NCBI RefSeq assembly: GCF_020966755.1
Contig: NZ_JAJKFT010000009.1
Span: forward strand, 1-64,000
DNA: 64,000 nucleotides
Direction of reading: 5' to 3'
Source of the DNA: Blastopirellula sediminis
Lineage (GTDB): Bacteria; Planctomycetota; Planctomycetia; Pirellulales; Pirellulaceae
Positions within the stretch are counted from its first letter, which is position 1. Each line of letters opens with the position of its first letter. The notes below the pieces were generated by a model. That model was not told where the DNA came from. It saw only the letters and a list, made by a program, of their open reading frames with translations, and searched no databases. Shown here in pieces: positions 1 through 64,000 of this stretch. Position numbers and translations under genes: made by a program.

Positions 1-601
<601 letters not shown>

Positions 602-1033
602 ATGTCGATTGCCTGCCGAGGCGTTCGCGGCGCCACCACCGTCGATCACAATGACCGTGACGAAATCTTGCGCGCGACGCGTGAACTATTAGCCCTTATG
701 ATTCGCCAGAACGGCATCGAAGGAAGAGATGTCGGCAGCGTCATCTTTACGGTCACCAGCGATCTGAACGCCGAGTTCCCTGCTTTGGCCGCCCGCCAGC
801 TCGGCTGGATGGACGTTCCGCTGATTTGTACTTACGAAATCAGCGTGCCTGGTTCGCTGCCGATGTGTATTCGGATCATGCTTCACTGGAACACGGACAA
901 GTGTCAAAAGGAAATCCGACACGTCTACATCAAGCAGGCAGTTCGGCTTCGTCCCGATCTCTCTGATCTGCCGCCGGTCGACTGGAAGGCGCTCGAGGAG
1001 TGGATCGACGCTCAGATGTCGAGCGTCAAATAG
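602..1033 (+). CDS. aroH: Chorismate mutase, AroH class
   Basis: This enzyme rearranges chorismate to prephenate in phenylalanine/tyrosine synthesis. The 143-residue product matches the small trimeric AroH family of Bacillus subtilis, not the AroQ helical type. The N-terminus [13 protein letters not shown] carries the arginine equivalent to B. subtilis Arg7 (R9 here). [10 protein letters not shown], the YEISVPG segment with the active-site Glu, CIRIML with the active-site Arg, and [15 protein letters not shown] follow in family order. A longer in-frame start exists at 536, but it adds 22 residues outside the family, so the ATG at 602 is chosen. No clear Shine-Dalgarno precedes it. It stands alone, with no other aromatic pathway genes nearby. 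Identification is secure. Confidence 0.93.
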
Positions 1034-1411
1034 GACGTCTGTTTGCATCGCAGCTGGCTGATGCTAGTTGCAACCTATTAGTGAAAAGGGGTTTGCGACG
1101 CTTCATGCCCCTGTTCTGCTAGCGTGCCCCTCCAGAAATCGACCCTCTCTTGGCACGCGAATCGCAACACATTCTTAACCAGTTGCGTAATACCTCTGAC
1201 TGCCTAGTTTTGTCGCAGGATCGCGATTGCTAATAGGGCAGCCGCCCGAAATTACCGCATCTTATGACCAAGTTTGACTAATTTAGATTGCGATTGCCTA
1301 TAATTAACGATATCTTCAAAAACCGCTCATCTCGAATTCACACGTCGACGAATTTGCCGTAGCAAGTTGCTGTGTTGGCAAGGATTGCCGATTCTGACAG
1401 GAGACGATGCC
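1034..1411. other. Intergenic region with a promoter for the C39-like gene
   Basis: AT-richer than its surroundings. Apart from the promoter-like pair at 1274-1304, no gene, hairpin or repeat is apparent. The untranslated leader of the downstream gene would be about 100 nt. Confidence 0.5.
1274..1304 (+). promoter_or_regulatory. Sigma-70-like promoter candidate
   Basis: TTGACT (1274-1279) and a perfect TATAAT (1299-1304) are separated by 19 bp. The pair lies upstream of the C39-like peptidase gene in a local AT-rich stretch. The spacer is 2 bp longer than ideal. Confidence 0.45.
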
Positions 1412-2323
1412 GTGACGGACATGTACATCGCATACGCGATAGTTGCCTGCCTTTCGTTAACAGCGTTCTTCGCTGTGCGGTCGATCTCTAGAAACTGGTC
1501 GCCGGTCGTTCTCGACATTTCTGCAGCGGTGGTTGTGCTGGCCATTACCGGCTATGCCTGGTTCCTATGGGACAACGAAGTCATGTCGAAATGGCTGCCG
1601 TTTTCCTCGCTCATGGTGCTAGGGAACTGGTTTCCCATCGGTGCCGCTGCGATGGCGGCGGTCGTCTCGAATCGCCTGAAAGACCAGGGTGCACGACGGG
1701 CGCTGCCGATGGGGGCGATGCTTTGCGTCGGCGGGTTTTCGGCGGTTTACCTGGTGCTTGGCGCCGCGCCGCAGTGCGGCGATCTCTGGAGCGCCGATGG
1801 GATTTGCTTTCAAACGACGCAAAAAACCTGTTCGGCTGCATGTGCGGCGACGCTGCTAGGGCAGTATGGTTTGCCTGCTTCGGAGCAGGAGATGGCCGAA
1901 CTCTGCTTCACACGGAAGGGAACTTCCTGGAAGGGGATCTACCGCGGTTTGAAGCTGAAGACGGCCGGAACCGATCTGCAGGTGAACGCCGATAAGATCA
2001 GCTTTGAGCAGTTAGCGAAGCTTGATCGGCCGGTTCTGATTCAGGTCGGCATTCAGCAGTGGGAAGCGATCGGCAACGCTCACGGGATTGAAGCCGAGGA
2101 AGGCTGGACTCCGGGCACGATGCATTCGGTTATCTGCCTGGGCGTGATCAACGAAAGCCAGGTCTTAATCGCCGATCCGAATCCGAGCATCGGAATCGAG
2201 ATCTGGCCGCGCGAATCCTTGGAGCGGTTGTGGCAAGGGAAAGCGCTCTATTTCTCGACCGAAGACGCAAGCCATGCCGGTTTGATCGGCAACAATCTGC
2301 GTGATCAGTACGTCATTCGCTAG
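1412..2323 (+). CDS. Membrane-anchored C39-like cysteine peptidase
   Basis: The 303-residue protein has about four N-terminal transmembrane helices (roughly residues 1-120) and then a papain-like domain of the C39/C39_2 type. Visible catalytic features are an upstream Gln (CFQTTQ), the cysteine in TCSAACAATLLGQYG, the His in GTMHSVICLGV and the Asp in IADPNPS. C39 domains normally cut double-glycine leaders inside ABC exporters; here there is no ATPase domain and no neighbouring exporter, so the substrate is unknown. GTG at 1412 is preferred because AGGAGA lies 7 nt upstream; an ATG at 1421 is also possible. It overlaps the convergent cyclo-ligase gene by 4 nt. The fold call is good; the function is open. 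Confidence 0.75.
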   Translation: MTDMYIAYAIVACLSLTAFFAVRSISRNWSPVVLDISAAVVVLAITGYAWFLWDNEVMSKWLPFSSLMVLGNWFPIGAAAMAAVVSNRLKDQGARRALPMGAMLCVGGFSAVYLVLGAAPQCGDLWSADGICFQTTQKTCSAACAATLLGQYGLPASEQEMAELCFTRKGTSWKGIYRGLKLKTAGTDLQVNADKISFEQLAKLDRPVLIQVGIQQWEAIGNAHGIEAEEGWTPGTMHSVICLGVINESQVLIADPNPSIGIEIWPRESLERLWQGKALYFSTEDASHAGLIGNNLRDQYVIR

Positions 2324-2910
2324 GGCGAGCGGCGGCAGTCGATCAGGCGATCTTCGGTAATCAGCGTATCGATCGGCAAGTCGTGCGCTTCGGTCGGAAT
2401 CTCCGCTGCGATCTGACATTCAAACGCTAAGGCGCATTTCTTCGTCTCTGGCCCGAGCTGCGCGAGCAGGCGATCAAAGTAGCCCTTGCCGTGCCCGAGT
2501 CGGTTGCCTGATGCGTCGAAGGCGACGCCAGGGAGGATCGCCAAGTCGACAACTTCGGGCGATAACGCGTGCGAATCTCGAAGTTCAGCCCGCGGTTCTA
2601 GGATGCCGAAGCGGCCTAGCTCCGTTTCGGACAAGTCAGTCAGGTGGAAAAGGCCCAGCTGCTGGTCGTCGATGCAGTAGGGGATGATCAGCCGTTTTCC
2701 GGTCGTCAGCAGCTCTGGGAGCAGCGGCCGCGTATCGACTTCACTACGAGCGGCGACGTAGCAGAGGATCGTCTCGGCGTGCAGAAACGGCTCCCAGTCC
2801 CAGAGACGCTGCAAAATTTGTTGGCTGCGGTGGGGGCGATCGCTCAGCGCATTGCGGGCTGCTAAATAAGTCTGGCGGAGCGTTTGTTTGCTGGGCGTGG
2901 CTTCCGTCAC
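2320..2910 (-). CDS. 5-formyltetrahydrofolate cyclo-ligase (5,10-methenyl-THF synthetase)
   Basis: ATP-dependent conversion of 5-formyl-THF to 5,10-methenyl-THF, recycling the stored folate form. The 196-residue length is typical. The N-terminal KQTLRQTYLAAR helix binds nucleotide phosphate, and the hallmark C-terminal motif GVAFDASGNRLGHGKGYFDRLL is complete, followed by ALAFECQI and the DLPIDTLITE ending. This is the YgfA/Fau/MTHFS family. The gene converges on the C39-like gene with a 4-nt overlap. The zinc-ribbon gene, fusA and the TPR gene lie upstream on the same strand, but the terminator at 3622-3652 separates fusA. Confidence 0.92.
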   Translation of the reverse strand: MTEATPSKQTLRQTYLAARNALSDRPHRSQQILQRLWDWEPFLHAETILCYVAARSEVDTRPLLPELLTTGKRLIIPYCIDDQQLGLFHLTDLSETELGRFGILEPRAELRDSHALSPEVVDLAILPGVAFDASGNRLGHGKGYFDRLLAQLGPETKKCALAFECQIAAEIPTEAHDLPIDTLITEDRLIDCRRSP

Positions 2911-2934
2911 GGGGCGATCGTTTCCGAAAAAACG

Positions 2935-3552
2935 CTAAGGGATCAGTGAGGGAAAAAGGGGACGACCGAAGAAATGGTCATGCATCGCGATGCTGACGCG
3001 AAACGAACCAATCAAGAGCATCAAGATTGCGATCAGCAGCAAGAGCCAGGCATGCCGCGCCGGAATCGACCCGGCTCGCCAGATAATGATGCCGATCGAG
3101 ACCAGGACCAGCGGTACCCCGACGATTGAAACGAGGGAGAGGAGTGCGCCCAGACCGCCGACGCTAAGGGCGATTGCGGTCCAGGGAATGATCCGCTCCG
3201 TCGTCGGCACAGAATCGATCTGAAACGGGGAATCGAGTCGGAGCGGCGCGGCCGCCGGTTTCTCGACCAGTTCCGCGGTGACGACGTCTTCTTGCGCCGT
3301 TGCGGCGATTGCGACATCGGCCAAGGTGTCGGCTGGTTTCGCCGCCTCTGACGTGGTGGGACGAGCGTGGAGGTACTCCGGCAAAATCCGCATCCGGCGA
3401 ACGGGCGGAACGTCCGAGAGGGAGTCGATCTCAAACTCGCGACCGCACCGCCAGCAACGATTGACGGCGCCGATCAGCTCTTCTCCGCAATTGCTGCAAA
3501 TGGTCGCCACGCTGGTGGATCCGCCTGAAAGTATCTGTGGGTCGACTGGCAC
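2935..3552 (-). CDS. Zinc-ribbon membrane protein of unknown function
   Basis: The 205-residue protein starts with a short zinc ribbon: two CxxC knuckles (CSNCGEEL, about residues 19-26, and CWRCGREF, about 33-40). A proline/alanine-rich linker of about 80 residues follows, then two or three hydrophobic helices (residues about 120-190). The ribbon resembles the small zinc ribbons placed before membrane domains in many bacterial proteins of unknown role. The cyclo-ligase starts 24 nt downstream on the same strand, so the two may be co-transcribed. No enzymatic motif is visible. The gene is real by its length, composition and spacing. Confidence 0.7.
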   Translation of the reverse strand: MPVDPQILSGGSTSVATICSNCGEELIGAVNRCWRCGREFEIDSLSDVPPVRRMRILPEYLHARPTTSEAAKPADTLADVAIAATAQEDVVTAELVEKPAAAPLRLDSPFQIDSVPTTERIIPWTAIALSVGGLGALLSLVSIVGVPLVLVSIGIIIWRAGSIPARHAWLLLLIAILMLLIGSFRVSIAMHDHFFGRPLFPSLIP

Positions 3553-3621
3553 TTGCTAGTAGCGTAATCGATATTGGGCGGCGTCGCGAGCAATCGGGCG
3601 AACTGCGGATTCGAAAAGAAA

Positions 3622-3652
3622 AAGCCCCGCTCGCACTAGGCGAGCGGGGCTT
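3622..3652 (-). terminator. Rho-independent terminator of fusA
   Basis: A perfect 13-bp stem (3622-3634 with 3640-3652, GC-rich core GCCCCGCTCGC) has a 5-nt loop and, on the minus strand, a T-rich tail (3614-3621 reads AAAAGAAA on the plus strand). It lies 30 nt after the fusA stop. Confidence 0.85.
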
Positions 3653-3681
3653 CTCGTATTACGAAAGCCTATAGGCGAAGC

Positions 3682-5769
3682 TTACTTCGCGTTGGCTTCT
3701 TTTTCACGTTTGCGTTCGGCGACGACTTCTTCCTGAATGTTCGACGGCGTCGGCTTGTAGCTATCGAATTCCATGCTGAAGGTACCCTGGCCTTGCGTCA
3801 TGCTGCGCAGTACCGTCGAGTAACCGAACATGCAGGAGAGCGGGATTTCGGCCGTGATGACCGAAGTTTCGCCGTTCGAGTCGGTGCTGGTCACCATGCC
3901 GCGTTTGGCGATCGCGTCGCCGGTAACGGGACCTTGGTATTGTTCCGGCACTTCGATTTCGACCTTCATGATCGGCTCGAGCAAGGTCGGCTTCATCTTC
4001 ATGAAGTTCTCGCGGAAGCAGCCCTGAGCACAAATGCGGAAGGCCATTTCCGACGAGTCGACGTCGTGGTACGAACCGTCTTGCAGGATCACCTTCAGGC
4101 CGACCACCGGGAATTCGGCGACCGGGCCCTTCGCCAGCACGTCTTCGAAGCCCTTCTGGACCGCCGGGATGTATTCCTTCGGAATACGTCCTTGCGAGAC
4201 CTTGTCTTCAAACACAAAGCCGTCGCCGCCATCTTCCATCGGCTCCATGACGCCGACGATATGGCCGTACTGGCCAGAACCGCCGGTTTGCTTCTTGTGC
4301 TTGTAGTTGAACTCAACGGCCTTGGTCGGGGCTTCGCGGTACGAAACCTTCGGCGGACCGGTGACGACTTCCACTTTGTACTCGCGGCGAATGCGTTCGA
4401 CATAAACTTCGAGGTGCAATTCGCCCATGCCCGCGATCAGGGTTTCCTTCGTTTCTTCGTCGGTAAAGACGTGGAACGTCGGGTCTTCCTTGCGGAAACG
4501 TTGCAGGGCCTTGCCCAATTTGTCGCTGTCGTCGCGGCTCTTCGGCGCGACCGAAATCTTGATCACCGGAGTCGGCACAAAGATGCTTTCCAGCGAGCAG
4601 TAGTTTCGTTCCGAAGCGTAGGTATCGCCTGACGCGCAGTCGATGCCCATCACGGCGACGATGTCGCCAGCGGTGGCGAAATCGATTTCTTCACGCTTGT
4701 CGGAGTGCATCCGCACGATACGCGAGAAGCGATCGTTTTTGCCGGTACGCTGATTGACGTAGCCTTTGCCCTTTTCGATCTTGCCCTGGTAAATCCGCAT
4801 GAAGGTCAACTGACCGTACGGATCTTCCACGATCTTGAACGCCATGCCGACGAACGGCGCGTCGTTGTCGCAAGTGAGCGGGATCAACTTGGTCGGATCG
4901 GTGACGTCCTTCGCCTTGTATTCAATTTCCAACGGCGAGGGCAGGTAACGAGTCACCGCGTCCAACAGCGGCTGCACGCACTTGTTCTTATAGGCCGAGC
5001 CCATGAAGACCGGGGTGATGTTCAGGCCAATGACCGCATCGTGGGTCACTTTGTGAATCAATTCGGTCGACGGTTCTTCCTCGGCCAGCAACATTTCCAT
5101 CAACTCATCACTGTAGAGCGAGAGCGATTCGAGCATGTGCTGACGAGCGGCTTTCGCCTTTTCGAGCAGATTGGCCGGAATTTCAGCTTCTTTGACGATT
5201 TCGCCCTGGGCGCCTTCGTTGTAGATCGCCTTCATTTCGACCAGGTCGACCACGCCTTCCAGCTTGTCTTCCAATCCGATCGGAATCTGGAACGCGATGG
5301 CGTCGACGCCCAGCTTGTCGCGCATCTGCTGGATGACTTTGTCTGGGTTGGCGCCAGTGCGGTCCATCTTGTTGATGAACGCCAGACGCGGAACCTTGTA
5401 GCGCTTCATCTGGCGATCGACCGTCAACGATTGGGCCTGCACGCCGCCGACCGAGCAAAGCACCAACACGGCGCCGTCGAGCACGCGGAGGCTGCGTTCC
5501 ACTTCGACCGTAAAGTCGACGTGGCCAGGAGTGTCGATCAAGTTGATCGGGTGACCTTTCCATTCGACGCTGGTCGCGGCGCTGGTAATCGTAATGCCGC
5601 GCTCTTTTTCGAGCTCCATGTGGTCCATGGTCGCACCGTCGCCGCCGCCGCGGACGTCTTCGATCTTATGAATACGACCGCTGTAGAACAGAATGCGCTC
5701 ACTAAGGGTCGTTTTTCCAGAGTCGATATGAGCGGAAATGCCGATGTTTCGCAGTTTGGCGAGGTTCAT
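3682..5769 (-). CDS. fusA: Elongation factor G, mitochondrial/spd type
   Basis: This GTPase drives ribosomal translocation. From the ATG at 5769 it is 695 residues. The G-domain motifs are intact: G1 [10 protein letters not shown], switch-I segment [12 protein letters not shown]3 DTPGHVDF and G4 NKMD. Domains II-V follow, including [28 protein letters not shown] in domain IV and GEL-type segments in domain III. The P-loop reads HIDSGKTTL where standard bacterial EF-G has HIDAGKTTT, and [20 protein letters not shown] replaces the usual GATMDWMEQE segment. That pattern is typical of mtEFG1 and the spirochaete/planctomycete spdEFG1 group. A TTG 15 nt further upstream is possible but less likely. 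It is not in a str operon: no rpsL, rpsG or tuf is adjacent. Confidence 0.95.
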
Positions 5770-6241
5770 AGTAAAAGAGTTCAAAAAAGGTCGAGGTTAA
5801 AGGAAAACAACGGAAGCGCGAGCGCTCTGAAATCTGTGGGATCCGACGCAGGTCGGGGGAGAGAAGTCCCAAGGGACGGAGCCGTAGCGAGAGACCTGCG
5901 CGAGACAATCTTAATGGATTGGGCGAAACGGACTAGGTCACTTGTGCCGTCCGTTGGCAGCGCACGTCGAACGCCGGGCTAGGCGCGAATTCCTGGACCG
6001 ACCGTGATCGGACGGCGTTTGGGCAGTCGAGTTTCCACCAAGGAAAACATAGGAATCGCGTCTCGCAAAATCGTAAGTGCTTCAGAGCTACGGCTTTAGC
6101 CAGGGAAGTCACTGTCATTTATAGACAGTGATGGTCAATGGCATCCATCTTCCCATTATCCCCGTCTCGTCCGCAAAGTCTAGCCAAGAATCTTCCATCC
6201 GGGTAGACAAAATTCATTTACTTTTTACTCAGAAGCGGGAA
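5770..6241. other. fusA upstream region, non-coding
   Basis: This stretch lies between the fusA start and the end of the TPR gene, both on the minus strand. No ORF with family character, tRNA or strong hairpin is apparent. It presumably holds the fusA promoter and leader, but no -35/-10 pair stands out. Confidence 0.4.
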
Positions 6242-7309
6242 TTACCGAGAAGGTTCGCGAAACGGCTGCTTGGAACTGTAGAGTTTGATCCGTGCGTCAA
6301 TCTGCTTGGCGTGCGGCTCGGTGGCGATCGCTTTCGCTTGTTCCGCCGTTTTGACCGCCTCGTCAAATTGCCCGAAGTTCGCCTGGGCGGCGGCCACGGT
6401 GTCCAAGTACCGTGCGTCTGGCGCGTCGAGCTGGGCCGCCGCTTCGGCCGACAATTGCAGGGCTTGCTCCGCGTCGCGGAGATTGGCTTGTGGACACGTA
6501 GCCATCACCCAAGCCATTCCCTGTTTAACGCGGGCCATTTGGGGATCTAGCTGAAGCGCCATGCGGTAATCTCGCAGGGCGCGGTCCCAATAGCCTAGAT
6601 CGCTGTAGGCGTCGGCCCGATTGGCGTATCCCAAGGGATCTTTTGGCGAAACGCGGATCGCCTGGCCGAAGTCGGCGAGGGCGGCCTGATAATTCTCAGC
6701 CAGGTACTGGGCGTTTCCGCGGCTGTTGAACGCCCCGGAGTCGGTCGGTTTCAGCTGAATGGCGCGGCTGTAGTCGGAGATCGCTTGTTGCATCCTCCCG
6801 GCCTGATAGTGGAGTTCGCCCCGGTTGAACCAGGAATTGGCGTACTTCGGATTCAGTTCGATCGCCAGGGTAAAGTCCTGGAGCGCCTCTTCGCTCTTTC
6901 CGGCGGCGGCCAGGCTGACGCCGCGATTGTGGACGGCGGAGGACATCTTCGGTTGCAGTTTGACGGCCGCGTCGAAGTCGGCAAGGGCGGCCGCATCGAG
7001 CTTCGCCGCCTCTTCCGTATCGGTTGTGGCGGCGCCTTTTTCGGCGATCGCTTCACCGCGTTTGTTGTGCGCCCAGGCGTTCAGTTGCGCGAAGTATTGT
7101 TCGTGTTCGCTCGGCAAATCGAGCGTTTCCGCTTCGCTGCAGATGTTGATGATAGCGCCATATTCTTCTTCCCCTTTGGCCGACTTGGCCAGATCGGCGG
7201 CGCTGCGGACCAACTCGTTGATTCGTGGGGCGTCATCCGCCAGGGCAGGGGAAATGCCAGAGAACGTTAGCGTTACGGCGACGATGAAAGTCAGGAGGAG
7301 TGCGCGCAT
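6242..7309 (-). CDS. Exported TPR-repeat protein
   Basis: The 355-residue protein opens with a clear Sec signal peptide (about residues 1-24, ending ALA-DDAP). At least four consecutive tetratricopeptide repeats occupy about residues 95-240: units such as SAVHNRGVSLAAAGKSEEAL, SWFNRGELHYQAGRMQQAI, AFNSRGNAQYLAENYQAAL and GYANRADAYSDLGYWDRAL, each followed by an [AI]xxLxP linker. The C-terminal part begins VMATCPQANLRDAEQAL, a recurrent segment after TPRs in planctomycete proteins (recalled, not searched), and is helical. TPRs form a protein-binding superhelix; the partner is unknown. It acts in the periplasm or at the envelope. The neighbouring response regulator is divergent, with a 229-nt shared upstream region. 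Confidence 0.82.
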   Translation of the reverse strand: MRALLLTFIVAVTLTFSGISPALADDAPRINELVRSAADLAKSAKGEEEYGAIINICSEAETLDLPSEHEQYFAQLNAWAHNKRGEAIAEKGAATTDTEEAAKLDAAALADFDAAVKLQPKMSSAVHNRGVSLAAAGKSEEALQDFTLAIELNPKYANSWFNRGELHYQAGRMQQAISDYSRAIQLKPTDSGAFNSRGNAQYLAENYQAALADFGQAIRVSPKDPLGYANRADAYSDLGYWDRALRDYRMALQLDPQMARVKQGMAWVMATCPQANLRDAEQALQLSAEAAAQLDAPDARYLDTVAAAQANFGQFDEAVKTAEQAKAIATEPHAKQIDARIKLYSSKQPFREPSR

Positions 7310-7538
7310 GTTTACTTCCGGGGCTGAGATAAATTGCGACGGCTGCGAACGTTTTCTCTTCAGGTTACAGCGAAAATACCCCTCATTCCAGTTTGGTTTG
7401 TAGCGATCGGAGCGATTACGGCGTATTTACGGCGCGACGAGCCCAGGATGTTTCTTTTTCGCAACTGTTTCTTTTTGACAGCAAACGCGAATGGGGTAGC
7501 GTTTAGCGGCGTGGAAGTGGCATTACGGAGGCAGAACA

Positions 7539-7970
7539 ATGATTATGGAGAGCAACCCGCAACTCGATCCGATTTCTGAATTCGGCGCAGCGCGGGGACG
7601 AGTTCTGATTTGCGACGACGATTGGTCGCAGCGAGAGTTGCTGACGCTAATCTTGCGCAAGAACGGGTTCGAGACGCTCGACACCGGACTTGGCGACGAA
7701 TGTCGGCGATACGCCGCGAGCGAGCCGATCTCGGCCGTGCTCTTGGACATCGATCTGCCCGACGCTAGCGGACTGGACATTTGCGAAGAGCTCTCCGACG
7801 CTCAATCGACCCATCAGTTGCCGATTATCTTGATTAGCGGCATGGATCAGGCCGACATTGTGCGTTCGGCTCGTCGCCATGGAGCCCGCTTTTTCCTGCA
7901 AAAACCGTATGATCCAGCGGCGGTAATCGCCCTGCTGGAACGTGCTTTGGACGAGACTTCTCCCTGGTAA
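7539..7970 (+). CDS. Single-domain response regulator
   Basis: The 143-residue protein is just a CheY-like receiver. The acidic pocket is seen in RVLICDDDWSQRE, the phospho-acceptor Asp in AVLLDIDLPD, the conserved Ser in ILISGMD (Thr/Ser position) and the invariant Lys in FFLQKPYDP. It has no DNA-binding or enzymatic output domain, so it likely signals by protein interaction or acts as a phosphate relay. GGAGG at 7527-7531 lies 7 nt before the ATG. No histidine kinase is adjacent, making this an orphan regulator. Confidence 0.9.
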   Translation: MIMESNPQLDPISEFGAARGRVLICDDDWSQRELLTLILRKNGFETLDTGLGDECRRYAASEPISAVLLDIDLPDASGLDICEELSDAQSTHQLPIILISGMDQADIVRSARRHGARFFLQKPYDPAAVIALLERALDETSPW

Positions 7971-7984
7971 GTGCGTGTAGGTGG

Positions 7985-8014
7985 TTGAAAAGGGGGCGGG
8001 ATGTTTGATATCCT
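7985..8014 (+). promoter_or_regulatory. Possible promoter of the small basic ribosomal gene
   Basis: TTGAAA (7985-7990) is followed after 18 bp by TATCCT (8009-8014), about 70 nt before the 29-codon gene. The -10 box matches at 4 of 6 positions, so this is tentative. Confidence 0.28.
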
Positions 8015-8084
8015 ATCCTCCTTCCACTCAGCACTAAGTTTTGAAGCGGGGCCTTAAGCGGCCCTGAAACGTCCGGAGAAGTTC

Positions 8085-8174
8085 GTGGGAACGAAGAAAA
8101 CGGGAAAAGGTCGGCGGAAAATCGGTCGTAAGAAGCGTCGCATGCGTGCGAAGATTCGTCACCGCAAGAAGTAA
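8085..8174 (+). CDS. 29-residue basic ribosomal peptide, bS22/mS38 (AURKAIP1/COX24)-like
   Basis: A GTG start with GGAGAA 4 nt upstream opens a 29-codon frame ending TAA at 8172-8174. More than half the residues are Lys or Arg. It begins MGTKKTGKGRRKIGRKKRR and ends MRAKIRHRKK. This matches the conserved basic C-terminus of mitochondrial small-subunit protein mS38 (AURKAIP1, yeast COX24) and the tiny bacterial bS22 proteins, which sit in the small subunit near the decoding region. Similar short ORFs occur in planctomycetes (recalled, not searched). The terminator at 8300-8318 could end its transcript. The strong ribosome binding site and extreme composition make it a real gene despite its size. 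Confidence 0.75.
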   Translation: MGTKKTGKGRRKIGRKKRRMRAKIRHRKK

Positions 8175-8299
8175 TTCGTTCGCCGAATTGCCTTTCCAAA
8201 CAAACCAATGCAAATTGCCGAAAGCGGCGGCCGAACGGTCGTCGCTTTGTGCTGCGCGGACCGGTAATCCGCTTGGCTGAGTTCCCTCTTAGGAAGGGG

Positions 8300-8318
8300 G
8301 AGCTGCCAGCTCTTTTTT
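8300..8318 (+). terminator. Rho-independent terminator candidate
   Basis: A short 5-bp stem GAGCT/AGCTC with loop GCC is followed by TTTTTT. It lies 126 nt after the small basic gene and before the giant-protein genes. Confidence 0.5.
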
Positions 8319-8360
8319 CTCGGTCTGGTTGTACCGGAAGATCGCCCTTAACGCCCCAAC

Positions 8361-8369
8361 TGCTATAAT
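8361..8369 (+). promoter_or_regulatory. Extended -10 promoter element
   Basis: TGCTATAAT combines a perfect TATAAT with an upstream TG, the extended -10 form that can work without a good -35; none is visible. It lies about 160 nt before the first giant gene and after a terminator, so it is the likely promoter of that operon. Confidence 0.4.
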
Positions 8370-8526
8370 CTAGCTAGTCGTCAGGGGTTTCTTTAACGTT
8401 TCGCTTACCTAGCGAAATTAGTGGGGCCATGCGGGGCGGTTCTGAATAAATTTAAAGAGGCGTCTTATCCTCGCTTGTCTTGACGCCGAAGTGATCTCCT
8501 CGCTTTTCGTAGAATTTCGAACGTCC

Positions 8527-11500
8527 ATGCTTCGAACACCCGCTAGGCCGACCTGCGCCAAGCTGGCCGCAATGATTGCAGCCATAGCGTGCTTGCTGTA
8601 TGCGGGTATCGCCGCCGCGCAGACGACGCCCGCGCCCGGCGCCGCTCGGGCCACGGTCGAAGACAATGGTTCGACCCTCTTTTATCTCCGACAAGCCAAC
8701 GGCGAGTATCAGTTCGTTCCCGAGGCGTCGTATGAGGAATATCGAAAGTGGTTCGACGAAATCCGGACGAAGACGGGAGCTAACAGTCCCCCCAAATACT
8801 TGCTGAAACTGGTCGACGTCACCGGCGAAGCGAAAAACGGCTACGTCGAACTCGATCTGACCTATCACTTCGAGCTGCTTGAGAAGGGGTGGATTAAGGC
8901 TTCGCTCGGATTGGCGGGGGCCGCGATCCACGAGTCGCCGACCATGTCGGACGATTCGCGTTGTTACAGCGAACCCGATCCAAGCACCGGCAAATACGTC
9001 CTCTGGATGCGGAACGATTCAGAAGAAGAGTCCCATTTGGTCCAAGTCCGCGTGAAAGCCGCGGTTCGTACCGAAACGAACGGCGATGACGTTCGTTTTA
9101 CTTTGAACGTGTCGTCGGCGGTGCAGTTCCAAATGAAGCTGACGCTTCCGCCGGACGTGCTTGCAACGGCGACCAGTAACGCCCTTGGTACGGCGACCGG
9201 CAGCGCCATCGTCACTTCCACCGAAAAGACCGACGAGGGGACGATCGTCACGGTCGAAACGTCTGGCGGCAGCACGCTGCAAATGAACTGGGGTCCCAAT
9301 CGCCGTGCGATGCAGGACGACGCGCCGATTCTACGCGTCGTTGGCGATATCGAGGCGACGATCGAAGACGATTTGCAGATGAAGACCACCGCCAATCTGC
9401 AAGTGACGTCCCTCAACGGCGTGCCGATCGATTCGTTCGATATTCGGATCGCCGACGACGCCGATTGGTTTCCTCCTTCGCAAACGGTCGACTATCAACT
9501 GCGCGAAGTTTTTCTGCCGCAAGGGGAAGGGCTCGAACAACGCTACATCCGCGTCGAATTTGTGGCGAACAACGCGAACAAGGCCCAGACGCGCGAGATC
9601 GAGTTGAAGACCCGTCAGGCCGGGATCGCCGACGCAAAGGAGAATCGGATTACCGCGGGACTGTTCGACGTCTGGCAGGCGAAAGAGCAGGAAGGACATC
9701 TCCGGCTGAACTACAGCGAAAATGTGATCGCCAACTGGAGCATGCGAAACTATCGCCGTGAAGCGGTTGCCGAAGGGCAGGAAGAGCGAGCCGCATTTTC
9801 TTACGCCGCGCAACCGGCCGAACTTGAGATCAAAGCGACCACGAATCAGCCGACGCTGCAGGCGACCAGCGCCAATTATCAATTGGTGATCAATGAGTCG
9901 GTCGCCCAAGTCGACGCCGATTTCATTTTCTCGGTCCCCAAGTCGTACAGCGAGCCGATCCGGTTTGATCTGAACGGTTGGCAAAGCGTCGTGAAGTTCA
10001 AAGAGAGCGACGTCGATTGGGCGCAGGTCGAAACGGTCGGCGACGAGTGGATCGTGCCGCTGCTGACCGCAGAAATGGACCGCACCAACTCCGCGGCGCG
10101 GTTGGCGCGCGTCTCCCTCACGGCTACGTTTCCCTTGAAGGCCGACGAAAAGGGGATCGCCTCACTGCCGATGATCCGTCCGCAGATCGCGCGACCTACG
10201 GCCGCTTCGATCACGATCCTGACCGCTCCCAATTTGAAAGTTGATCCGGACTTCACCGCCGATTCCCCTTACCAATTGGACGTGCTGGCTCAGGACGAAA
10301 ACGTCGGCTCGCAGAAGCTTTACCTGCGGATGAATCCGACCGAGCAAATGCAGTCGCTCCGGTTAGCGCTGGAGAAGATCGACCAGCAGTTGTTCGTTGT
10401 GCCGCGGGCGGCGATCGATATCGAACCGCCGCTGCAGTCGCTCGAAACGACGCCGCTCGATTCGCGTTGCCAGGTGGTGCAGACGTTTAAGATCAATGCG
10501 TTTTACGGCGGCATCGGCAATCTGTTGCTGCATGGCGCGCCCCGTTCGGCACTGGCCGATCTGGTGATCCGGTTGGATGGCGAAGAGGTTGGGTACGCTC
10601 AACTGCAGTCGCCGCCGGACGGAACGGAATCGGCTCTACGCATTGACGTCTTGGGGCAACCGTCCGAAGCGGAACTGACCATCGAGTACAAGGTGAGTTC
10701 GCCCGGCGCCGCGCTGGCCAGTTCCGGCGAAATGGCGCCGATGATCACGACCATTCCGCTGGTTTGGCTCGCGACGGAACCGTCGTCGTCGGGCCCGGTC
10801 AAAATGGTCGTGCGTCCTACCGAACTGACGATTTCGTCACACTCGGGGATCAACGTCGTTGCGCCTGATCCAGCCTGGGCCGAAGTTCGCAGCGACAGTC
10901 CCAACGTGTTGCTGCAATTGGAATCGGTCGCGACCAGCGAAAACGCTGCGCCAACTGCCGTCACCCTCGAGTTCTCAAAACGACCAGGCGGAGTCGGCGA
11001 TTTGCGGACACGCGTCAAACGGTGCTGGATCCAGGATGCGTTGACGTCAGACCATCGACGGACGCGGGCTTGTTTCCTGTTGCAGACGCGTCAGCCGACG
11101 CTGACGCTTCAGCTTCCCGCGGGAGTGGAAACGTACGAAACGAATTGGAAGTCGCGGCAAGTCGCCAACGAGGATGGTCGCATCACGCTGCAGATTGATC
11201 CGTCGGAACTGTCGCATACGACGGCGATGGACACGCTGGAAGTTTGGTACGAGATCGAAGACAAGGGTCTGGAAAGCGGCCAGCCGCTGGAGCCTCCCGT
11301 TTTGGAAGAAGCGGTCTTCCTGGAGCCGGTCTACTATCAGCTCGCCTGTCCGAGCGACTGGTTCTGTCTTTCGGCGCCGGGGCTGACGGAAGAAATGAAC
11401 TGGGAGTGGACCGGAGGAAGCTACATGCCGGTGGAGCGGATCCATCAGGATCGGCTGGAAAGCTGGGCCGGCGCCAGCAATCAAAGAGAGTTCCCCCCGG

Positions 11501-11925
11501 GCATGAGCCAATATCTCTACAGTTCGATCGGCGCTCCGAAAGCGATCGAGCCGTGGTTCGTCCGGCGGCGAACCTTAATGGCTGCATTTGGCGGGATCAC
11601 GTTGACGCTGGGACTGGGGCTCTTCTACTTGCCTCAGATGCGGCGTGCGTCGGTGGTCGGCGTGTTGGTCGCTGCTGCTGCGGCGATGGCGATTTTCTAC
11701 CCGCATCATGCGGTACTGATCGGCGGCATGGCGGCAGTCGGTCTGGCCTGCAGCTTGTTTTCGATCGTCCTCTATTTCGCGCTCGGAACGCGTCGGCCGT
11801 CACGCACGGTGGTGCGTCGCGCCGGTTCCGAATCGCAAGTGCGCGCCTTGCCGCCGGAGCCGCCCGAACCGGTTTCGACCCAGGCCGGATCCGCATTGCT
11901 GAAGTCGTCGTCGGCGGAGGCGTAA
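8527..11925 (+). CDS. Giant exported membrane protein, module 1 of a paired system
   Basis: The 1132-residue protein is of unknown function. It has a signal peptide (about residues 1-32, ending AGIAAAQTT) and a conserved-looking start, YLRQANGEYQFVPEASYEEYRKW. Roughly 950 residues of beta-rich, Thr/Glu-rich sequence follow, without enzymatic motifs. The C-terminus has three to four hydrophobic helices (about residues 1015-1090), for example MAAFGGITLTLGLGLFYLP and AVLIGGMAAVGLACSLFSIVL, then a short basic cytoplasmic tail. The ATG at 8527 is chosen over an in-frame start at 8491 because it begins the signal peptide cleanly. The next gene starts 4 nt after its stop, so they form an operon. The bulk is predicted to be extracytoplasmic. 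Adhesive, scaffold or receptor roles are guesses. Confidence 0.72.
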   Translation: MLRTPARPTCAKLAAMIAAIACLLYAGIAAAQTTPAPGAARATVEDNGSTLFYLRQANGEYQFVPEASYEEYRKWFDEIRTKTGANSPPKYLLKLVDVTGEAKNGYVELDLTYHFELLEKGWIKASLGLAGAAIHESPTMSDDSRCYSEPDPSTGKYVLWMRNDSEEESHLVQVRVKAAVRTETNGDDVRFTLNVSSAVQFQMKLTLPPDVLATATSNALGTATGSAIVTSTEKTDEGTIVTVETSGGSTLQMNWGPNRRAMQDDAPILRVVGDIEATIEDDLQMKTTANLQVTSLNGVPIDSFDIRIADDADWFPPSQTVDYQLREVFLPQGEGLEQRYIRVEFVANNANKAQTREIELKTRQAGIADAKENRITAGLFDVWQAKEQEGHLRLNYSENVIANWSMRNYRREAVAEGQEERAAFSYAAQPAELEIKATTNQPTLQATSANYQLVINESVAQVDADFIFSVPKSYSEPIRFDLNGWQSVVKFKESDVDWAQVETVGDEWIVPLLTAEMDRTNSAARLARVSLTATFPLKADEKGIASLPMIRPQIARPTAASITILTAPNLKVDPDFTADSPYQLDVLAQDENVGSQKLYLRMNPTEQMQSLRLALEKIDQQLFVVPRAAIDIEPPLQSLETTPLDSRCQVVQTFKINAFYGGIGNLLLHGAPRSALADLVIRLDGEEVGYAQLQSPPDGTESALRIDVLGQPSEAELTIEYKVSSPGAALASSGEMAPMITTIPLVWLATEPSSSGPVKMVVRPTELTISSHSGINVVAPDPAWAEVRSDSPNVLLQLESVATSENAAPTAVTLEFSKRPGGVGDLRTRVKRCWIQDALTSDHRRTRACFLLQTRQPTLTLQLPAGVETYETNWKSRQVANEDGRITLQIDPSELSHTTAMDTLEVWYEIEDKGLESGQPLEPPVLEEAVFLEPVYYQLACPSDWFCLSAPGLTEEMNWEWTGGSYMPVERIHQDRLESWAGASNQREFPPGMSQYLYSSIGAPKAIEPWFVRRRTLMAAFGGITLTLGLGLFYLPQMRRASVVGVLVAAAAAMAIFYPHHAVLIGGMAAVGLACSLFSIVLYFALGTRRPSRTVVRRAGSESQVRALPPEPPEPVSTQAGSALLKSSSAEA

Positions 11926-11928
11926 CCG

Positions 11929-14900
11929 ATGCGGCCATTCGCGCTAATCATCTTTGCGCTGTCGTTCACGGCGAGTTTGGGCTCCTTCGCTTGGGGCGAT
12001 GATGCCGTTCCTGCGATCGAGTACCGCCGTCTTTACGTGCCGGTCGGACAGGAAAAGCTCTGGCCGCGCAACGGGTTTATCTACGCCCCGGTGATTCGGC
12101 TCAGCGATTTTGAAAACGCCGTGAAAGCGATTCATGAATCGCGTGGCGGTCCGAGCGACGTCGCCCGCATTCGTCGGACGGAATTGGTCGGCCGCGTCAC
12201 CGAAACGATGCTCGAAGGGGAAGCGACGTTTGAATTGTCGCTCGCCAACGAGGACTTTGGGCAGACGCAGCAGTTCGTTTCGTTTCAGGGGACGAATCTC
12301 GAGTTCTCGCCGCTCGAAACGCTCGCGCCGATGTCGATATCCAATCAAACGACGATCAGTCGTCCCGGCCTCAGCGACGGCGAGGTCGGCATCTGGGCGA
12401 CGCAAGCCGATCCAAAATTTCGCTGGCGAGCGGTCTCGTCCGAGTCGGGAGAGTTTTCGCTCCGCTTGCCCCCGGCCGGTTCGTCGAGCTTGCGGCTTCA
12501 GATGGGCGCTGATCAACAAGTGCAAGCCGATGTCGGCATCGTACAGGAAGTCGTTTCCGAGGATGAAGAAAAGCCGAGCGAGTGGTTGTTGCTGCCCGAC
12601 GCGCTGGGGCAGATCAAGTTCCGCATTGTCGATCGTCGCGACTCCAACAGCGCGTCGCCGGTCCATGTCGCGCAGCACGCCAGATATGACGTGGGGGCTG
12701 CGAGCATCTCGGTCGCGACTCGTTTTATTTGCGTCTCGACCGCCGAGCCGCTGCGGAAGTTTGAACTCTGGAGCGATGCGCGGCTTATCTTGACCGGCGT
12801 CCATCTGTTCGACTCGCAGCGACGACCGCAACCGGTCGCCTGGGAGCAATCGCCGCCGAATGAAGGGGGAAAACGCCGACTCACCATTCGTTTGCCTGAC
12901 AACGACCAGCGTCTGTCGGAGTTTGAGTTCACCGGCGTCGTTCCGGTCGAAAGTTCTCCTACGCGACTGAAGGCGCCTTTGTTGTCGGTCGATGCGGCGA
13001 TGTGGCAAGAAGGCGAGGTGACCATCGCGCCTGGGGACGATTGGCGAATCACGACTCTGGACGCTCGGCAGGCGAAGCAGGTCGGTTTTGATCCGCAAAA
13101 CGAACAGGAACAGACGGCCCAGTTCGTCTTGTTCACTCCTTCCTCGTCGATTGAATTCGCCCTGACGCGAGTTGAACCTCACTTGCACTTCCTGGTCGGA
13201 AACTCGGTCAAAATCGGACCGACGAAAATCACCGCCAATACCACCGCGACCGTTTCCTTGGCGGAGGGAGAAACGCTTGACCTCGAGTTTGGGCTGCTCG
13301 GCGGTTGGAACGTCGACTCGTTGACGACCGAACCGGCGGCCAAGGCGATGCTCGATCGCTGGTATGTCGATGACGACGGCAAGTTGATTGTGCGTTTGAA
13401 AGAGCCGATCTCCCCTTCGCAGGCGGTGACGATTAACGCTCGGTTTTCGCGTCCTCGTCGCGAATCGGAAGTCGGATACGATACTCGCAAATTGAAGCCG
13501 ATGCAGCTTGACGGTGAAATCCAGGCCGACTGGATTCGCGTTTCCGCGGATGAGACGATCGAACTTCGTCCTTCGCCCGAATCGGCTGAATTGCTGATCG
13601 ATCCCGCTTCGCTTTCTGAAGGGACGAAACTACTGCTGCCAGGCGAAACGCCCCCTAGTTCGCTCCTGTTCGCATCACGTTCGCCCCGTTACGGAGATCC
13701 GGTCGTCCTGGCCGTGCCGAAGCGCGTCGGCTACAAAGTCGCGATTCATTGCGACGTGCTGCTGCGCGATGAGGATATGAAGGAGCGAATTCAAATCGAG
13801 ATCGGCGGCGCTGGAGATTTCAACGAACCGATTCTGTTGCATGCGACCGAAGCGGCCAAGGAGTTGACGAAATGGCGACTCAGCGACGGAGGGGACGTCG
13901 TCTGCACGCCGCTAGTGAACAAGGGCGCCGCCACGTCGAAGTTGGCGGCGTACGAGTTGCGGTTGCCTCCCGGGACTCGCTTGCCTGCGACCTTGACGAC
14001 CGATATCACGCGACCAATTTCCGACGGTGCGACGCCTATTTTGCTCGCGACGCCGCAAGTGGCGACGCAGACCAATCAGCTTGATATCGCCGCCCCTCGT
14101 TCCTGGCGATTAACGGTCGGCGAAGCGTTTCCGCTGTCGCCGATCTACGACAACAAATCGCCGAGCGAAGACCATTTGCAGAATCGCGAGTTCCGGTATC
14201 GCGGCGTCGACGTCTCGCGCGTCAGCGACGAGTTGGGAGGGGGCCCCGTCGTCAAGATCGACGCCAAGCCGCTCGACTTGGCGCCCTATGCGGAGCTGGC
14301 CGAATATCGATTCGATCTGCGGCGCGATTCGGTGCTGGTCGACGCCGACTTCCGTTTGATCGCCGCGAGCGCCGGCGAATTGCAGTTTGGCTTTCCCACC
14401 GGCTGCCGCTTGTTGGCGGTGAAGCTCGATGGTCATCCGGTCGTCGAGACGTCGCTCGGAGAGGGCCTGTTCGCCGTGAAAGTGCAAGGAGGAGCTCGTC
14501 CGCAAGTTTGCTCGATCCGTTACGAATCGACCGCTCCCAGCTTTCCGCTGTTTCGCCCGTTCGTGTTGCGGCGGCCAACGACCAGCTTCGCCATTTTGCA
14601 ATCGACGTCGCAGGCCGTGACGTCGCAGCTGACGTTCTACACTTGGAATAAATCGCTTTCGGCTCACCTGCGAAGCATGTTTTTGCATGGTCTCTACGCT
14701 CGCTCCGGCAACGGCGCAGAGCGTCATTCGATGGAGTTGGCAGGTTCGACGTCGTCGATCTGGGCGGTTGATCCGCAGCAGATCGTTTCGTTGGGTTATG
14801 CACTCTTGGGAATCTCATTCTTGACCGGTTGGCTGGTTCCACGGTGGCGGGTCGGTTTGTTGATCGCGGCCCTAGGCGTCGCCTTTGCGGCGATCGTGCT

Positions 14901-17900
14901 GCCAACGACGCTGGCGCCGATCACCGCCGGAATTTTGCAAGGATTGATCGCTGGCTGCATCGTCCGCTGGTTCGCGACTTCGTGGCACGAGGTCGAAGCC
15001 AGCGACTCACGGAATGCCCGCTCTGCCGCTGGGATGTTGTTCGTGCTGGCCGTGCTGTTGCCGAGCGGTTCGCTCTTCGCGCAGCAACCAGCCGCCGCCG
15101 AAGCGAAGCCGGTCGCCTATCCAATTTGGATCCCGATTGACGCCGATAAGAAACCGACTGGCGACGTCTACTTGCCGCAGCCGCTCTACGATTACCTGTT
15201 TACCGCTTCCAAGAGTCCGATCTATACGCCGCTTCCGGTCGACGTGACGGCGGCGTCGTGGCGGATTTCCCCTCCCACAGCGAACATGCCCGATACGTTC
15301 AGCGTCGCTGGGCTATTCGATATCAGTTCGACGGTGAATGGGACGACTTTCGCATTTCCGCTGAGCGCTGATTTCCTCGCCGGAGTGCAATCGGTCCTGG
15401 TCGACGAGATCCCGCTGTCGATGATCGATCTCGCCGAGAAAAAAGAGTTGAGCGTCATGTTTGACGACGCTGGCGATCATCGCGTGAAGATCGTCGCCCA
15501 GCTTCCGGCTGATCGGACCGTGTCGTGGGAGACGCCTCCTTGCTTGAACGCCGAATTGCGTTATGAGTCGATCGCCAGCAAGCCGATCGCCGAGATTCTC
15601 GCCGATGGCAAGCCGCTGCCGTTTGAGTCCCTTTCGACCTTCACCAGTATTCCGCTCGGAGCGGTCCGCAAGATCGGTTGGGCGCCCAACGCCGATTCGA
15701 ACGACGGTCGATTCCATGCGCGCCAAGTCGATCTGCTGCAATTGGGGCAACCGTCGCCAACGCTGATCAGCCGTCTGCAGCTGACGCCGATCAGCGGCGA
15801 AATAAGAACTTGTCGCGTTCAATTCGATCCCCGCTTGCGTTGGAACGAAGTCAAAACCCCCGGCGTTTCGATCGAAGTCGCGGGAAATGAACTGATGGCG
15901 ACGTTTGAGCCGCCGGTCGCCGAGCCGGTGGCGCTGGAACTTTCGTTTACGCTTGACCAATCGAACGGCATAGGCGCGTTCGACCTTCCGAACGTCTCCG
16001 TTACCGACGCCGAAACGACGCAGCGCTGGGCCGCGATTGCGGCGCCGACTAGCGTTGAGGCGGTCTGGAGAAAAGATGCCAGCAGCTTGGCGACCGTGAC
16101 TACCCCTGAGTTTATCGATGCGTGGCCCGTGCCGATCGACGGCCTACGCCGCGCATTTGATCTGAGCAACGAATCGACCACTCCGGCTATCGTCGATGTG
16201 ACGCCGGTTCCGTCGAAGCTGTTCATCACGGCCAACGAGTACGTTCATGTCGGCTCGCTCACGTCCGACTATCGGCTCGACTTGCAGATCGAAACGCTCG
16301 CAGGCGAGGTTTCGTCGTTGGCGCTCGAAATGACGCCTGGCTGGAAGGTCGATGACGTCTCGTTTATCTCGGACGGCGTGGTTCGTAATGTCGTCTGGCA
16401 ATATGACGAGCCGACCTCTCGGTTGTCGCTCTTTTTCGCCTCGCCGCTGCGGGCGCTGGCCGAAATTCGCATCCAAGGGCATTTCGCCACTGATCTGGCG
16501 GCCGCGCTAAAGGTGAAGGTGCCGCGCGTCATCGACGCTCAGATCGATTCTTCCTATTTGCATATCTCCCACGACCCGGACGTTCGTCTGCGGCGATTGC
16601 CGGAGATCGGCCCGGCGATGTTTGACACTGCGGCCAGCGAAGCGGCGCCGCCGTTGGAATCAGGGCAGGGGCAGTCGTTCGGCAGTTTTCGCGTGCTGGA
16701 CCCCAAAGGGGTCATGCAGTTAACCGTCCAGCGCAACAATGTTGAGCTCGGGGGAGAGATGCTGCTCTCCGCCAAGGGAGGCGAAGACGGCTGGACGGTG
16801 CGAGTCGACTGTCGCCTACGACTGAAACGAACCGTCCCCGATCTGATCGAGTTTCTCGCTCCAGCCAATTACCAGCTGAAAACGAGTTCGCTGATCGGAT
16901 TCGACGTCACGCAGCGGCCGCTTGGCGCCGCAGGCGTCATCTGGCAGTTGCGTCCGCTGCGTCCCCTGCCGGATGAATTTCAGCTGAGTCTGATCGCCGA
17001 CGTCGAGACGCCGAACATCGGCGACTTGGTGATTCGGCCGGTTCGCCTGTTGGGCCAATACCCGCCGCAATATGTCGCGGTCCCCCGTTCGTTTAACTCG
17101 CAGCAAATCGTGTGGGGGACGCGTGAACTGCAATCGGTCGCGTTTCCGGACAGTTGGTTCGCGATGCACGTCCCGGCTGGAAGCCAGGTCTATCAGTCGC
17201 TCTCTGGCAGTTATGAGTGCCGCGTCGCCGGACTATTGCCGACCGAAGAGACGCCGCGCGTCGTGGCGTTGCAGCACGATGTGAAGGTGGCGGCCGAACC
17301 GAATTACCTGACGACGACGTCGATTTATCTTTCTCCGGAAGGGAGCGACTTCTTTACGTTTCGACTGCCTGCCGGAGCGAAGCTCCTGGCGACGTCGATC
17401 GAAGGGAAGGTGGTCGCCGCTGAATCGGACGCTGAGGGAGCGGTGACGGTCCCGCTGTTGTCCCGTTCGCTAACGCAAAAGCTTGTCGTTTCATACGTTT
17501 ACCCGGCGGCGACGCCTGGGGCTCGCGATCTCGACGTGATTACGTTCGACTCGCGTACGACGACGCCGACCCCGATTTGGCGAATCGAGAGCCAGCACCC
17601 ACTGCAATGCGATTTTGATCCGCTCACCGTCGTTGAGTGGCGTACCGATCGCTTCACCGAGGCCTGGCGCCGCTGGAAGCGGGGGATTCGTGACAGCGAC
17701 GCTTCGGCAGTCGAGATCGCCGCTTGGAAAAAACGGCGTTTGCAGGAAGCCGATAACGCCTGGCACGCACTGGCCGCGTTGCTCATGGAAGTTCAAGGAG
17801 AACACTTTGACCCGCAGCGACATTTCAGTGAGATCACCTCTGGCGATGAGCTGACCCTGTTGCAGTCGGAGGTCGCCAAGGCCGGGATCGAGCCGCAGTC

Positions 17901-18291
17901 AACTCCCGAAGTTTGGAGCGACGTGTTGTACGGTAAAGCGGACGCAGTGCGTCTGAGCCGGAAACCGGCGACGTGGGATTTCGATTGGCGGCGGCCGTTG
18001 TTGCTCATCGGCGGTTTGCTAGCGTCGCTGTTGCTACTCACCCTGATTTGGCGTCAGCCGGAATGGCTCGAATTGTCGGCCGCTTGGATGTCGCGTTGGC
18101 CGCACGCCTTGGGAGCGGCCGCAGGAATCGCGTGGGGGCTGTTTCTGCAGCCTGCGTTTGTCGGCTGGATCATTGCGGCGGTCTTTGTGCTGGCCGCCTC
18201 TCCGCTACGTCTGGCGCGGAATGGAGGGAACGATTCCGGAAGGTCTTTTCTGGGGAAACTTGAACGTAGCGTCAGCAAATCTCGACGCTAG
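11929..18291 (+). CDS. 2120-residue exported membrane protein, two fused modules
   Basis: Signal peptide residues 1-24 (ending FAWGDD), then IEYRRLYVPVGQEKLW and a long beta-rich region to about residue 940. Several hydrophobic helices follow (about 948-1018). A segment at about residues 1036-1053 looks like a second signal peptide (MLFVLAVLLPSGSLFAQQ), followed by another start-like motif, YPIWIPIDADKKP. A second beta-rich region runs to about residue 2010, then three more helices (about 2024-2100). The gene therefore looks like a fusion of two proteins, each built like the preceding one. It starts 4 nt after the upstream gene, with GGAGG just before it. No catalytic motif was found. The molecular role is unknown. 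Confidence 0.72.
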   Translation: MRPFALIIFALSFTASLGSFAWGDDAVPAIEYRRLYVPVGQEKLWPRNGFIYAPVIRLSDFENAVKAIHESRGGPSDVARIRRTELVGRVTETMLEGEATFELSLANEDFGQTQQFVSFQGTNLEFSPLETLAPMSISNQTTISRPGLSDGEVGIWATQADPKFRWRAVSSESGEFSLRLPPAGSSSLRLQMGADQQVQADVGIVQEVVSEDEEKPSEWLLLPDALGQIKFRIVDRRDSNSASPVHVAQHARYDVGAASISVATRFICVSTAEPLRKFELWSDARLILTGVHLFDSQRRPQPVAWEQSPPNEGGKRRLTIRLPDNDQRLSEFEFTGVVPVESSPTRLKAPLLSVDAAMWQEGEVTIAPGDDWRITTLDARQAKQVGFDPQNEQEQTAQFVLFTPSSSIEFALTRVEPHLHFLVGNSVKIGPTKITANTTATVSLAEGETLDLEFGLLGGWNVDSLTTEPAAKAMLDRWYVDDDGKLIVRLKEPISPSQAVTINARFSRPRRESEVGYDTRKLKPMQLDGEIQADWIRVSADETIELRPSPESAELLIDPASLSEGTKLLLPGETPPSSLLFASRSPRYGDPVVLAVPKRVGYKVAIHCDVLLRDEDMKERIQIEIGGAGDFNEPILLHATEAAKELTKWRLSDGGDVVCTPLVNKGAATSKLAAYELRLPPGTRLPATLTTDITRPISDGATPILLATPQVATQTNQLDIAAPRSWRLTVGEAFPLSPIYDNKSPSEDHLQNREFRYRGVDVSRVSDELGGGPVVKIDAKPLDLAPYAELAEYRFDLRRDSVLVDADFRLIAASAGELQFGFPTGCRLLAVKLDGHPVVETSLGEGLFAVKVQGGARPQVCSIRYESTAPSFPLFRPFVLRRPTTSFAILQSTSQAVTSQLTFYTWNKSLSAHLRSMFLHGLYARSGNGAERHSMELAGSTSSIWAVDPQQIVSLGYALLGISFLTGWLVPRWRVGLLIAALGVAFAAIVLPTTLAPITAGILQGLIAGCIVRWFATSWHEVEASDSRNARSAAGMLFVLAVLLPSGSLFAQQPAAAEAKPVAYPIWIPIDADKKPTGDVYLPQPLYDYLFTASKSPIYTPLPVDVTAASWRISPPTANMPDTFSVAGLFDISSTVNGTTFAFPLSADFLAGVQSVLVDEIPLSMIDLAEKKELSVMFDDAGDHRVKIVAQLPADRTVSWETPPCLNAELRYESIASKPIAEILADGKPLPFESLSTFTSIPLGAVRKIGWAPNADSNDGRFHARQVDLLQLGQPSPTLISRLQLTPISGEIRTCRVQFDPRLRWNEVKTPGVSIEVAGNELMATFEPPVAEPVALELSFTLDQSNGIGAFDLPNVSVTDAETTQRWAAIAAPTSVEAVWRKDASSLATVTTPEFIDAWPVPIDGLRRAFDLSNESTTPAIVDVTPVPSKLFITANEYVHVGSLTSDYRLDLQIETLAGEVSSLALEMTPGWKVDDVSFISDGVVRNVVWQYDEPTSRLSLFFASPLRALAEIRIQGHFATDLAAALKVKVPRVIDAQIDSSYLHISHDPDVRLRRLPEIGPAMFDTAASEAAPPLESGQGQSFGSFRVLDPKGVMQLTVQRNNVELGGEMLLSAKGGEDGWTVRVDCRLRLKRTVPDLIEFLAPANYQLKTSSLIGFDVTQRPLGAAGVIWQLRPLRPLPDEFQLSLIADVETPNIGDLVIRPVRLLGQYPPQYVAVPRSFNSQQIVWGTRELQSVAFPDSWFAMHVPAGSQVYQSLSGSYECRVAGLLPTEETPRVVALQHDVKVAAEPNYLTTTSIYLSPEGSDFFTFRLPAGAKLLATSIEGKVVAAESDAEGAVTVPLLSRSLTQKLVVSYVYPAATPGARDLDVITFDSRTTTPTPIWRIESQHPLQCDFDPLTVVEWRTDRFTEAWRRWKRGIRDSDASAVEIAAWKKRRLQEADNAWHALAALLMEVQGEHFDPQRHFSEITSGDELTLLQSEVAKAGIEPQSTPEVWSDVLYGKADAVRLSRKPATWDFDWRRPLLLIGGLLASLLLLTLIWRQPEWLELSAAWMSRWPHALGAAAGIAWGLFLQPAFVGWIIAAVFVLAASPLRLARNGGNDSGRSFLGKLERSVSKSRR

Positions 18292-18451
18292 CGTCCGTTT
18301 GCGGGGAATTTCGCAACGTTGTACTTTTCCGGCGGCCGATACTTCATCTTGGCGGATTGAATCCGATTTGTTACCGTACCTGCTCCAATTTGATTTCGGG
18401 ATGAACGACATCATCTTCTGATTCTGCTGGCTAACATGGAAGGAGGCCGGA

Positions 18452-18967
18452 ATGATTCTCTCTGGACTACGAGAACTGCCGGTTCACATTCGATGGATGA
18501 TCCGCCGCGACATGGCGGAAGTGTTGCAGATTGAACGCGCCAGTTTCGAGTTTCCCTGGGGGGAAGACGACTTCATTCAATGCCTTCGCCAGCGCAACTG
18601 CATCGGCATGGTGGCCGAGCATGACGAGCGCATCGTCGGCTTCATGATTTATCAGCTTCATCGCACGCGTCTGCACGTGATGAACTTTGCGGTCGATCCG
18701 GCCTGCCGTCGCCTGGCGATCGGCTCGCAGATGGTCGCCAAGCTGGCCAGCAAATTGTCGCCGCATCGCCGGTCGCAGATCTTGTTGGAAGTTCGCGAGA
18801 CGAACCTCGACGCCCAGCTCTTCTTCCGCAAAGAAGGTTTCCGGGCGATCTCGGTCCTACGAGATTTTTACGAAGACACGACCGAAGACGCTTACCTGAT
18901 GCAATATCGGTTCCAGCAACCGGTCGAAGCCGAAACCGCGTCGCCGATCGCTCGGCTGGCCGGTTAA
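18452..18967 (+). CDS. rimI: GNAT acetyltransferase, RimI-like (ribosomal protein S18 N-acetyltransferase)
   Basis: The 171-residue protein has the GNAT fold in order: an N-terminal IRRDMAEVLQIERASFEFPW typical of RimI, beta-4 LHVMNFAVDPACRR, the acetyl-CoA loop RRLAIGSQMVAKL (an R/Q-x-x-G-x-G/A variant) and C-terminal NLDAQLFFRKEGFRAISVLRDFY. The FRKEGF segment parallels the YxxxGF motif of RimI. RimI acetylates the N-terminal Ala of S18; the exact substrate here is inferred. AAGGAGG at 18440-18446 lies 5 nt before the ATG. It follows the giant-protein operon by 160 nt and ends before a terminator. Confidence 0.82.
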   Translation: MILSGLRELPVHIRWMIRRDMAEVLQIERASFEFPWGEDDFIQCLRQRNCIGMVAEHDERIVGFMIYQLHRTRLHVMNFAVDPACRRLAIGSQMVAKLASKLSPHRRSQILLEVRETNLDAQLFFRKEGFRAISVLRDFYEDTTEDAYLMQYRFQQPVEAETASPIARLAG

Positions 18968-18992
18968 CGCCCGTTCGCAAAACGAAATATCC

Positions 18993-19025
18993 GCAAGAGA
19001 CGCATCGATTCGAGGCGTCTTTTGC
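18993..19025 (+). terminator. Rho-independent terminator after rimI
   Basis: An 11-bp stem with one G-U pair (18993-19003 with 19015-19025, core AGACGC/GCGTCT) and an 11-nt loop lies 26 nt after the rimI stop. The T-run is interrupted. Confidence 0.6.
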
Positions 19026-19220
19026 ATTTCTTGTCCTTCCAGCGGCGGTCGCTCTGTAGCGGGGAGTCAGCGCAGGTTATGCGCGATACGCGGACCGGCG
19101 CGATTAGTCGGGTTGGAAGGAACGAAAACGACCGATTCCTATCGCGGCAGTCCGTATCCAGGACGAAAACGAGCGTAGGTTATTAATAGCTACAGCCCGT
19201 TCTCGCCTATTCGCAGATCT

Positions 19221-20369
19221 ATGCTCCGCGTTGTTGAAATAAACGAAATCGAAGCCTTGGCGACGATACGCGCCAACTGGCGGAAGTTATGGCTCGAGAC
19301 TCCGTACGCGAGCTTCTTCCAAACGCTGGATTGGCTTCGAATTTACTGGCGGCATTTTGGCCGCGATCAACATCTGCGCGTTCTGGTGGTCCTGGAAGCG
19401 GAGCAGATTATCGGCATCGTTCCGCTGACGGTCGTCGTTGAGTCGACTCGGTTGGGGAACGTTCGCGTGTTGACCTATCCGCTCTCGGAATGGGGAAGCT
19501 ACTACGGACCGCTGGGCGTCGATCGACACAAGGTCCTTGGCGCCGCATGCCGCCATCTGCGGGAGACTCCCCGCGATTGGGATCTGTTCGATCTCCGCTG
19601 GGTGCCGATCGACGACATCGAAGAAGATCATTCGTATGGCGCCATGTCGAGCGGCGGACTCGCCCCGCATCGCGGCGTTTGGAACGAAACGTCGCTGATT
19701 GATCTGCCGGAGAGTTGGGAAAAATACCTGGGGACGCGCAGTCCGAAGTTTCGGAGCGAGATTCGTCGCAAGACGCGGCGGATTCGGCGTCAGGGGCGGA
19801 TGGAAATGGTCCGCTACCGACCTGCCGGTCTCGCGGCTGGCGACGGTGATCCCCGTTGGGATCTCTTCGGTCAGGCGTATCACATCGCATTGTCCAGCTG
19901 GCAAGGATCGGCCCATACCGGCAACACCCTTTCGCAGCCCGACGTGAGCGGCTTCTTTCGGGAAACGCATAAGGCCGCGGCCGAACTGGGGATGCTCGAT
20001 CTCTGCCTGATCTACGTGGATGGTCGACCAGCGGCGTTTCTTTACAACTATCATCGCTGCGGCGACGTTTATGGACTGCGCCGCGGCAGCATGCCGGAGA
20101 TCCACGAACTGGGGATCGGCACGGTGGCGACCGCGTTGACGATCGAAGATAGCTGCAACCGCCGCGATCGTTTGATCGACCTGGGCGCCGGATCGATTCA
20201 CGCCAAGCGGAGTTGGCTGACGCGACTCGCCCCGATTGGCCGCGTGACCCATTACCCGTCGTTTGAGCCGAAAAGCCAGATGCTACGGCTGACGCATTGG
20301 TGGAAGAACGGCCGCCCGACCCGAAACGCCGATCAGACCCGAGCCCAGCAAACGGCCGATTTGCTGTAG
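19221..20369 (+). CDS. CelD/BcsL-like GNAT acetyltransferase
   Basis: The 382-residue protein is of the Acetyltransf_6 type (cellulose biosynthesis protein CelD/BcsL, FemAB-like). Recognisable segments are the N-terminal WRKLWLETPYASFFQTLDWL, SEWGSYYGPLGVDRH, FRSEIRRKTRRIRRQGRMEM (the family's R-rich helix, about residues 180-200) and the C-terminal GRPAAFLYNYHRCGDVYGLRRG and IDLGAGSIHAKRSW. Family members acylate or aminoacylate polysaccharide or wall precursors; no polysaccharide synthase gene is nearby, so the substrate is unknown. ATG at 19221 is the first start in frame. The gene ends 16 nt before the left arm of a palindromic repeat and 31 nt before the insertion sequence. Confidence 0.78.
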   Translation: MLRVVEINEIEALATIRANWRKLWLETPYASFFQTLDWLRIYWRHFGRDQHLRVLVVLEAEQIIGIVPLTVVVESTRLGNVRVLTYPLSEWGSYYGPLGVDRHKVLGAACRHLRETPRDWDLFDLRWVPIDDIEEDHSYGAMSSGGLAPHRGVWNETSLIDLPESWEKYLGTRSPKFRSEIRRKTRRIRRQGRMEMVRYRPAGLAAGDGDPRWDLFGQAYHIALSSWQGSAHTGNTLSQPDVSGFFRETHKAAAELGMLDLCLIYVDGRPAAFLYNYHRCGDVYGLRRGSMPEIHELGIGTVATALTIEDSCNRRDRLIDLGAGSIHAKRSWLTRLAPIGRVTHYPSFEPKSQMLRLTHWWKNGRPTRNADQTRAQQTADLL

Positions 20370-20396
20370 CAGCATCGGCGAAAACTAGCCCGCAGC

Positions 20397-20400
20397 GCAA
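20397..20400. repeat. Target-site duplication GCAA (left copy)
   Basis: GCAA directly abuts the left inverted repeat and recurs at 21389-21392 directly after the right inverted repeat. The intact palindrome arm contains GCAA once, at exactly this position, which supports a true duplication. Confidence 0.75.
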
Positions 20401-21388
20401 CAGCTTTTTGCACGAGTCGCTCTAAGTCGCTTGCGGTTTTCGCCGTTTGAGGCCGTTGAGGATCAGTTTGGCTTGGACCCAGCGGCGGACGCGGCGGTAG
20501 GTTCTGGCCCAGGCCGGTAGGCATGCGAGCCCGCCGCCCCAATTCGTTAAGTTGCCGAAGAAGCGTTCGATCGCCACGCGTTCGTCCAGGATCTGTTGCG
20601 CGATTCGCGGATCCGAGTCTTCCAGAATTTCCTTCGAACGCAGTCGGCCGGCCGTTTGCGGACGATGCCCGAACCCTTTGCCTGGTCCGTAACGACGCGG
20701 GGCGATCAGTTCAATGTCGCCCCGCTCGTCGCAGATGTCGAACAGCTTATTCGAGTCGTAGTTGCCGTCCGCGACCAGACGTCCTTGGATGGTTGTGGTA
20801 CGCAGTATTCGGCGAGCGATCTCCCGTTCGTCGTCCTTCATCGACGCCATTCTCCAGTCGCCGATCGTGCCGTCTTTTCCGAAGATTAAGTGCAGTTTGT
20901 AGCCTTTCGCTTTACCGCCGGTCGCTCGACCGTACGTCGCTTGCTTGTCTTTCGAGCAGCCGCTGATCGCGAGGGGCTTGCCGTCGATAAACCAGGTTCG
21001 ACACGCGGTCGACGTAGATCTCAGCACGCGATCTTCAACCTCTTTGAGAAACGAACGGACGTCATGCGAACGCATGCGACGCGACATCGTCGCGTTCGAC
21101 GGCAACCGTTGACGTCGCTCATGAATCGGCCAGTTCTCGCGTTCGCAGGCCCAACTAATCGGGCGGTCATGAATCACCGCCCAGAACCAAACCCGCACGA
21201 CCTCGATGACGGTAAACGTGCTGCGCGGATCAAACCGCGGCTTGCCAATCTCGCGAAACGCAGCGAGAATCGATCTCCAGAGTTGGCGTTCCATGCTCGG
21301 TCTCGTTCTTAGTGGTATTTGAAAGAGACTAACATGAACGCCAACTTCTTTTTGCGCAATACCTTATCGCGACTGGCGCAAAAAGCTG
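20401..21388. mobile_element. Insertion sequence, 988 bp, IS4/IS5-like DDE family
   Basis: Imperfect terminal inverted repeats of 20 bp, 18 of 20 matching: CAGCTTTTTGCACGAGTCGC at 20401-20420 and its counterpart at 21369-21388. They bracket one intact transposase gene. A 4-bp direct repeat GCAA flanks the ends (20397-20400 and 21389-21392). A subterminal palindrome (TTTTTGCGC 21349-21357 / GCGCAAAAA 21376-21384) lies at the right end. The element looks complete and recent. The exact IS family would need a curated IS comparison. Confidence 0.85.
20422..21294 (-). CDS. DDE transposase
   Basis: The 290-residue transposase fills the insertion sequence. Catalytic-triad candidates are the Asp in WFIDGKPLAISG (about residue 104), the Asp in RLVADGNYDS (about 175) and the Glu in ERVAIERFFGNL (about 240). 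The last lies in the Y/E-R/K helix typical of IS4/IS5-type enzymes. The N-terminal region (VWFWAVIHDRPISWAC) resembles the helical domain preceding the DDE core. No frameshift or internal stop is present, so it may be active. The ATG at 21294 lies inside the inverted repeats, and the stop is 1 nt inside the left repeat. Confidence 0.88.
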   Translation of the reverse strand: MERQLWRSILAAFREIGKPRFDPRSTFTVIEVVRVWFWAVIHDRPISWACERENWPIHERRQRLPSNATMSRRMRSHDVRSFLKEVEDRVLRSTSTACRTWFIDGKPLAISGCSKDKQATYGRATGGKAKGYKLHLIFGKDGTIGDWRMASMKDDEREIARRILRTTTIQGRLVADGNYDSNKLFDICDERGDIELIAPRRYGPGKGFGHRPQTAGRLRSKEILEDSDPRIAQQILDERVAIERFFGNLTNWGGGLACLPAWARTYRRVRRWVQAKLILNGLKRRKPQAT

Positions 21389-21541
21389 GCAAGCGAGGGA
21401 ATGCGTGCGCAAATTTAATGGCAGTGCTGCACTTCTAATTGCTTCCAAAAGAAGAAGCCAAGACCAAGCGTCGTTGAATAGCCGCGCACATCCCCTCGCT
21501 TGCGCTGCGGGCTAGTGGGAAGATTCGCTGCGATTTGCAGG

Positions 21542-22207
21542 TTACTGCGCGTGACACGCGAGACAGCTATTGGTCACTGCGGCGATGGCGGTCGGAGTTG
21601 ACGCGGCCGGTTTCGCTTGCGGATCGCGGCTGTGATGGTGGCACTCGCTGCAGCAGGTCAGATGGGCGAGCGACGGGCCTTCCAGCGTCGCGGCGACTTG
21701 CACGATTCCCTCCGAAGGCCGCGCGGACTTGCGCGGCTGGCAGACCGCCGGGAGCGAAAGATTCGCCAGATAGCGTTCGGCTTCCAGTTTCACATCGGCC
21801 AACGAGCGACCGGCGCCGCCGGGAGCAGCCGGAGCGTGCGAGCCCCAAAAGGTTGCGACAACTAGCAGCGCGACAAGGACTGCCGCCACGGGAACGGCGA
21901 TGTTGAGCCAGGGAGCTTGTGCCTGCGACGGACGGATCGGCGGATTGGTCCAGCCAGCTTCGGCGGTGCGCCAAAAATCGCCGTCGACCTGCGGCAAGCG
22001 GCTCGCTTCTTCCGGCAAGGTTTCGGCCAGTTCGCTGGTCGCCGGACGGAGGGCTTCGGCCAAAGTGCGGCAATCATGGCAACAGCACAGATGACGCTCG
22101 ACGGCGTTGTCCGTGCCGGCGTCACCAGTTGGAAACGGGGCGCGAGTGAGGATCTCAAAAACCTCATCGCAAGTCGCCAGGCGAATGGAATCGGAACGAC
22201 TAATCAT
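21542..22207 (-). CDS. Anti-sigma factor with two C-terminal CXXCH (haem c-like) motifs
   Basis: The 221-residue, three-part protein has a cytoplasmic zinc-binding anti-sigma motif H-x3-C-x2-C (HLCCCHDC, about residues 35-42). A single transmembrane helix (about 97-122, IAVPVAAVLVALLVVATFW) follows. The periplasmic tail ends in two CXXCH motifs, CSECH (about residue 188) and CLACH (about 217). The ATG at 22207 overlaps the end of the sigma gene by 8 nt, the usual coupled arrangement. It should bind and hold the upstream ECF sigma factor. CXXCH motifs in an exported tail normally bind haem c, so the protein could sense redox state or haem; a zinc site is the alternative. The combination is unusual. 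Confidence 0.8.
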   Translation of the reverse strand: MISRSDSIRLATCDEVFEILTRAPFPTGDAGTDNAVERHLCCCHDCRTLAEALRPATSELAETLPEEASRLPQVDGDFWRTAEAGWTNPPIRPSQAQAPWLNIAVPVAAVLVALLVVATFWGSHAPAAPGGAGRSLADVKLEAERYLANLSLPAVCQPRKSARPSEGIVQVAATLEGPSLAHLTCCSECHHHSRDPQAKPAASTPTAIAAVTNSCLACHAQ

Positions 22208-22808
22208 GGAAGTGCTCTCCAACCGGGCCGGCGTCAATCGCCTCGGCCGACAGAAGCTCGGTCAAACGAATCATTCCCTTACGAACTCGGGCCTTGGCGG
22301 CCGGCAGGCTGCATCCCAGCGAATCAGCAATCTCTTGAAACTTCATCTGGCCAAAAAAGCGAAGGCGAACCGCCTCGGCCTGGGACGGCGTCAGTTCGGT
22401 CAGCAGTTGGCGGACATGCTCACGCCGCTCGGCCGTAATCATCGCGGCCAACGGATCGGCCGCCGCGTCATCGGCCTGGTAGGCGATCGCCGGCAGATCT
22501 CCCATTTCGTTCTCGGCCCGCCGTGCGGTCCGTTGATGGAGCCGATTGCAGTTGTTGATCAGGATCGTCCAGAGCCAGGTCCGGAAGCTATACCGCGAGT
22601 CGTACGTATCAAGCCAACGGAAGGCGTTCAAGAACGTCTGCTGAACGGCGTCCTCCGCTTCCTGCTGGCGTCCCAGTCGGCTCATCGCCAGGCGGAGCAG
22701 CGGCGATTGATAGCGCCGGACGATCTCGGCGAACTTTTCTCGCTGACCAGACAAAACGGCGGTCAGCAATTCGCCGTCGGTCGGTTCTCGGTCGGGCGCC
22801 TGGGTCAT
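22200..22808 (-). CDS. ECF RNA polymerase sigma factor
   Basis: About 202 residues from the ATG at 22808; a TTG 51 nt upstream is less likely. Region 2 is seen in FAEIVRRYQSPLLRLAMSRL and EAEDAVQQTFLNAFRWL, region 2.4 in FRTWLWTILINNCNRLHQR, and region 4 in LTELTPSQAEAVRLRFFGQMKFQEIADSLGCSLPAAKARVRKGMIRL, with its helix-turn-helix. It directs RNA polymerase to stress-regulon promoters and is probably held by the overlapping anti-sigma factor. It may control itself; the 205-nt gap to the divergent DUF1559 gene could hold its promoter. Confidence 0.92.
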   Translation of the reverse strand: MTQAPDREPTDGELLTAVLSGQREKFAEIVRRYQSPLLRLAMSRLGRQQEAEDAVQQTFLNAFRWLDTYDSRYSFRTWLWTILINNCNRLHQRTARRAENEMGDLPAIAYQADDAAADPLAAMITAERREHVRQLLTELTPSQAEAVRLRFFGQMKFQEIADSLGCSLPAAKARVRKGMIRLTELLSAEAIDAGPVGEHFHD

Positions 22809-23013
22809 GGTGGGAAGCGGCGGGGAGGGAAAATGGGAGCGGAATCGGCCGTCTATCAAGTGATAGCGCCAATCGCGCCGGAGGGATACCTTAGATTCTT
22901 TCCCAATCGAAGCTTTTCAGCAATCCAAACCCCACCAAGAAATAGTTCCCTTCCCCTCAATTGTGCGGTAAGATTCGGGCTTGGAACCGTCTTTGGCCGT
23001 TAGGAACTCCCTT

Positions 23014-23772
23014 ATGTCGCGATTCGTCTCTTCCCGTATCGTTCGTCGCTCTGGAAACTCGGCGGTCCCCGTGGTGATCATCGTCCTCGCGGTGGTCGGT
23101 TTCATGGTCCTTTTGTGCGGTGGAATCTTGGTGGCGTTGCTCCTTCCGGCCGTTCAACAGGCTCGTGCCGCCGCTCGCCGCATGCAGTCGACGAATAACA
23201 TGAAACAGATTGGTTTGGCGCTACATAACTACGCCGACACCTATGGAACATTTCCGCCGGCGACGATCAATGATGAAAACGGGAAGCCGATGCACTCGTG
23301 GCGCGTGCTGATTCTTCCCTTTATCGAAGAACAGTTTCTTTACAGCCAATATGATTTCAACGAACCGTGGGATGGCCCCAACAATCGCTTGTTGATGTCG
23401 CAGATGCCGATGGTCTACGCAGACCCGACCATCGATAGCCCTCCAGGAGAAGGCGCCACGTCTTACCAGGCGATTTCCGACGAGGGAACGGTCATGAATG
23501 AAACGCGGGGAAGTCTCTTCCGCGAAATCACAGACGGCACTTCCAACACCGCGCTGGTGGTCGAAAACACCGGCAAGATGGTCCCGTGGCTGCGACCCGA
23601 CGATACGAAGATCAGCGACTTCGTGCAGGGGATTCCCTTCGAGAAAGGCCCCGTCGGCGGAACGAACGTTTTGATGGCGGACGGCTCGGTGCAGTTCTTC
23701 AGCGAAACCATTGAGCCGGACGTGATCAAGGCGATCTCGACGCGCGAAGGTGGCGAGGCGGCCCATTGGTGA
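23014..23772 (+). CDS. DUF1559 pilin-like protein, copy 1
   Basis: The 252-residue protein has one N-terminal transmembrane helix (about residues 17-45, [28 protein letters not shown]), then [36 protein letters not shown], the signature of the planctomycete DUF1559/SBP_bac_10 family. The C-terminal part has [12 protein letters not shown], corresponding to the family's H-x9-DG segment. Unlike most family members it lacks the GFTLVE prepilin cleavage motif. ATG at 23014 is used, with AGGAA 10 nt upstream; a TTG at 22981 is weaker. It is the first of four consecutive paralogues. Proposed role: a surface or pseudopilin-like component; the exact function is unknown. Confidence 0.85.
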
Positions 23773-23805
23773 TACTGATTCCTCGCCAGCGAGAATTCCG
23801 AGCCG

Positions 23806-24543
23806 ATGTCCAATTGTCGTGATTCCGCTGCAACGCCATGGTCTCCGTGGCCGTTGGTCTGTTTCGTGGTCACGGCGACATTGTTGCTGCTGTTTTTCGT
23901 CGTCAGTTGGTACGCAAATCACATGCCGCGTGATGCGGCGCGGATCTTTAGTACGTCCAATGCGCTTCAGGGCATTGGATTGGCGATGCACGATTACCAC
24001 GACGTTTACGGCTCGTTTCCGCCGGCGTTTGTGGCGGATGCGAATGGTAAGCCGCTGCACTCGTGGCGCGTGTTGCTGTTGCCCTTTCTTGATGAAAGAG
24101 AGCTCTACGAAAAGTATGACTTTTCGCAACCGTGGGATGCCCCAGATAATCGAAAACTTCTCGACAAAATGCCGTGGGTCTTCCGTGATCCGCGGTTCAG
24201 GTCGGACGATCCGAGCTTGACGACTTATCAAGTCGTTGTCGGGGACGGAATGATCTTTGATCCCCAGTTTGGTCGAGTCGCGTTTCCTGATATTCGGGAC
24301 GGATCGACAGCGACGTTACTTGCGGTCGAGAATCTAGGGCACGCGGTCCCATGGACGAAGCCGGTCGATATGAGCGTTTCGGACCTCGAATCAGGCGTGC
24401 TGCTCGATAGCGCGCCGCGAGGTATGTTTGTGATTTTGATGGCCGATGGAACAAGGCAGAACGTCTACAGCAAGACGGCGGCGCAATTAAAATCGGCCGC
24501 CACGCGTAGCGGCGGCGAAACGCCTCCAAACTGGCGCCTTTAG
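23806..24543 (+). CDS. DUF1559 pilin-like protein, copy 2 (divergent)
   Basis: The 245-residue paralogue starts 33 nt after copy 1. Its membrane helix is at about residues 15-37 (PLVCFVVTATLLLLFFVVSW). It keeps GIGLAMHDYHDVYGSFPPAFVADANGKPLHSWRVLLLPF and the FVILMADGT segment. It has lost the LLLPA-AR stretch and the NMKQ motif, reading STSNALQGIGLAM instead, so it is the most divergent copy. Its location and spacing suggest co-transcription with the other three. Confidence 0.82.
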   Translation: MSNCRDSAATPWSPWPLVCFVVTATLLLLFFVVSWYANHMPRDAARIFSTSNALQGIGLAMHDYHDVYGSFPPAFVADANGKPLHSWRVLLLPFLDERELYEKYDFSQPWDAPDNRKLLDKMPWVFRDPRFRSDDPSLTTYQVVVGDGMIFDPQFGRVAFPDIRDGSTATLLAVENLGHAVPWTKPVDMSVSDLESGVLLDSAPRGMFVILMADGTRQNVYSKTAAQLKSAATRSGGETPPNWRL

Positions 24544-24555
24544 CCCTCTTCGAAA

Positions 24556-25296
24556 ATGCAGTTCATGAGAAAACCGGCGCACCTCCCGCAATCTCGACAA
24601 GGCCAATCCAACGCGACGGCGGTGATCGCCCTCGTCCTGGTCGTGTTGTTATTGATTGGTGGGGTGTTCGTCTTGTGGTTAATGCCGGCGGTCGCCGATG
24701 CGCGGGCAGCCGCCACGACCTCGGCTTCGAGTGGGCATTTGAAGGTGATCGGGCTCGCGCTGCACAACTACCACGATACCTATGGCGAGCTGCCTCCTGC
24801 CTATATCGCCGATGAGAACGGCAAGCCGATTCACTCTTGGCGGGTGTTGATCCTGCCGTTTATTGAATACGGCGACCTCTATGATCGCTACGATTTCGAC
24901 GAGCCATGGGATGCCCCCAACAATCGCTTGCTGATGCAAGAGCGCCCTGTCGTTTACGCCGATCCGCGAAATCCGGGCGAGGATCCGAAAACCACCCCTT
25001 ACCAGGCGATCGCCGGCCCCGGAACCTGTTTTGATCCGACGGTCGCCAAGATGAAGTTGGCTGAGATTACGGATGGAACGGCGGTGACGGCGATGGTTGT
25101 GGAGAATTTTGGAAAGCCGGTCATCTGGACCGAGCCGGACGATATTTCACCGCAAGAGTTTCTCTCCGGTTTACCGCTACAAGCGGCGCCGGGTGGCAAA
25201 GTGTGGGTGATGAATGCGGATACTTCCAGCAAGTTGATTAATCATTCGGAACTGGGCGCCGCCCCATCGTGGACGACCCGCGACGCCGGCGATTAG
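24556..25296 (+). CDS. DUF1559 pilin-like protein, copy 3
   Basis: 246 residues, starting 12 nt after copy 2. Transmembrane helix at about residues 22-45, then [35 protein letters not shown], the family core [14 protein letters not shown], and DPTVAKMKLAEITDGTAVTAMVVENFG. The terminal DG motif of the family is degraded (KVWVMNADTSS). It is closest to copy 4: both have the AGPG-FDPTV segment and the same W-T-x-PDD stretch. An alternative ATG lies 9 nt downstream of the chosen start. Confidence 0.82.
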   Translation: MQFMRKPAHLPQSRQGQSNATAVIALVLVVLLLIGGVFVLWLMPAVADARAAATTSASSGHLKVIGLALHNYHDTYGELPPAYIADENGKPIHSWRVLILPFIEYGDLYDRYDFDEPWDAPNNRLLMQERPVVYADPRNPGEDPKTTPYQAIAGPGTCFDPTVAKMKLAEITDGTAVTAMVVENFGKPVIWTEPDDISPQEFLSGLPLQAAPGGKVWVMNADTSSKLINHSELGAAPSWTTRDAGD

Positions 25297-25334
25297 CCGG
25301 CCAGTTTTTAGAACGTACTAGCGAGGAAATGCTC

Positions 25335-26075
25335 ATGAAAAAGCGAACTCCCCAACGCCCACGACATGGTAAGGCGAACGCCTTGGTGATTGTGCTGATC
25401 GTGGTGGGCGGCGGCTTTTTCTTCCTGTTCGTATGCGGCGGCGTGTTGGTTGCGCTTTTGTTGCCAGCGATCGCCGCGGCGCGACATACGGCGCAACAGG
25501 CGGTCGTGAGCAACAACATGAAGCAAATCGGACTGGCGCTGCACATGTATCACGAGGTCTACCACTCCCTGCCGCCCGTTTACGTCGCCGATGAGAACGG
25601 CAAGCCGATGCACTCGTGGCGGGTGCTGATCTTGCCGTTTCTCGAGCGTCAGGATCTCTACGAGTCGTACGATTTTGACGAGCCATGGGATGGCCCCACG
25701 AATAGCATGATGATGGCGGCGCGGCCGGAAGTTTATGCGGATCCGCGCGTCAGCGACGACGACGGCACGAAAACCACATTCCAGGCGATCGCTGGACCAG
25801 GCGCCCTGTTTGATCCGACCGTCCCGAAGGTCTCCTTCGCCGACGTGACCGACGGGATCTCCAATTCGGCGGCGGTGGTTGAAAACTGCGCCGATCCGGT
25901 CGTTTGGACGAAGCCGGACGATACGTCGCCGGAGGAGTTCGTCAATGGCTTCACCGTCGGCAATGCGCCGATGCAAGAGATCGTCGTGCTGAGAGGGGAC
26001 GGATCAATTTCCGTCGTGCCCAAAGAGCAATTGCCAACGCTCAAAGGTTGGACTACGCGAGCCGGCAACGACTAG
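25335..26075 (+). CDS. DUF1559 pilin-like protein, copy 4
   Basis: 246 residues from the ATG at 25335, which has AGGAA at ideal spacing; the ATG at 25329 is too close to it. Transmembrane helix at about residues 16-40 ([19 protein letters not shown]), then [41 protein letters not shown] and the family core. The C-terminal VVLRGDGSISVVPKEQLPTL keeps the DG signature. The stop overlaps the convergent universal stress gene by 4 nt. With copies 1 to 3 it forms a tandem array; copy 4 resembles copy 1 at the helix and copy 3 in the middle. Confidence 0.84.
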   Translation: MKKRTPQRPRHGKANALVIVLIVVGGGFFFLFVCGGVLVALLLPAIAAARHTAQQAVVSNNMKQIGLALHMYHEVYHSLPPVYVADENGKPMHSWRVLILPFLERQDLYESYDFDEPWDGPTNSMMMAARPEVYADPRVSDDDGTKTTFQAIAGPGALFDPTVPKVSFADVTDGISNSAAVVENCADPVVWTKPDDTSPEEFVNGFTVGNAPMQEIVVLRGDGSISVVPKEQLPTLKGWTTRAGND

Positions 26076-26503
26076 CTCTTTGGCTTTTCTGGTCGTAGTA
26101 CCAGCACCGGACAGTGGGCCAGTCGGACGACGCGATCGGTGACCGAGCCGAGCAGAACTCGCAAGATGCCGCTGCGGCCGTGCGACGGCATGATGATCAG
26201 CTTGGCGCCGATTTCGTCGGCGTATTCGGTGATCTGGTGGCCGGCGTCGCCGAACAGAACCTTGACCGTCACCTCGTTGCCGAGCTCTTTGATGATCGCT
26301 TCGGTCGCATGCTTAGTTCGGGTGGCGTGATCGACGGTGTGCCACACTTCGCCCGGCTCGGCCGGCGAGAGCTCGCCCAGCACATGCACGACATGGACTC
26401 CGCTGGGACTCCCAATCAGACCAATGGCACGGCCAACCGCTTCCTTCGAGACAGGCGAGAAGTCAAACGGCACAACGATCGGAGGGTGAGCGAGCCAGGT
26501 CAT
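26072..26503 (-). CDS. Universal stress protein (UspA family)
   Basis: The 143-residue single UspA domain starts with PPIVVPFDFSPVSKEAV (the family's N-terminal strand and Asp). It ends with IIMPSHGRSGILRVLLGSVTDRVVRLAHCPVLVLRP, the nucleotide-binding loop region. The ATP-binding pattern G-2x-G-9x-G-S is nearly present, but its first Gly is replaced by Pro (PSHG), so ATP binding is uncertain. Usp proteins support survival under stress. It is convergent with the DUF1559 array. The terminator at 26579-26603 separates it from the DUF1501 operon. Confidence 0.88.
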   Translation of the reverse strand: MTWLAHPPIVVPFDFSPVSKEAVGRAIGLIGSPSGVHVVHVLGELSPAEPGEVWHTVDHATRTKHATEAIIKELGNEVTVKVLFGDAGHQITEYADEIGAKLIIMPSHGRSGILRVLLGSVTDRVVRLAHCPVLVLRPEKPKS

Positions 26504-26578
26504 GAGAAGCTCCTTGATGCGTCCAGCAAAGTAATATCCCTTACCTAGATTTTACGCAGATCCGAGCGCAGAAAAAAA

Positions 26579-26603
26579 GCCGGCGTCTGTAAAAGACGCC
26601 GGC
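26579..26603 (-). terminator. Terminator of the DUF1501/DUF1549 operon
   Basis: A 10-bp perfect stem (GCCGGCGTCT at 26579-26588 with 26594-26603) has a 5-nt loop. Seven A on the plus strand at 26572-26578 give a T-tract on the minus strand. A TTTT on the other side makes it potentially bidirectional. Confidence 0.8.
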
Positions 26604-26716
26604 CTTTTGCAAAGTGCAATGCTGGCTCGTGGGGCGGTTTGCAGCGCCTATCCGTCCATGTGCGCTTGCAGCCGAAGGTTTCTCGCGAAACGATCGGCCA
26701 GGTGCTCTCTGTCCGA

Positions 26717-27982
26717 CTAGGCGACCAATTCTTTGATCACCTTACCGCCGTTGGCGATTTTCATCGGCCGGCCGTTCTTGCTGGTGAAGGTCGTTTCGAG
26801 CGAAATGCCCATCGCTCGGCACACGGTCGCCATCAAGTCTTCGGCCGAGTAAGGTTCGGTTTCGACGCGGGTACCATCTTCGCTGGTCTTGCCAACGGCG
26901 ATGCCGCCGTTGATGCCGCCGCCGCCGACGACGGTGCTCCAGCTGCGGGCCCAGTGGTCACGGCCGGTGTTGCCGTTGATCCGCGGGGTGCGGCTGAATT
27001 CGCCCATCCAGACGATGGTGGTGTCTTTCAACAGACCACGTTGTTCGAGGTCGGTGACCAGGGCCGACATCGCCTGATCCATGACCGGCAGCTTGGTGTC
27101 GGACAGGGTGTTGAAGATGTTGGCGTGGTTGTCCCAACCGCCGAGGTCGACTTCGATGAAGGGGACGCCCGCTTCGACCAGACGACGAGCGAGCAAGCAG
27201 CCTTGGCCGAAGCCGTTGGTGCCGTAGAGCTCTTTCATCGCATCCGGCTCTTCGCTGACGCGGAAGGCCTTCATCTGTTCGCTGGTCATCAGGTTGACCG
27301 TCTTGTTCAAGATCTTGGCGTGATCTTCGGCGGCCGGTCCGCGGCGTTGGCTGATGAAGCCGTTTTCGACCAGCTTCAGCATCTCGAGACGCTTGCCGAG
27401 CGTTTCGTCGCTCATGCCCTGCATCTTCAGGTTGCGAACCTGACCGTTGCTGCTGACGGTGAACGGGGCCCAGGTCATGCCGAGGAAGCCCGGTCCAACG
27501 CTACCGCCGCCGACCGAAACGAACGGCGGGATTTCCAAATACGGACGTTGATCGAACAGCTCATGCGCGATGACCGAACCGTAGCCCGGGTGTTCGATGT
27601 TCGGGTTCGGCACATAGCCGGTGTGCATGTAGTAGCGGCCGCGGTTGTGATCGGCTTCGCGAGTGCTCATCGAGCGAACGACCGAGAGGTGCTTCATGAC
27701 CTTGGCGGTCTTCGGCATGTGTTCGCAGATCTGCAGGTCGCCGGAGGTCGAGATCGGCTTGAACGGACCGCCGGTCGTTTGGCCCGGCTTGAGGTCCCAG
27801 ATGTCCATGGTGCTTGGACCGCCACCCATCCAGAGCATGATGCAGCTCTTGCCGCGGCTGGTGAGGTCAGCGGCATGAGCGCGGATCGACTGACCCATCA
27901 TCATCGCCGGAGCGACCATGGCCGAGGCGCCCGCCATATGCTTCATAAAGTGACGTCGCGACATCCCGGTGGGAATGGACAT
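26717..27982 (-). CDS. DUF1501 exported protein (Tat signal)
   Basis: 421 residues from the ATG at 27982, which has AAGGAA upstream. The N-terminus MSRRHFMKHMAGASAMVAPAMMM is a twin-arginine signal. The family core follows: KSCIMLWMGGGPSTMDIWDLKPG, SMSTREADHNRGRYYMHTGY, HPGYGSVIAHE, VDLGGWDNHANIFNTL, DTTIVWMGEFSRTPRINGNTGRDHW and the C-terminal DLMATVCRAMGI. DUF1501 resembles the alkaline phosphatase/sulfatase fold, with conserved Asp, His and Asn that suggest a metal site; no activity is proven. It follows the DUF1549/DUF1553 gene by 74 nt, a planctomycete hallmark pairing. Confidence 0.9.
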   Translation of the reverse strand: MSIPTGMSRRHFMKHMAGASAMVAPAMMMGQSIRAHAADLTSRGKSCIMLWMGGGPSTMDIWDLKPGQTTGGPFKPISTSGDLQICEHMPKTAKVMKHLSVVRSMSTREADHNRGRYYMHTGYVPNPNIEHPGYGSVIAHELFDQRPYLEIPPFVSVGGGSVGPGFLGMTWAPFTVSSNGQVRNLKMQGMSDETLGKRLEMLKLVENGFISQRRGPAAEDHAKILNKTVNLMTSEQMKAFRVSEEPDAMKELYGTNGFGQGCLLARRLVEAGVPFIEVDLGGWDNHANIFNTLSDTKLPVMDQAMSALVTDLEQRGLLKDTTIVWMGEFSRTPRINGNTGRDHWARSWSTVVGGGGINGGIAVGKTSEDGTRVETEPYSAEDLMATVCRAMGISLETTFTSKNGRPMKIANGGKVIKELVA

Positions 27983-28056
27983 GTTTATTTCCTTGGATTG
28001 AATCTCGTTGTTGACTTGAAAATGTATCGGAAAAAGCGAGGGCGTTGGCCGTCGGC

Positions 28057-29727
28057 TTAGTGGTTGAGGATGAACTCGTTGCTGTTGAGCAGCGCCCAGA
28101 AGACGTCCTGCAGGGCGGCGGCGACGTTGCCTTTGTGACTGGCGACCAAAACGCCGGCCGCTTGCATCTCGTTCTTGGACGGACGTCGAGCGACGGTCGC
28201 CATGTACAAGTGCTGGATCGCTTCTTTGCCGTCGTCGCCATTGGCGGCGAGCGTGGCGATGTAGCTTCCCGGCTTGGTGCTGGTCGCATCCTGAATCAGG
28301 TCGCCATTGAACATCATCAACGCTTGCGGAATCGAGCCGTTGAACGTGGTCGCTTCGTCCCCTTCGTCGGTGCCGAAGGCGGTCGTAAACTGCTGCATCC
28401 ACATGCTCTTCAAGCGTTCTTGTTCCGCGTAGTCGGCACGGGTCTTGTGGGCCTGGGTGGCGACGATCAGCGATTCGTACAGCTGTTCGGCTTCCATCTG
28501 ACGGAGGTAGAAGTGGCTGAACTTCGGCGATTCGCCGATGCTCGGATCGTCCACTTCGTTCCCCTTGGTGATCTTGCTCGACAAGCTGTAGGCCTGGCTC
28601 AGCGTGATCCACTTGACCAGCTCTTTCATGTTGAAGCTGGAGCCGCGGAACTCTTCGCCCAGGTAGGTGAGCAGTTCCGGGTGCGAGGGGCGGTTGTGCG
28701 GGCCCATGTCGTCGATCGGGCGGGTGAAGCCTTGTCCGAAGAAGTGGCCCCAGACGCGATTGACGATCGCTTCCTGCATTTCCTTCGAGTCGGTGACGAA
28801 CTTCGAGAGCTCTTCACGACGATTGACCTGCGAGACCAGACCGTTCGGGTTGATGTTGGTGCCGTCGATGAAGACCGGGTAGGCGACTTCCATCAGGCCG
28901 TTACGCAGTTCGTAATAAACTTCGGCTTGGGTCGGGTTGCCGCTTTCGCCGCGGAAGTCGACGTTGGCCAAGCTCATCGCCATGCCGCGACCGTTGTTCG
29001 TATCCATGCCGCGGTCACGCTGAGCGCGGGTCTGGCGGAAGAAGGCGTTCAGTTCCCAGAACTTGTCTTGCTTCCAGCTGTTGAACGGGTGGTTGTGGCA
29101 CTGGGTGCACTGCACTTGGACGCCGAGGAAAATCTGGGCGGTCTTGGCGGTCGCTTGGACGCCGTCGTCGGCCAGCTTGTCCATATAGAAGTTCACGGCG
29201 CCATTGAAGTTCGGCATGCCCGGCGAGTTCGCCCCTTCGGCGGTGATGATCTCACGGACCATCTGATCGTACGGTTTGTTGCGGGCGAAGCTGTCGCGGA
29301 GATACTTCTGCATCCCTTCGCGATTGATCTGCGTGTTGTTTTCGGTCCCGCCGGTGCGACCAATCAGGACGTTGGTCCAGATGGTGGTGAAGTTACGAGC
29401 GTATTCTTCGGTGTAGGCGGTGTCGTTAAGCAGCTTTTCGACCAGGTTCTTCTTCCGGTCTTTGCTGCGATCACGCTGGAATTCTTCGAGTTCTTCGACC
29501 GACGGAACGCGGCCGATCACGTCGAGGTAAACGCGGCGGACCCATTCGAAATCTTGCGCTTCCGGCGCCGGCGTAATTCCGTAGTCCTTCCACACCGCGC
29601 TGACCTGTTCGTTGATCTCGGCCACTTGCGGGATGCCATAGTCATCCGAAGACCGAGCGGCCATCGAGACGCTGACCCAGGCCACCGTGAGACAGATTGC
29701 CAGGCCGAAACGAGAAAAAGTCGCCAT
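28057..29727 (-). CDS. DUF1549/DUF1553 exported protein with a CXXCH motif
   Basis: 556 residues with a signal peptide (about 1-23). The DUF1549 region has WVRRVYLDVIGRVPSVEELEEF and FLGVQVQCTQCHNHPFNSWKQ, where CTQCH is a haem-c-type motif (about residue 207). The DUF1553 region has the typical RREELSKFVTD, NRVWGHFFGQGFTRPIDDMGPHNRPSHPELL and FYLRQMEAEQLYESL. It likely works in the periplasm with the DUF1501 protein made from the next gene. The genes are consecutive on the minus strand and end at the 26579 terminator. Function in vivo is unknown. DUF1549/1553 proteins often carry an extra N-terminal cytochrome domain; it is absent here. Confidence 0.9.
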   Translation of the reverse strand: MATFSRFGLAICLTVAWVSVSMAARSSDDYGIPQVAEINEQVSAVWKDYGITPAPEAQDFEWVRRVYLDVIGRVPSVEELEEFQRDRSKDRKKNLVEKLLNDTAYTEEYARNFTTIWTNVLIGRTGGTENNTQINREGMQKYLRDSFARNKPYDQMVREIITAEGANSPGMPNFNGAVNFYMDKLADDGVQATAKTAQIFLGVQVQCTQCHNHPFNSWKQDKFWELNAFFRQTRAQRDRGMDTNNGRGMAMSLANVDFRGESGNPTQAEVYYELRNGLMEVAYPVFIDGTNINPNGLVSQVNRREELSKFVTDSKEMQEAIVNRVWGHFFGQGFTRPIDDMGPHNRPSHPELLTYLGEEFRGSSFNMKELVKWITLSQAYSLSSKITKGNEVDDPSIGESPKFSHFYLRQMEAEQLYESLIVATQAHKTRADYAEQERLKSMWMQQFTTAFGTDEGDEATTFNGSIPQALMMFNGDLIQDATSTKPGSYIATLAANGDDGKEAIQHLYMATVARRPSKNEMQAAGVLVASHKGNVAAALQDVFWALLNSNEFILNH

Positions 29728-30411
29728 GGGGAAATGCCTTGAGTTGCTGACGGGAAAAGTAGAGGTTGAATCGTGTTGAAGATTGAGACGTTTGTCTCAA
29801 GAGTTCCAACGAGCGAGCAATCTAATACCAGAAACGTTCAGTTTAAACGTTGGTACTCAGGAATTGCAGAGAAAAGATCGAAATGGCCTGATCATTCCGC
29901 TCAAAAGCGGGGGTTTTGTGGGCAGGTTGCCACAGGCTGAGCTGTTGCAAAATCGAGCAGTGTGTGATTTTGATACAAGCAAAATAAAACAGGCGGGCTG
30001 ATCTCATCGATCAGCCCGCCTAGTTTGTTGAAAGCGGAAACTGCGCCTCAGCAGCTTCCGTTTGCCTCTTTCATGTCCCAAAGAAAGCCACAAAGCGTTA
30101 AACGGTAAGGTTTTTCGCTCTATGGACCGGATCGCCTCTTCACAACGCCGGCCCCTTGATAGGAATCCTCTTCTCTGTCCCGACCCTATCGACTTGGCTT
30201 CTTCTCATCCCTGGAACAGCTAACATAAATGCAATGGGCGTGCCAAAACGAAACGCCTCGCGAATAATTCTTGGCGCGCGAAAACTTCTCAGCTGCGCTG
30301 GGGTTACAATAGGCGAGAAGTCGGTCCGCTGGGCGACCACTGTTGGGAGGACCGCCCGGCTTCTCACAACTCCGCATTCGAAACAACTGCCGAACAGGCC
30401 AGGAGCGCCGC
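29728..30411. other. Non-coding stretch with a terminator-like hairpin and a possible small RNA
   Basis: Upstream of the minus-strand DUF1549 gene and the plus-strand sigma gene. Short ORFs at 29783-30001 (72 aa) and 30140-30367 (75 aa) lack any family signature. A strong hairpin lies at 29991-30021. A second, weaker hairpin at 30030-30072 (CGGAA-x-CTGC loop GCAG-x-TTCCG) lies directly upstream of it on the minus strand. Together they could form the 3' part of a small RNA. Promoters for both flanking genes should also lie here, but none is clear. Confidence 0.4.
29991..30021 (-). terminator. Strong orphan terminator hairpin
   Basis: A perfect 13-bp stem (29991-30003 with 30009-30021) has a 5-nt loop. 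On the minus strand it is followed by GTTTTATTTTGC. No annotated minus-strand gene lies to its right, so it may end an unannotated transcript. The plus-strand T-run is weaker. Confidence 0.65.
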
Positions 30412-31056
30412 TTGTCGATCACGGAATCGACCGCTAAACGCTACGAACTGCAAGATCCGGACGTCCGGCTCATGCTCGAGGTGCGCGACGACAACGCGGC
30501 GGCCTTCGAGGAGTTGATGCTGCGCTATCAAAACCGGCTGATTAACCTCATGCACCACTTGATGGGGCGTCGAGAGCAGGCGGAGGATCTGGCTCAGGAG
30601 GTTTTTCTGCGGGTTTACCGTTCGCGGAAGTCGTATAAGCCGGGATCGAAGTTTTCGACCTGGCTCTACACGATCGCCAACAACGTGGCCAGCAACGCTC
30701 GCCGGAGCATGGCCCGCCGCAAGGAGGTTCAGGTCGACGGCAATGACGAGGGGGGAATCGGACCGGCAAATCCGTTGGATCGCATCGCCAAAGCGGCGAG
30801 CGGTCAAATGCCGACCCGAATGATCGATCGAGCCGAGATGGGGGAAGTGGTCCGGCTTGCGATGGAAACGCTGAATGAGCGGCAGCGAATGGCCGTGTTG
30901 TTATCGAAATTTGAGGAAATGAGTTACGCCGATATCGCGACCACGATGGGGATGTCGGTTGAAGCGATCAAGTCTCTGCTCTCCCGGGCCCGGGCCAATC
31001 TGAAAACGGCCCTGGAACCTTACCTGGAGCAAGGGGCGAAACCGCCAGCCGAGTGA
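30412..31056 (+). CDS. ECF RNA polymerase sigma factor (RpoE-like)
   Basis: 214 residues if started at the TTG 30412, which has AGGAG at 30401-30405 with a 6-nt spacer; a longer start at 30343 lacks such a site. Region 2: FEELMLRYQNRLINLMHHLM, EDLAQEVFLRVYRSRKSY and FSTWLYTIANNVASNARR. Region 4: ALMETLNERQRMAVLLSKFEEMSYADIATTMGMSVEAIKSLLSRARANLK (quoted in part: LNERQRMAVLLSKF, YADIATTMGMSVEAIKSLLSR), with a clear helix-turn-helix. The TGA overlaps the GTG start region of the next gene, so the pair is translationally coupled. Confidence 0.9.
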   Translation: MSITESTAKRYELQDPDVRLMLEVRDDNAAAFEELMLRYQNRLINLMHHLMGRREQAEDLAQEVFLRVYRSRKSYKPGSKFSTWLYTIANNVASNARRSMARRKEVQVDGNDEGGIGPANPLDRIAKAASGQMPTRMIDRAEMGEVVRLAMETLNERQRMAVLLSKFEEMSYADIATTMGMSVEAIKSLLSRARANLKTALEPYLEQGAKPPAE

Positions 31057-31067
31057 GCGCCATTTTT

Positions 31068-31580
31068 ATGAGTACGCCGAACGACGACAATTTGGTACCA
31101 GTCGACGACGCCGAGCAGCAGCTTGTCGCGTATCTTGACGGTGAGCTCTCGGACGACGAACGCATCGTCGTTGAAGCCCGCCTGGCCGACGACTACGACT
31201 ACCGTCAGCGCTTGCAGCGTCTGGAACGGGCCTGGGACATGCTCGACTCGCTGCCTCGAATGGAAGCGAGCGGTTCGTTCGTGCACACCACGGTCGAGAT
31301 GATCTCGCTCGCCGCGTCGCAAGAGCTCGAAACGATCCAGGATCGCCGCAAGTCGAGCACGTGGCGCGTGCTGACGATCACGTTGGCGGCGTCGCTGATC
31401 GCCGCGGTCGCCGGTTTCGCGTGGGTCAACTATTCGGCGACCAGCGAGAATCAAAAGCTGCTGACCGAGTTGCCGCTGATCGAAAACATGGACCGCTATC
31501 AAAAGGTGGACGAGGTCGAGTTCCTGGAACAGCTGCGCAAAGAAGGGCTGTTCGTTTCGGAGGTGGATGATGGCGTTTAA
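31068..31580 (+). CDS. Membrane anti-sigma factor (non-zinc)
   Basis: About 170 residues. The N-terminal cytoplasmic part LVAYLDGELSDDERIVVEARLADDYDYRQRLQRLERAW (about residues 20-57) is the short anti-sigma helical segment with the DGEL motif, without a zinc Cys pair. One transmembrane helix follows (about 105-128, WRVLTITLAASLIAAVAGFAWV), then a short periplasmic tail. The ATG at 31068 is used; an in-frame GTG at 31053 overlaps the sigma TGA and would add 5 residues. Its 3' end overlaps the next gene by 14 nt. It should sequester the upstream sigma factor. Confidence 0.78.
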   Translation: MSTPNDDNLVPVDDAEQQLVAYLDGELSDDERIVVEARLADDYDYRQRLQRLERAWDMLDSLPRMEASGSFVHTTVEMISLAASQELETIQDRRKSSTWRVLTITLAASLIAAVAGFAWVNYSATSENQKLLTELPLIENMDRYQKVDEVEFLEQLRKEGLFVSEVDDGV

Positions 31581-32781
31581 GCGACTCGCGCTGCCGACCT
31601 GCTTGCTGCTGGCCGCCTCCGGCGTCGCCCTGGGGGACGATCTGACCGATCGCCGACAGCGGATCGAACAGATGTCGCAGGCCGAAAAGGAAGAGTTGAT
31701 GGCCAGCCAACAGCGCTGGGAACGCCTCTCGACCGAAGGACGCGAACATTGCCAAGAGATTCACACGGCGCTCGAGACGCGCGGCGACGGCCAAGAGCTG
31801 CGCGACGTCATGAATCGCTATTACGAATGGCTGAAGTCTCTCGATCCGGTCAAACGGGCTGAAATTGAAAAGCTGCCGATCGATAAACGGGTCGCGGCGA
31901 TCAAGTCGGAGCTGGAAGAAGAGTCGCGCCGCCGTCGCTTCGGCATGATGCGCGACGCACTCCGCGGCGCCAACGAACAAGACATGCCCAAGATCTGGGG
32001 CTGGCTGGTCGACTTCATGAAGACGAACCGGCAGCCGATCGAGAAATACCTCGACTCGCAGTTCAGCGACGGTTCGCGGATGCGTGAGCGTCTGGACGAA
32101 ATGCCGGAAGAGCGGCGCCTCTTTTGGGTCTGGGGAAAGATGAACTTCGATCGGCAAGGAGAAGCTCCGCTGCCGGGACAGGAAGACATCAAGCGATTGA
32201 TGGCCGATCTGACGCCGCAAACTCGCGGGCTGATGGAGAAACTGCCGGTCGACGCTCAACGCGACATTCTTCGCCAATTGATCTTCAAAGCGTTCCACTC
32301 GCAGATGCTGGAAAACGCCAGCGAAGAGGATGTCCGTAAGTATTTTGAACAGCTGCCGGCCGAACGCCGCAGCCATCTGGCGACGCTTCCGAAAGAAGCG
32401 TTCGACAAGGAATTGCGGGAAGAGTATTCGCGGCACTTGATGTTCAGCTTCTTTGGGGGTGGTCGCACCGGCGGAGGGATGCGTCCTCAGGATCGTTTTG
32501 GTCGCGGCGATGGGCCAGGCGGCTTTGATGATGGCATGGGCCCCGGCGGTCCAGGTGGACCCGGAGGTCCCGGTGGTGGACCCGGCGGACCGCGCGGCGA
32601 CGGGATGGGACCTGGTCGCCGCGGCGACTGGAACGGACCAGGCGGCGGTCGCGGCCCCGATGGGGGACGTGGCCCTGACGGTCGCGGCAACGATCGTAAG
32701 CGGGGCGAAGAAGGCGACCCGATGAAGCCCGCGGACGCAAAGCCAGCCGAAGAGAAGCCGGCGACGACCGAAGCGACGTAG
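31567..32781 (+). CDS. Secreted helical protein with a Gly/Pro-rich tail
   Basis: 404 residues with a signal peptide (1-23, ending ALGDD). The body (about 30-300) is alpha-helical with repeated short motifs of LP-x-x-x-R type, such as LDPVKRAEIEKLPIDKR, MPEERRLFW, LTPQTRGLMEKLPVDAQRD and LPAERRSHLATLPKEAF, reminiscent of DUF3106 and other stress-sensor helices. From about residue 300 the sequence is collagen-like: GPGGPGGPGGPGGGPGGP and RGPDGGRGPDGRG. The tail ends lysine/proline/alanine-rich. It overlaps the anti-sigma gene by 14 nt, so sigma, anti-sigma and this protein form one operon. It may be the extracytoplasmic sensor or a target of the pair. A terminator follows. Confidence 0.75.
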   Translation: MMAFKRLALPTCLLLAASGVALGDDLTDRRQRIEQMSQAEKEELMASQQRWERLSTEGREHCQEIHTALETRGDGQELRDVMNRYYEWLKSLDPVKRAEIEKLPIDKRVAAIKSELEEESRRRRFGMMRDALRGANEQDMPKIWGWLVDFMKTNRQPIEKYLDSQFSDGSRMRERLDEMPEERRLFWVWGKMNFDRQGEAPLPGQEDIKRLMADLTPQTRGLMEKLPVDAQRDILRQLIFKAFHSQMLENASEEDVRKYFEQLPAERRSHLATLPKEAFDKELREEYSRHLMFSFFGGGRTGGGMRPQDRFGRGDGPGGFDDGMGPGGPGGPGGPGGGPGGPRGDGMGPGRRGDWNGPGGGRGPDGGRGPDGRGNDRKRGEEGDPMKPADAKPAEEKPATTEAT

Positions 32782-32786
32782 TGCAA

Positions 32787-32818
32787 AAAAAGGCCGATGC
32801 GTTTGCACCGGCCTTTTT
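32787..32818. terminator. Bidirectional terminator
   Basis: AAAAAGGCCG (32787-32796) pairs with CGGCCTTTTT (32809-32818) around a 12-nt loop. It serves the plus-strand sigma operon and the convergent macroglobulin gene (stop at 32840). Confidence 0.75.
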
Positions 32819-32839
32819 CGTTTTCACTCGCGATCTCGC

Positions 32840-35800
32840 TTAGAACTTGAAGTTCTGGATCCCTTCTTTGACGTCGTTGCGATAGAAGTTGTCCAGGTTC
32901 TTTCGTTGCTCTTGCTGGATCATGTCGTTGCCAGCTCGAATCCCTCGCAGGAGTTCGTCGTTGAGCTTCGCCTTGTTGCTCGAGCCTTTTCCCTGCATCT
33001 GACCGCCATAGCCGGCGTTCGGCTCTTGCGGCTTGGCGTTGGGAACCGGGAGGGGAACTTCGCCGAGCGATTTCTCGCCGCGGTAGAAGGCGTATTCTCC
33101 TTCTTCCGCTTCGGCCAGGATCGTCGAGCGGCCTTGGATGCCGTCGGCGACGAAGACGCCGCGGAGATCGGTGTCGCCGGAGACGAACTCGTCATTGGCC
33201 GAGCCGATCACTTTCACGTGGACGTCGGCGACGTAGGCGTCGGTCTTGACGTTGCGAATCGTCGCCCGGACGCGGCCCGATTCAAATTCTTCCTGCACTT
33301 CCACCTTTAGCGGCGAGATCAGGACGAGCCCGCTGGCATGCAGGTTTTCGCCGCGACAGACCACCAAATAGGCGCCTTCTTCCTTGAGCGGCAGTTTCAG
33401 CTCCTTCGTCCGATCGCGATAGTCCTTGCCGTCGCCCAGCTCCACTTTTTCTTCGTGGTAGGGGCGAATGCCAGCCAGGTTGATCGCGGTGATCTGCTGC
33501 AAGTTGCGGCGGAGGAGGCCGAATTTCATCAGGTCGATCCGATAGACGTTCACGTCGCAAGCGGCGATGTTGCGGAACTTCAGCTCCACGTTGACCGCTT
33601 CGTCCGGCGTGAAGGTCGAAACGTCTGCCAAAGCGATCTGCTTGTGCAGGAAGTAATCGATCGACTGGGCCGCGTCGACGAAGCGATCTTTGACCTTTTC
33701 GTAGTCGGTGATCGCCGCGGCGGCCTGGCCGAGGGCGTGGTGAATCTGTCCCATGATGTAAACGGCTCGCCACTTGTTCTCTTCCGCCAATTGGCGGCTG
33801 CCGGACAAGGTGGCGGGGCGTTTGTACTCAGCGACCTGTTCGCACATCTGCAGCGCTTTCTCGTGCTGACCGAGGGCGAAGTGGCAGAAGCCGGTGATGT
33901 ACCAGTAGCTGCTCAGGAAGTTGCTTTCTCCGTAGCGACGCGTGTAGTCGCCGCAGACCGAAATCGCCTGCTGATAGGCGTCGAGCTCAATCAAGCCGGT
34001 CGCCAACGAGAAGGCGGCCTGGTCAGCCGACGGATCTTCCGGATTGGATGTCAGGAAGTTCTCGAGCATGCCAAGCGAACGCCGGACCAGGGTGACCCGG
34101 TTGATGTTCTTCTCCTTCAGCTGCGGATCCTGGGCCGCATTCGGGGCCTTGGCCGAGACCTGCTGGGCGAGCGCGTATTCGGCGGTCGCAACGTACGGTT
34201 CCGGCGGCGAGTTCTGCAGCAGCGAGGTCATCACTTCGACGCTGCGGAGGAACTCGTTTTGGTCCTGCAGGAAGCCGGCCACTTGGCTTTCGACCATGAA
34301 GCTGGCTTCGACCGTCGCCCGATAGACCAGGTAGGCCCGTTCGTACTCGCCGATCTCGTGATACGCTTTGCCGATCTTCATCAGCTTGGCGAACGGGATT
34401 TCCAGTTCCGGATACTTCTCGATCACGATCTCGAAGTAACGAACCGCTTCGGCCGAGTTCCCTTGTTCCAGGCTGATATCAAGGAGCATCCGGACGGTCT
34501 GCTGGAAGTAGTTGGTTTGCAGATTCCAGTTGCTGAACAGCTCGGTCAGGTGCGCTTGAGCGCCGGCGTAGTCATGCTTGTCAAACTTGAGTCGGCCGAG
34601 CTCGTACAGTTCGAGCGGGGTCAGGCGATACTTGTCTTCGCTCTTTCCGCCCAGAGGCAGCACTTTCAGCTCTTGCGACTTGGCGACCACCATATCGCTA
34701 AGGTGGTAGGCGTCGCGGAGGATCGTCGGCAAACCTTGGTAGTCGCCGGGGATCGAGCCGATGACGTCAAACTGAATCGTCCCCAGGCCGCGATTGCCGC
34801 CCAGGTAGAACAGGATGCCGCCGGGCTGGATTTCAAATCGCTCGAACGGGCCGGTGACCGTCTTTTCGTCGACGCGCACGCCGGACGGAAGGGGCTCGAA
34901 GGCGATCAAGTAAGGCATCTGCTGGTCGCGCGAATTGCCGGCGACGTTGTTTCGCCACATTTCGAGCGTAACGTGCCCCTTCTTGGCGGCCGGCAGTTGC
35001 GTCATGGTGTTGCGGAAGCTGGAGTAGCTGCCCGCCAGCAGGCCGAAGCCGCTGGAAACGGGGCGGCCGTCGAACTCGATCGGCGCCGGCGTGTAGTAGC
35101 GGCGCACGGTCCAGTTGTTGGCGGTGCTTTCCAGCTTGTCGGCGGCGACGAAGCCGGCCAACACGCATTCGTACGAGAACTCGCCGCGGCCATTCAGCTC
35201 GAAGCGAATCGTTTCTTTCTCTTTGTTGGTCAACATGTCGACCGGGACGTCGAGCGTTTGCGTCGTCGAGTTGGCGTCAAACTTCAGCGTCTTTAGCGGC
35301 TTGTCGTTGACCATCACCGTCAGATCGTAGGCGTCGGCCGCCAATTGCTTGGTGGCGTTGTAGCCGCAGACCGCCAGCATGATCGGGCCGACCGCTTTCT
35401 CCGGCGCCCAGCGGGCTCCGCAGCGATGCTGCATCAGCCATTCGACTTCCTTGCGCAGTTCTTCCTGCTGCGGCGACAGCTTGTACAAGCACAACGCGTA
35501 GAGCCCGCGAGTTTCAACCTCGGCCGAGTTCCACGACAGCGGCGTGATACCGCCGCCGCTCAGCTTTTGCTTCGCCAAGGCGATGATCTCGCCGGCCGTT
35601 TCCTTGCGATCCATCTGGGCGAACGTCAGGGCCAGGTAAGCCAGCCCTGCGGTCGAAAGCGAGTTGCGATTGCGGTAGAGCTGATTGGCGAGCGGAAAAT
35701 CCTCCTGCCCCGCTTCGGTCACCGCATGCAGCAGGACGGCGCGGCTTTCGTAGTCGGCGACTCCCAACTGCGTCAGCTGGTTCTTCAAGTAGTTGAGCCC

Positions 35801-38800
35801 GCGATCGAAGACGTCTTTGTCGACTCGATAGCCGGCATTGCGAGCCAGCGACAAGGCCCACATCGCGCGGGATGAGGTATACGCGTTACTGGCGCCAGAC
35901 GGACCGGCCCAGTTCCACGAACCGTCATCCTTTTGCGAAGCGACGATCGAGCGGAGTTGGCGACGAATCGTCTCGTCGAGCGATTGCATCTGCGGGTTTG
36001 ACGCATCGCGTCCCTTGCTCATCAGCTGCTGGAGGGCGAGCGCCGCCATCAGGTCGCTGGTGTTGGTGTCGATGCCGGTCGCGAACCGCTGATTGTCGAG
36101 CTGACGGAGCGTCGGCGCCGTGCTGAGGACGTCAAACAGCGTTTGTTGCACCGTCGGACCGATCACGATCTGCATCCGCGGGCTCGACCAGGGCATCTTG
36201 GCAGGACGCTGGACGAAGGCCGAAGTGCTGCTGGCCGACGTTCCGGAAGCGATCGCATAAACTGGCATACCGGCCGGAAGCAGCGGCACGAGGGCCAACT
36301 GCTGATCCGTCGTCTCGGCAGCCGCAACGGTCAGCGAGAACTCGATTTCGGCGCCTGGTTCGGCGTCTTCTTTACCGGCGACCGGCAGCGCGAAGCGAAC
36401 CGGGAAGGCCAAATCGACGATTCCCTTCTTTTCGACCTTCAGCGTCTTGGTCTCGGTTTGCGACTTGGCGCCGATCGTCGTCTTCAAGGTGACGGTGATC
36501 TCCCCCTTGTCGATCAGGTCGTTGTGGACGGTGACCGGGATCTGCGCCGAGTCCCCATCGACGAACGCCGCCGCAACTCGCAGTTCGCCGAAGAGCGACT
36601 TGCTGACCGCCAGTTCGGTTTGTGCTTCGCCGGCGAGGGTATCGATCGTCACGCCGCGCGATTTCAGCAGCCACGCGGTCGAACGTTCCGGCAAGGTGAT
36701 TTCGATCTTCGTCTTCCCTTTCTTGTCGGTCATGACGGCCGGATCCCAGAAACCGGTTTCCTGCGCCGGAATGCCGATCAAGATCCGCTCGCCATCGGCG
36801 GCCGCTTTCTTCAGGCGTTCTCCAGCGGCTTCCGCGCCCCATTTTTCGCCAAGTTCGATGGCGAAGTTGAGATTCGAGAAACGTCCGTCCGCCGCCAGCA
36901 TCTGGACTTCGCGCTGACTGCCAAGGTCCTTCAGTTCGCCTGGCTGCATCATCCAGGCGTTGTCGAGCTGACCCTGACCCCCTTGCGGGGCAGCGTCATA
37001 GAAGTACAAATCCGCCCGCTTCTTTTCGTCCGCTCGCATTTCGCGGCGGCGCGAGAGCTCCATGTAGTGTCCGTTCATCTGCTGCTTGTCGCCCGCTTGA
37101 GCCAGCTGGCGATTCTGCTGTTCCAGTTGCGGATAGGTCCCGTATTCGACCATCGGCTGATTGGCCGCGGGAGCGGGCATCGGAGGAGCTGGACCGCCTG
37201 GACCGCCGAAGAAGCCTCCTCCGCCGCCGCCGAAGCCACTACCACCCATTTCGCCGCCAAAGCCGCCCATTCCGCCGGCGAATCGATCGGACGCTGGGCG
37301 GACGCCCATTGCGATGCCGTCGAAATCGCGATCACTCAACTCTTCCAGAGTTTCCTCTTCGCGGGCTAGCGTTTCCAGGCGTTCTTCTTCCGCCAACAGG
37401 AGACGGTCGATCGAACTGGTCTGCGGGTGATAGCAGAATTCAATCGTCGCCGAAGTCCGCATCGCGAAGCTACGGTTGACGCCGCCGAAGAACTTTTCGA
37501 TCGCGGCGATCCGTTCGGGGAAGCGTTCGTAGAGCGCTTTCTCGACCATCGCCAGGCTCAACTCGGCCGCAACCGGCTGACCGGCGGCGTTGGTCGTCGA
37601 GACTTCCACTTCGATCTTGTCGCCGGGCTTATGCTTGTCCCCCAAGATCTTCATCGCGATTTGCAGATCGCGCTCAACCTGGAACGGACTAGTCGCGGTG
37701 TGGAACCGGACCGGCACTTCTTCGGTATCTTGCTCTTTCGTCGGATCGATCATCACCGCCAGCGACATCTGGAAGTTGGGCGCCAGTTTCGAGGCGACGT
37801 CGATTTCGATTTCGTTGTCCCCTTTCTTCAGCTGGATCAGGCGATACTCCAGGATCTTCGCCCCTTCCAGCGTCAACAACGCCAAAGCGGGACGTTCGCG
37901 CCAGTGAACTTTCACCGTCGCTTTTTCGCCCGCCTTCAGCGTGTGGTGATCGGCCAGAATGCGGAGGCGGATCTTGTCCTCTTCGCCGGAGATCTTGACC
38001 GCCACTTCACCCGAGACGACGTTGTCGAACCGGTCAGTTCCTTCCAGGCGAACGCGATAGTCGCCCCCGTCCGGCAGTTGGAGCGTCTTACGGATCACGC
38101 CGGTCTTTTCGTCGCTCTTGACTGGGAATTCCTCGACCAGCTTCTCTTGCTTTTCGCTGGTTCCCTTGGCGTTGTAGAGTTGGAAGACCTTCAGCGTCAG
38201 GTCCTTCGCGATCGGTTTTCCTTCGGCGTCCTTGACCGTCGCGTCGACTTCAAACGTTTCGCCGGCCAGGTAGACGGGGCGAACCGTTTTCGCTTCGATC
38301 GTGTAGCCTTGGGCCGAGAGGAAGAAGGGCTGGTTGGTCGCGGTCGAATGGGCCGGCAATTGCACCGCCAGGTTCAGCGTTTGCGATTGGCGGAAGTCGC
38401 GAGTCTCAAACTCGAACTTCACTTCCCCCTTGTCGTCGGTCGTCGCGTTGAACGTCCGATCGCCGTTGAGCGAGTAGGAAATCTCGGCGCCAGAAACCGG
38501 GGCGCCGTAGTAATAGGCCGCTTTGATCGTGCCGGTGATCTTCTCGCCGCGGTAGTAGACCTTGCGATCCGACTCCACCGACAGGAAGACCGACGGCAGC
38601 TGGTATTCATGAACGACGAACGACCCTTCATACCGCACTTTTTCGTCCGAAACGACGATCCGGTAATCCCCAAGCGCGGCTGCGCTCGGCAACAGCAAGT
38701 GCGACTGGAACGAGCCGTAATCGCTCAGCTTGATCTCTTCTTCCATCACCAGGCGATTGCGGCCGTCGTAGACTTCCAGCTTGTAATCGCGCTTGGTTGG

Positions 38801-41089
38801 AACGACGTAGATGTCGTTGACCGCGTCCCGGATGATCCCCTTTAAGTGAACCAGCTGACCGGGGCGATAAGCGGGGCGATCGGTGTACAAGTAACCGGCG
38901 CGAGCCAACCCTTGGGCGACGCCGAGACCATTCAGGTTAACGACGCTCGACGCGATGTGCCCGTCGGCGATCGCAAAGACCCGCAGGTCGGCCGGATCAC
39001 GCAGTTCTTTGCGGTCGGCCTGATAAACGCCGTCGGCGCCGGTTTCGACTTCGGCGAAGACTTCGCTGCCGTTGGAAAGGAGCAGCTTGACGCCGGGCCA
39101 TGGTTTGCCGGTTCGCATGTTCTGCGTGAAGATAAAGACCTCGTCACGCGAGCTCTTCACGATCATGTCGAGATCGCTTTGCAGGACCAACGTGGTCGCT
39201 TCCTGCGTCTTGCCGCTGACGGTGATCGCCATCACGCCCGCCTTCACCTTGTTTTCGCCCGGCAGGGGCACGTCGACCTGGCTCGAGAAGAGTCGATATT
39301 TCTCGTAGTCGGCCACCTTGTGCTCAAACTGCGAATCGGGATCGATCAGCGCGATGTCGAGCGATTCGACGCCGGTCGCCAGGTGCATCTTGCGGAAGTA
39401 GGTTTCCAGGTCGACCTTGTAGATCTGCACGTCGACTGATTCCAGGTTGCGCGTTTTCAGCCCGATCCGCGGCGTTTCGTTGCTGCGATAAACGCGGACG
39501 GTGCTGATCGCCAGCGACTTGTTCGACAACAGTGCGATCTGCTGTTGAGCCGGACCGGCTTGCGAGCCCCAGTTCAGCTTCTTGTACTCTTCCATCGCGT
39601 CGGCCAGACGATTCAGGTTCTCGGCCAACGTTTGGGCGACCCGATACTGGGCGACCGACGCTTCCTCGGTTTGCGGGTACTTTGAGACGACCTGGCGCCA
39701 CGCGGCGATCGCTTCGTCGTATTTCTTCTGCTGGAATAGCATCTGAGCGAAGTTGTTTTGGATCGCCCGATTTCGTTCGTCGATCGGGTATTTCACCAGG
39801 AATTCGCCCCACGCGGCGCGAGCGGCGTCGTAATCTTCCCGCTCCATCGCGTCGAGTCCTTTGGCGTACTCGGCGTTGATGATCTGACGCTGCGCTTCGC
39901 TCCAGTGACCGTGCGTCGGGTGTTGCTGCAAGTAGGTTCGCCAGGCGGCGATCGCATCGTCAAACTTCTTCTGCCGCGCCAGGGCCAAACCCTTCAAGTA
40001 TTGGGCCGACGCGTACTCGTCGGTCTTGGCCAGCTTGTCCTGGGCCAGGAATTCGTCGACCGCGGCCAGCGCGTCTTCGGTCCGTCCCTGGTTCAGATAG
40101 CTCTGCACGATCCGTAGATGCGCGGTCGCGACTTTCTCGTGGTCGGGATAGGTCGTCAGGAACTTTTTGAGTGCGGCGACCCCTAGTTCCAGGTCATCCT
40201 TGTTGCCGGGGTTGGGAATGCCGTACGTTTCCGACAAGCGGAACGAGGCGAGTGGAATCAGCTCCGACTTGGCGGTGCCGTTGAGCGACAACAGATCTTC
40301 CCACGTGCGACGCGATTCGACCCGATTGCCGGCCGCCAGGTACGCTTCGCCCAGTTCATATCGAGCCGGCAGCAACAGCGAGTCATCTTCGTTCGCTTTG
40401 ATGAACGCCTGGTAGAGATTGATCGCTTGCCCCGGGTTGTTCATCTGCTTGTAGCAGCGGGCGATCTGCAGCTGGATCCGCGTGCTGGTCTCCTTCATCG
40501 GGCCGATTTCGGCCGCTTTTTGATAGAAGGAGAGGGCTCGCTGGTAGTCGGGCTGCTTGTTGTCCGCTTTGGGGGCGTAAAAGGCGTCGGCGAATTCCAG
40601 ATAAATGGCCGCGATCTCTTCTTTCCGTTCGAGCGAGATCAGATACTCGGCCTCGGCCTGGTAGGCGAGTTCCGCGGCGCGATAATCTCCCGCGCGAGCA
40701 TATGCGACCCCGATCGCAAACCGGGCTTTCCGCGTCCAATCGCTATCCGGGTAACGCTTGGTCAGCTCGGTCATCACCGCGATCGACTCTTTGTACTTCT
40801 TGGCGAAGTAGTAGGCTCGCCCTTTCAGATAGGTCAGGTAGGCGGCGTCTCCCTGCTTGTCGGCGATCGCCTTTTCGATGGCGGTAATCGCTCGGTCGTA
40901 GTCTCGATCCTGCATCGCTTCGCGGACCGGTTTCGGAACCGAGAGCAAGCTCGACTGGTTCGCCGGGCCGGTTTCGGCCTCCGGAGCGGCGTCGGCCGGT
41001 TTGTTTTCGGCGGCGTCGTCTTGGGCCAGCAGAAGACCAGGCGAGAGCAGCAATAACCAAAGAGCGGGGGCGAGAGTCCAGCGTCGCAT
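32840..41089 (-). CDS. Giant TPR/alpha-2-macroglobulin-like exported protein, no thioester
   Basis: 2749 residues. Signal peptide 1-22 (LLLAQDD). The N-terminal third (about 60-640) holds TPR-like helices (YLTYLKGRAYYFAKKYKESI, FAIGVAYARAGDYRAAELAYQ). Macroglobulin domains begin near residue 733 with YLYTDRPAYRPGQLVHLKG (MG2) and EYQLPSVFLSVESDRKVYYRGEKI (MG3). A Gly-rich linker is near 1280 (FGGEMGGSGFGGGGGGFFGG). The A2M core is LPERSTAWLLKSRG near 1476. A thioester-domain-like alpha-toroid (about 1630-1910) lacks the C-G-E-Q motif. More TPR-like helices (about 2150-2460) and a beta C-terminus follow. Thioester-free bacterial homologues exist; protease binding is only possible. The gene is monocistronic, with a divergent neighbour. 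Confidence 0.85.
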   Translation of the reverse strand: MRRWTLAPALWLLLLSPGLLLAQDDAAENKPADAAPEAETGPANQSSLLSVPKPVREAMQDRDYDRAITAIEKAIADKQGDAAYLTYLKGRAYYFAKKYKESIAVMTELTKRYPDSDWTRKARFAIGVAYARAGDYRAAELAYQAEAEYLISLERKEEIAAIYLEFADAFYAPKADNKQPDYQRALSFYQKAAEIGPMKETSTRIQLQIARCYKQMNNPGQAINLYQAFIKANEDDSLLLPARYELGEAYLAAGNRVESRRTWEDLLSLNGTAKSELIPLASFRLSETYGIPNPGNKDDLELGVAALKKFLTTYPDHEKVATAHLRIVQSYLNQGRTEDALAAVDEFLAQDKLAKTDEYASAQYLKGLALARQKKFDDAIAAWRTYLQQHPTHGHWSEAQRQIINAEYAKGLDAMEREDYDAARAAWGEFLVKYPIDERNRAIQNNFAQMLFQQKKYDEAIAAWRQVVSKYPQTEEASVAQYRVAQTLAENLNRLADAMEEYKKLNWGSQAGPAQQQIALLSNKSLAISTVRVYRSNETPRIGLKTRNLESVDVQIYKVDLETYFRKMHLATGVESLDIALIDPDSQFEHKVADYEKYRLFSSQVDVPLPGENKVKAGVMAITVSGKTQEATTLVLQSDLDMIVKSSRDEVFIFTQNMRTGKPWPGVKLLLSNGSEVFAEVETGADGVYQADRKELRDPADLRVFAIADGHIASSVVNLNGLGVAQGLARAGYLYTDRPAYRPGQLVHLKGIIRDAVNDIYVVPTKRDYKLEVYDGRNRLVMEEEIKLSDYGSFQSHLLLPSAAALGDYRIVVSDEKVRYEGSFVVHEYQLPSVFLSVESDRKVYYRGEKITGTIKAAYYYGAPVSGAEISYSLNGDRTFNATTDDKGEVKFEFETRDFRQSQTLNLAVQLPAHSTATNQPFFLSAQGYTIEAKTVRPVYLAGETFEVDATVKDAEGKPIAKDLTLKVFQLYNAKGTSEKQEKLVEEFPVKSDEKTGVIRKTLQLPDGGDYRVRLEGTDRFDNVVSGEVAVKISGEEDKIRLRILADHHTLKAGEKATVKVHWRERPALALLTLEGAKILEYRLIQLKKGDNEIEIDVASKLAPNFQMSLAVMIDPTKEQDTEEVPVRFHTATSPFQVERDLQIAMKILGDKHKPGDKIEVEVSTTNAAGQPVAAELSLAMVEKALYERFPERIAAIEKFFGGVNRSFAMRTSATIEFCYHPQTSSIDRLLLAEEERLETLAREEETLEELSDRDFDGIAMGVRPASDRFAGGMGGFGGEMGGSGFGGGGGGFFGGPGGPAPPMPAPAANQPMVEYGTYPQLEQQNRQLAQAGDKQQMNGHYMELSRRREMRADEKKRADLYFYDAAPQGGQGQLDNAWMMQPGELKDLGSQREVQMLAADGRFSNLNFAIELGEKWGAEAAGERLKKAAADGERILIGIPAQETGFWDPAVMTDKKGKTKIEITLPERSTAWLLKSRGVTIDTLAGEAQTELAVSKSLFGELRVAAAFVDGDSAQIPVTVHNDLIDKGEITVTLKTTIGAKSQTETKTLKVEKKGIVDLAFPVRFALPVAGKEDAEPGAEIEFSLTVAAAETTDQQLALVPLLPAGMPVYAIASGTSASSTSAFVQRPAKMPWSSPRMQIVIGPTVQQTLFDVLSTAPTLRQLDNQRFATGIDTNTSDLMAALALQQLMSKGRDASNPQMQSLDETIRRQLRSIVASQKDDGSWNWAGPSGASNAYTSSRAMWALSLARNAGYRVDKDVFDRGLNYLKNQLTQLGVADYESRAVLLHAVTEAGQEDFPLANQLYRNRNSLSTAGLAYLALTFAQMDRKETAGEIIALAKQKLSGGGITPLSWNSAEVETRGLYALCLYKLSPQQEELRKEVEWLMQHRCGARWAPEKAVGPIMLAVCGYNATKQLAADAYDLTVMVNDKPLKTLKFDANSTTQTLDVPVDMLTNKEKETIRFELNGRGEFSYECVLAGFVAADKLESTANNWTVRRYYTPAPIEFDGRPVSSGFGLLAGSYSSFRNTMTQLPAAKKGHVTLEMWRNNVAGNSRDQQMPYLIAFEPLPSGVRVDEKTVTGPFERFEIQPGGILFYLGGNRGLGTIQFDVIGSIPGDYQGLPTILRDAYHLSDMVVAKSQELKVLPLGGKSEDKYRLTPLELYELGRLKFDKHDYAGAQAHLTELFSNWNLQTNYFQQTVRMLLDISLEQGNSAEAVRYFEIVIEKYPELEIPFAKLMKIGKAYHEIGEYERAYLVYRATVEASFMVESQVAGFLQDQNEFLRSVEVMTSLLQNSPPEPYVATAEYALAQQVSAKAPNAAQDPQLKEKNINRVTLVRRSLGMLENFLTSNPEDPSADQAAFSLATGLIELDAYQQAISVCGDYTRRYGESNFLSSYWYITGFCHFALGQHEKALQMCEQVAEYKRPATLSGSRQLAEENKWRAVYIMGQIHHALGQAAAAITDYEKVKDRFVDAAQSIDYFLHKQIALADVSTFTPDEAVNVELKFRNIAACDVNVYRIDLMKFGLLRRNLQQITAINLAGIRPYHEEKVELGDGKDYRDRTKELKLPLKEEGAYLVVCRGENLHASGLVLISPLKVEVQEEFESGRVRATIRNVKTDAYVADVHVKVIGSANDEFVSGDTDLRGVFVADGIQGRSTILAEAEEGEYAFYRGEKSLGEVPLPVPNAKPQEPNAGYGGQMQGKGSSNKAKLNDELLRGIRAGNDMIQQEQRKNLDNFYRNDVKEGIQNFKF

Positions 41090-41385
41090 AGTGGGTTCCC
41101 TAATACGCAGCGATTGGAGCGCAAGAATAGTTGGAGAAAAGTTGGTTCCGCCCAGGGAGACGAGCTTGGGGGGGCGGCGGTTTTTTGATCGTAGTTGAAA
41201 TTTACAAATTCGCTCAGCAACTGGCGCCGCTGGGGAAAGATTCTCTTTGTGAGCTAAGTACTGACTGGAATTGGCGTTACAAACCGAACATCACCGGTCC
41301 TCAATTCGTCTGGCCAGGGGAGGGGGAAGCCTTTATGATCGACGCCCCGGCGCCCTGTCTCAAGGGTACGCCAAGTGAGGAACGG

Positions 41386-43038
41386 ATGAAGGAAAGAAGC
41401 GTCATGGATCGACGAATTTTTGCTGCGTGGAGCGTCTTTGGCTGCCTGATGGCGATGCTGATTCTCGGCTGCGGAGCTGCGCCGGAAGAGCAAACGGCTG
41501 AGGATGGCGGCGATGGGGTCGAAGCGACTGCCCCGGCCGAAGATCACGGCGTGGTTGCCGTCGAACCGGCCGAAGTCGAAGTTCCGCGCGAGAAAATCGC
41601 CGCCGTCGAAGCTGCGCCCGAGGAAATGTCGGCTGCCCCGATGATGATGCGTTCCACGGCCGAACCGGCGCCAACTGCGTCTCCGCGAATGATGCGGGCT
41701 CCGGCCAGCATGGGAGCACGGACGCCAATCGAGATGGCGGCCGAAGAAGCGGAAGCGGCGATGGCCGCGCCCAACGCAGCGATGGCGCCGATGATGGCAG
41801 CCGAAAGCGTTCCCGATGATACGCCCGGCTACGAAGTGGTCGAAGTGCTGTACGGCACCGATCGTGAGCTGGCCAGCGGCGCCGGCATTGTCGGCCATTT
41901 CTATCCGGCGATTGGCTTGGCCTTCGGCGGACTCGCCCTGTTTGGCCTGATGTGGAAATACCAGATGGTCCGCGTCGGCGGCGTGCTGGCGATCGTCGCG
42001 GTCGCTTTGGGGCTGTTCGTCGCGCGTGACGCCGGGCTCGACTATCAAAAGGAATTACGCGCCCTTGCTAGCGGCAGCGCCATGTTCAGCGGCGGTCGCG
42101 GCGAATTGCAGTTCGGCGCGTGTCACGTCAGCATTCCGGAAGTGCACGAAGTGGGGCAGCTTGAAGCTCCATCGATCCTGAAGCTGGAACTGACCGAACG
42201 TCCAGAAAAGCATGTCGTGCTGCTCGACGTCCTCTCGAAAGAGGAAGAGGCGTTCTTCGCCGACCTGCGGGAGATGGTCGCCCAGTCGCCGCGACGCGAG
42301 ATCCTGATCTTCGTCCATGGCTACAACGTCTCGTTTGAAGACGCCGCTCGCCGCACCGCCCAGATGGCGTATGACCTGAAGTTTACCGGCGTCCCGATGT
42401 TCTACAGTTGGCCGTCGCAAGCCGATTTGTTCGGCTACGCGACCGACCGCGACAACTCGCTTTGGACCGTCTCGCATCTGAAAGAATTCTTGCTGAAGGT
42501 CGCCCAGCAGAGCGACGCTCAGTCGATCAATCTGATCGCTCACAGCATGGGGAACCGGGCGATGGGGGCGGCGCTGGAAGAGATCGCCGCCGAAATGAAA
42601 GAAGAAACGAAGCTTTTTAACCAGGTCGTGCTTGCGGCGCCCGACGTTGACGCCCAGGTCTTCAAAGAAGAGATCGCCCCGCAGATCGTCCGGGCCTCGA
42701 ACCAGGTGACCCTTTACGCGTCGGCCAACGACTTGGCGCTACTCGCCTCGAAAAACGTGAACGGCTATCCCCGCGCCGGCGACGTCCGCCCAGAGATCGT
42801 CATCGTCCCCGGCGTCGACACGATCGACGTCTCGGCGATCGACACCAGCCTGATCGGCCACGCCTACTACGGCGACAACGACTCGATCATCTGCGACATC
42901 TTCACCCTGCTCCACCAGCCGCAACCAGCGGCGCACCGACAATGGCTACGCTCCGTTTCCGGACCGGGCGGGATGTACTGGGTCTTTGAACCGAGCGGCG
43001 CCGGAGTCGCCAACGCCGGCGGAGCGGTCTCAAGATAG
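41386..43038 (+). CDS. DUF900 alpha/beta-hydrolase lipoprotein with an inserted membrane hairpin
   Basis: About 550 residues. The N-terminus has a lipobox (LILGC) after a hydrophobic helix, then an Ala/Pro/Met/Glu-rich linker to about residue 145. The hydrolase domain (DUF900, esterase/lipase-like) starts with VLYGTDRELA and resumes at RGELQFGACHVSIPEVHEVG. Between them lie about 75 residues with two transmembrane helices (GHFYPAIGLAFGGLALFGLMW; VGGVLAIVAVALGLFVA). Catalytic features: HGYNVSFED oxyanion region, nucleophile AHSMGNR, an Asp in PDVDAQV and a late His in LIGHAYYGD. The start at 41386 has GAGG upstream; the ATG at 41404 has AAGGAAAG and is equally plausible. The substrate is unknown. 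Confidence 0.8.
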   Translation: MKERSVMDRRIFAAWSVFGCLMAMLILGCGAAPEEQTAEDGGDGVEATAPAEDHGVVAVEPAEVEVPREKIAAVEAAPEEMSAAPMMMRSTAEPAPTASPRMMRAPASMGARTPIEMAAEEAEAAMAAPNAAMAPMMAAESVPDDTPGYEVVEVLYGTDRELASGAGIVGHFYPAIGLAFGGLALFGLMWKYQMVRVGGVLAIVAVALGLFVARDAGLDYQKELRALASGSAMFSGGRGELQFGACHVSIPEVHEVGQLEAPSILKLELTERPEKHVVLLDVLSKEEEAFFADLREMVAQSPRREILIFVHGYNVSFEDAARRTAQMAYDLKFTGVPMFYSWPSQADLFGYATDRDNSLWTVSHLKEFLLKVAQQSDAQSINLIAHSMGNRAMGAALEEIAAEMKEETKLFNQVVLAAPDVDAQVFKEEIAPQIVRASNQVTLYASANDLALLASKNVNGYPRAGDVRPEIVIVPGVDTIDVSAIDTSLIGHAYYGDNDSIICDIFTLLHQPQPAAHRQWLRSVSGPGGMYWVFEPSGAGVANAGGAVSR

Positions 43039-43056
43039 ACCGTACGTTGCGCAACA

Positions 43057-43190
43057 TTAGCCGGAGGCGCAAGCCGAGGGAATGTGATCGGCCGTTTTAG
43101 ACCGGGGCCGCAACCGATTCGTGCTCGGAAATAATAGCGAGCACTTTCTCCGCCGCGCTAAGCTTTCCCTCGGCTTGCGCCTCGGGCTAG
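43057..43190. repeat. Palindromic (REP/MITE-like) repeat, intact copy
   Basis: Left arm 43057-43081 and right arm 43166-43190 are inverted with 23 of 25 matches (core GGCGCAAGCCGAGGGA in the left arm), around an 84-nt centre. It belongs to the same family as the element at 20385-21515. The right arm overlaps the stop codon of the transglutaminase-like gene (TAG at 43187-43189 on the minus strand). Confidence 0.7.
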
Positions 43191-44008
43191 TAGGGCGTCC
43201 CTACTACTTCATCCGCCCAGACGCGGAACGACGCGAGTTCGCTCACGCCAAAGGTCGTCGTCAGCGCGACGTCGGCGGCGTCGCGGCCGCGTCCCATGAG
43301 CACGCGACCGATGCGGGGAATGTTGTTTCGCGCATCGAAGGCGTACCACTGTCCGCCGAGATAGGCTTCGAACCAGGCGCTGAAGTCCATCGGATCGGGA
43401 CTCGGGGGAACGCCGATATCGCCGAGGTAGCCAGTGCAGTAGCGAGCCGGGATGTTGCAGTTGCGGCAAAAGGTGATCGCCAGATGCATAAAGTCGCGGC
43501 AAACGCCGACCCGTTCGCGATACGCTTCCAGGGCGGTTCGATTCGCCCGGGCTTGCAGATAGTCGAATCGAATGTGGTTGTGAACGTAGTTGCAAATCGC
43601 CTGTACGCGCGGCCAGCCAGGAGGACTCGCGCCAAACAACGACCAGGCGAGATCTTTTAACTCGCTATCGACTTCGCAGTAGCGGCTCGGCAGTAGATAG
43701 ATCAGGACGTCGGACGGCAAGTCTTGCACTTCGGCCTGCGTTGCGTAGGGCGCTTGCAGGTCGGGCAAGCCGCAATCTTCGACCAGCGCCTGATTGCGAA
43801 ACGACATCTGCCCAGCCGGCGCAACGATTCGCCCGCAACGATTGCCGAACGAGTCGTAATACTCCTGCACCGGCACGCTCGGGGTCAGCAGTAAGCGGTC
43901 AGGCTGCCGCGTCGTCAGCTCGCGCGTCGGATGCAGATAGAGCATCAACAGCATCGGCGCGGGCTGCGGCAATTGAAACGCAATCTCGTAGCCAACTTGG
44001 ATCAGCAT
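43187..44008 (-). CDS. Transglutaminase-like protein, catalytic His replaced by Ser
   Basis: 273 residues from the ATG at 44008. The N-terminal beta-rich part starts MLIQVGYEIAFQLPQPAPML and includes YYDSFGNRCGRIVAPAG. The transglutaminase core has VQAICNYVHNHIRFDY, the nucleophile in RERVGVCRDFMHLAITFCRNCNIPARYCTGYLGDIG (Cys near residue 172), and PMDFSAWFEAYLGGQWYAFDARNN with the Asp. In classical members the segment before AW is HAW; here it reads SAW, so the usual His is Ser. From memory the subfamily with DIGVPP and PRIGRV motifs also has Ser there, so this may be normal. It could be a peptidase, amidase or inactive scaffold. No signal peptide is seen. Confidence 0.82.
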   Translation of the reverse strand: MLIQVGYEIAFQLPQPAPMLLMLYLHPTRELTTRQPDRLLLTPSVPVQEYYDSFGNRCGRIVAPAGQMSFRNQALVEDCGLPDLQAPYATQAEVQDLPSDVLIYLLPSRYCEVDSELKDLAWSLFGASPPGWPRVQAICNYVHNHIRFDYLQARANRTALEAYRERVGVCRDFMHLAITFCRNCNIPARYCTGYLGDIGVPPSPDPMDFSAWFEAYLGGQWYAFDARNNIPRIGRVLMGRGRDAADVALTTTFGVSELASFRVWADEVVGTPY

Positions 44009-44237
44009 GTTTTCCCCTTCGGGGCATTCGTGCGTACGGCTATCGAGCGAAGCGGAAATTATAGCTCTAGTCGCATTGTAACGCTCGTTGATGCGCGATC
44101 GAAATTCGCTCGCATCGTCGCCAATGTTTGTCGATTGACAAAGCGCACGGACTTCCGGTCGAGTGCAGGTTGGCGAAACCGCGCGCACCTTCCGGCGCTC
44201 GGCTCTTTGACAATTCGTACGAGAACTGCGCAATTCA

Positions 44238-44292
44238 TTTTTGGGACCCTCGTTCCGCGGTCCCAAAAAAACAGGACCGCTTGGTACGGTCC
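44238..44292. repeat. Tandem hairpin pair
   Basis: An 11-bp perfect stem and a 6-bp stem lie next to each other, both built around GGACC. The first has A/T tracts on both sides and could terminate transcription in either direction, though no gene on either strand ends immediately before it. Confidence 0.4.
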
Positions 44293-44504
44293 GGTTTTGG
44301 CTCGTGATCGAGTCATGGAGATTTTGGTAGAAAACGATAGGTCGTTTTCTACACGGGAGTTAGGGCTATTTGTCGCTTCCACATCCGACGGAGTGATGGG
44401 GAGACGAATGCGTGAAATCGTTCGATCAAAAAAAATGGAAAGGGTCCGGTCCTATTTTTGGACCTTGAAAAATGGCTTACCTAAATTGCCACCTCGGCCG
44501 CATT

Positions 44505-44527
44505 TCCCTCGCTGGCGCTTCGGGGTA
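44505..44527. repeat. Degenerate single arm of the palindromic repeat
   Basis: The 23-base stretch beginning TCCCTCGCTGGCGCTTCGGG resembles the right arm at 21492-21515 with about four differences. It abuts the stop codon of the cytochrome gene (44528). No partner arm is visible within 500 nt. Confidence 0.45.
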
Positions 44528-47500
44528 TTAATCCTTCACGATGATGGCATCTGCCGGGGCGGAGCCGACGAACCAGGAGACTCCTTCTTCGCCGCGGAAG
44601 TGGACGCTGCGGATCGGCGTCTTTTCGTCGGGGCTGAAGAGACTGACGCGGAAGCCGTCGATCGATGTTTCGGCGGTACCAGGGGCGCCCCAGACGTAGC
44701 GGCCATTGTCGTACCAACCGCCGACGCCGCGGTCGAGCAGACGCCAATCGCCGCCGCTGCGGACTTCGATCTTCCAGGCGGTGTTGGGCTGCGGCTGGTT
44801 TGGGTAGACGCCGGAGAGGGTGATCAGGTTGATCGCAACCGGCGCTTTCCAGGTCGCCTCGTAGAAGACCGGCTTGCCTTCGGAAACGATGCCGAGATCG
44901 GCTCCGCCGCCGACTCCGACTTCATGCCACTGCGAATTGTGGAGGTAGGCGTTTTTCTCCGGCAGGTAGACCAGATCGGTCGCGGCGCCGCGGGCGCCCT
45001 TGCCGAGCTCGGTGGCATTGCTGGAAAGTTCGGCGGATGCGAGTTGATTGACCAGCGACGAAGGCAAATGGAGTCGACGGACGTCAATCGCCTCGGCGCC
45101 GGGGATCAGCTCGGTATTGGGATCGCCCGGCGGACGAGTCAGCGAAAGATATGCGAACAGGTCAATCAGCTCTTGTTCGCTCAGCTGTTTCTCGACGCCT
45201 TCCGGCATCAGCGACAACTTGCTGACGCGGATCGCGTCGACGTCGTCGCGAGGAATCGTTTCGAGTTTGCCCCCTTGCAGCTTGAGCACTACCCGCTGGT
45301 CATTGTCTTCGACCATCAGGCCGGTCAATGTCCGGCCGTCGGCGGTCAGAACCATGCGTCCCTGATAGTCAGGCCCAATCACCAGGCTGGGATCGAAGAC
45401 GCTGGAAAGGAGTTGTTCAAACGAGCCGCGGCCGTTGGTGGTAATGTCGGGACCGACTTCCTGCCCTTGGCCGTAAATCTTGTGACACTGACCGCACAGC
45501 TTTTGGAACGCGACGGCGCCAGCGTGAGGATCCCCGTCACGGCTGCGAACCAGACGCCGCATGTCGGCGATCACCAGTTCCCGCTGCGGATTACGCTCGG
45601 TACGGATCTGTCCCCAGAGTTTGATCGCGTCAGCGACCACGTCGCTATCCGGGCTTTCCTGCAGGCGGCGGACCTGATTGATGTTGAGAGCGTCCTTGGC
45701 GATTCGTTCGGCGGCGACGGCGGCGAGAAGTTTTTGGCTCCACGCGACGCGCTGCGTGAGGACTTCAAGCGCTTTCGGCTGCAGATCGGAAGCGAGCTGT
45801 GGATAGGTGGCGACCAGCATCTCGGCGACCTGTTGATTGTCGAGTTTGCCGAGTGCGGCGATCGAATCGGATTGCAGCTGCTTCGACGTGTTTTCGCGAG
45901 CGACTAGGACGTCACGCACAGCTGGGACGATCTGGTCGTCGCCAAACGCGACGAGAGCGGCGAGTGCAGCGGCCCGTTTGGCGTCGGGCGTCGATGCGTT
46001 TCGATAAGCGGCGCGAACGGCGGTTTGGGCGTCGGCGTTTTTCCAGGTAACCGCGAGGAGGGCGGCGTCGAAATAGGACGGGTGTTTGTCGCCGGCAGTG
46101 AGGATCGGCTGAAGTACCGGTTCCAACTGCGAGCGAATCGCGGCAAGCCGATCGCCGTCGATTTCGCCGGACTGGACGCGAGCGGCGAGAGTGGCCAGCG
46201 AGCTGTTGAGAGCGGAATGGAGCGACGGAGTCTCGGCGACCAGTTTCACCAGTTTGATGATGCTGTCGGTCTCGACCTGCGGCGCTGCGAGAATGCGATC
46301 GATGATCCGCGGCAGCAACGCGGCGACGTTGGGATTGGCGGCCAGCTTCGGATCTTCGAGCTGAGCGAAGAGTTCGCCGCTGTCGGTTTCCAGCAGCGGA
46401 TGGAGATTTTGCCAGACGATGTGCGGAATCAACTTGTCGTCGCCGGCGTTGCCCAGCGCGGCGATCAACGTCGGGATGGTGGGAATTTCTTTCAACTTGC
46501 CGGCGGCGATCACTGCTTGCAGTTGGACGTCGGGAGTGTCGTCCTTGGCGGCGGCGATAATTTTCTCCGCAACGCGAGGCGAAACCTTGCCAAAATTGCC
46601 GGCGATTCGGATGCCCCAGGCGCGGAAGGTGGAATCTTCGTCGTGGAGTAACGCGTGGATGAACGATTCGCTCGGACAGGTCGTTCCGGCAATCGCCCAG
46701 ACGGCGTGCAGGCGAGCTTTCCTCGGCTCTGACTTGTCGAGCGCCAGTGCATCGAGTTCCTCGAGTGCCGCAATTTCGTTGCGTTCGCTCAGCAAGCGTT
46801 GGGCGCGGTCGCGATAGAAGCGGTTGCCGCTACGGAGTCGCTCGATCAGCTGTTCGTCATCCTCGTTCGCCAGGTCGAACGATTCGGCCCGCGGCGTCTC
46901 CTTGTACCGAATCCGATAAAGGCGCCCTTTCAGCCGATCGACTTCGGCCGGACGAGCCATCGCATCCTGATAGCAGTGATACCGGTCGTACCAATCGAGA
47001 ACGTAGAGACAGCCGTCAGGGCCGATCTTTTGATCGACCGGCATATGCCAGACGTCGTTGGCGGTGACGAAATCGGGGTGAGGCTTACCAAAGTAGGTCG
47101 ATCCGTCGCGGGTCACTTCGTCCACGTTGACGCAATTGCCGTGGATGTTTCCCATGTAGAGCCGATCGCGATATTCGGCGGGATAGGCGTCGCTATCGAA
47201 GTATTCGATCCCGCAATAGGCGGCCATTTGGTGTTTATGTTGAACGATCGACTCGATCTTCCAGGTGAACGGCGGATAAGGGCCCCCTTGGCGATGGTAG
47301 TAGCCGGTCTCGGTCAGATGCCACAGATGATCGATCACGCAGGCGCTGACGAAGGCGCTGCCTTCCGGATCAAACGCGATTCCCCACGGGTTGCTCGTTC
47401 CTTCGCAGAAGAGCGAGAACTCGCGGGTACGGGGATCGATGCGGAACATCGCGCAGGTGAAATCGAACGTCTTGCCATTTTGCGTGACGTGCGATGGATT

Positions 47501-48076
47501 GAAGACGCCGTTCAGTCCGTAGAGCGCGCCGTCGGGACCCCAGGTCAGCGAGTTAGGAAGTTCGTGGGTGTCGCTTCGTCCAAAGCCGGTGACGACGACT
47601 TCCTGTTTGTCGGCCTTCAGGTCGCCGTCGGTGTCTTGGAGGAAGAGGAGGTCTGGCGAGTTAGCGACCCAGACGCCGCCGTATCCAACGGCGATGCCGG
47701 AGGGGATGTTCAAGCCTTCGGCGAAGATCGTCGTCTTGTCGACGCGGCCGTCATGGTCGGTGTCCTCGAGGACTTTGACTCGATCTCGGCCGGGACCGGG
47801 GGAATGACGGGGGTACTCGAGCGATTCGGTCACCCAGATCCGGCCTTGGTCGTCAAAGGTCATCGCGACTGGATTGATCAGGTCTGGCTCGGCCGCGACT
47901 ACCTCGACCGTAAAGCCAGGAGGAACGGTCATCTTGGCGGCCGCTTCCTCTGGCGAGAGGGGAGGGCCGGGAATCGCCGATTGTTTGCGAGGAATAAACG
48001 GTTCGTCAGCCAACAGAAAGGAAGTGAGCGAACCGACTAAGATGGCGGCCAACAGCGGGCGGAATGGAAAGGGCAT
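44528..48076 (-). CDS. PVC-type membrane-bound dehydrogenase with HEAT repeats and cytochrome c domain
   Basis: 1182 residues. Signal peptide 1-23. A beta-propeller dehydrogenase-like domain (about 45-400) has segments such as GFTVEVVAAEPDLINPVAM, LPNSLTWGPDGALYGLNGVF and IGPDGCLYVLDWYDRYHC, matching the Piru_Ver N-terminal family. HEAT-like helices follow (about 430-850). Near residue 860 a haem c motif LCGQCHKIYGQGQEVGPDI marks the Pirellula/Verrucomicrobium cytochrome domain, with the axial Met candidate in LSLMPEG. A beta C-terminal domain (about 1010-1182) may bind carbohydrate. Such proteins act in the periplasm and may oxidise sugars or other organics; the substrate is unknown. The PQQ-propeller gene is divergent. 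Confidence 0.88.
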   Translation of the reverse strand: MPFPFRPLLAAILVGSLTSFLLADEPFIPRKQSAIPGPPLSPEEAAAKMTVPPGFTVEVVAAEPDLINPVAMTFDDQGRIWVTESLEYPRHSPGPGRDRVKVLEDTDHDGRVDKTTIFAEGLNIPSGIAVGYGGVWVANSPDLLFLQDTDGDLKADKQEVVVTGFGRSDTHELPNSLTWGPDGALYGLNGVFNPSHVTQNGKTFDFTCAMFRIDPRTREFSLFCEGTSNPWGIAFDPEGSAFVSACVIDHLWHLTETGYYHRQGGPYPPFTWKIESIVQHKHQMAAYCGIEYFDSDAYPAEYRDRLYMGNIHGNCVNVDEVTRDGSTYFGKPHPDFVTANDVWHMPVDQKIGPDGCLYVLDWYDRYHCYQDAMARPAEVDRLKGRLYRIRYKETPRAESFDLANEDDEQLIERLRSGNRFYRDRAQRLLSERNEIAALEELDALALDKSEPRKARLHAVWAIAGTTCPSESFIHALLHDEDSTFRAWGIRIAGNFGKVSPRVAEKIIAAAKDDTPDVQLQAVIAAGKLKEIPTIPTLIAALGNAGDDKLIPHIVWQNLHPLLETDSGELFAQLEDPKLAANPNVAALLPRIIDRILAAPQVETDSIIKLVKLVAETPSLHSALNSSLATLAARVQSGEIDGDRLAAIRSQLEPVLQPILTAGDKHPSYFDAALLAVTWKNADAQTAVRAAYRNASTPDAKRAAALAALVAFGDDQIVPAVRDVLVARENTSKQLQSDSIAALGKLDNQQVAEMLVATYPQLASDLQPKALEVLTQRVAWSQKLLAAVAAERIAKDALNINQVRRLQESPDSDVVADAIKLWGQIRTERNPQRELVIADMRRLVRSRDGDPHAGAVAFQKLCGQCHKIYGQGQEVGPDITTNGRGSFEQLLSSVFDPSLVIGPDYQGRMVLTADGRTLTGLMVEDNDQRVVLKLQGGKLETIPRDDVDAIRVSKLSLMPEGVEKQLSEQELIDLFAYLSLTRPPGDPNTELIPGAEAIDVRRLHLPSSLVNQLASAELSSNATELGKGARGAATDLVYLPEKNAYLHNSQWHEVGVGGGADLGIVSEGKPVFYEATWKAPVAINLITLSGVYPNQPQPNTAWKIEVRSGGDWRLLDRGVGGWYDNGRYVWGAPGTAETSIDGFRVSLFSPDEKTPIRSVHFRGEEGVSWFVGSAPADAIIVKD

Positions 48077-48325
48077 GACGATCGACCGCGGCGAGTGAGG
48101 GGGACAAGGCGTGACTTTGTTCGATTGTTTAGGGGGCTGGAGGGAGATGCAATCGTGAAAAAATCACAGCCTTCGGAGTTTTTTTACGCGAAAGGTTCCC
48201 CCATAAGCAAGCTTGTCACCGGCTTTGCCGCGGCTTAGACTCACATCGCCTGGATTTTTCGACGTAATCCGGACATTCCCGCCTGTTTCGCTCCATCCAC
48301 CACTCTGCCTGCTCGGAGATCTTGC

Positions 48326-49612
48326 ATGAAATTGGTACGCATTTTTGCGCTGGTCGCGCTGACGCTTCTTGGTTCGTCCGCATGGGCGGCCAAACCGGAA
48401 GACCCGAACTGGCTGCAGTGGCGCGGTCCGCATCGTGAGGGAAAAGCGAATTCGACTGGTTTGTTAAAGGACTGGGAATCGGCGCAGCCGAAGCTGCTCG
48501 GCATGGTCGAAGGATTGGGGGGCGGTTTCGCCAGCGTCTCGATTGTCGACGGCATGCTCTACACCACCGGCAACTTCGATAAGTCGCAAGGGGTGGTAGC
48601 GGTCGATCTGGCGACCCAGAAAGTTGCGTGGAAGACGCCGGTCACCGACTCGATTCCGGAACATGGTTACGGCGGTTCCCGTTCGACTCCGACGATTGAC
48701 GGTGACCAGTTGTACGTCGTATTGTCGGACGGCACGGTCGCTTGCTTGGATCGCAAGAGCGGCAAGGTGATCTGGACCCGCAGCTTCGAAAAGGAATATG
48801 GCGCCAAGCGTCCGGCCTGGGGATTCTCCGAATCGCCGCTGGTTGACGGCAATCTGCTGATTTGCACCCCTGGATCGGAACAAGCGTTGATGCTGGCCCT
48901 GAATAAGCGGACCGGCAAAGAAGTCTGGGCGACCAAAGACGCGCAGCTGGGCGACAAAGGAAAGGCGGAAGCTGGCTACTCGTCGATCGTCATCGGTAAC
49001 GGCGCCGGCGTGAAGCAGTACGTGCAGATGACGGGCAAAGGCCTGGTCGCCGTACGAGCCAAGGACGGCAAGTTCCTCTACAACTACAACCCGGTCGCCA
49101 ACGATGTGGCGGTGATTCCGACCCCGATCGTCGACGGCGACTACGTCTTCGCTTCGTCGGGCTATCAAACCGGCGCCGGTTTGGTGAAGCTGTCGAAGGA
49201 TGGCGCCGGCGTCACCGCGGAAGAGGTTTACTTCCTCGAACCGAAGACCTTCCAGAACCATCACGGCGGCATGGTGAAGCTGGGCGATTACATCTACGCC
49301 GGCACCAAGCACAACGAAGGCTTCCCGATCTGCATCGAGATGAAGACCGGCGAAGTGCAGTGGGGCGGCAACATCCGCGGCGAAGGGAAGGGCTCGGCTG
49401 CCGTTCTGTACGCCGACGGCAACTTCATCTTCCGCTATCAATCAGGCGAACTGGCGCTGGTCGAAGCGACCCCGAAGGAATACGTCCTGAAAGGGAAGTT
49501 CATGCCAGAGTACCAGGAACGCGAAAGCTGGGCCCACCCAGTGGTGGCGGATGGCAAGTTGTACTTGCGAGAACAAGACAAGCTGATGATCTACGATTTG
49601 ACTCAGAAGTGA
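48326..49612 (+). CDS. PQQ-binding-like beta-propeller protein
   Basis: 428 residues with a signal peptide (1-21, ending AWAAKP). After NWLQWRGPHREGKANSTGLLKDW it has repeating WD-like propeller blades of the PQQ type: GVVAVDLATQKVAWKTPV, GTVACLDRKSGKVIWTRSF, ALMLALNKRTGKEVWATKD and CIEMKTGEVQWGGNI. Each carries the A-x-D/N-x-x-T/S-G-K/E-x-x-W signature. No cytochrome domain or catalytic Asp is evident, so it may be a scaffold rather than an enzyme. GGAGA (48315-48319) lies 6 nt before the ATG. It stands divergently from the cytochrome/dehydrogenase gene with a 249-nt gap. A terminator follows. Confidence 0.88.
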   Translation: MKLVRIFALVALTLLGSSAWAAKPEDPNWLQWRGPHREGKANSTGLLKDWESAQPKLLGMVEGLGGGFASVSIVDGMLYTTGNFDKSQGVVAVDLATQKVAWKTPVTDSIPEHGYGGSRSTPTIDGDQLYVVLSDGTVACLDRKSGKVIWTRSFEKEYGAKRPAWGFSESPLVDGNLLICTPGSEQALMLALNKRTGKEVWATKDAQLGDKGKAEAGYSSIVIGNGAGVKQYVQMTGKGLVAVRAKDGKFLYNYNPVANDVAVIPTPIVDGDYVFASSGYQTGAGLVKLSKDGAGVTAEEVYFLEPKTFQNHHGGMVKLGDYIYAGTKHNEGFPICIEMKTGEVQWGGNIRGEGKGSAAVLYADGNFIFRYQSGELALVEATPKEYVLKGKFMPEYQERESWAHPVVADGKLYLREQDKLMIYDLTQK

Positions 49613-49648
49613 TGTCAAATTGATACATCATCACCTCCGTAAATCCAT

Positions 49649-49675
49649 AAGGCCCGGTTTATCCGGGCCTTTTTT
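49649..49675 (+). terminator. Rho-independent terminator of the PQQ-propeller gene
   Basis: AAGGCCCGG (49649-49657) pairs with CCGGGCCTT (49663-49671) around TTTAT, then TTTT. It starts 37 nt after the stop codon. Confidence 0.85.
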
Positions 49676-49725
49676 CATGGTTTCGGGTGATAAATCGGTA
49701 AATCTTGCCCAGTTGACGTTTTTCC

Positions 49726-49741
49726 TGAAACAATTGTTTCA
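49726..49741. promoter_or_regulatory. Candidate operator for the CerR-like repressor
   Basis: A perfect 16-bp palindrome TGAAACAATTGTTTCA lies 46 bp upstream of the TetR-family gene that opens the RND efflux operon. A -35-like TTGACG (49713-49718) ends 7 bp before it, so a bound repressor would block the promoter. TetR regulators usually bind such palindromes in their own promoters. Confidence 0.5.
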
Positions 49742-49786
49742 TACGCTTGTTTTAATTAGGAAGGATACCATTAGCGGAGCTAGTCA

Positions 49787-50473
49787 GTGGCAACCGACGA
49801 CCCAACCAGCAAGATCTTAGCCGCGGCGCTCGAAGAGTTCTCTGAAAAGGGATTTCGAGCGGCGACGATTCGCGACATTTGCGCGAAAGCCGGCGTGAAC
49901 CTGGCGGCCGTGAATTACTACTTTGGAGACAAGAAGAAGCTCTATTCGGCCGTGTTCAAGCAGGCCCACCTGCGAGCGCACGATGCGTACCCGCTGCCGA
50001 ATTGGGGCCCGGACGAACCGCCGGAGAATCGCCTGCGGGACTTCATCCGGGTATCGCTTCTCCGGATGCGATCGAAGACCGACACCAACGTCCATCACCG
50101 GCTCATGATGCGCGAGTTCTCGCAACCGACCGGCGTGGTGGAAGAGTTGGTGGAGGAGTTTTTCCGGCCGCATCACAAGCTGCTGGTAGAGATCATGCAG
50201 GAGATCGTCGGGCCGAATGTGCCGGAATATCGACTGCATCAGTTGGCGTTCAGCATGATCGGCCAATGTTTGTTTTACCGGTTCAACCAGCCGGTCCTGC
50301 AGATGCTCATCCCCCCACAGATGCTGGATGAGCATTTTGGCACGGAAGAATTGGCGGAATATATCTACCGATTTGGCCTCACCGCGCTACAACATGGCGA
50401 GTGGGGCCCGCCGCTTGAGAGTCAGGCACTGGCGTCCGACTCGGCGGAAACAAGCGTAAAGGGAAATCTCTGA
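49787..50473 (+). CDS. TetR-family regulator, CerR-like
   Basis: 228 residues from a GTG with GGAG 8 nt upstream. The N-terminal helix-turn-helix is textbook TetR: KILAAALEEFSEKGFRAATIRDICAKAGVNLAAVNYYFGDKKKLYSAVF (about residues 9-57; recognition helix AGVNLAAVNYYF). The C-terminal domain, with HRLMMREFSQPTGVVEELVEEFFRPHHKLLVEIM and FSMIGQCLFYRFNQPVL, resembles the CerR (DUF1956) ligand-binding domain. It most likely represses this operon (regulator, adaptor, pump) and releases in response to a small molecule. The adaptor gene starts 1 nt after its stop. Confidence 0.9.
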   Translation: MATDDPTSKILAAALEEFSEKGFRAATIRDICAKAGVNLAAVNYYFGDKKKLYSAVFKQAHLRAHDAYPLPNWGPDEPPENRLRDFIRVSLLRMRSKTDTNVHHRLMMREFSQPTGVVEELVEEFFRPHHKLLVEIMQEIVGPNVPEYRLHQLAFSMIGQCLFYRFNQPVLQMLIPPQMLDEHFGTEELAEYIYRFGLTALQHGEWGPPLESQALASDSAETSVKGNL

Positions 50474-50474
50474 G

Positions 50475-51917
50475 ATGAGTGAACAATCGAGTTCGCCGGC
50501 ATCCACGATCACGCGAGTCATCACGCCGCTAGCCATCATCGCCGCGGCGGTGGGAATCATTTTCGCGGTTGTGATGATGCGCCAACCGCCGAAAAAGCAG
50601 GAGGTGGAACGGCCCCTGCTGATGGTGACGACCTCTCCGATCATCAAAAGCGAGGAAGGTTTGAACTTCCACGTCGACGGCGTCGTCGTTCCCTATCGTG
50701 AGATCAATCTGTCGTCCGAGGTCGCCGGACGCATTACGTTTCGGGACGACTCGCTCCGGGCCGGCGCCTATGTCGCCAAGGGACAACCGCTATTGGAAAT
50801 CGATCCGCGCAAATATGCGTTGGAAGTCGAGCGGCTGACGAAAGAAGTCGAACAGGCCGACGTCGCGATTCGCGAAACGGACGTCGAAATCGAAAACACG
50901 CAAGAGCTGATCGTCCTCTCAAAGCAGAACGTCGATCTGCAAAAGAAGCAGGTCCAGCGGATGGAGCAGTTGCTTGCTCGCAATGCGACCACGCCGTCGC
51001 AGGTCGAAGACGAACAGCAGGCGATGATCACCGCCCAAAATCAATTGCTGCAACTGGAAAACCAGGTCCGCAGCATGTCGACGCGCAAGCAAGGTCTGGA
51101 ACGCGCCAAAGAATTGGCTCAGGCTCGGCTGGAGCAAGCGAAGCTCGACTTTGAGCATACGAAAGTCGTCTCGCCGGTCAACGGCGTGATTATTAGCGAC
51201 AACGTCGAACAAGATTCGTATGTGCCGGTCGGTTCCGCGCTCTACACGATCGAAGACACCAGCGCCGCCGAAGTTCGCTGCAGCCTGCGAATGGACGAAC
51301 TGTCGTGGCTCTGGCGCAAGCAGATCGGCAAAACGGTCGATCCTCTTTCCGCTCGCGGTTCGGAAGACTATCGGCTTCCGCAAGCGCCGGTCACCATTTC
51401 GTACGAACTAGGCGGGCGTCACTATCAATGGGAAGGGGTATTGTCCCGCTTCGACGGACTTGGACTTGATGAGCGGACGCGTACCGCTCCGGTTTTGATT
51501 CGCGTTTCCAACCCCGATCAAGTCCGGCTTGATGGCCAACTGGTAAAGGCCCGCGGTCCGTCGGCGCTGCTACGAGGGATGTTCGTCGACGTCAAAGTCA
51601 AAGTTCAGCCTGACATGCCGATTTGGCGCGTGCCGGAGTCGGCCCTCTCCCTCTACTCGGCCCAGGCGCTGAAAGAGTCGATGTCGGAAGAGCAGATGGC
51701 GAAGGTGAGCGGCCACACTGACGAGTCCCGTCCGCAGTTTGTGTTGTGGCTGGTGCGGGACGGCAAGTTGGCGATCGAGCATGTCGAAGTGCTCGTGATT
51801 CAAGAAGACTACGCGCTCATCAACGGCGAAAACGCTGATCTTCGCGAAGATGATCAGATCGTGATTACGCCGATGGGATATCCCCGAGTCGGTCTCCCGG
51901 TGAAAGTGGAAGGCTAA
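50475..51917 (+). CDS. RND efflux periplasmic adaptor (membrane fusion protein)
   Basis: 480 residues. N-terminal membrane anchor (about 13-35, ITPLAIIAAAVGIIFAVVMM). Lipoyl-like half-motif AGRITFRDDSLRAGAYVAKGQPLLEIDPRKY (about 85-115). A long coiled-coil hairpin follows (about 118-220; EVEQADVAIRETDVEIENTQ). The second lipoyl half is KVVSPVNGVIISDNVEQDSYV, then beta-barrel and membrane-proximal domains, with VRPSALLRGMFVDVKV-like sequence near residue 370. It links the inner-membrane RND pump to an outer-membrane channel. It lies between the regulator and the pump; no TolC-like gene is in the operon. Confidence 0.92.
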   Translation: MSEQSSSPASTITRVITPLAIIAAAVGIIFAVVMMRQPPKKQEVERPLLMVTTSPIIKSEEGLNFHVDGVVVPYREINLSSEVAGRITFRDDSLRAGAYVAKGQPLLEIDPRKYALEVERLTKEVEQADVAIRETDVEIENTQELIVLSKQNVDLQKKQVQRMEQLLARNATTPSQVEDEQQAMITAQNQLLQLENQVRSMSTRKQGLERAKELAQARLEQAKLDFEHTKVVSPVNGVIISDNVEQDSYVPVGSALYTIEDTSAAEVRCSLRMDELSWLWRKQIGKTVDPLSARGSEDYRLPQAPVTISYELGGRHYQWEGVLSRFDGLGLDERTRTAPVLIRVSNPDQVRLDGQLVKARGPSALLRGMFVDVKVKVQPDMPIWRVPESALSLYSAQALKESMSEEQMAKVSGHTDESRPQFVLWLVRDGKLAIEHVEVLVIQEDYALINGENADLREDDQIVITPMGYPRVGLPVKVEG

Positions 51918-51922
51918 GCTAT

Positions 51923-54900
51923 ATGCGTGATTTAGTCCGCTGGGCGATTCGCAATACGCCCGCGATGAATATGATCATGATCAGCGTGATCGCGGTCGGC
52001 GTTCTCAGCTTCGTCATGCTGCGGCGCGAGACCTTCCCCGAGTTTGAGCTCGAGATCGTGTTGGTCCGCGTGCCGTATCCTGGCGCCAGCCCGGAAGAAG
52101 TCGAGAGCGGCATCTGCGAAAAGATCGAAGAAGCGGTCAAAGATACCGTCGGCATCAAGAAGATGACCTCGGTGGCGACCAACGACTACGGCGCGGTGAT
52201 TCTCGAACTGAACGCCGACGTCGACGCCCAGCGGGTACTGAACGAAATCCGCGGCGATGTCGAACGGATTCCCAGCTTTCCGCTGTTGGCCGAAGATCCC
52301 GAAGTGCAGCAGATCACGCTGCGCGAATCGGCGATCACGGTCGGCGTTCTCGGGCCGGAGTCAGATCATCCCAGCGCCGAGATGGAATGGCGACTGCGCG
52401 ACTTGGCCGAAGAGGTGCGCGTCGAATTGCTGGCGCTGCCGAACGTCTCCCAGGCCGAAATCTCCGGCGCCAAAAGCTACCAGATTGATATCGAAATCGC
52501 GGAAGCGACGCTCCGTCGCTATGGCCTGACGCTGAAGAAGGTGTCGGAGATCGTCCGTGACGAAAACTTGGAAATGCCCGGCGGTTTGATCCGAACCGCT
52601 TCGCAGGAAGTGCTGGTCCGCGGTGAAAACAAACGGGATATCGGCCGCGAAATCGCCAAGCTGCCGCTGATCAAGACTCCGGATGGCGTCGTGCTGGCGG
52701 TTGGCGATCTCGGAACGGTTCGCGACGACTTTGACGACGTCACCTCGTTCCAGCGCGTCGACGGTCGCCCGACGATCGCGATTTCGGTCAATCGCACGTC
52801 GAAGGAAGACTTGCTCGTCATCACGGATGAAGTGAAGAAGTTCGTTAAAGAGCATGCCGACGTCATTCCGGAAGGCTATAGCCTGGTTACCTGGGGAGAT
52901 CAGTCGGAAGAAGTTCGCGATCGTCTGAACACGCTGACCTCCAACGGCTGGCAAGGGCTGATCCTGGTGCTGGTCATCCTGGCCCTCTTCATGAATACGC
53001 GGCTCGCGTTCTGGGTCTCGATGGGGATCCCGATCTCGATGCTCGGCGCTTGTGCGATCCTGCTTTACTTCGGGCAGACGCTCAACATGCTGACGATGTT
53101 CTCCTTCCTGATGGCGCTCGGTATCGTGGTCGACGATGCGATCGTGATCGGCGAGAACATCTACGCGCACCGCGAGATGGGAAAGAGCTTCCATCGGGCG
53201 GCGGTCGACGGAACGGCGGAAGTGTTGCCCTCGGTGGCGATGTCAATCGCGACCACCATTCTCGCTTTCATCCCGATGTTCTTCGTCGCCGGCGTGATGG
53301 GGAAATTCATGGCGGTGATGCCGCTGGCAATGATCGCGATTCTGGTGATCTCGCTGCTGGAAGCGGCCTTCATTTTGCCGTGTCACTTGGCGCACGATGA
53401 CGACTCAGAAGACCTGGTCAACAACCTGATTGACTTCTTCGCCTATCCGTTCCGCCCGCTTGGTAAAGCGTTCAACAAAGTGGGGGATTGGACCTCGGCG
53501 CGGCTCGATTGGTTTATTGAGCACGTTTATCAGCCGGGGCTCCGGTTCTCGCTGGGCAATCCGGTGACCGTCGTCACACTGGCGATCGCGATTTTGGCGG
53601 TTTCGATCTCGGTGGTGTACGCCGGCTTCGTTCCGCTCAACCTGATGCCGTCGCTCGACAGCAAAACGATCGTCTGCAACGTCGCTTTTCCGGATGGAAC
53701 GCCGGCGATGATGGCGGACGAAGCGACCAAAAAGATCGAAGCGGCGATTCGGCAAGTCAACGCGAATCACGAAGCGGAAGGAGAGACCGTCGTCCAGTTG
53801 ATCCGCCGCAACGTCGGCTTCGCTCAGCTCCGGCAAGGGCCCGGGCAGACGACCGACGCGTTTGGCAGTCACTTGGGCGCCGTGGTCGTGCGGCTCACTT
53901 CGCCCGGTTCGCGGACGGTCAGCAGCTCGCAGATCGTCGACGAATGGCGCGACGCGACCGGGCCGATCGTCGGTTCCGATTCGCTCGTCTTCGACTCGCA
54001 GGAAATTGGCCCCGGCGGCAAGCAGATCGAATTCAAGCTGCTGACCAATCCGGACAACATGGCCCGACTGGAAGCGGCGGTCGAAGACGTGAAGACCGAA
54101 TTGGCCAAGTCGGCCGGCGTTTACGACATCGAGGACGACTCTTCGCCTGGCAAGATGGAGCTGCGTCTCCGCTTGAAGGATAGCGCCAAAGCGATGAACG
54201 TTAGCGAACGGGACCTGGCCGAAACGATTCGGGCCACCTACTACGGCGACGAAGTGATGCGTCTGCAACGTGGACGGCACGAAGTGAAATTGATGGTTCG
54301 CTACCCGCGTGAAGATCGCCGCTCGCTGGCCGAGTTCGATCAGATCCGGGTCCGCACCGGCGACGGATCGGAACGCCCGATTACCGAGCTGGCTCATGTC
54401 GAAATCGTTCGTCCGTTGAGCGAAATCAATCGCTTGGATCAAAAACGCTCGATTACGGTCTCGGCGAACGTGAACCAGCGAGTCGCCAACTCCAACGCGA
54501 TCATTGAAAACCTGAAGGATGAGTACGTTCCGGAGTTGATGAAAAAGTACCCCGGCGTCACGATTCGCTGGGAAGGTCAGAAGGAACAGCAGCGGGAATC
54601 GCTCGGCAGTCTGTTCATCGGCTCGGCCGTCGCCATGATGGCGATGTACGTGCTGCTGACGATCGAGTTCAACTCCTACTTCCAGCCGCTGATCGTGATG
54701 ATCGCGATTCCGTTCGGTTTGATCGGGGCCGTCGGTGGTCACCTGTTGCTGGGGCTCGAGCTCACGCTCTTCAGCTTCTTCGGCTTGGTGGCGTTATGCG
54801 GGGTGGTGGTGAACGACTCGATCGTGCTGGTCGACTTTATCAACCATCGGCTCCGAGATGGTCTGCCGCTCTACGATGCGCTGATCGACACTGGTCGCCG

Positions 54901-55180
54901 CCGTTTCCGCCCGGTGTTGTTGACCTCGATCACGACGATCGCCGGTTTGACGCCGCTGTTGTTCGAGACCTCGCTGCAAGCCCAGGTTTTGATCCCGATG
55001 GCGGTCAGCCTCTGCTTCGGCCTGATGGCGTCGACCTTTCTGGTTCTGTACCTGGTCCCGGTTCTCTATCTGATCTACGCCTGCCTCGGCGGTCAGAAGC
55101 TGCATCACGATGAGGGTGACGAACTGGACGATCTGCCGCCGGTAAAGCGTGAAGAGTTAGTGCCGGTCGAGGTGAGCTAA
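51923..55180 (+). CDS. RND efflux transporter (AcrB/HAE1-like)
   Basis: 1085 residues, starting 5 nt after the adaptor. The usual 12 transmembrane helices flank two large periplasmic loops. N-terminus VRWAIRNTPAMNMIMISVIAVGVLSFVMLRRETFPE (TM1). TM4 carries the proton-relay acidic pair GIVVDDAIVIGE. The second half has the matching GVVVNDSIVLVDFINH and KRSITVSANVNQRVANSNAI in the docking/porter region. It pumps substrates out using the proton gradient; the substrate is not predictable. A strong terminator follows. The operon is regulator, adaptor, pump. Confidence 0.93.
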   Translation: MRDLVRWAIRNTPAMNMIMISVIAVGVLSFVMLRRETFPEFELEIVLVRVPYPGASPEEVESGICEKIEEAVKDTVGIKKMTSVATNDYGAVILELNADVDAQRVLNEIRGDVERIPSFPLLAEDPEVQQITLRESAITVGVLGPESDHPSAEMEWRLRDLAEEVRVELLALPNVSQAEISGAKSYQIDIEIAEATLRRYGLTLKKVSEIVRDENLEMPGGLIRTASQEVLVRGENKRDIGREIAKLPLIKTPDGVVLAVGDLGTVRDDFDDVTSFQRVDGRPTIAISVNRTSKEDLLVITDEVKKFVKEHADVIPEGYSLVTWGDQSEEVRDRLNTLTSNGWQGLILVLVILALFMNTRLAFWVSMGIPISMLGACAILLYFGQTLNMLTMFSFLMALGIVVDDAIVIGENIYAHREMGKSFHRAAVDGTAEVLPSVAMSIATTILAFIPMFFVAGVMGKFMAVMPLAMIAILVISLLEAAFILPCHLAHDDDSEDLVNNLIDFFAYPFRPLGKAFNKVGDWTSARLDWFIEHVYQPGLRFSLGNPVTVVTLAIAILAVSISVVYAGFVPLNLMPSLDSKTIVCNVAFPDGTPAMMADEATKKIEAAIRQVNANHEAEGETVVQLIRRNVGFAQLRQGPGQTTDAFGSHLGAVVVRLTSPGSRTVSSSQIVDEWRDATGPIVGSDSLVFDSQEIGPGGKQIEFKLLTNPDNMARLEAAVEDVKTELAKSAGVYDIEDDSSPGKMELRLRLKDSAKAMNVSERDLAETIRATYYGDEVMRLQRGRHEVKLMVRYPREDRRSLAEFDQIRVRTGDGSERPITELAHVEIVRPLSEINRLDQKRSITVSANVNQRVANSNAIIENLKDEYVPELMKKYPGVTIRWEGQKEQQRESLGSLFIGSAVAMMAMYVLLTIEFNSYFQPLIVMIAIPFGLIGAVGGHLLLGLELTLFSFFGLVALCGVVVNDSIVLVDFINHRLRDGLPLYDALIDTGRRRFRPVLLTSITTIAGLTPLLFETSLQAQVLIPMAVSLCFGLMASTFLVLYLVPVLYLIYACLGGQKLHHDEGDELDDLPPVKREELVPVEVS

Positions 55181-55211
55181 GACTTGACGTCGGCAACTGC
55201 GGCAAGAAAAC

Positions 55212-55244
55212 AAAAAAGGCGACCCGAATTGGGCCGCCTTTTTT
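55212..55244. terminator. Terminator between the RND pump and tRNA-Leu (bidirectional)
   Basis: AAAAAAGGCG-x-CCC (55212-55225) pairs with GGG-x-CGCCTTTTTT (55231-55244) around GAATT, with one mismatch. It serves the pump on the plus strand and the tRNA on the minus strand. Confidence 0.85.
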
Positions 55245-55249
55245 CTTAG

Positions 55250-55334
55250 TGCCGAAGAGAGGACTCGAACCTCCACGGGGTTTACCCCCACTAGGACCTG
55301 AACCTAGCGCGTCTGCCAGTTCCGCCACTTCGGC
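55250..55334 (-). tRNA. tRNA-Leu (anticodon CAG)
   Basis: An 85-nt class II tRNA. The acceptor stem is GCCGAAG/CTTCGGC with discriminator A at 55250. The anticodon stem-loop is CTAGG-TTCAGGT-CCTAG, giving CAG. The variable arm is long (GTGGGGGTAAACCCCG), and the T arm includes GGTTCGAGTCC. The CCA end is not encoded, so it must be added. The terminator downstream fits a monocistronic tRNA. A TATAAT-like box on the minus strand at 55418-55423 could be its promoter, but the -35 is weak. Confidence 0.93.
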
Positions 55335-55548
55335 AGCTTGTTGTGGCTCTCAGGCTGGCGCCTGAGTCGACCGCAATTCGCTTTACTTGGCTCCGGAGAG
55401 CCGTTGGCAAGAGGTGAATTATAATCGACGATCGTTTCGCGAAAAGGACCCCTCCCAAGAGAATCGGGTTCGCGGGGCAACTTCCGCTAGCGGCGGCGAA
55501 AATAGGCCGATTTTGCGGGCGAACCTTGACTTTGCGGGTCGCCACCTC

Positions 55549-55884
55549 CTAGTAGGTCGGCACCGACTTGTCGATTTCGACGCTCCACTGGGTGATTCCG
55601 CCGGTCATATTTTGGGCCTGGGGAAACCCGTTTTGCCGCAACCAGTGGGTGACTCGCAGGCTACGCCCACCCAGGTGACAATGGACGACCAGCGGTGTTT
55701 CGCGGAACGGCTCCAGCTCGGAAATCCGCTCCGGCAGCTCGTTCATCGGAATCAGGACGGCGCCCTCGATCTTGGCGAAGTCGTATTCGTTCTGCTGACG
55801 GCAATCGAGCAGCAGAAACTTGTCGCCGGAATCGAGCAGATTTTTCACTTCTCGCACAGATATTTCGATCGGGGCGTCGGACAT
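55549..55884 (-). CDS. Rhodanese-like sulfurtransferase
   Basis: A 111-residue single rhodanese domain: ISVREVKNLLDSGDKFLLLDCRQQNEYDFAKIEGAVLIPMNEL then LVVHCHLGGRSLRVTHWLRQNGF. The active loop Cys is in HCHLGGRS, and the Arg/Ser of the loop are present. It transfers sulfane sulfur (GlpE/PspE-like); the partner is unknown. ATG at 55884 is chosen; upstream frame extension to 56019 has no start near a ribosome binding site, whereas AGGAG lies 11 nt before this ATG. It is divergent from the CCA-adding enzyme gene, with a 107-nt gap. Confidence 0.87.
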   Translation of the reverse strand: MSDAPIEISVREVKNLLDSGDKFLLLDCRQQNEYDFAKIEGAVLIPMNELPERISELEPFRETPLVVHCHLGGRSLRVTHWLRQNGFPQAQNMTGGITQWSVEIDKSVPTY

Positions 55885-55991
55885 CGGACGATGAGCTCCT
55901 AGGATTTCCCTCAAAAATAGACACACCGATCGTAGTCGGATCGGCCAAGGTCCGTCCAGACCTGCCCTGGACTTGATAAAATTAGCACGAC

Positions 55992-57272
55992 ATGAACGTA
56001 CCCTCGCCCGATCACGCACGCGATTTCTCGCTTGAAGTCGTCCGTACGCTGAAACACCATGGCCACCAGGCGCTGTGGGCCGGAGGGTGCGTGCGCGACA
56101 TGTTGCTGGGACGCACGCCGAAAGACTTTGACGTTGCGACCGATGCGCCTCCCGAACGGGTGCGAGAGATCTTCGGTGAGAAGCGAACCTTGGCGATCGG
56201 CGCCTCGTTTGGCGTGATCACCGTTCAGGGAGGAAAACGCCGCGGCCAGATTGAAGTGGCGACCTTCCGCGAAGATCTCGGTTACAGCGATGGACGTCGT
56301 CCCGACCAGGTCCGCTTTACCTCGGCCGCGGAAGACGCCAAGCGGCGCGACTTTACCATCAACGGCATCTTCTACGATCCCGACGCCGAAGTGATCTACG
56401 ACTACGTCGGCGGTCAGGTCGACCTGCGAGAACGTCTGGTCCGCGCGATCGGCGACCCGAACGAACGCTTCGCCGAAGACAAGTTGCGGATGTTGCGGGC
56501 GATTCGTTTCTCGTCGACGTTTCAGTTCGATCTCGAGATGAACACGCTGCTGGCGATCCAACGACACGCACGGAACATCGCCGTGGTCAGCGCCGAGCGA
56601 ATCGCCGTTGAGATGCGGAAGATGATTTGTTCGTCGCGGCGGGTCGACGCGGTATTGCTCCTGCGCGATTCGTGGCTATTTCAGGTCGTTCTGCCGGAGA
56701 TCATCCCGATCATTGATCATGCGCCGCGCTGGACCGAAACCTTGCGGTCGCTGCACTACCTGCCGGGACATGATTTCGCGACCGGGCTGGCGGCGCTATT
56801 GCGCTACGCCGCCGCTCGCGACTTGGAAACCGTCGATCCGCGCAAACCGGTTCCGATGCTTGTCGAGATTTGCCTGCGGTGGAAACTGACCAACGACGAA
56901 ACGAAAGATCTGCAGTGGCTGTTGCGCCACGTCGACTTGCTGCGAGTCGCGAAAGATCTGCCGTGGCCGCGACTGCAACGCTTGCTGATCGATCCGCGGA
57001 TTGAAAAGCTGGTGAACTTGGCGACAGCGATCACCGTGGCGCGATCGGAGTCGATGGAACATCTGGAGTTCGTCCGCGAGCGACTGCAATGGTCGGCTGA
57101 ACGACTCAATCCGCAACCGGTTGCGACCGGGGACGATTTGATCCGGTCCGGGCTGAAACCGGGGCCCCACTTCCAAGGACTCTTGGAAGCGATTCGTGAT
57201 GCGCAGCTGGTCGGCCAAATCGGGACGCTCGACGAAGCGCTCGAGATGGCCCGCAATTGGCGACCGGCGTAG
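55992..57272 (+). CDS. CCA-adding tRNA nucleotidyltransferase / poly(A) polymerase
   Basis: 426 residues, class II nucleotidyltransferase. The N-terminal palm has LWAGGCVRDMLLGRTPKDFDVAT, with catalytic Asps in KDFDVAT, and RRRDFTINGIFYDP-like sequence (KRRDFTINGIFYD). The neck motif DPNERFAEDKLRMLRAIRFSSTFQF follows. The C-terminal helical part has SGLKPGPHFQGLLEAIRDAQLVG, a CCA enzyme C-terminal motif. It probably adds or repairs CCA ends on tRNAs; CCA and poly(A) enzymes are hard to tell apart by sequence. A tRNA-Leu without encoded CCA lies 0.7 kb away. ATG at 55992. Confidence 0.9.
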   Translation: MNVPSPDHARDFSLEVVRTLKHHGHQALWAGGCVRDMLLGRTPKDFDVATDAPPERVREIFGEKRTLAIGASFGVITVQGGKRRGQIEVATFREDLGYSDGRRPDQVRFTSAAEDAKRRDFTINGIFYDPDAEVIYDYVGGQVDLRERLVRAIGDPNERFAEDKLRMLRAIRFSSTFQFDLEMNTLLAIQRHARNIAVVSAERIAVEMRKMICSSRRVDAVLLLRDSWLFQVVLPEIIPIIDHAPRWTETLRSLHYLPGHDFATGLAALLRYAAARDLETVDPRKPVPMLVEICLRWKLTNDETKDLQWLLRHVDLLRVAKDLPWPRLQRLLIDPRIEKLVNLATAITVARSESMEHLEFVRERLQWSAERLNPQPVATGDDLIRSGLKPGPHFQGLLEAIRDAQLVGQIGTLDEALEMARNWRPA

Positions 57273-57350
57273 GTGGCCAATTTTCCCGAAGCGACTATCA
57301 TAGCGACGTCGACAGACACGTTTTCGTTTATCCGCACCCGAGGCGACCCC

Positions 57351-57875
57351 ATGACTTTTGCGATCGATCTGCTGCTGCGTTGGGCCCACATCGTTCCGGC
57401 GACCATTATGGTGGGTGGAGCGGTTTACGCTCGATATGCGCTGGCGCCGTCGACCGATCCGCTGGCCGACGAGCAAAAAGAATTGTTGAAAGCCGGCGTT
57501 CGCGCTCGTTGGATGAAGTGGGTGATGATCTGTGCGTTTCTGCTGCTGGTCAGCGGGATCATCAACGTGGTGCTGATCGCGACGGAGTATGACTTTCCGC
57601 AGAAGTACTACCATCCGGTCGTCGGCGTCAAAATGTTGGCGGCAATGGTCGTCTTCTACATCGCCAGCATGCTGACCGGGCGAAGCGAAAACGCAGCCCG
57701 ATTCCGCGAGAAAGAGCGGTTCTGGTTGTCGCTGAACGCCGGATTGGCGATCTCGATCGTTTTGATGGGGGGCGCATTAAAAATCGCCGAACGCGTGCCC
57801 AAAGGCGAAGCGGAGGCGGCGCAACCGGAACAATCGGACGCACCTTCCCCCTCTGCAGTGGAAAATGGTTCGTAG
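57351..57875 (+). CDS. Four-helix membrane protein of unknown function
   Basis: 174 residues from the ATG at 57351, with AGGCGA just upstream; a GTG at 57273 would add 26 polar residues unlike a membrane N-terminus. Four hydrophobic helices: LLLRWAHIVPATIMVGGAVYARY, WVMICAFLLLVSGIINVVL, VGVKMLAAMVVFYIASMLTG and LSLNAGLAISIVLMGGALKI. The HIVPA and GG in helix 1 and the K-M-L in helix 3 resemble copper-resistance (CopD-like) or cytochrome b-like membrane proteins, but no clear family was recognised. The C-terminal tail is acidic. It lies 78 nt after the CCA enzyme gene, probably co-transcribed. Confidence 0.7.
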   Translation: MTFAIDLLLRWAHIVPATIMVGGAVYARYALAPSTDPLADEQKELLKAGVRARWMKWVMICAFLLLVSGIINVVLIATEYDFPQKYYHPVVGVKMLAAMVVFYIASMLTGRSENAARFREKERFWLSLNAGLAISIVLMGGALKIAERVPKGEAEAAQPEQSDAPSPSAVENGS

Positions 57876-57969
57876 CGGACGCCGGTTTGATTAAGGTGGG
57901 GTTTGCGCCGCTGCAGGGAGGCTGGCTCATTGTACTGGCCAATTCCCTCCCTCCGCTTAGCGCTTCGCC

Positions 57970-58617
57970 ATGAACCCACCGCATGACGCTATCACGATTT
58001 TGAAGCAGGCCCGCGACGAACTGATCGCGCGGCTGCGACGACGAATCGTCGAAAACGAAGAAGAGATCCTGTCGGACGCTCGGGGCGAATCTTTTTTGAG
58101 CGATATCGAAACGATCTACGATCAGATCGCTTCCCGGCTGGTTCATGTGAACCAGATGATCTCCAGCTTGCCGCCCGACGTCCCGAGTTTCGAGACAGAC
58201 GAAGCGTACGCGATCGACGAGCCGGTTGTTGCGGCGGCGGAAGCGACCTATTCGTTCGAGGCGACTCCGATCACGCATCAAAACGAGTCCTCGCCGCAGC
58301 TCTTGAGCTTGCCGGCGCCGGAGACGCCGGCCAACTTTCAACACTTCATGCAGTCGATCCAGGCCGGCGACGTATCGCAGGCCGGTCGCATTTTAGCCGA
58401 ACTGCTGCAAGTTGAACCGCAACGGGGCGAACAATGTGCGAGCGTCTTCTTGCAGCGTTATCTGGAAGACGCCGAGATCGTCACCAAAGCGATGCAAATT
58501 CGCAAAGAGCTGATGTTGAGCAACTTCAACAATGCGATCATGCTCCTCTATGAATGCTTCGGGTTGCAAGGGATGGAGTCGATCGCCGCGATGCAGGCGC
58601 TGCGAGCGATGCTCTAG
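57970..58617 (+). CDS. Hypothetical helical protein
   Basis: 215 residues, no signal peptide or membrane helix. N-terminal part (about 1-70) charged and helical, ILKQARDELIARLRRRIVENEEEIL, then an acidic, Ala-rich linker (about 75-115). The C-terminal domain (about 125-215) starts HFMQSIQAGDVSQAGRILAELLQVEP and resembles a TPR-like helical pair. No family recognised. It shares direction and close spacing (94 nt) with the membrane protein gene. Confidence 0.65.
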   Translation: MNPPHDAITILKQARDELIARLRRRIVENEEEILSDARGESFLSDIETIYDQIASRLVHVNQMISSLPPDVPSFETDEAYAIDEPVVAAAEATYSFEATPITHQNESSPQLLSLPAPETPANFQHFMQSIQAGDVSQAGRILAELLQVEPQRGEQCASVFLQRYLEDAEIVTKAMQIRKELMLSNFNNAIMLLYECFGLQGMESIAAMQALRAML

Positions 58618-58696
58618 CGGCGACTCTCCCGTCGAGCGGCCGATGCCGTTACACTAAGTGGTAGAAATCCTCTTCTCGCACGCCCTGGACGCAACG

Positions 58697-58867
58697 ATGG
58701 ATAAAAAGGCGAAGAAACGAATCGAAGTTCTGAATAAGAAGATTCAGAAGCTGACGCAGCAACTGGCCGGTTCGAAAGAACAGGCGGACGATGCGAGCGA
58801 AACGGCCAAATTTGAACAAGAGCTTGCGGCCGCGAAGGCGGAAATCGAGAAGCTGAAGGCGAGCTAG
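58697..58867 (+). CDS. Small coiled-coil protein
   Basis: 56 residues from the ATG at 58697; a GTG at 58658 gives 13 more residues but has no better ribosome binding site. It is almost entirely Lys/Glu/Gln/Ala with heptad-like spacing (KKRIEVLNKKIQKLTQQL, AAAKAEIEKLKAS), indicating a coiled coil. Conserved short basic coiled-coil proteins are common, and the partner is unknown. A perfect terminator starts 17 nt after its stop, which supports a real transcript. Confidence 0.6.
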   Translation: MDKKAKKRIEVLNKKIQKLTQQLAGSKEQADDASETAKFEQELAAAKAEIEKLKAS

Positions 58868-58884
58868 TCGCCCAAGAAATAGAA

Positions 58885-58921
58885 GAAGGTGCTCGTTCGG
58901 AATGAACGAGCACCTTTTTTC
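58885..58921. terminator. Bidirectional terminator
   Basis: A 13-bp perfect stem AAGGTGCTCGTTC/GAACGAGCACCTT (58885-58897 with 58903-58915) has a 5-nt loop GGAAT and a T-run on the plus strand. The minus-strand giant gene ends at 58932, so it can serve both. Confidence 0.85.
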
Positions 58922-58931
58922 TTATGATTAA

Positions 58932-61900
58932 CTAGCGTTTCAGCGGGCCGGGAGCTTCGCTGACGCGAGGTTGTCCCGAGATCCCGTGGTAGACGCCGAC
59001 TTCGTCGTAGCCGTCGCCGTCCCAGTCGCCGACCGTCGGCAGGTCGCCTGCTTCGCCGAGCATGAAGACCTTATCGGTGTCGTCCAGATGACGATTGTTG
59101 TCGTGGTCGAGGGTCCACTGGCCGTCGTGGAAGATACCGAGTTCGTCGATGCCGTCGCCGTTCCAGTCGCCAACCACCGGCACGTCGCCCGCTTTGCCGT
59201 ATTTGACGCGCGAGTCGACTTCGTCGTCCCAGCGACCGTTACCGTCTTCGTCCAGGCGCCATTCGCCATCTTGGAAGACGCCGATCGTCTGGATGCCGTC
59301 GCCGTCCCAGTCGCCGACCACCGGGTAGTTTCCTGCGGTGCCGAAGTGGAAGACGTGGTCGATCAGGTCGGAACGAACCTTACCGGTCGAGGTCAGCTTC
59401 ATGACGCGGCTGCCGAGCGTCGCTTCATCCGGTTTCGGCGGCAGGTTCTTCGAGATGCCGGTCGAGACGTTGTTCGGCACCGGCAAACCAGGATCGCTGG
59501 CCACAGCCCGGGGATCGCCCGGCCAGGCCTTACCATAGATGCCGATGTCGTCCTTACCGTCGCCGTCCCAGTCGCCGACCACCGGCAAGTCGCCGTCATA
59601 GCCGAGCTTGGCCCACAGGTCTTCTTCGTCCCAGACGCCGTTGCCGTTGACGTCGATGTACCAGTGACCTTTGTAGTAAATGCCGAAATCGGTTACGCCG
59701 TCGCCGTTGAAGTCGCCTGACACCGGATGAGCGCCCGGCATGCCGAACAGCTTAATGAGGATCTCTTCCTCATCGTTATCGCCGGCCGAAGCCAATTGCA
59801 ACTTCCATTCGGCCTGTAGGAATTCGTTTCCTTCCCACGGCAGAATCGAGTCGTTGGCCGCGGTGAACCAGACGTTCGGTTCAATGAACGCGATCTGATC
59901 CTTGCTACGCGGCAGACCGGCGTTCACGACGCTCAAGTGCCAGGTCACGCCCGTCGCCCCGCCGCTGTACCCCTGCAGCAGCGGCTGCACGATGAAGAGC
60001 GCCGCCGGCGGAATCAGCTCGGCCGGAGGCGGAGCGACCGGGATCACCAGCGGATCGAGCGTACCGGCCGGAACCGGAGGCACCGGCGGCAGTACCGGCG
60101 GATTGCCCTGCGCTTTCAATTCGCTGAAGTTGTTCTCTTGCGAGTGGGCGCCGACCGGCAGATCGATCAGCGCGATCATGTCGTTCAGCGGATCGACCAG
60201 CAGCGTACCGACGCTGACGCCGTTTCCTTGGTTGAACGCGACGCCTGCCGTGGTACCGGCGTTGTCGTTACCGTCGCCGTAGCCGTCCGGATGGACTTCA
60301 AACACGGCGTAGAAGCCGGCCTGCAGCCCGACGAACTGGTAGTAGCCGTCCGCGTCGGTAACGACGCGAACCGGGCCGCTGCCGTAGGTTCCGCCGAGAA
60401 TTCGCGGATCGTTCCCCATGATCGGCAAACCGGTAATGCCGTCCCGCAGTTCGAGCGTGACCCCGCCAATCGGCGTATCGTCCGACGTGCGGGTACCGTC
60501 CCGCTGCGACAACGCGTCAGCCGGCAAGTTGCCGTCGGTGGTCGTGAACGTGGCGCCGTCTTGGTAGACGTAACCCGAAATCGTCGCCGGCGGCAGTTCG
60601 CAGAAGTTGTGATTGTCGAGATCGAGACCCGACGTGATGTTGATGCGCGAGATCGTATCTTGCACCGAGTCGTCGGCCAGACCGTTCAAGTCCATCTGGT
60701 GACCCTGGAAGTAACCGGCCGGTTGAGTTTCAACCACGGTGTACAAGCCAGGGAGCAGGTTGTTGAACAGGTAGTGACCGTTGGCGTCGGTTTTCGTCGT
60801 GGCGATGACGTTCCCCGCGGCGTCCAACAGTTTGATGGTGACGCCGGAAATCGGCTTTTCGTTTGCGTCGAACAAGCAATCGTCGTCGGTATCGGACCAG
60901 ACGTAGCCGCCGATGCTGCCCGGCTTCACTTCGCCAAACTTGTAGTTGATGCCTTCGTCGCCCCAGAGGAGCGTGACCTCTTTGATCTCGTCGCCGGGAT
61001 TAGTGGCGGTACCGATCGTCACGCCGCCAACCGTACCCGCGGCGTCTTTGCCGTCGAGGTAGCCGGTCGGTTGTTTTTCGACGATGCGGTAGGTGTCGGC
61101 TCGCAGGCCGGTGAACATGTACGAACCGTCGGCCGCGGTCGTTTGCGTGCCGATCAGGGCGCCGGTGCTGTCGTACAAGTAGACGATCGCGCCGGCGATT
61201 CCTTCTTCGCCCGCGTCCATCACGCCGTCGTTGTTACGATCGTGATAGACGAAGCCGCCGATCTTAGCGGGCTCATGTTCGCAGAAGTCGTAATTGATGC
61301 CGTGATCGCCGGAGCGAATGATGATCGACGAGAGGGTGTCGTTGGCCGAATTCTGGCCGACAGCTACGCCGCCGATTGTGCCCACGTGATCGCCGCCGTC
61401 AATCAAGCCGGCCGGCGTGATTTCGACGACGGTGTAGGTGCCCGGAAGCAACCCGTCGAAGGTGTAGTCGCCATTGGCGTCGGTGGTCGTTTCCGCGATC
61501 AGGTTCCCCGCCGCGTCGTACAACTTCACGATGGCGCCTTCGATCGGCGAGTTGTACGCTTCTTCGCTATCGCAGTCGCCGTACTTATCGGTCAGGTGCA
61601 CACGACCGGAAATCGAGCCCGGCAGGATTTCGCCGAAGTTGTAGTTAATACCGGTGTCGCCGCTGACCAGGCTGATCGAGTTGATCTGATCGCCCGGATT
61701 GACCGCGCTACCTCGAGTCGAACCGCCGACCGTACCGGCCGCGTCTTTACCGTCGGTGTAGAGAACCGGTTGGGTTTCGACGATGCGATAGGTTCCCGGC
61801 GGCAAGCCGACCACTTCGTAGTAGCCGTCATTGTCGGTGGTGACCGAGAAAATCTGATTGGTGACCGAGTTGATCACCTGGACGGTGACGCCGCTGATAC

Positions 61901-64000
61901 CGGCTTCGCCCGTTTCCTTCACGCCGTCGTTGTCGAGGTCGTGATAAACGTAACCGCTGATGCTGACCGGCTTGATTTCGCCAAAGTTGTAGTTGATACC
62001 GTCATCGCCCCACTTCAGCTCGATCGCTGAGATCTTGTCGCCCGGGTTGGTCGCGGCGCCAACGATCGTGCCGCCGATGGTACCTGCAGCGTCGAGGCCG
62101 TCGAGGTAGTTGGTCGGCTGCGTTTCGACGATCTGGTAGTTGCCGGCGCTCAGTCCAGTGAATTTGTACGAGCCGTCGGCGGCCGTCGTGGTCGTGCCGA
62201 CCTGAACGCCGTTGCTGTCGAGCAGGATCACGGTCACGCCGGCGATCCCTTCTTCGCCCGATTCTTTCACGCCGTCATTGTCGCGGTCGTGATAGACGTA
62301 ACCGGCGATCGTCGCCGCTTCATGTTCGCAGAAGTCGTAGTTGACGCCATCGTCGCCCGAGAGCAGGACGATGCTCGAGAGCAAGTCGTTCGATGAGTTG
62401 GCGCCGTTCGTCGTGCCATTGACGGTCCCGACATGGTCGCCGCCATCAATCAGGCCGACCGGCGTGTATTCGCGAACCGAATAGGTGCCCGGCAACAGAT
62501 TTCCGAACGAATATTGGCCGTTGGCGTCGGTCGTCGTCGTGGCGATCACGTTGCCGCCGGCGTCCAACAGTTCGATCTTCACTCCTTCGATCGGCGGCGT
62601 GATGATCGTGACGCCGTCGTAGCAGTTGCCGTCGCGATCGGTCAGGTGAACCGAACCGCTGATCGACGCCGGTTTGATTTCGCCGAAGTTGTAGTTGATG
62701 CCCGATTGGCCGCCGAGAAGCAGGATGTTCAGGATCTGGTCGCCTGGGTTCACCGCGGCGCCGACCAGCGAGCCGTTGACCGTACCGGCGGCGTCAATGC
62801 CGTCGATGTACGTAGCGGGCTGAACTTCCGTCACCGTGTACATGCCCGGCGGAAGATTCTTCGCTTCGTAGTAGCCGACGGAGTTGGTCGTCACGTTGTA
62901 GGTGCGGGTAACGCCGTCGACATCGATGCCGGTGATGGTCAAGGTCACGCCGGCGATTCCTTCCTCGCCGGTTTCCTTAACGCCGTCATTGTCGCGGTCG
63001 TGGTAGACGTAGCCGCTGAGTTGGGCCGGCAGCGCTTCGGCGAAATCGTAGTGAATCGCGGAGGTTCCGCCGTTCACGATCGTGATTTCGGTCAGGATGT
63101 CCTTGTCGCCGGCGACGATCGAGCCAATGCTGGTTCCCGAAACGGTACCCGGGATTGCGCCGACGCTGAAGTAACCGGACGGCTGCGTTTCGCGGACCTG
63201 GTAGGTGCCGGGCTGCAGATTCAAGTTAACGCCGAACTCGTAATCGCCTTGGGCGTTGGTGGTGGTCGTGTAGCCGGTGTTGACGTAGACGCCGTTGACC
63301 TTCATCCAGAGCGTCAGCGAAACGCCCGACAGACCGACTTCGCCCGCTTCTTGCGTCAGGCTGAGGTTGACGTCGTGATAGACGCGGCCCGAGATGGTGA
63401 CCGGCAGCGGTTGTTGAACGGCGCTGCCGAAGGCGCCGTCGGTACGGTCGCGGTGCCCGGTCGCATTATCGGCCGGGAGATCCAAGCCCGACGCTGCCAA
63501 TTTGGAATCGTAGGCGTCGAGGAATTTCGTGGTGATCGTCGTGTCGTGGTAGTACTCGGCAGAGAAGGTCGCAATAAACTGCGTGCCTTGGACTTCGGCG
63601 CCGGACGAGACCGGGTCGATCAGCGTGTTGTTGGGATCGTTGGGATCGTAGATGATCACTTCGTCGACGTCGATGGAAAAGATGAACTCTTCCCCGGCGT
63701 TGAAGCCCTCGAAGTCGATCTGCAAACGCGTACCGCCGTCGATAACCGTGACGGTGTAGCTGTCGATGCCGTTGGCCGAGATCAGCTTGAAGGGAAACGC
63801 GCCGTCAGCGCCGAGCCCGCCTAGCTGGGTATCAAAGAAGACGTCGCCGTTGCTGAGGCCGAGGATATTGCCGAAGTTGCCGATCTGATCGCCGTCGATG
63901 ATGACCTGCTTCAGCTCGGTACCCGCGGCGCCGCCGTCGAACTTGATGTGAAACGTATCGCCGTGATCGTCGCCGCCGGAGGCGTCTTCTTCGGTATAGG
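58932..64000 (-). CDS. Giant SdrD-B repeat surface protein, 5' end outside the window
   Basis: The frame stays open to the window edge, with about 1690 codons visible; a TTG at 63725 is not the true start. Nine SdrD-B-like modules of about 115 residues are visible, each opening with YVYHDRDNDGVKETGEEGIAGV-like or VHLTDRDGN-like segments and closing with GINYNFGEIKP or GVNYDFCEHE. Acidic DRDNDG/DANEKP loops suggest calcium binding. The modules form a duplicated triad (see findings). The C-terminus has five repeats of GDWDGDG-I/K-x-x-x-GI type (FG-GAP/VCBS-like) up to PGPLKR. No LPxTG anchor or autotransporter domain is visible. Likely a secreted or surface adhesin or scaffold. Confidence 0.85.
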   Translation of the reverse strand, partial: YTEEDASGGDDHGDTFHIKFDGGAAGTELKQVIIDGDQIGNFGNILGLSNGDVFFDTQLGGLGADGAFPFKLISANGIDSYTVTVIDGGTRLQIDFEGFNAGEEFIFSIDVDEVIIYDPNDPNNTLIDPVSSGAEVQGTQFIATFSAEYYHDTTITTKFLDAYDSKLAASGLDLPADNATGHRDRTDGAFGSAVQQPLPVTISGRVYHDVNLSLTQEAGEVGLSGVSLTLWMKVNGVYVNTGYTTTTNAQGDYEFGVNLNLQPGTYQVRETQPSGYFSVGAIPGTVSGTSIGSIVAGDKDILTEITIVNGGTSAIHYDFAEALPAQLSGYVYHDRDNDGVKETGEEGIAGVTLTITGIDVDGVTRTYNVTTNSVGYYEAKNLPPGMYTVTEVQPATYIDGIDAAGTVNGSLVGAAVNPGDQILNILLLGGQSGINYNFGEIKPASISGSVHLTDRDGNCYDGVTIITPPIEGVKIELLDAGGNVIATTTTDANGQYSFGNLLPGTYSVREYTPVGLIDGGDHVGTVNGTTNGANSSNDLLSSIVLLSGDDGVNYDFCEHEAATIAGYVYHDRDNDGVKESGEEGIAGVTVILLDSNGVQVGTTTTAADGSYKFTGLSAGNYQIVETQPTNYLDGLDAAGTIGGTIVGAATNPGDKISAIELKWGDDGINYNFGEIKPVSISGYVYHDLDNDGVKETGEAGISGVTVQVINSVTNQIFSVTTDNDGYYEVVGLPPGTYRIVETQPVLYTDGKDAAGTVGGSTRGSAVNPGDQINSISLVSGDTGINYNFGEILPGSISGRVHLTDKYGDCDSEEAYNSPIEGAIVKLYDAAGNLIAETTTDANGDYTFDGLLPGTYTVVEITPAGLIDGGDHVGTIGGVAVGQNSANDTLSSIIIRSGDHGINYDFCEHEPAKIGGFVYHDRNNDGVMDAGEEGIAGAIVYLYDSTGALIGTQTTAADGSYMFTGLRADTYRIVEKQPTGYLDGKDAAGTVGGVTIGTATNPGDEIKEVTLLWGDEGINYKFGEVKPGSIGGYVWSDTDDDCLFDANEKPISGVTIKLLDAAGNVIATTKTDANGHYLFNNLLPGLYTVVETQPAGYFQGHQMDLNGLADDSVQDTISRINITSGLDLDNHNFCELPPATISGYVYQDGATFTTTDGNLPADALSQRDGTRTSDDTPIGGVTLELRDGITGLPIMGNDPRILGGTYGSGPVRVVTDADGYYQFVGLQAGFYAVFEVHPDGYGDGNDNAGTTAGVAFNQGNGVSVGTLLVDPLNDMIALIDLPVGAHSQENNFSELKAQGNPPVLPPVPPVPAGTLDPLVIPVAPPPAELIPPAALFIVQPLLQGYSGGATGVTWHLSVVNAGLPRSKDQIAFIEPNVWFTAANDSILPWEGNEFLQAEWKLQLASAGDNDEEEILIKLFGMPGAHPVSGDFNGDGVTDFGIYYKGHWYIDVNGNGVWDEEDLWAKLGYDGDLPVVGDWDGDGKDDIGIYGKAWPGDPRAVASDPGLPVPNNVSTGISKNLPPKPDEATLGSRVMKLTSTGKVRSDLIDHVFHFGTAGNYPVVGDWDGDGIQTIGVFQDGEWRLDEDGNGRWDDEVDSRVKYGKAGDVPVVGDWNGDGIDELGIFHDGQWTLDHDNNRHLDDTDKVFMLGEAGDLPTVGDWDGDGYDEVGVYHGISGQPRVSEAPGPLKR

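Follow-up and report, generated by a model that had tools for sequence, protein, structure and literature searches.

What might an anti-sigma factor be sensing when its C-terminal tail carries the attachment motifs of a c-type cytochrome? This question is raised by a gene pair in the first 64,000 nucleotides of a Blastopirellula sediminis contig (NZ_JAJKFT010000009.1; hereafter the window), in which an ECF sigma factor gene runs into the gene of a putative anti-sigma factor with two CXXCH motifs (Table 1). Here, we propose, at a probability of roughly two in three (about 0.68), that the protein is a membrane-bound anti-sigma factor of the zinc type whose predicted periplasmic tail serves as a small sensor based on c-type haem. 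This reading suggests a previously undescribed route by which haem in the envelope controls gene expression.

Table 1. Features of the sigma/anti-sigma locus in the window
Feature	Position	Strand	Remarks
Anti-sigma factor gene	21542..22207	(-)	ATG start, TAA stop, 221 aa; family of 90 distinct sequences
Zinc anti-sigma motif, Cys13 ... His39-x3-Cys43-x2-Cys46	22070..22171	(-)	From alignments of 14 and 26 sequences
Single predicted transmembrane helix, about residues 100-122	21842..21910	(-)	AF2 helix and hydropathy
Cys156, conserved extra tail Cys (LPxxC)	21740..21742	(-)	Candidate axial ligand or thiol switch
Cys185 and the first haem-attachment motif, CSECH (186-190), together C-CSECH, residues 185-190	21638..21655	(-)	From alignment
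Second haem-attachment motif, CLACH, residues 215-219	21551..21565	(-)	From alignment; two residues from the C terminus
ECF sigma factor gene	22200..22808	(-)	202 aa from ATG; Sigma70 regions 2 and 4 over Pfam cut-off
Conserved promoter-like element, GTATC-N15-GCGCTAT	22863..22889	(-)	Ends 55 bp upstream of the sigma ATG

The N-terminal part of the protein carries the zinc anti-sigma motif that a sequence-only reading of this DNA had picked out, and Cys13, His39, Cys43 and Cys46 are invariant in all aligned sequences (14/14 and 26/26). The class I zinc anti-sigma factors ChrR, RslA and RsrA share with it the H-x3-C-x2-C arrangement, an upstream ligand, and a gene that adjoins or overlaps that of an ECF sigma factor. 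For the window protein itself, Pfam gives no family at E <= 1, zf-HC2 included; among relatives, the zf-HC2 model reaches the same threshold in 5 of 14 and in 9 of 16. A PDB profile search with the N-terminal part gave weak matches to ChrR (E 0.014) and RslA (E 0.75); a fourth match, Utp3/Sas10 (E 1.4), is unrelated and was set aside. The predicted N-terminal model, with helices at residues 13-22, 30-42 and 44-62, was aligned with eight Foldseek-candidate chains and gave a Z of 5.3 with RslA (3.2 A over 59 residues), a value common among small helical bundles, and a Z of 2.6 with ChrR (rmsd 9.5). Foldseek itself, run with the N-terminal model, returned no match at E <= 0.001 and no anti-sigma factor at E <= 10.

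The one membrane helix of the sequence-only reading is likewise predicted by AF2, and a 19-residue stretch with a mean hydropathy above 1.6 is present in 86 of the 90 family sequences. The mean net charge across the 90 is +2.5 before the helix and -0.1 after it, being greater before than after in 67 of them (with five ties), a pattern around the hydrophobic stretch that fits export of the tail. We infer from this an N-in/C-out topology, which makes the membrane side of the CXXCH motifs a prediction. The AF2 model of the full-length protein has a mean pLDDT of 66.8 and no Foldseek match at E <= 0.001; beyond residue 160 the block means fall to 39-63, giving no confident fold of the tail, where no strands are predicted (at low confidence).

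In support of the pairing with an ECF sigma factor that had been proposed for this protein, its ATG lies inside the end of the sigma gene, the two overlapping by 8 bp in the window and most often by 4 bp among relatives, which suggests translational coupling. An open reading frame finder places the sigma start at a TTG (22859), directly beside the promoter-like element, and we have therefore taken the ATG at 22808 as the start. The sigma group may already be numbered in the planctomycete ECF classifications (Wiegand 2020; Jogler 2012; Casas-Pastor 2021).

The anti-sigma family is widespread in one class of Planctomycetota, where it occurs in many genomes. A protein search found a homologue in 25 of 60 near genomes, and profile searches matched 96 genomes out of 397 in the class (E <= 0.001) and 31 out of 392 in the phylum (E <= 1e-5). 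These tallies run slightly over, as at least eight of the 96 genomes (G047, G065, G107, G124, G191, G213, G258 and G354) turned out to encode other anti-sigma-like proteins with no CXXCH and no adjoining sigma orthologue. Matches in six genomes outside the class are marginal (E 9e-7 to 6e-6); CXXCH is absent from the five of their loci that were read. At least one locus was read for every genome listed as matching in the 397-genome search, and 31 further loci came from named records, the nearest being that of Blastopirellula marina DSM 3645.

In all, 130 distinct matching open reading frames were read, with an orthologous sigma gene (at least 180 bits; observed range 182-325 bits) beside 89 of them. 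The other 41 were counted apart. Twelve of these have CXXCH: six with an adjacent sigma gene that the position rule missed (L023, L025, L090, L109, L111 and L216), two with a sigma gene at 176-177 bits (L137 and L140), and four with no sigma match (L021, L022, L139 and L219). The 29 without CXXCH comprise 13 tail-less members, the 84-residue fragment L030, the marginal L141-L145 from outside the class, and ten others, mostly unrelated anti-sigma factors, one of which (L227) has an open reading frame cut by the contig end beside a 237.9-bit sigma gene. The counts on 90 distinct sequences exclude L030 and L141-L145, and L032, a second match on the protein of L020, was dropped.

What does the tail consist of? 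In the window protein, the roughly 100 residues C-terminal of the membrane helix hold Cys156, Cys185, CSECH and CLACH, and the two CXXCH, both already seen in the sequence-only reading, are invariant across the 14-sequence alignment. That reading had named the absence of such conservation among orthologues as its refutation; instead, every one of the 89 sigma-linked sequences has one, two or three complete CXXCH, and all 146 of their tail CXXC are CXXCH. Among the 90 distinct sequences, 0, 1, 2 and 3 motifs follow the membrane helix in 13, 21, 54 and 2, respectively, and all 135 tail CXXC continue with His, a CXXC without His never being met. The third motif in L014 and L061 starts 17 and 22 residues ahead of the other two. 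As a control, six zf-HC2 matches were found in the host genome, and none of the four whose open reading frames were read has a CXXCH. Another putative protein of anti-sigma type is marked in the window by a zf-HC2 match at 31107-31178 (+) (25.6 bits).

Tails range from 42 to 226 residues in the 77 tailed sequences, most having 58-130, and diverge in sequence outside the motifs. Neighbouring CXXCH are spaced by 23-25 residues in 33 of 58 pairs, and in 39 of 77 sequences no more than five residues separate the last motif from the C terminus. A lone motif sits in surroundings like those of the second motif, preceded by a hydrophobic stretch and a Ser. A Cys is found 10-90 residues upstream of the first CXXCH in 76 of the 77, and at position -1 of the first motif in 49 of 54 two-motif sequences. 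The number of extra Cys is one in 19 of 21 one-motif tails and two in 47 of 54 two-motif tails, although these residues are less strictly kept than CXXCH itself, as the two-motif sequences L058 and L017 have none and one. For one-motif tails, an intramolecular disulphide as the sole role of the extra Cys was rejected, a single extra Cys being what 19 of these 21 have. No further His or Met is conserved near the motifs, the commonest being a His at +5, seen in 18 of the 54 two-motif sequences; His or Met is present elsewhere in most tails.

Is the tail tied to the sigma factor? A sigma homologue lies directly upstream in 74 of the 77 tailed sequences and in none of the 13 tail-less ones. Twelve of these 13 belong to one family of the same order, which retains the cytoplasmic and membrane parts of the protein. 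In its 12 genomes the best score of the sigma profile is at most 105 bits, which is the level of paralogues (the best second match in a tailed genome scores 113 bits), compared with 216-317 bits, beside the anti-sigma gene, in all six tailed comparators; thus, the sigma gene looks lost rather than moved. That one family without the sigma gene is also without the tail makes the tail appear tied to sigma output. Loss of haem attachment is not the reason for the loss of the tail, since genes of CcsA type are kept in all eight tail-less genomes tested. Three genomes that lack the anti-sigma gene lack the sigma orthologue as well (105-108 bits). Nor are the tail-less members frameshifts: 12 of 12 code for no CXXCH in three frames over the 450 nt past the stop, and the thirteenth (L059) has one CXXCH past the stop, inside a separate open frame of 850 codons. 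On a tree of the non-tail part, made by a quick method and weakly resolved with many open forks, loss of the tail takes two changes, the second being L059, which sits beside L021, itself without a neighbouring sigma gene. Joint loss of tail and sigma thus amounts to only two events, too few for a significant test. Against strict coupling, the draft genomes G053 and G046 keep two CXXCH with the sigma orthologue absent.

Chance or artefact, that is, random CXXCH in Cys-rich or misread frames, can safely be discounted, as 1000 shufflings of the same tails gave a mean of 0.83 CXXCH (maximum 5) against the 135 observed, and three other genomes of the genus have the motifs in the same frame and place at 67-69% identity. 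We consider attachment of haem to the putative sites likely. The CXXCH varies as a whole unit in which the His is always kept, the pattern expected of independent haem c sites; a C4 zinc ribbon, by our reasoning, would fail if either CXXC were lost and would have no use for the His. Weak Pfam matches to cytochrome families occur among relatives: Cytochrome_C7 in 6 of 14 (best E 1.8e-4), Paired_CXXCH in 3 of 14 (best E 9.9e-3), an NrfB-like family in 1 of 16 (E 2.4e-4), and class III cytochromes in 2 of 16 (E 1.8e-3). The only matches of the whole protein in a PDB profile search are three multihaem cytochromes, at non-significant E values (0.29-7). The host genome encodes ResB (37.4 bits) and a CcsA-type protein (102.5 bits), each scoring above its cut-off, about 2 kb apart on a single contig, and by these matches has a cytochrome c synthesis system of the ResB/CcsA type. 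The haem c-like tail put forward earlier gains support from CXXCH conservation and from the cytochrome matches, and would carry covalent haem. Doubtful, in our view, is a periplasmic sensor of zinc, of another metal or of thiol-disulphide state, in which CXXCH and an extra Cys form a C3H site and oxidation or metal loss frees the sigma factor, much as in RsrA and ChrR but outside the cytoplasm. One such site per motif is possible given the extra upstream Cys in nearly every tail, the number of extra Cys tracks that of CXXCH, and zf-CHY matches 2 of 14 members (best E 0.14); yet L058 and L017 break the tally, while the CXXCH units are always complete, and the cytochrome families outscore zf-CHY and do so in more members. 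Moreover, a single zinc would have to be bound by a Cys and its neighbouring His within one CXXCH, which is an unusual arrangement. One extra Cys per motif is also what would be expected of a Cys-ligated haem sensor: Tll0287 carries a covalent c haem from CXXCH with Cys and His as axial ligands, as described in passages of PMC12889525, and by analogy the extra upstream Cys of the tail may be an axial ligand.

Two further readings accept the motifs and dispute what they are for. In one, which we regard as a tentative variant of the haem reading, the tail would be a sentinel of cytochrome c assembly or haem supply: a bare haem-attachment peptide and not a cytochrome, in which haem loading of one to three CXXCH might keep the anti-sigma factor closed on its sigma factor and unloaded thiols would lead to degradation. 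Low haem, disturbed periplasmic thiols, a blocked assembly line, or NO displacing the Cys ligand could possibly open it, and, if true, this would amount to a checkpoint on haem assembly in the envelope with a sigma factor as output. A small tail with no confident fold and a motif near its end in about half of the sequences leaves room for little beyond an attachment substrate; against this, no gene other than sigma recurs in more than 10 of 32 neighbourhoods, so that no recurrent neighbour connects the pair with assembly genes, and pattern searches in 12 genomes found no second copy of the promoter. In the other, which is improbable, the CXXCH tail is an appendage for electron transfer or structure, unrelated to sigma control. 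Divergence of the tail outside the motifs and its survival without a sigma orthologue in the two draft genomes speak for it, but the tail is present in all 89 sequences with an orthologous sigma gene and, with the rest of the protein kept, absent from all 12 genomes of the family that has none. We hold it likely, with somewhat less assurance than haem attachment itself, that the tail controls the sigma factor, as proposed here.

How might the proposed haem sensor work? The tail of the anti-sigma factor would be exported to the periplasm, where the ResB/CcsA-type system would attach haem to each CXXCH, with the conserved extra Cys bound weakly on the distal side. A shift in haem redox state, or the binding of NO or another small ligand, would then alter the tail, and the altered tail would act on the cytoplasmic domain, through conformation or regulated proteolysis, to release the sigma factor that this inner half of the protein would otherwise hold. 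With sigma as output, such a device would provide a direct path from haem chemistry in the envelope to RNA polymerase without a phosphorelay, and would suggest a function for one planctomycete ECF sigma factor. Natural versions with none, one, two or three motifs allow the role of each putative haem site to be compared.

To our knowledge, no ChrR/RslA/RsrA-type zinc anti-sigma factor has a CXXCH in its periplasmic tail. In agreement with the earlier remark that no characterised anti-sigma factor is of this type, literature text searches returned, among the matches listed, none with a c haem or CXXCH, and none is described in passages of PMC8103513, PMC7406223, PMC8567305, PMC8396549 and PMC12889525. 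According to parts of the last of these, sCache_heme/Tll0287 domains (DUF3365) are c-haem sensors of histidine kinases, chemoreceptors, cyclases and c-di-GMP enzymes, and those fused to signalling modules show NO-sensor properties. Like them, the window protein would be an envelope sensor with CXXCH, and Tll0287 provides a precedent for a Cys/His-ligated c haem; unlike them, whose CXXCH lies inside a Cache fold, the tail has no predicted strands, at low confidence, and its output would be a sigma factor, of which there is no mention in the main text of the sCache_heme preprint (PMC12889525). The Cache domain PF11845 is absent from the window protein at E <= 1 and matches 1 of 16 relatives (E 0.98). 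In the chemoreceptors DcrA, GSU0582 and GSU0935, as presented in passages of PMC8396549, a periplasmic c haem in a PAS-like domain reports redox state or oxygen across the membrane; these drive chemotaxis and involve no sigma factor. Neither the PAS-like nor the Cache fold of the envelope c-haem sensors of known structure, as far as these passages describe them, is seen in the tail. Its likeness is rather to paired-CXXCH proteins and cytochromes c7/c3, given two CXXCH about 24 residues apart and the weak Pfam matches in several members, from which it differs in being joined to an anti-sigma domain, in often ending right after the last motif, and in conserving, around the motifs, no His or Met other than the His of CXXCH.

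What the sigma factor transcribes is suggested by the element upstream of it. Perfect GTATC-N15-GCGCTAT occurs exactly once per genome in 4 of 4 Blastopirellula genomes and in seven of the eight from a second genus, each time about 0.7 kb before the anti-sigma start (reversed control, 0), and the eighth genome of the second genus has the element with one mismatch. A further pattern, TATC-N17-GCTATAAT, hits all eight genomes of the second genus once each, always at the sigma operon, and has no site in the four Blastopirellula (reversed control, 2 across the 12 genomes). An element unique to the sigma operon suggests transcription of that operon by its own sigma factor, and we propose that the sigma factor probably uses it as a putative promoter. 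With one mismatch allowed, GTATC-N15-GCGCTAT matched 54 times in four genomes and its reversed form 77 times, hence no enrichment. Pattern searches of the four Blastopirellula and eight second-genus genomes found no target beyond the own operon and no second copy of the element, and outside the two genera the promoter model did no better than shuffles in nearly all sequences.

The surroundings of the pair vary. Leaving aside the sigma gene and antisense shadow open reading frames of the pair, every cluster is confined to 10 or fewer of 32 neighbourhoods (not all clusters being annotated), and the most frequent neighbour, in at most 10, lies at scattered distances from the pair. In the window, the anti-sigma gene is closely followed downstream by an open reading frame for a DDE transposase (PF01609, 37.4 bits; 20422-21294 (-)), which may have been inserted recently. 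Four tandem genes of DUF1559 type (22981-26075 (+)) diverge from the sigma operon, the first matching PF07596 at 149 bits and the other three being alike by clustering; in L033 and L040, similar arrays are found on the upstream side of the pair. A universal stress protein is encoded at 26072-26503 (-) (PF00582, 104 bits), and relatives of it lie less than 9 kb from the pair in 5 of the 32 neighbourhoods, counting that of the window. A response regulator judged PhoB-like by eye is found about 7 kb or less from the pair in L022, L038, L049, L059 and L062, together with a sensor histidine kinase in all of these except L022, a short locus. In 6 of 8 loci inspected in the tail-less family (L027, L028, L087, L088, L095 and L099), the upstream position of the sigma gene is taken by a peroxiredoxin-like open reading frame, by eye of the Bcp type.
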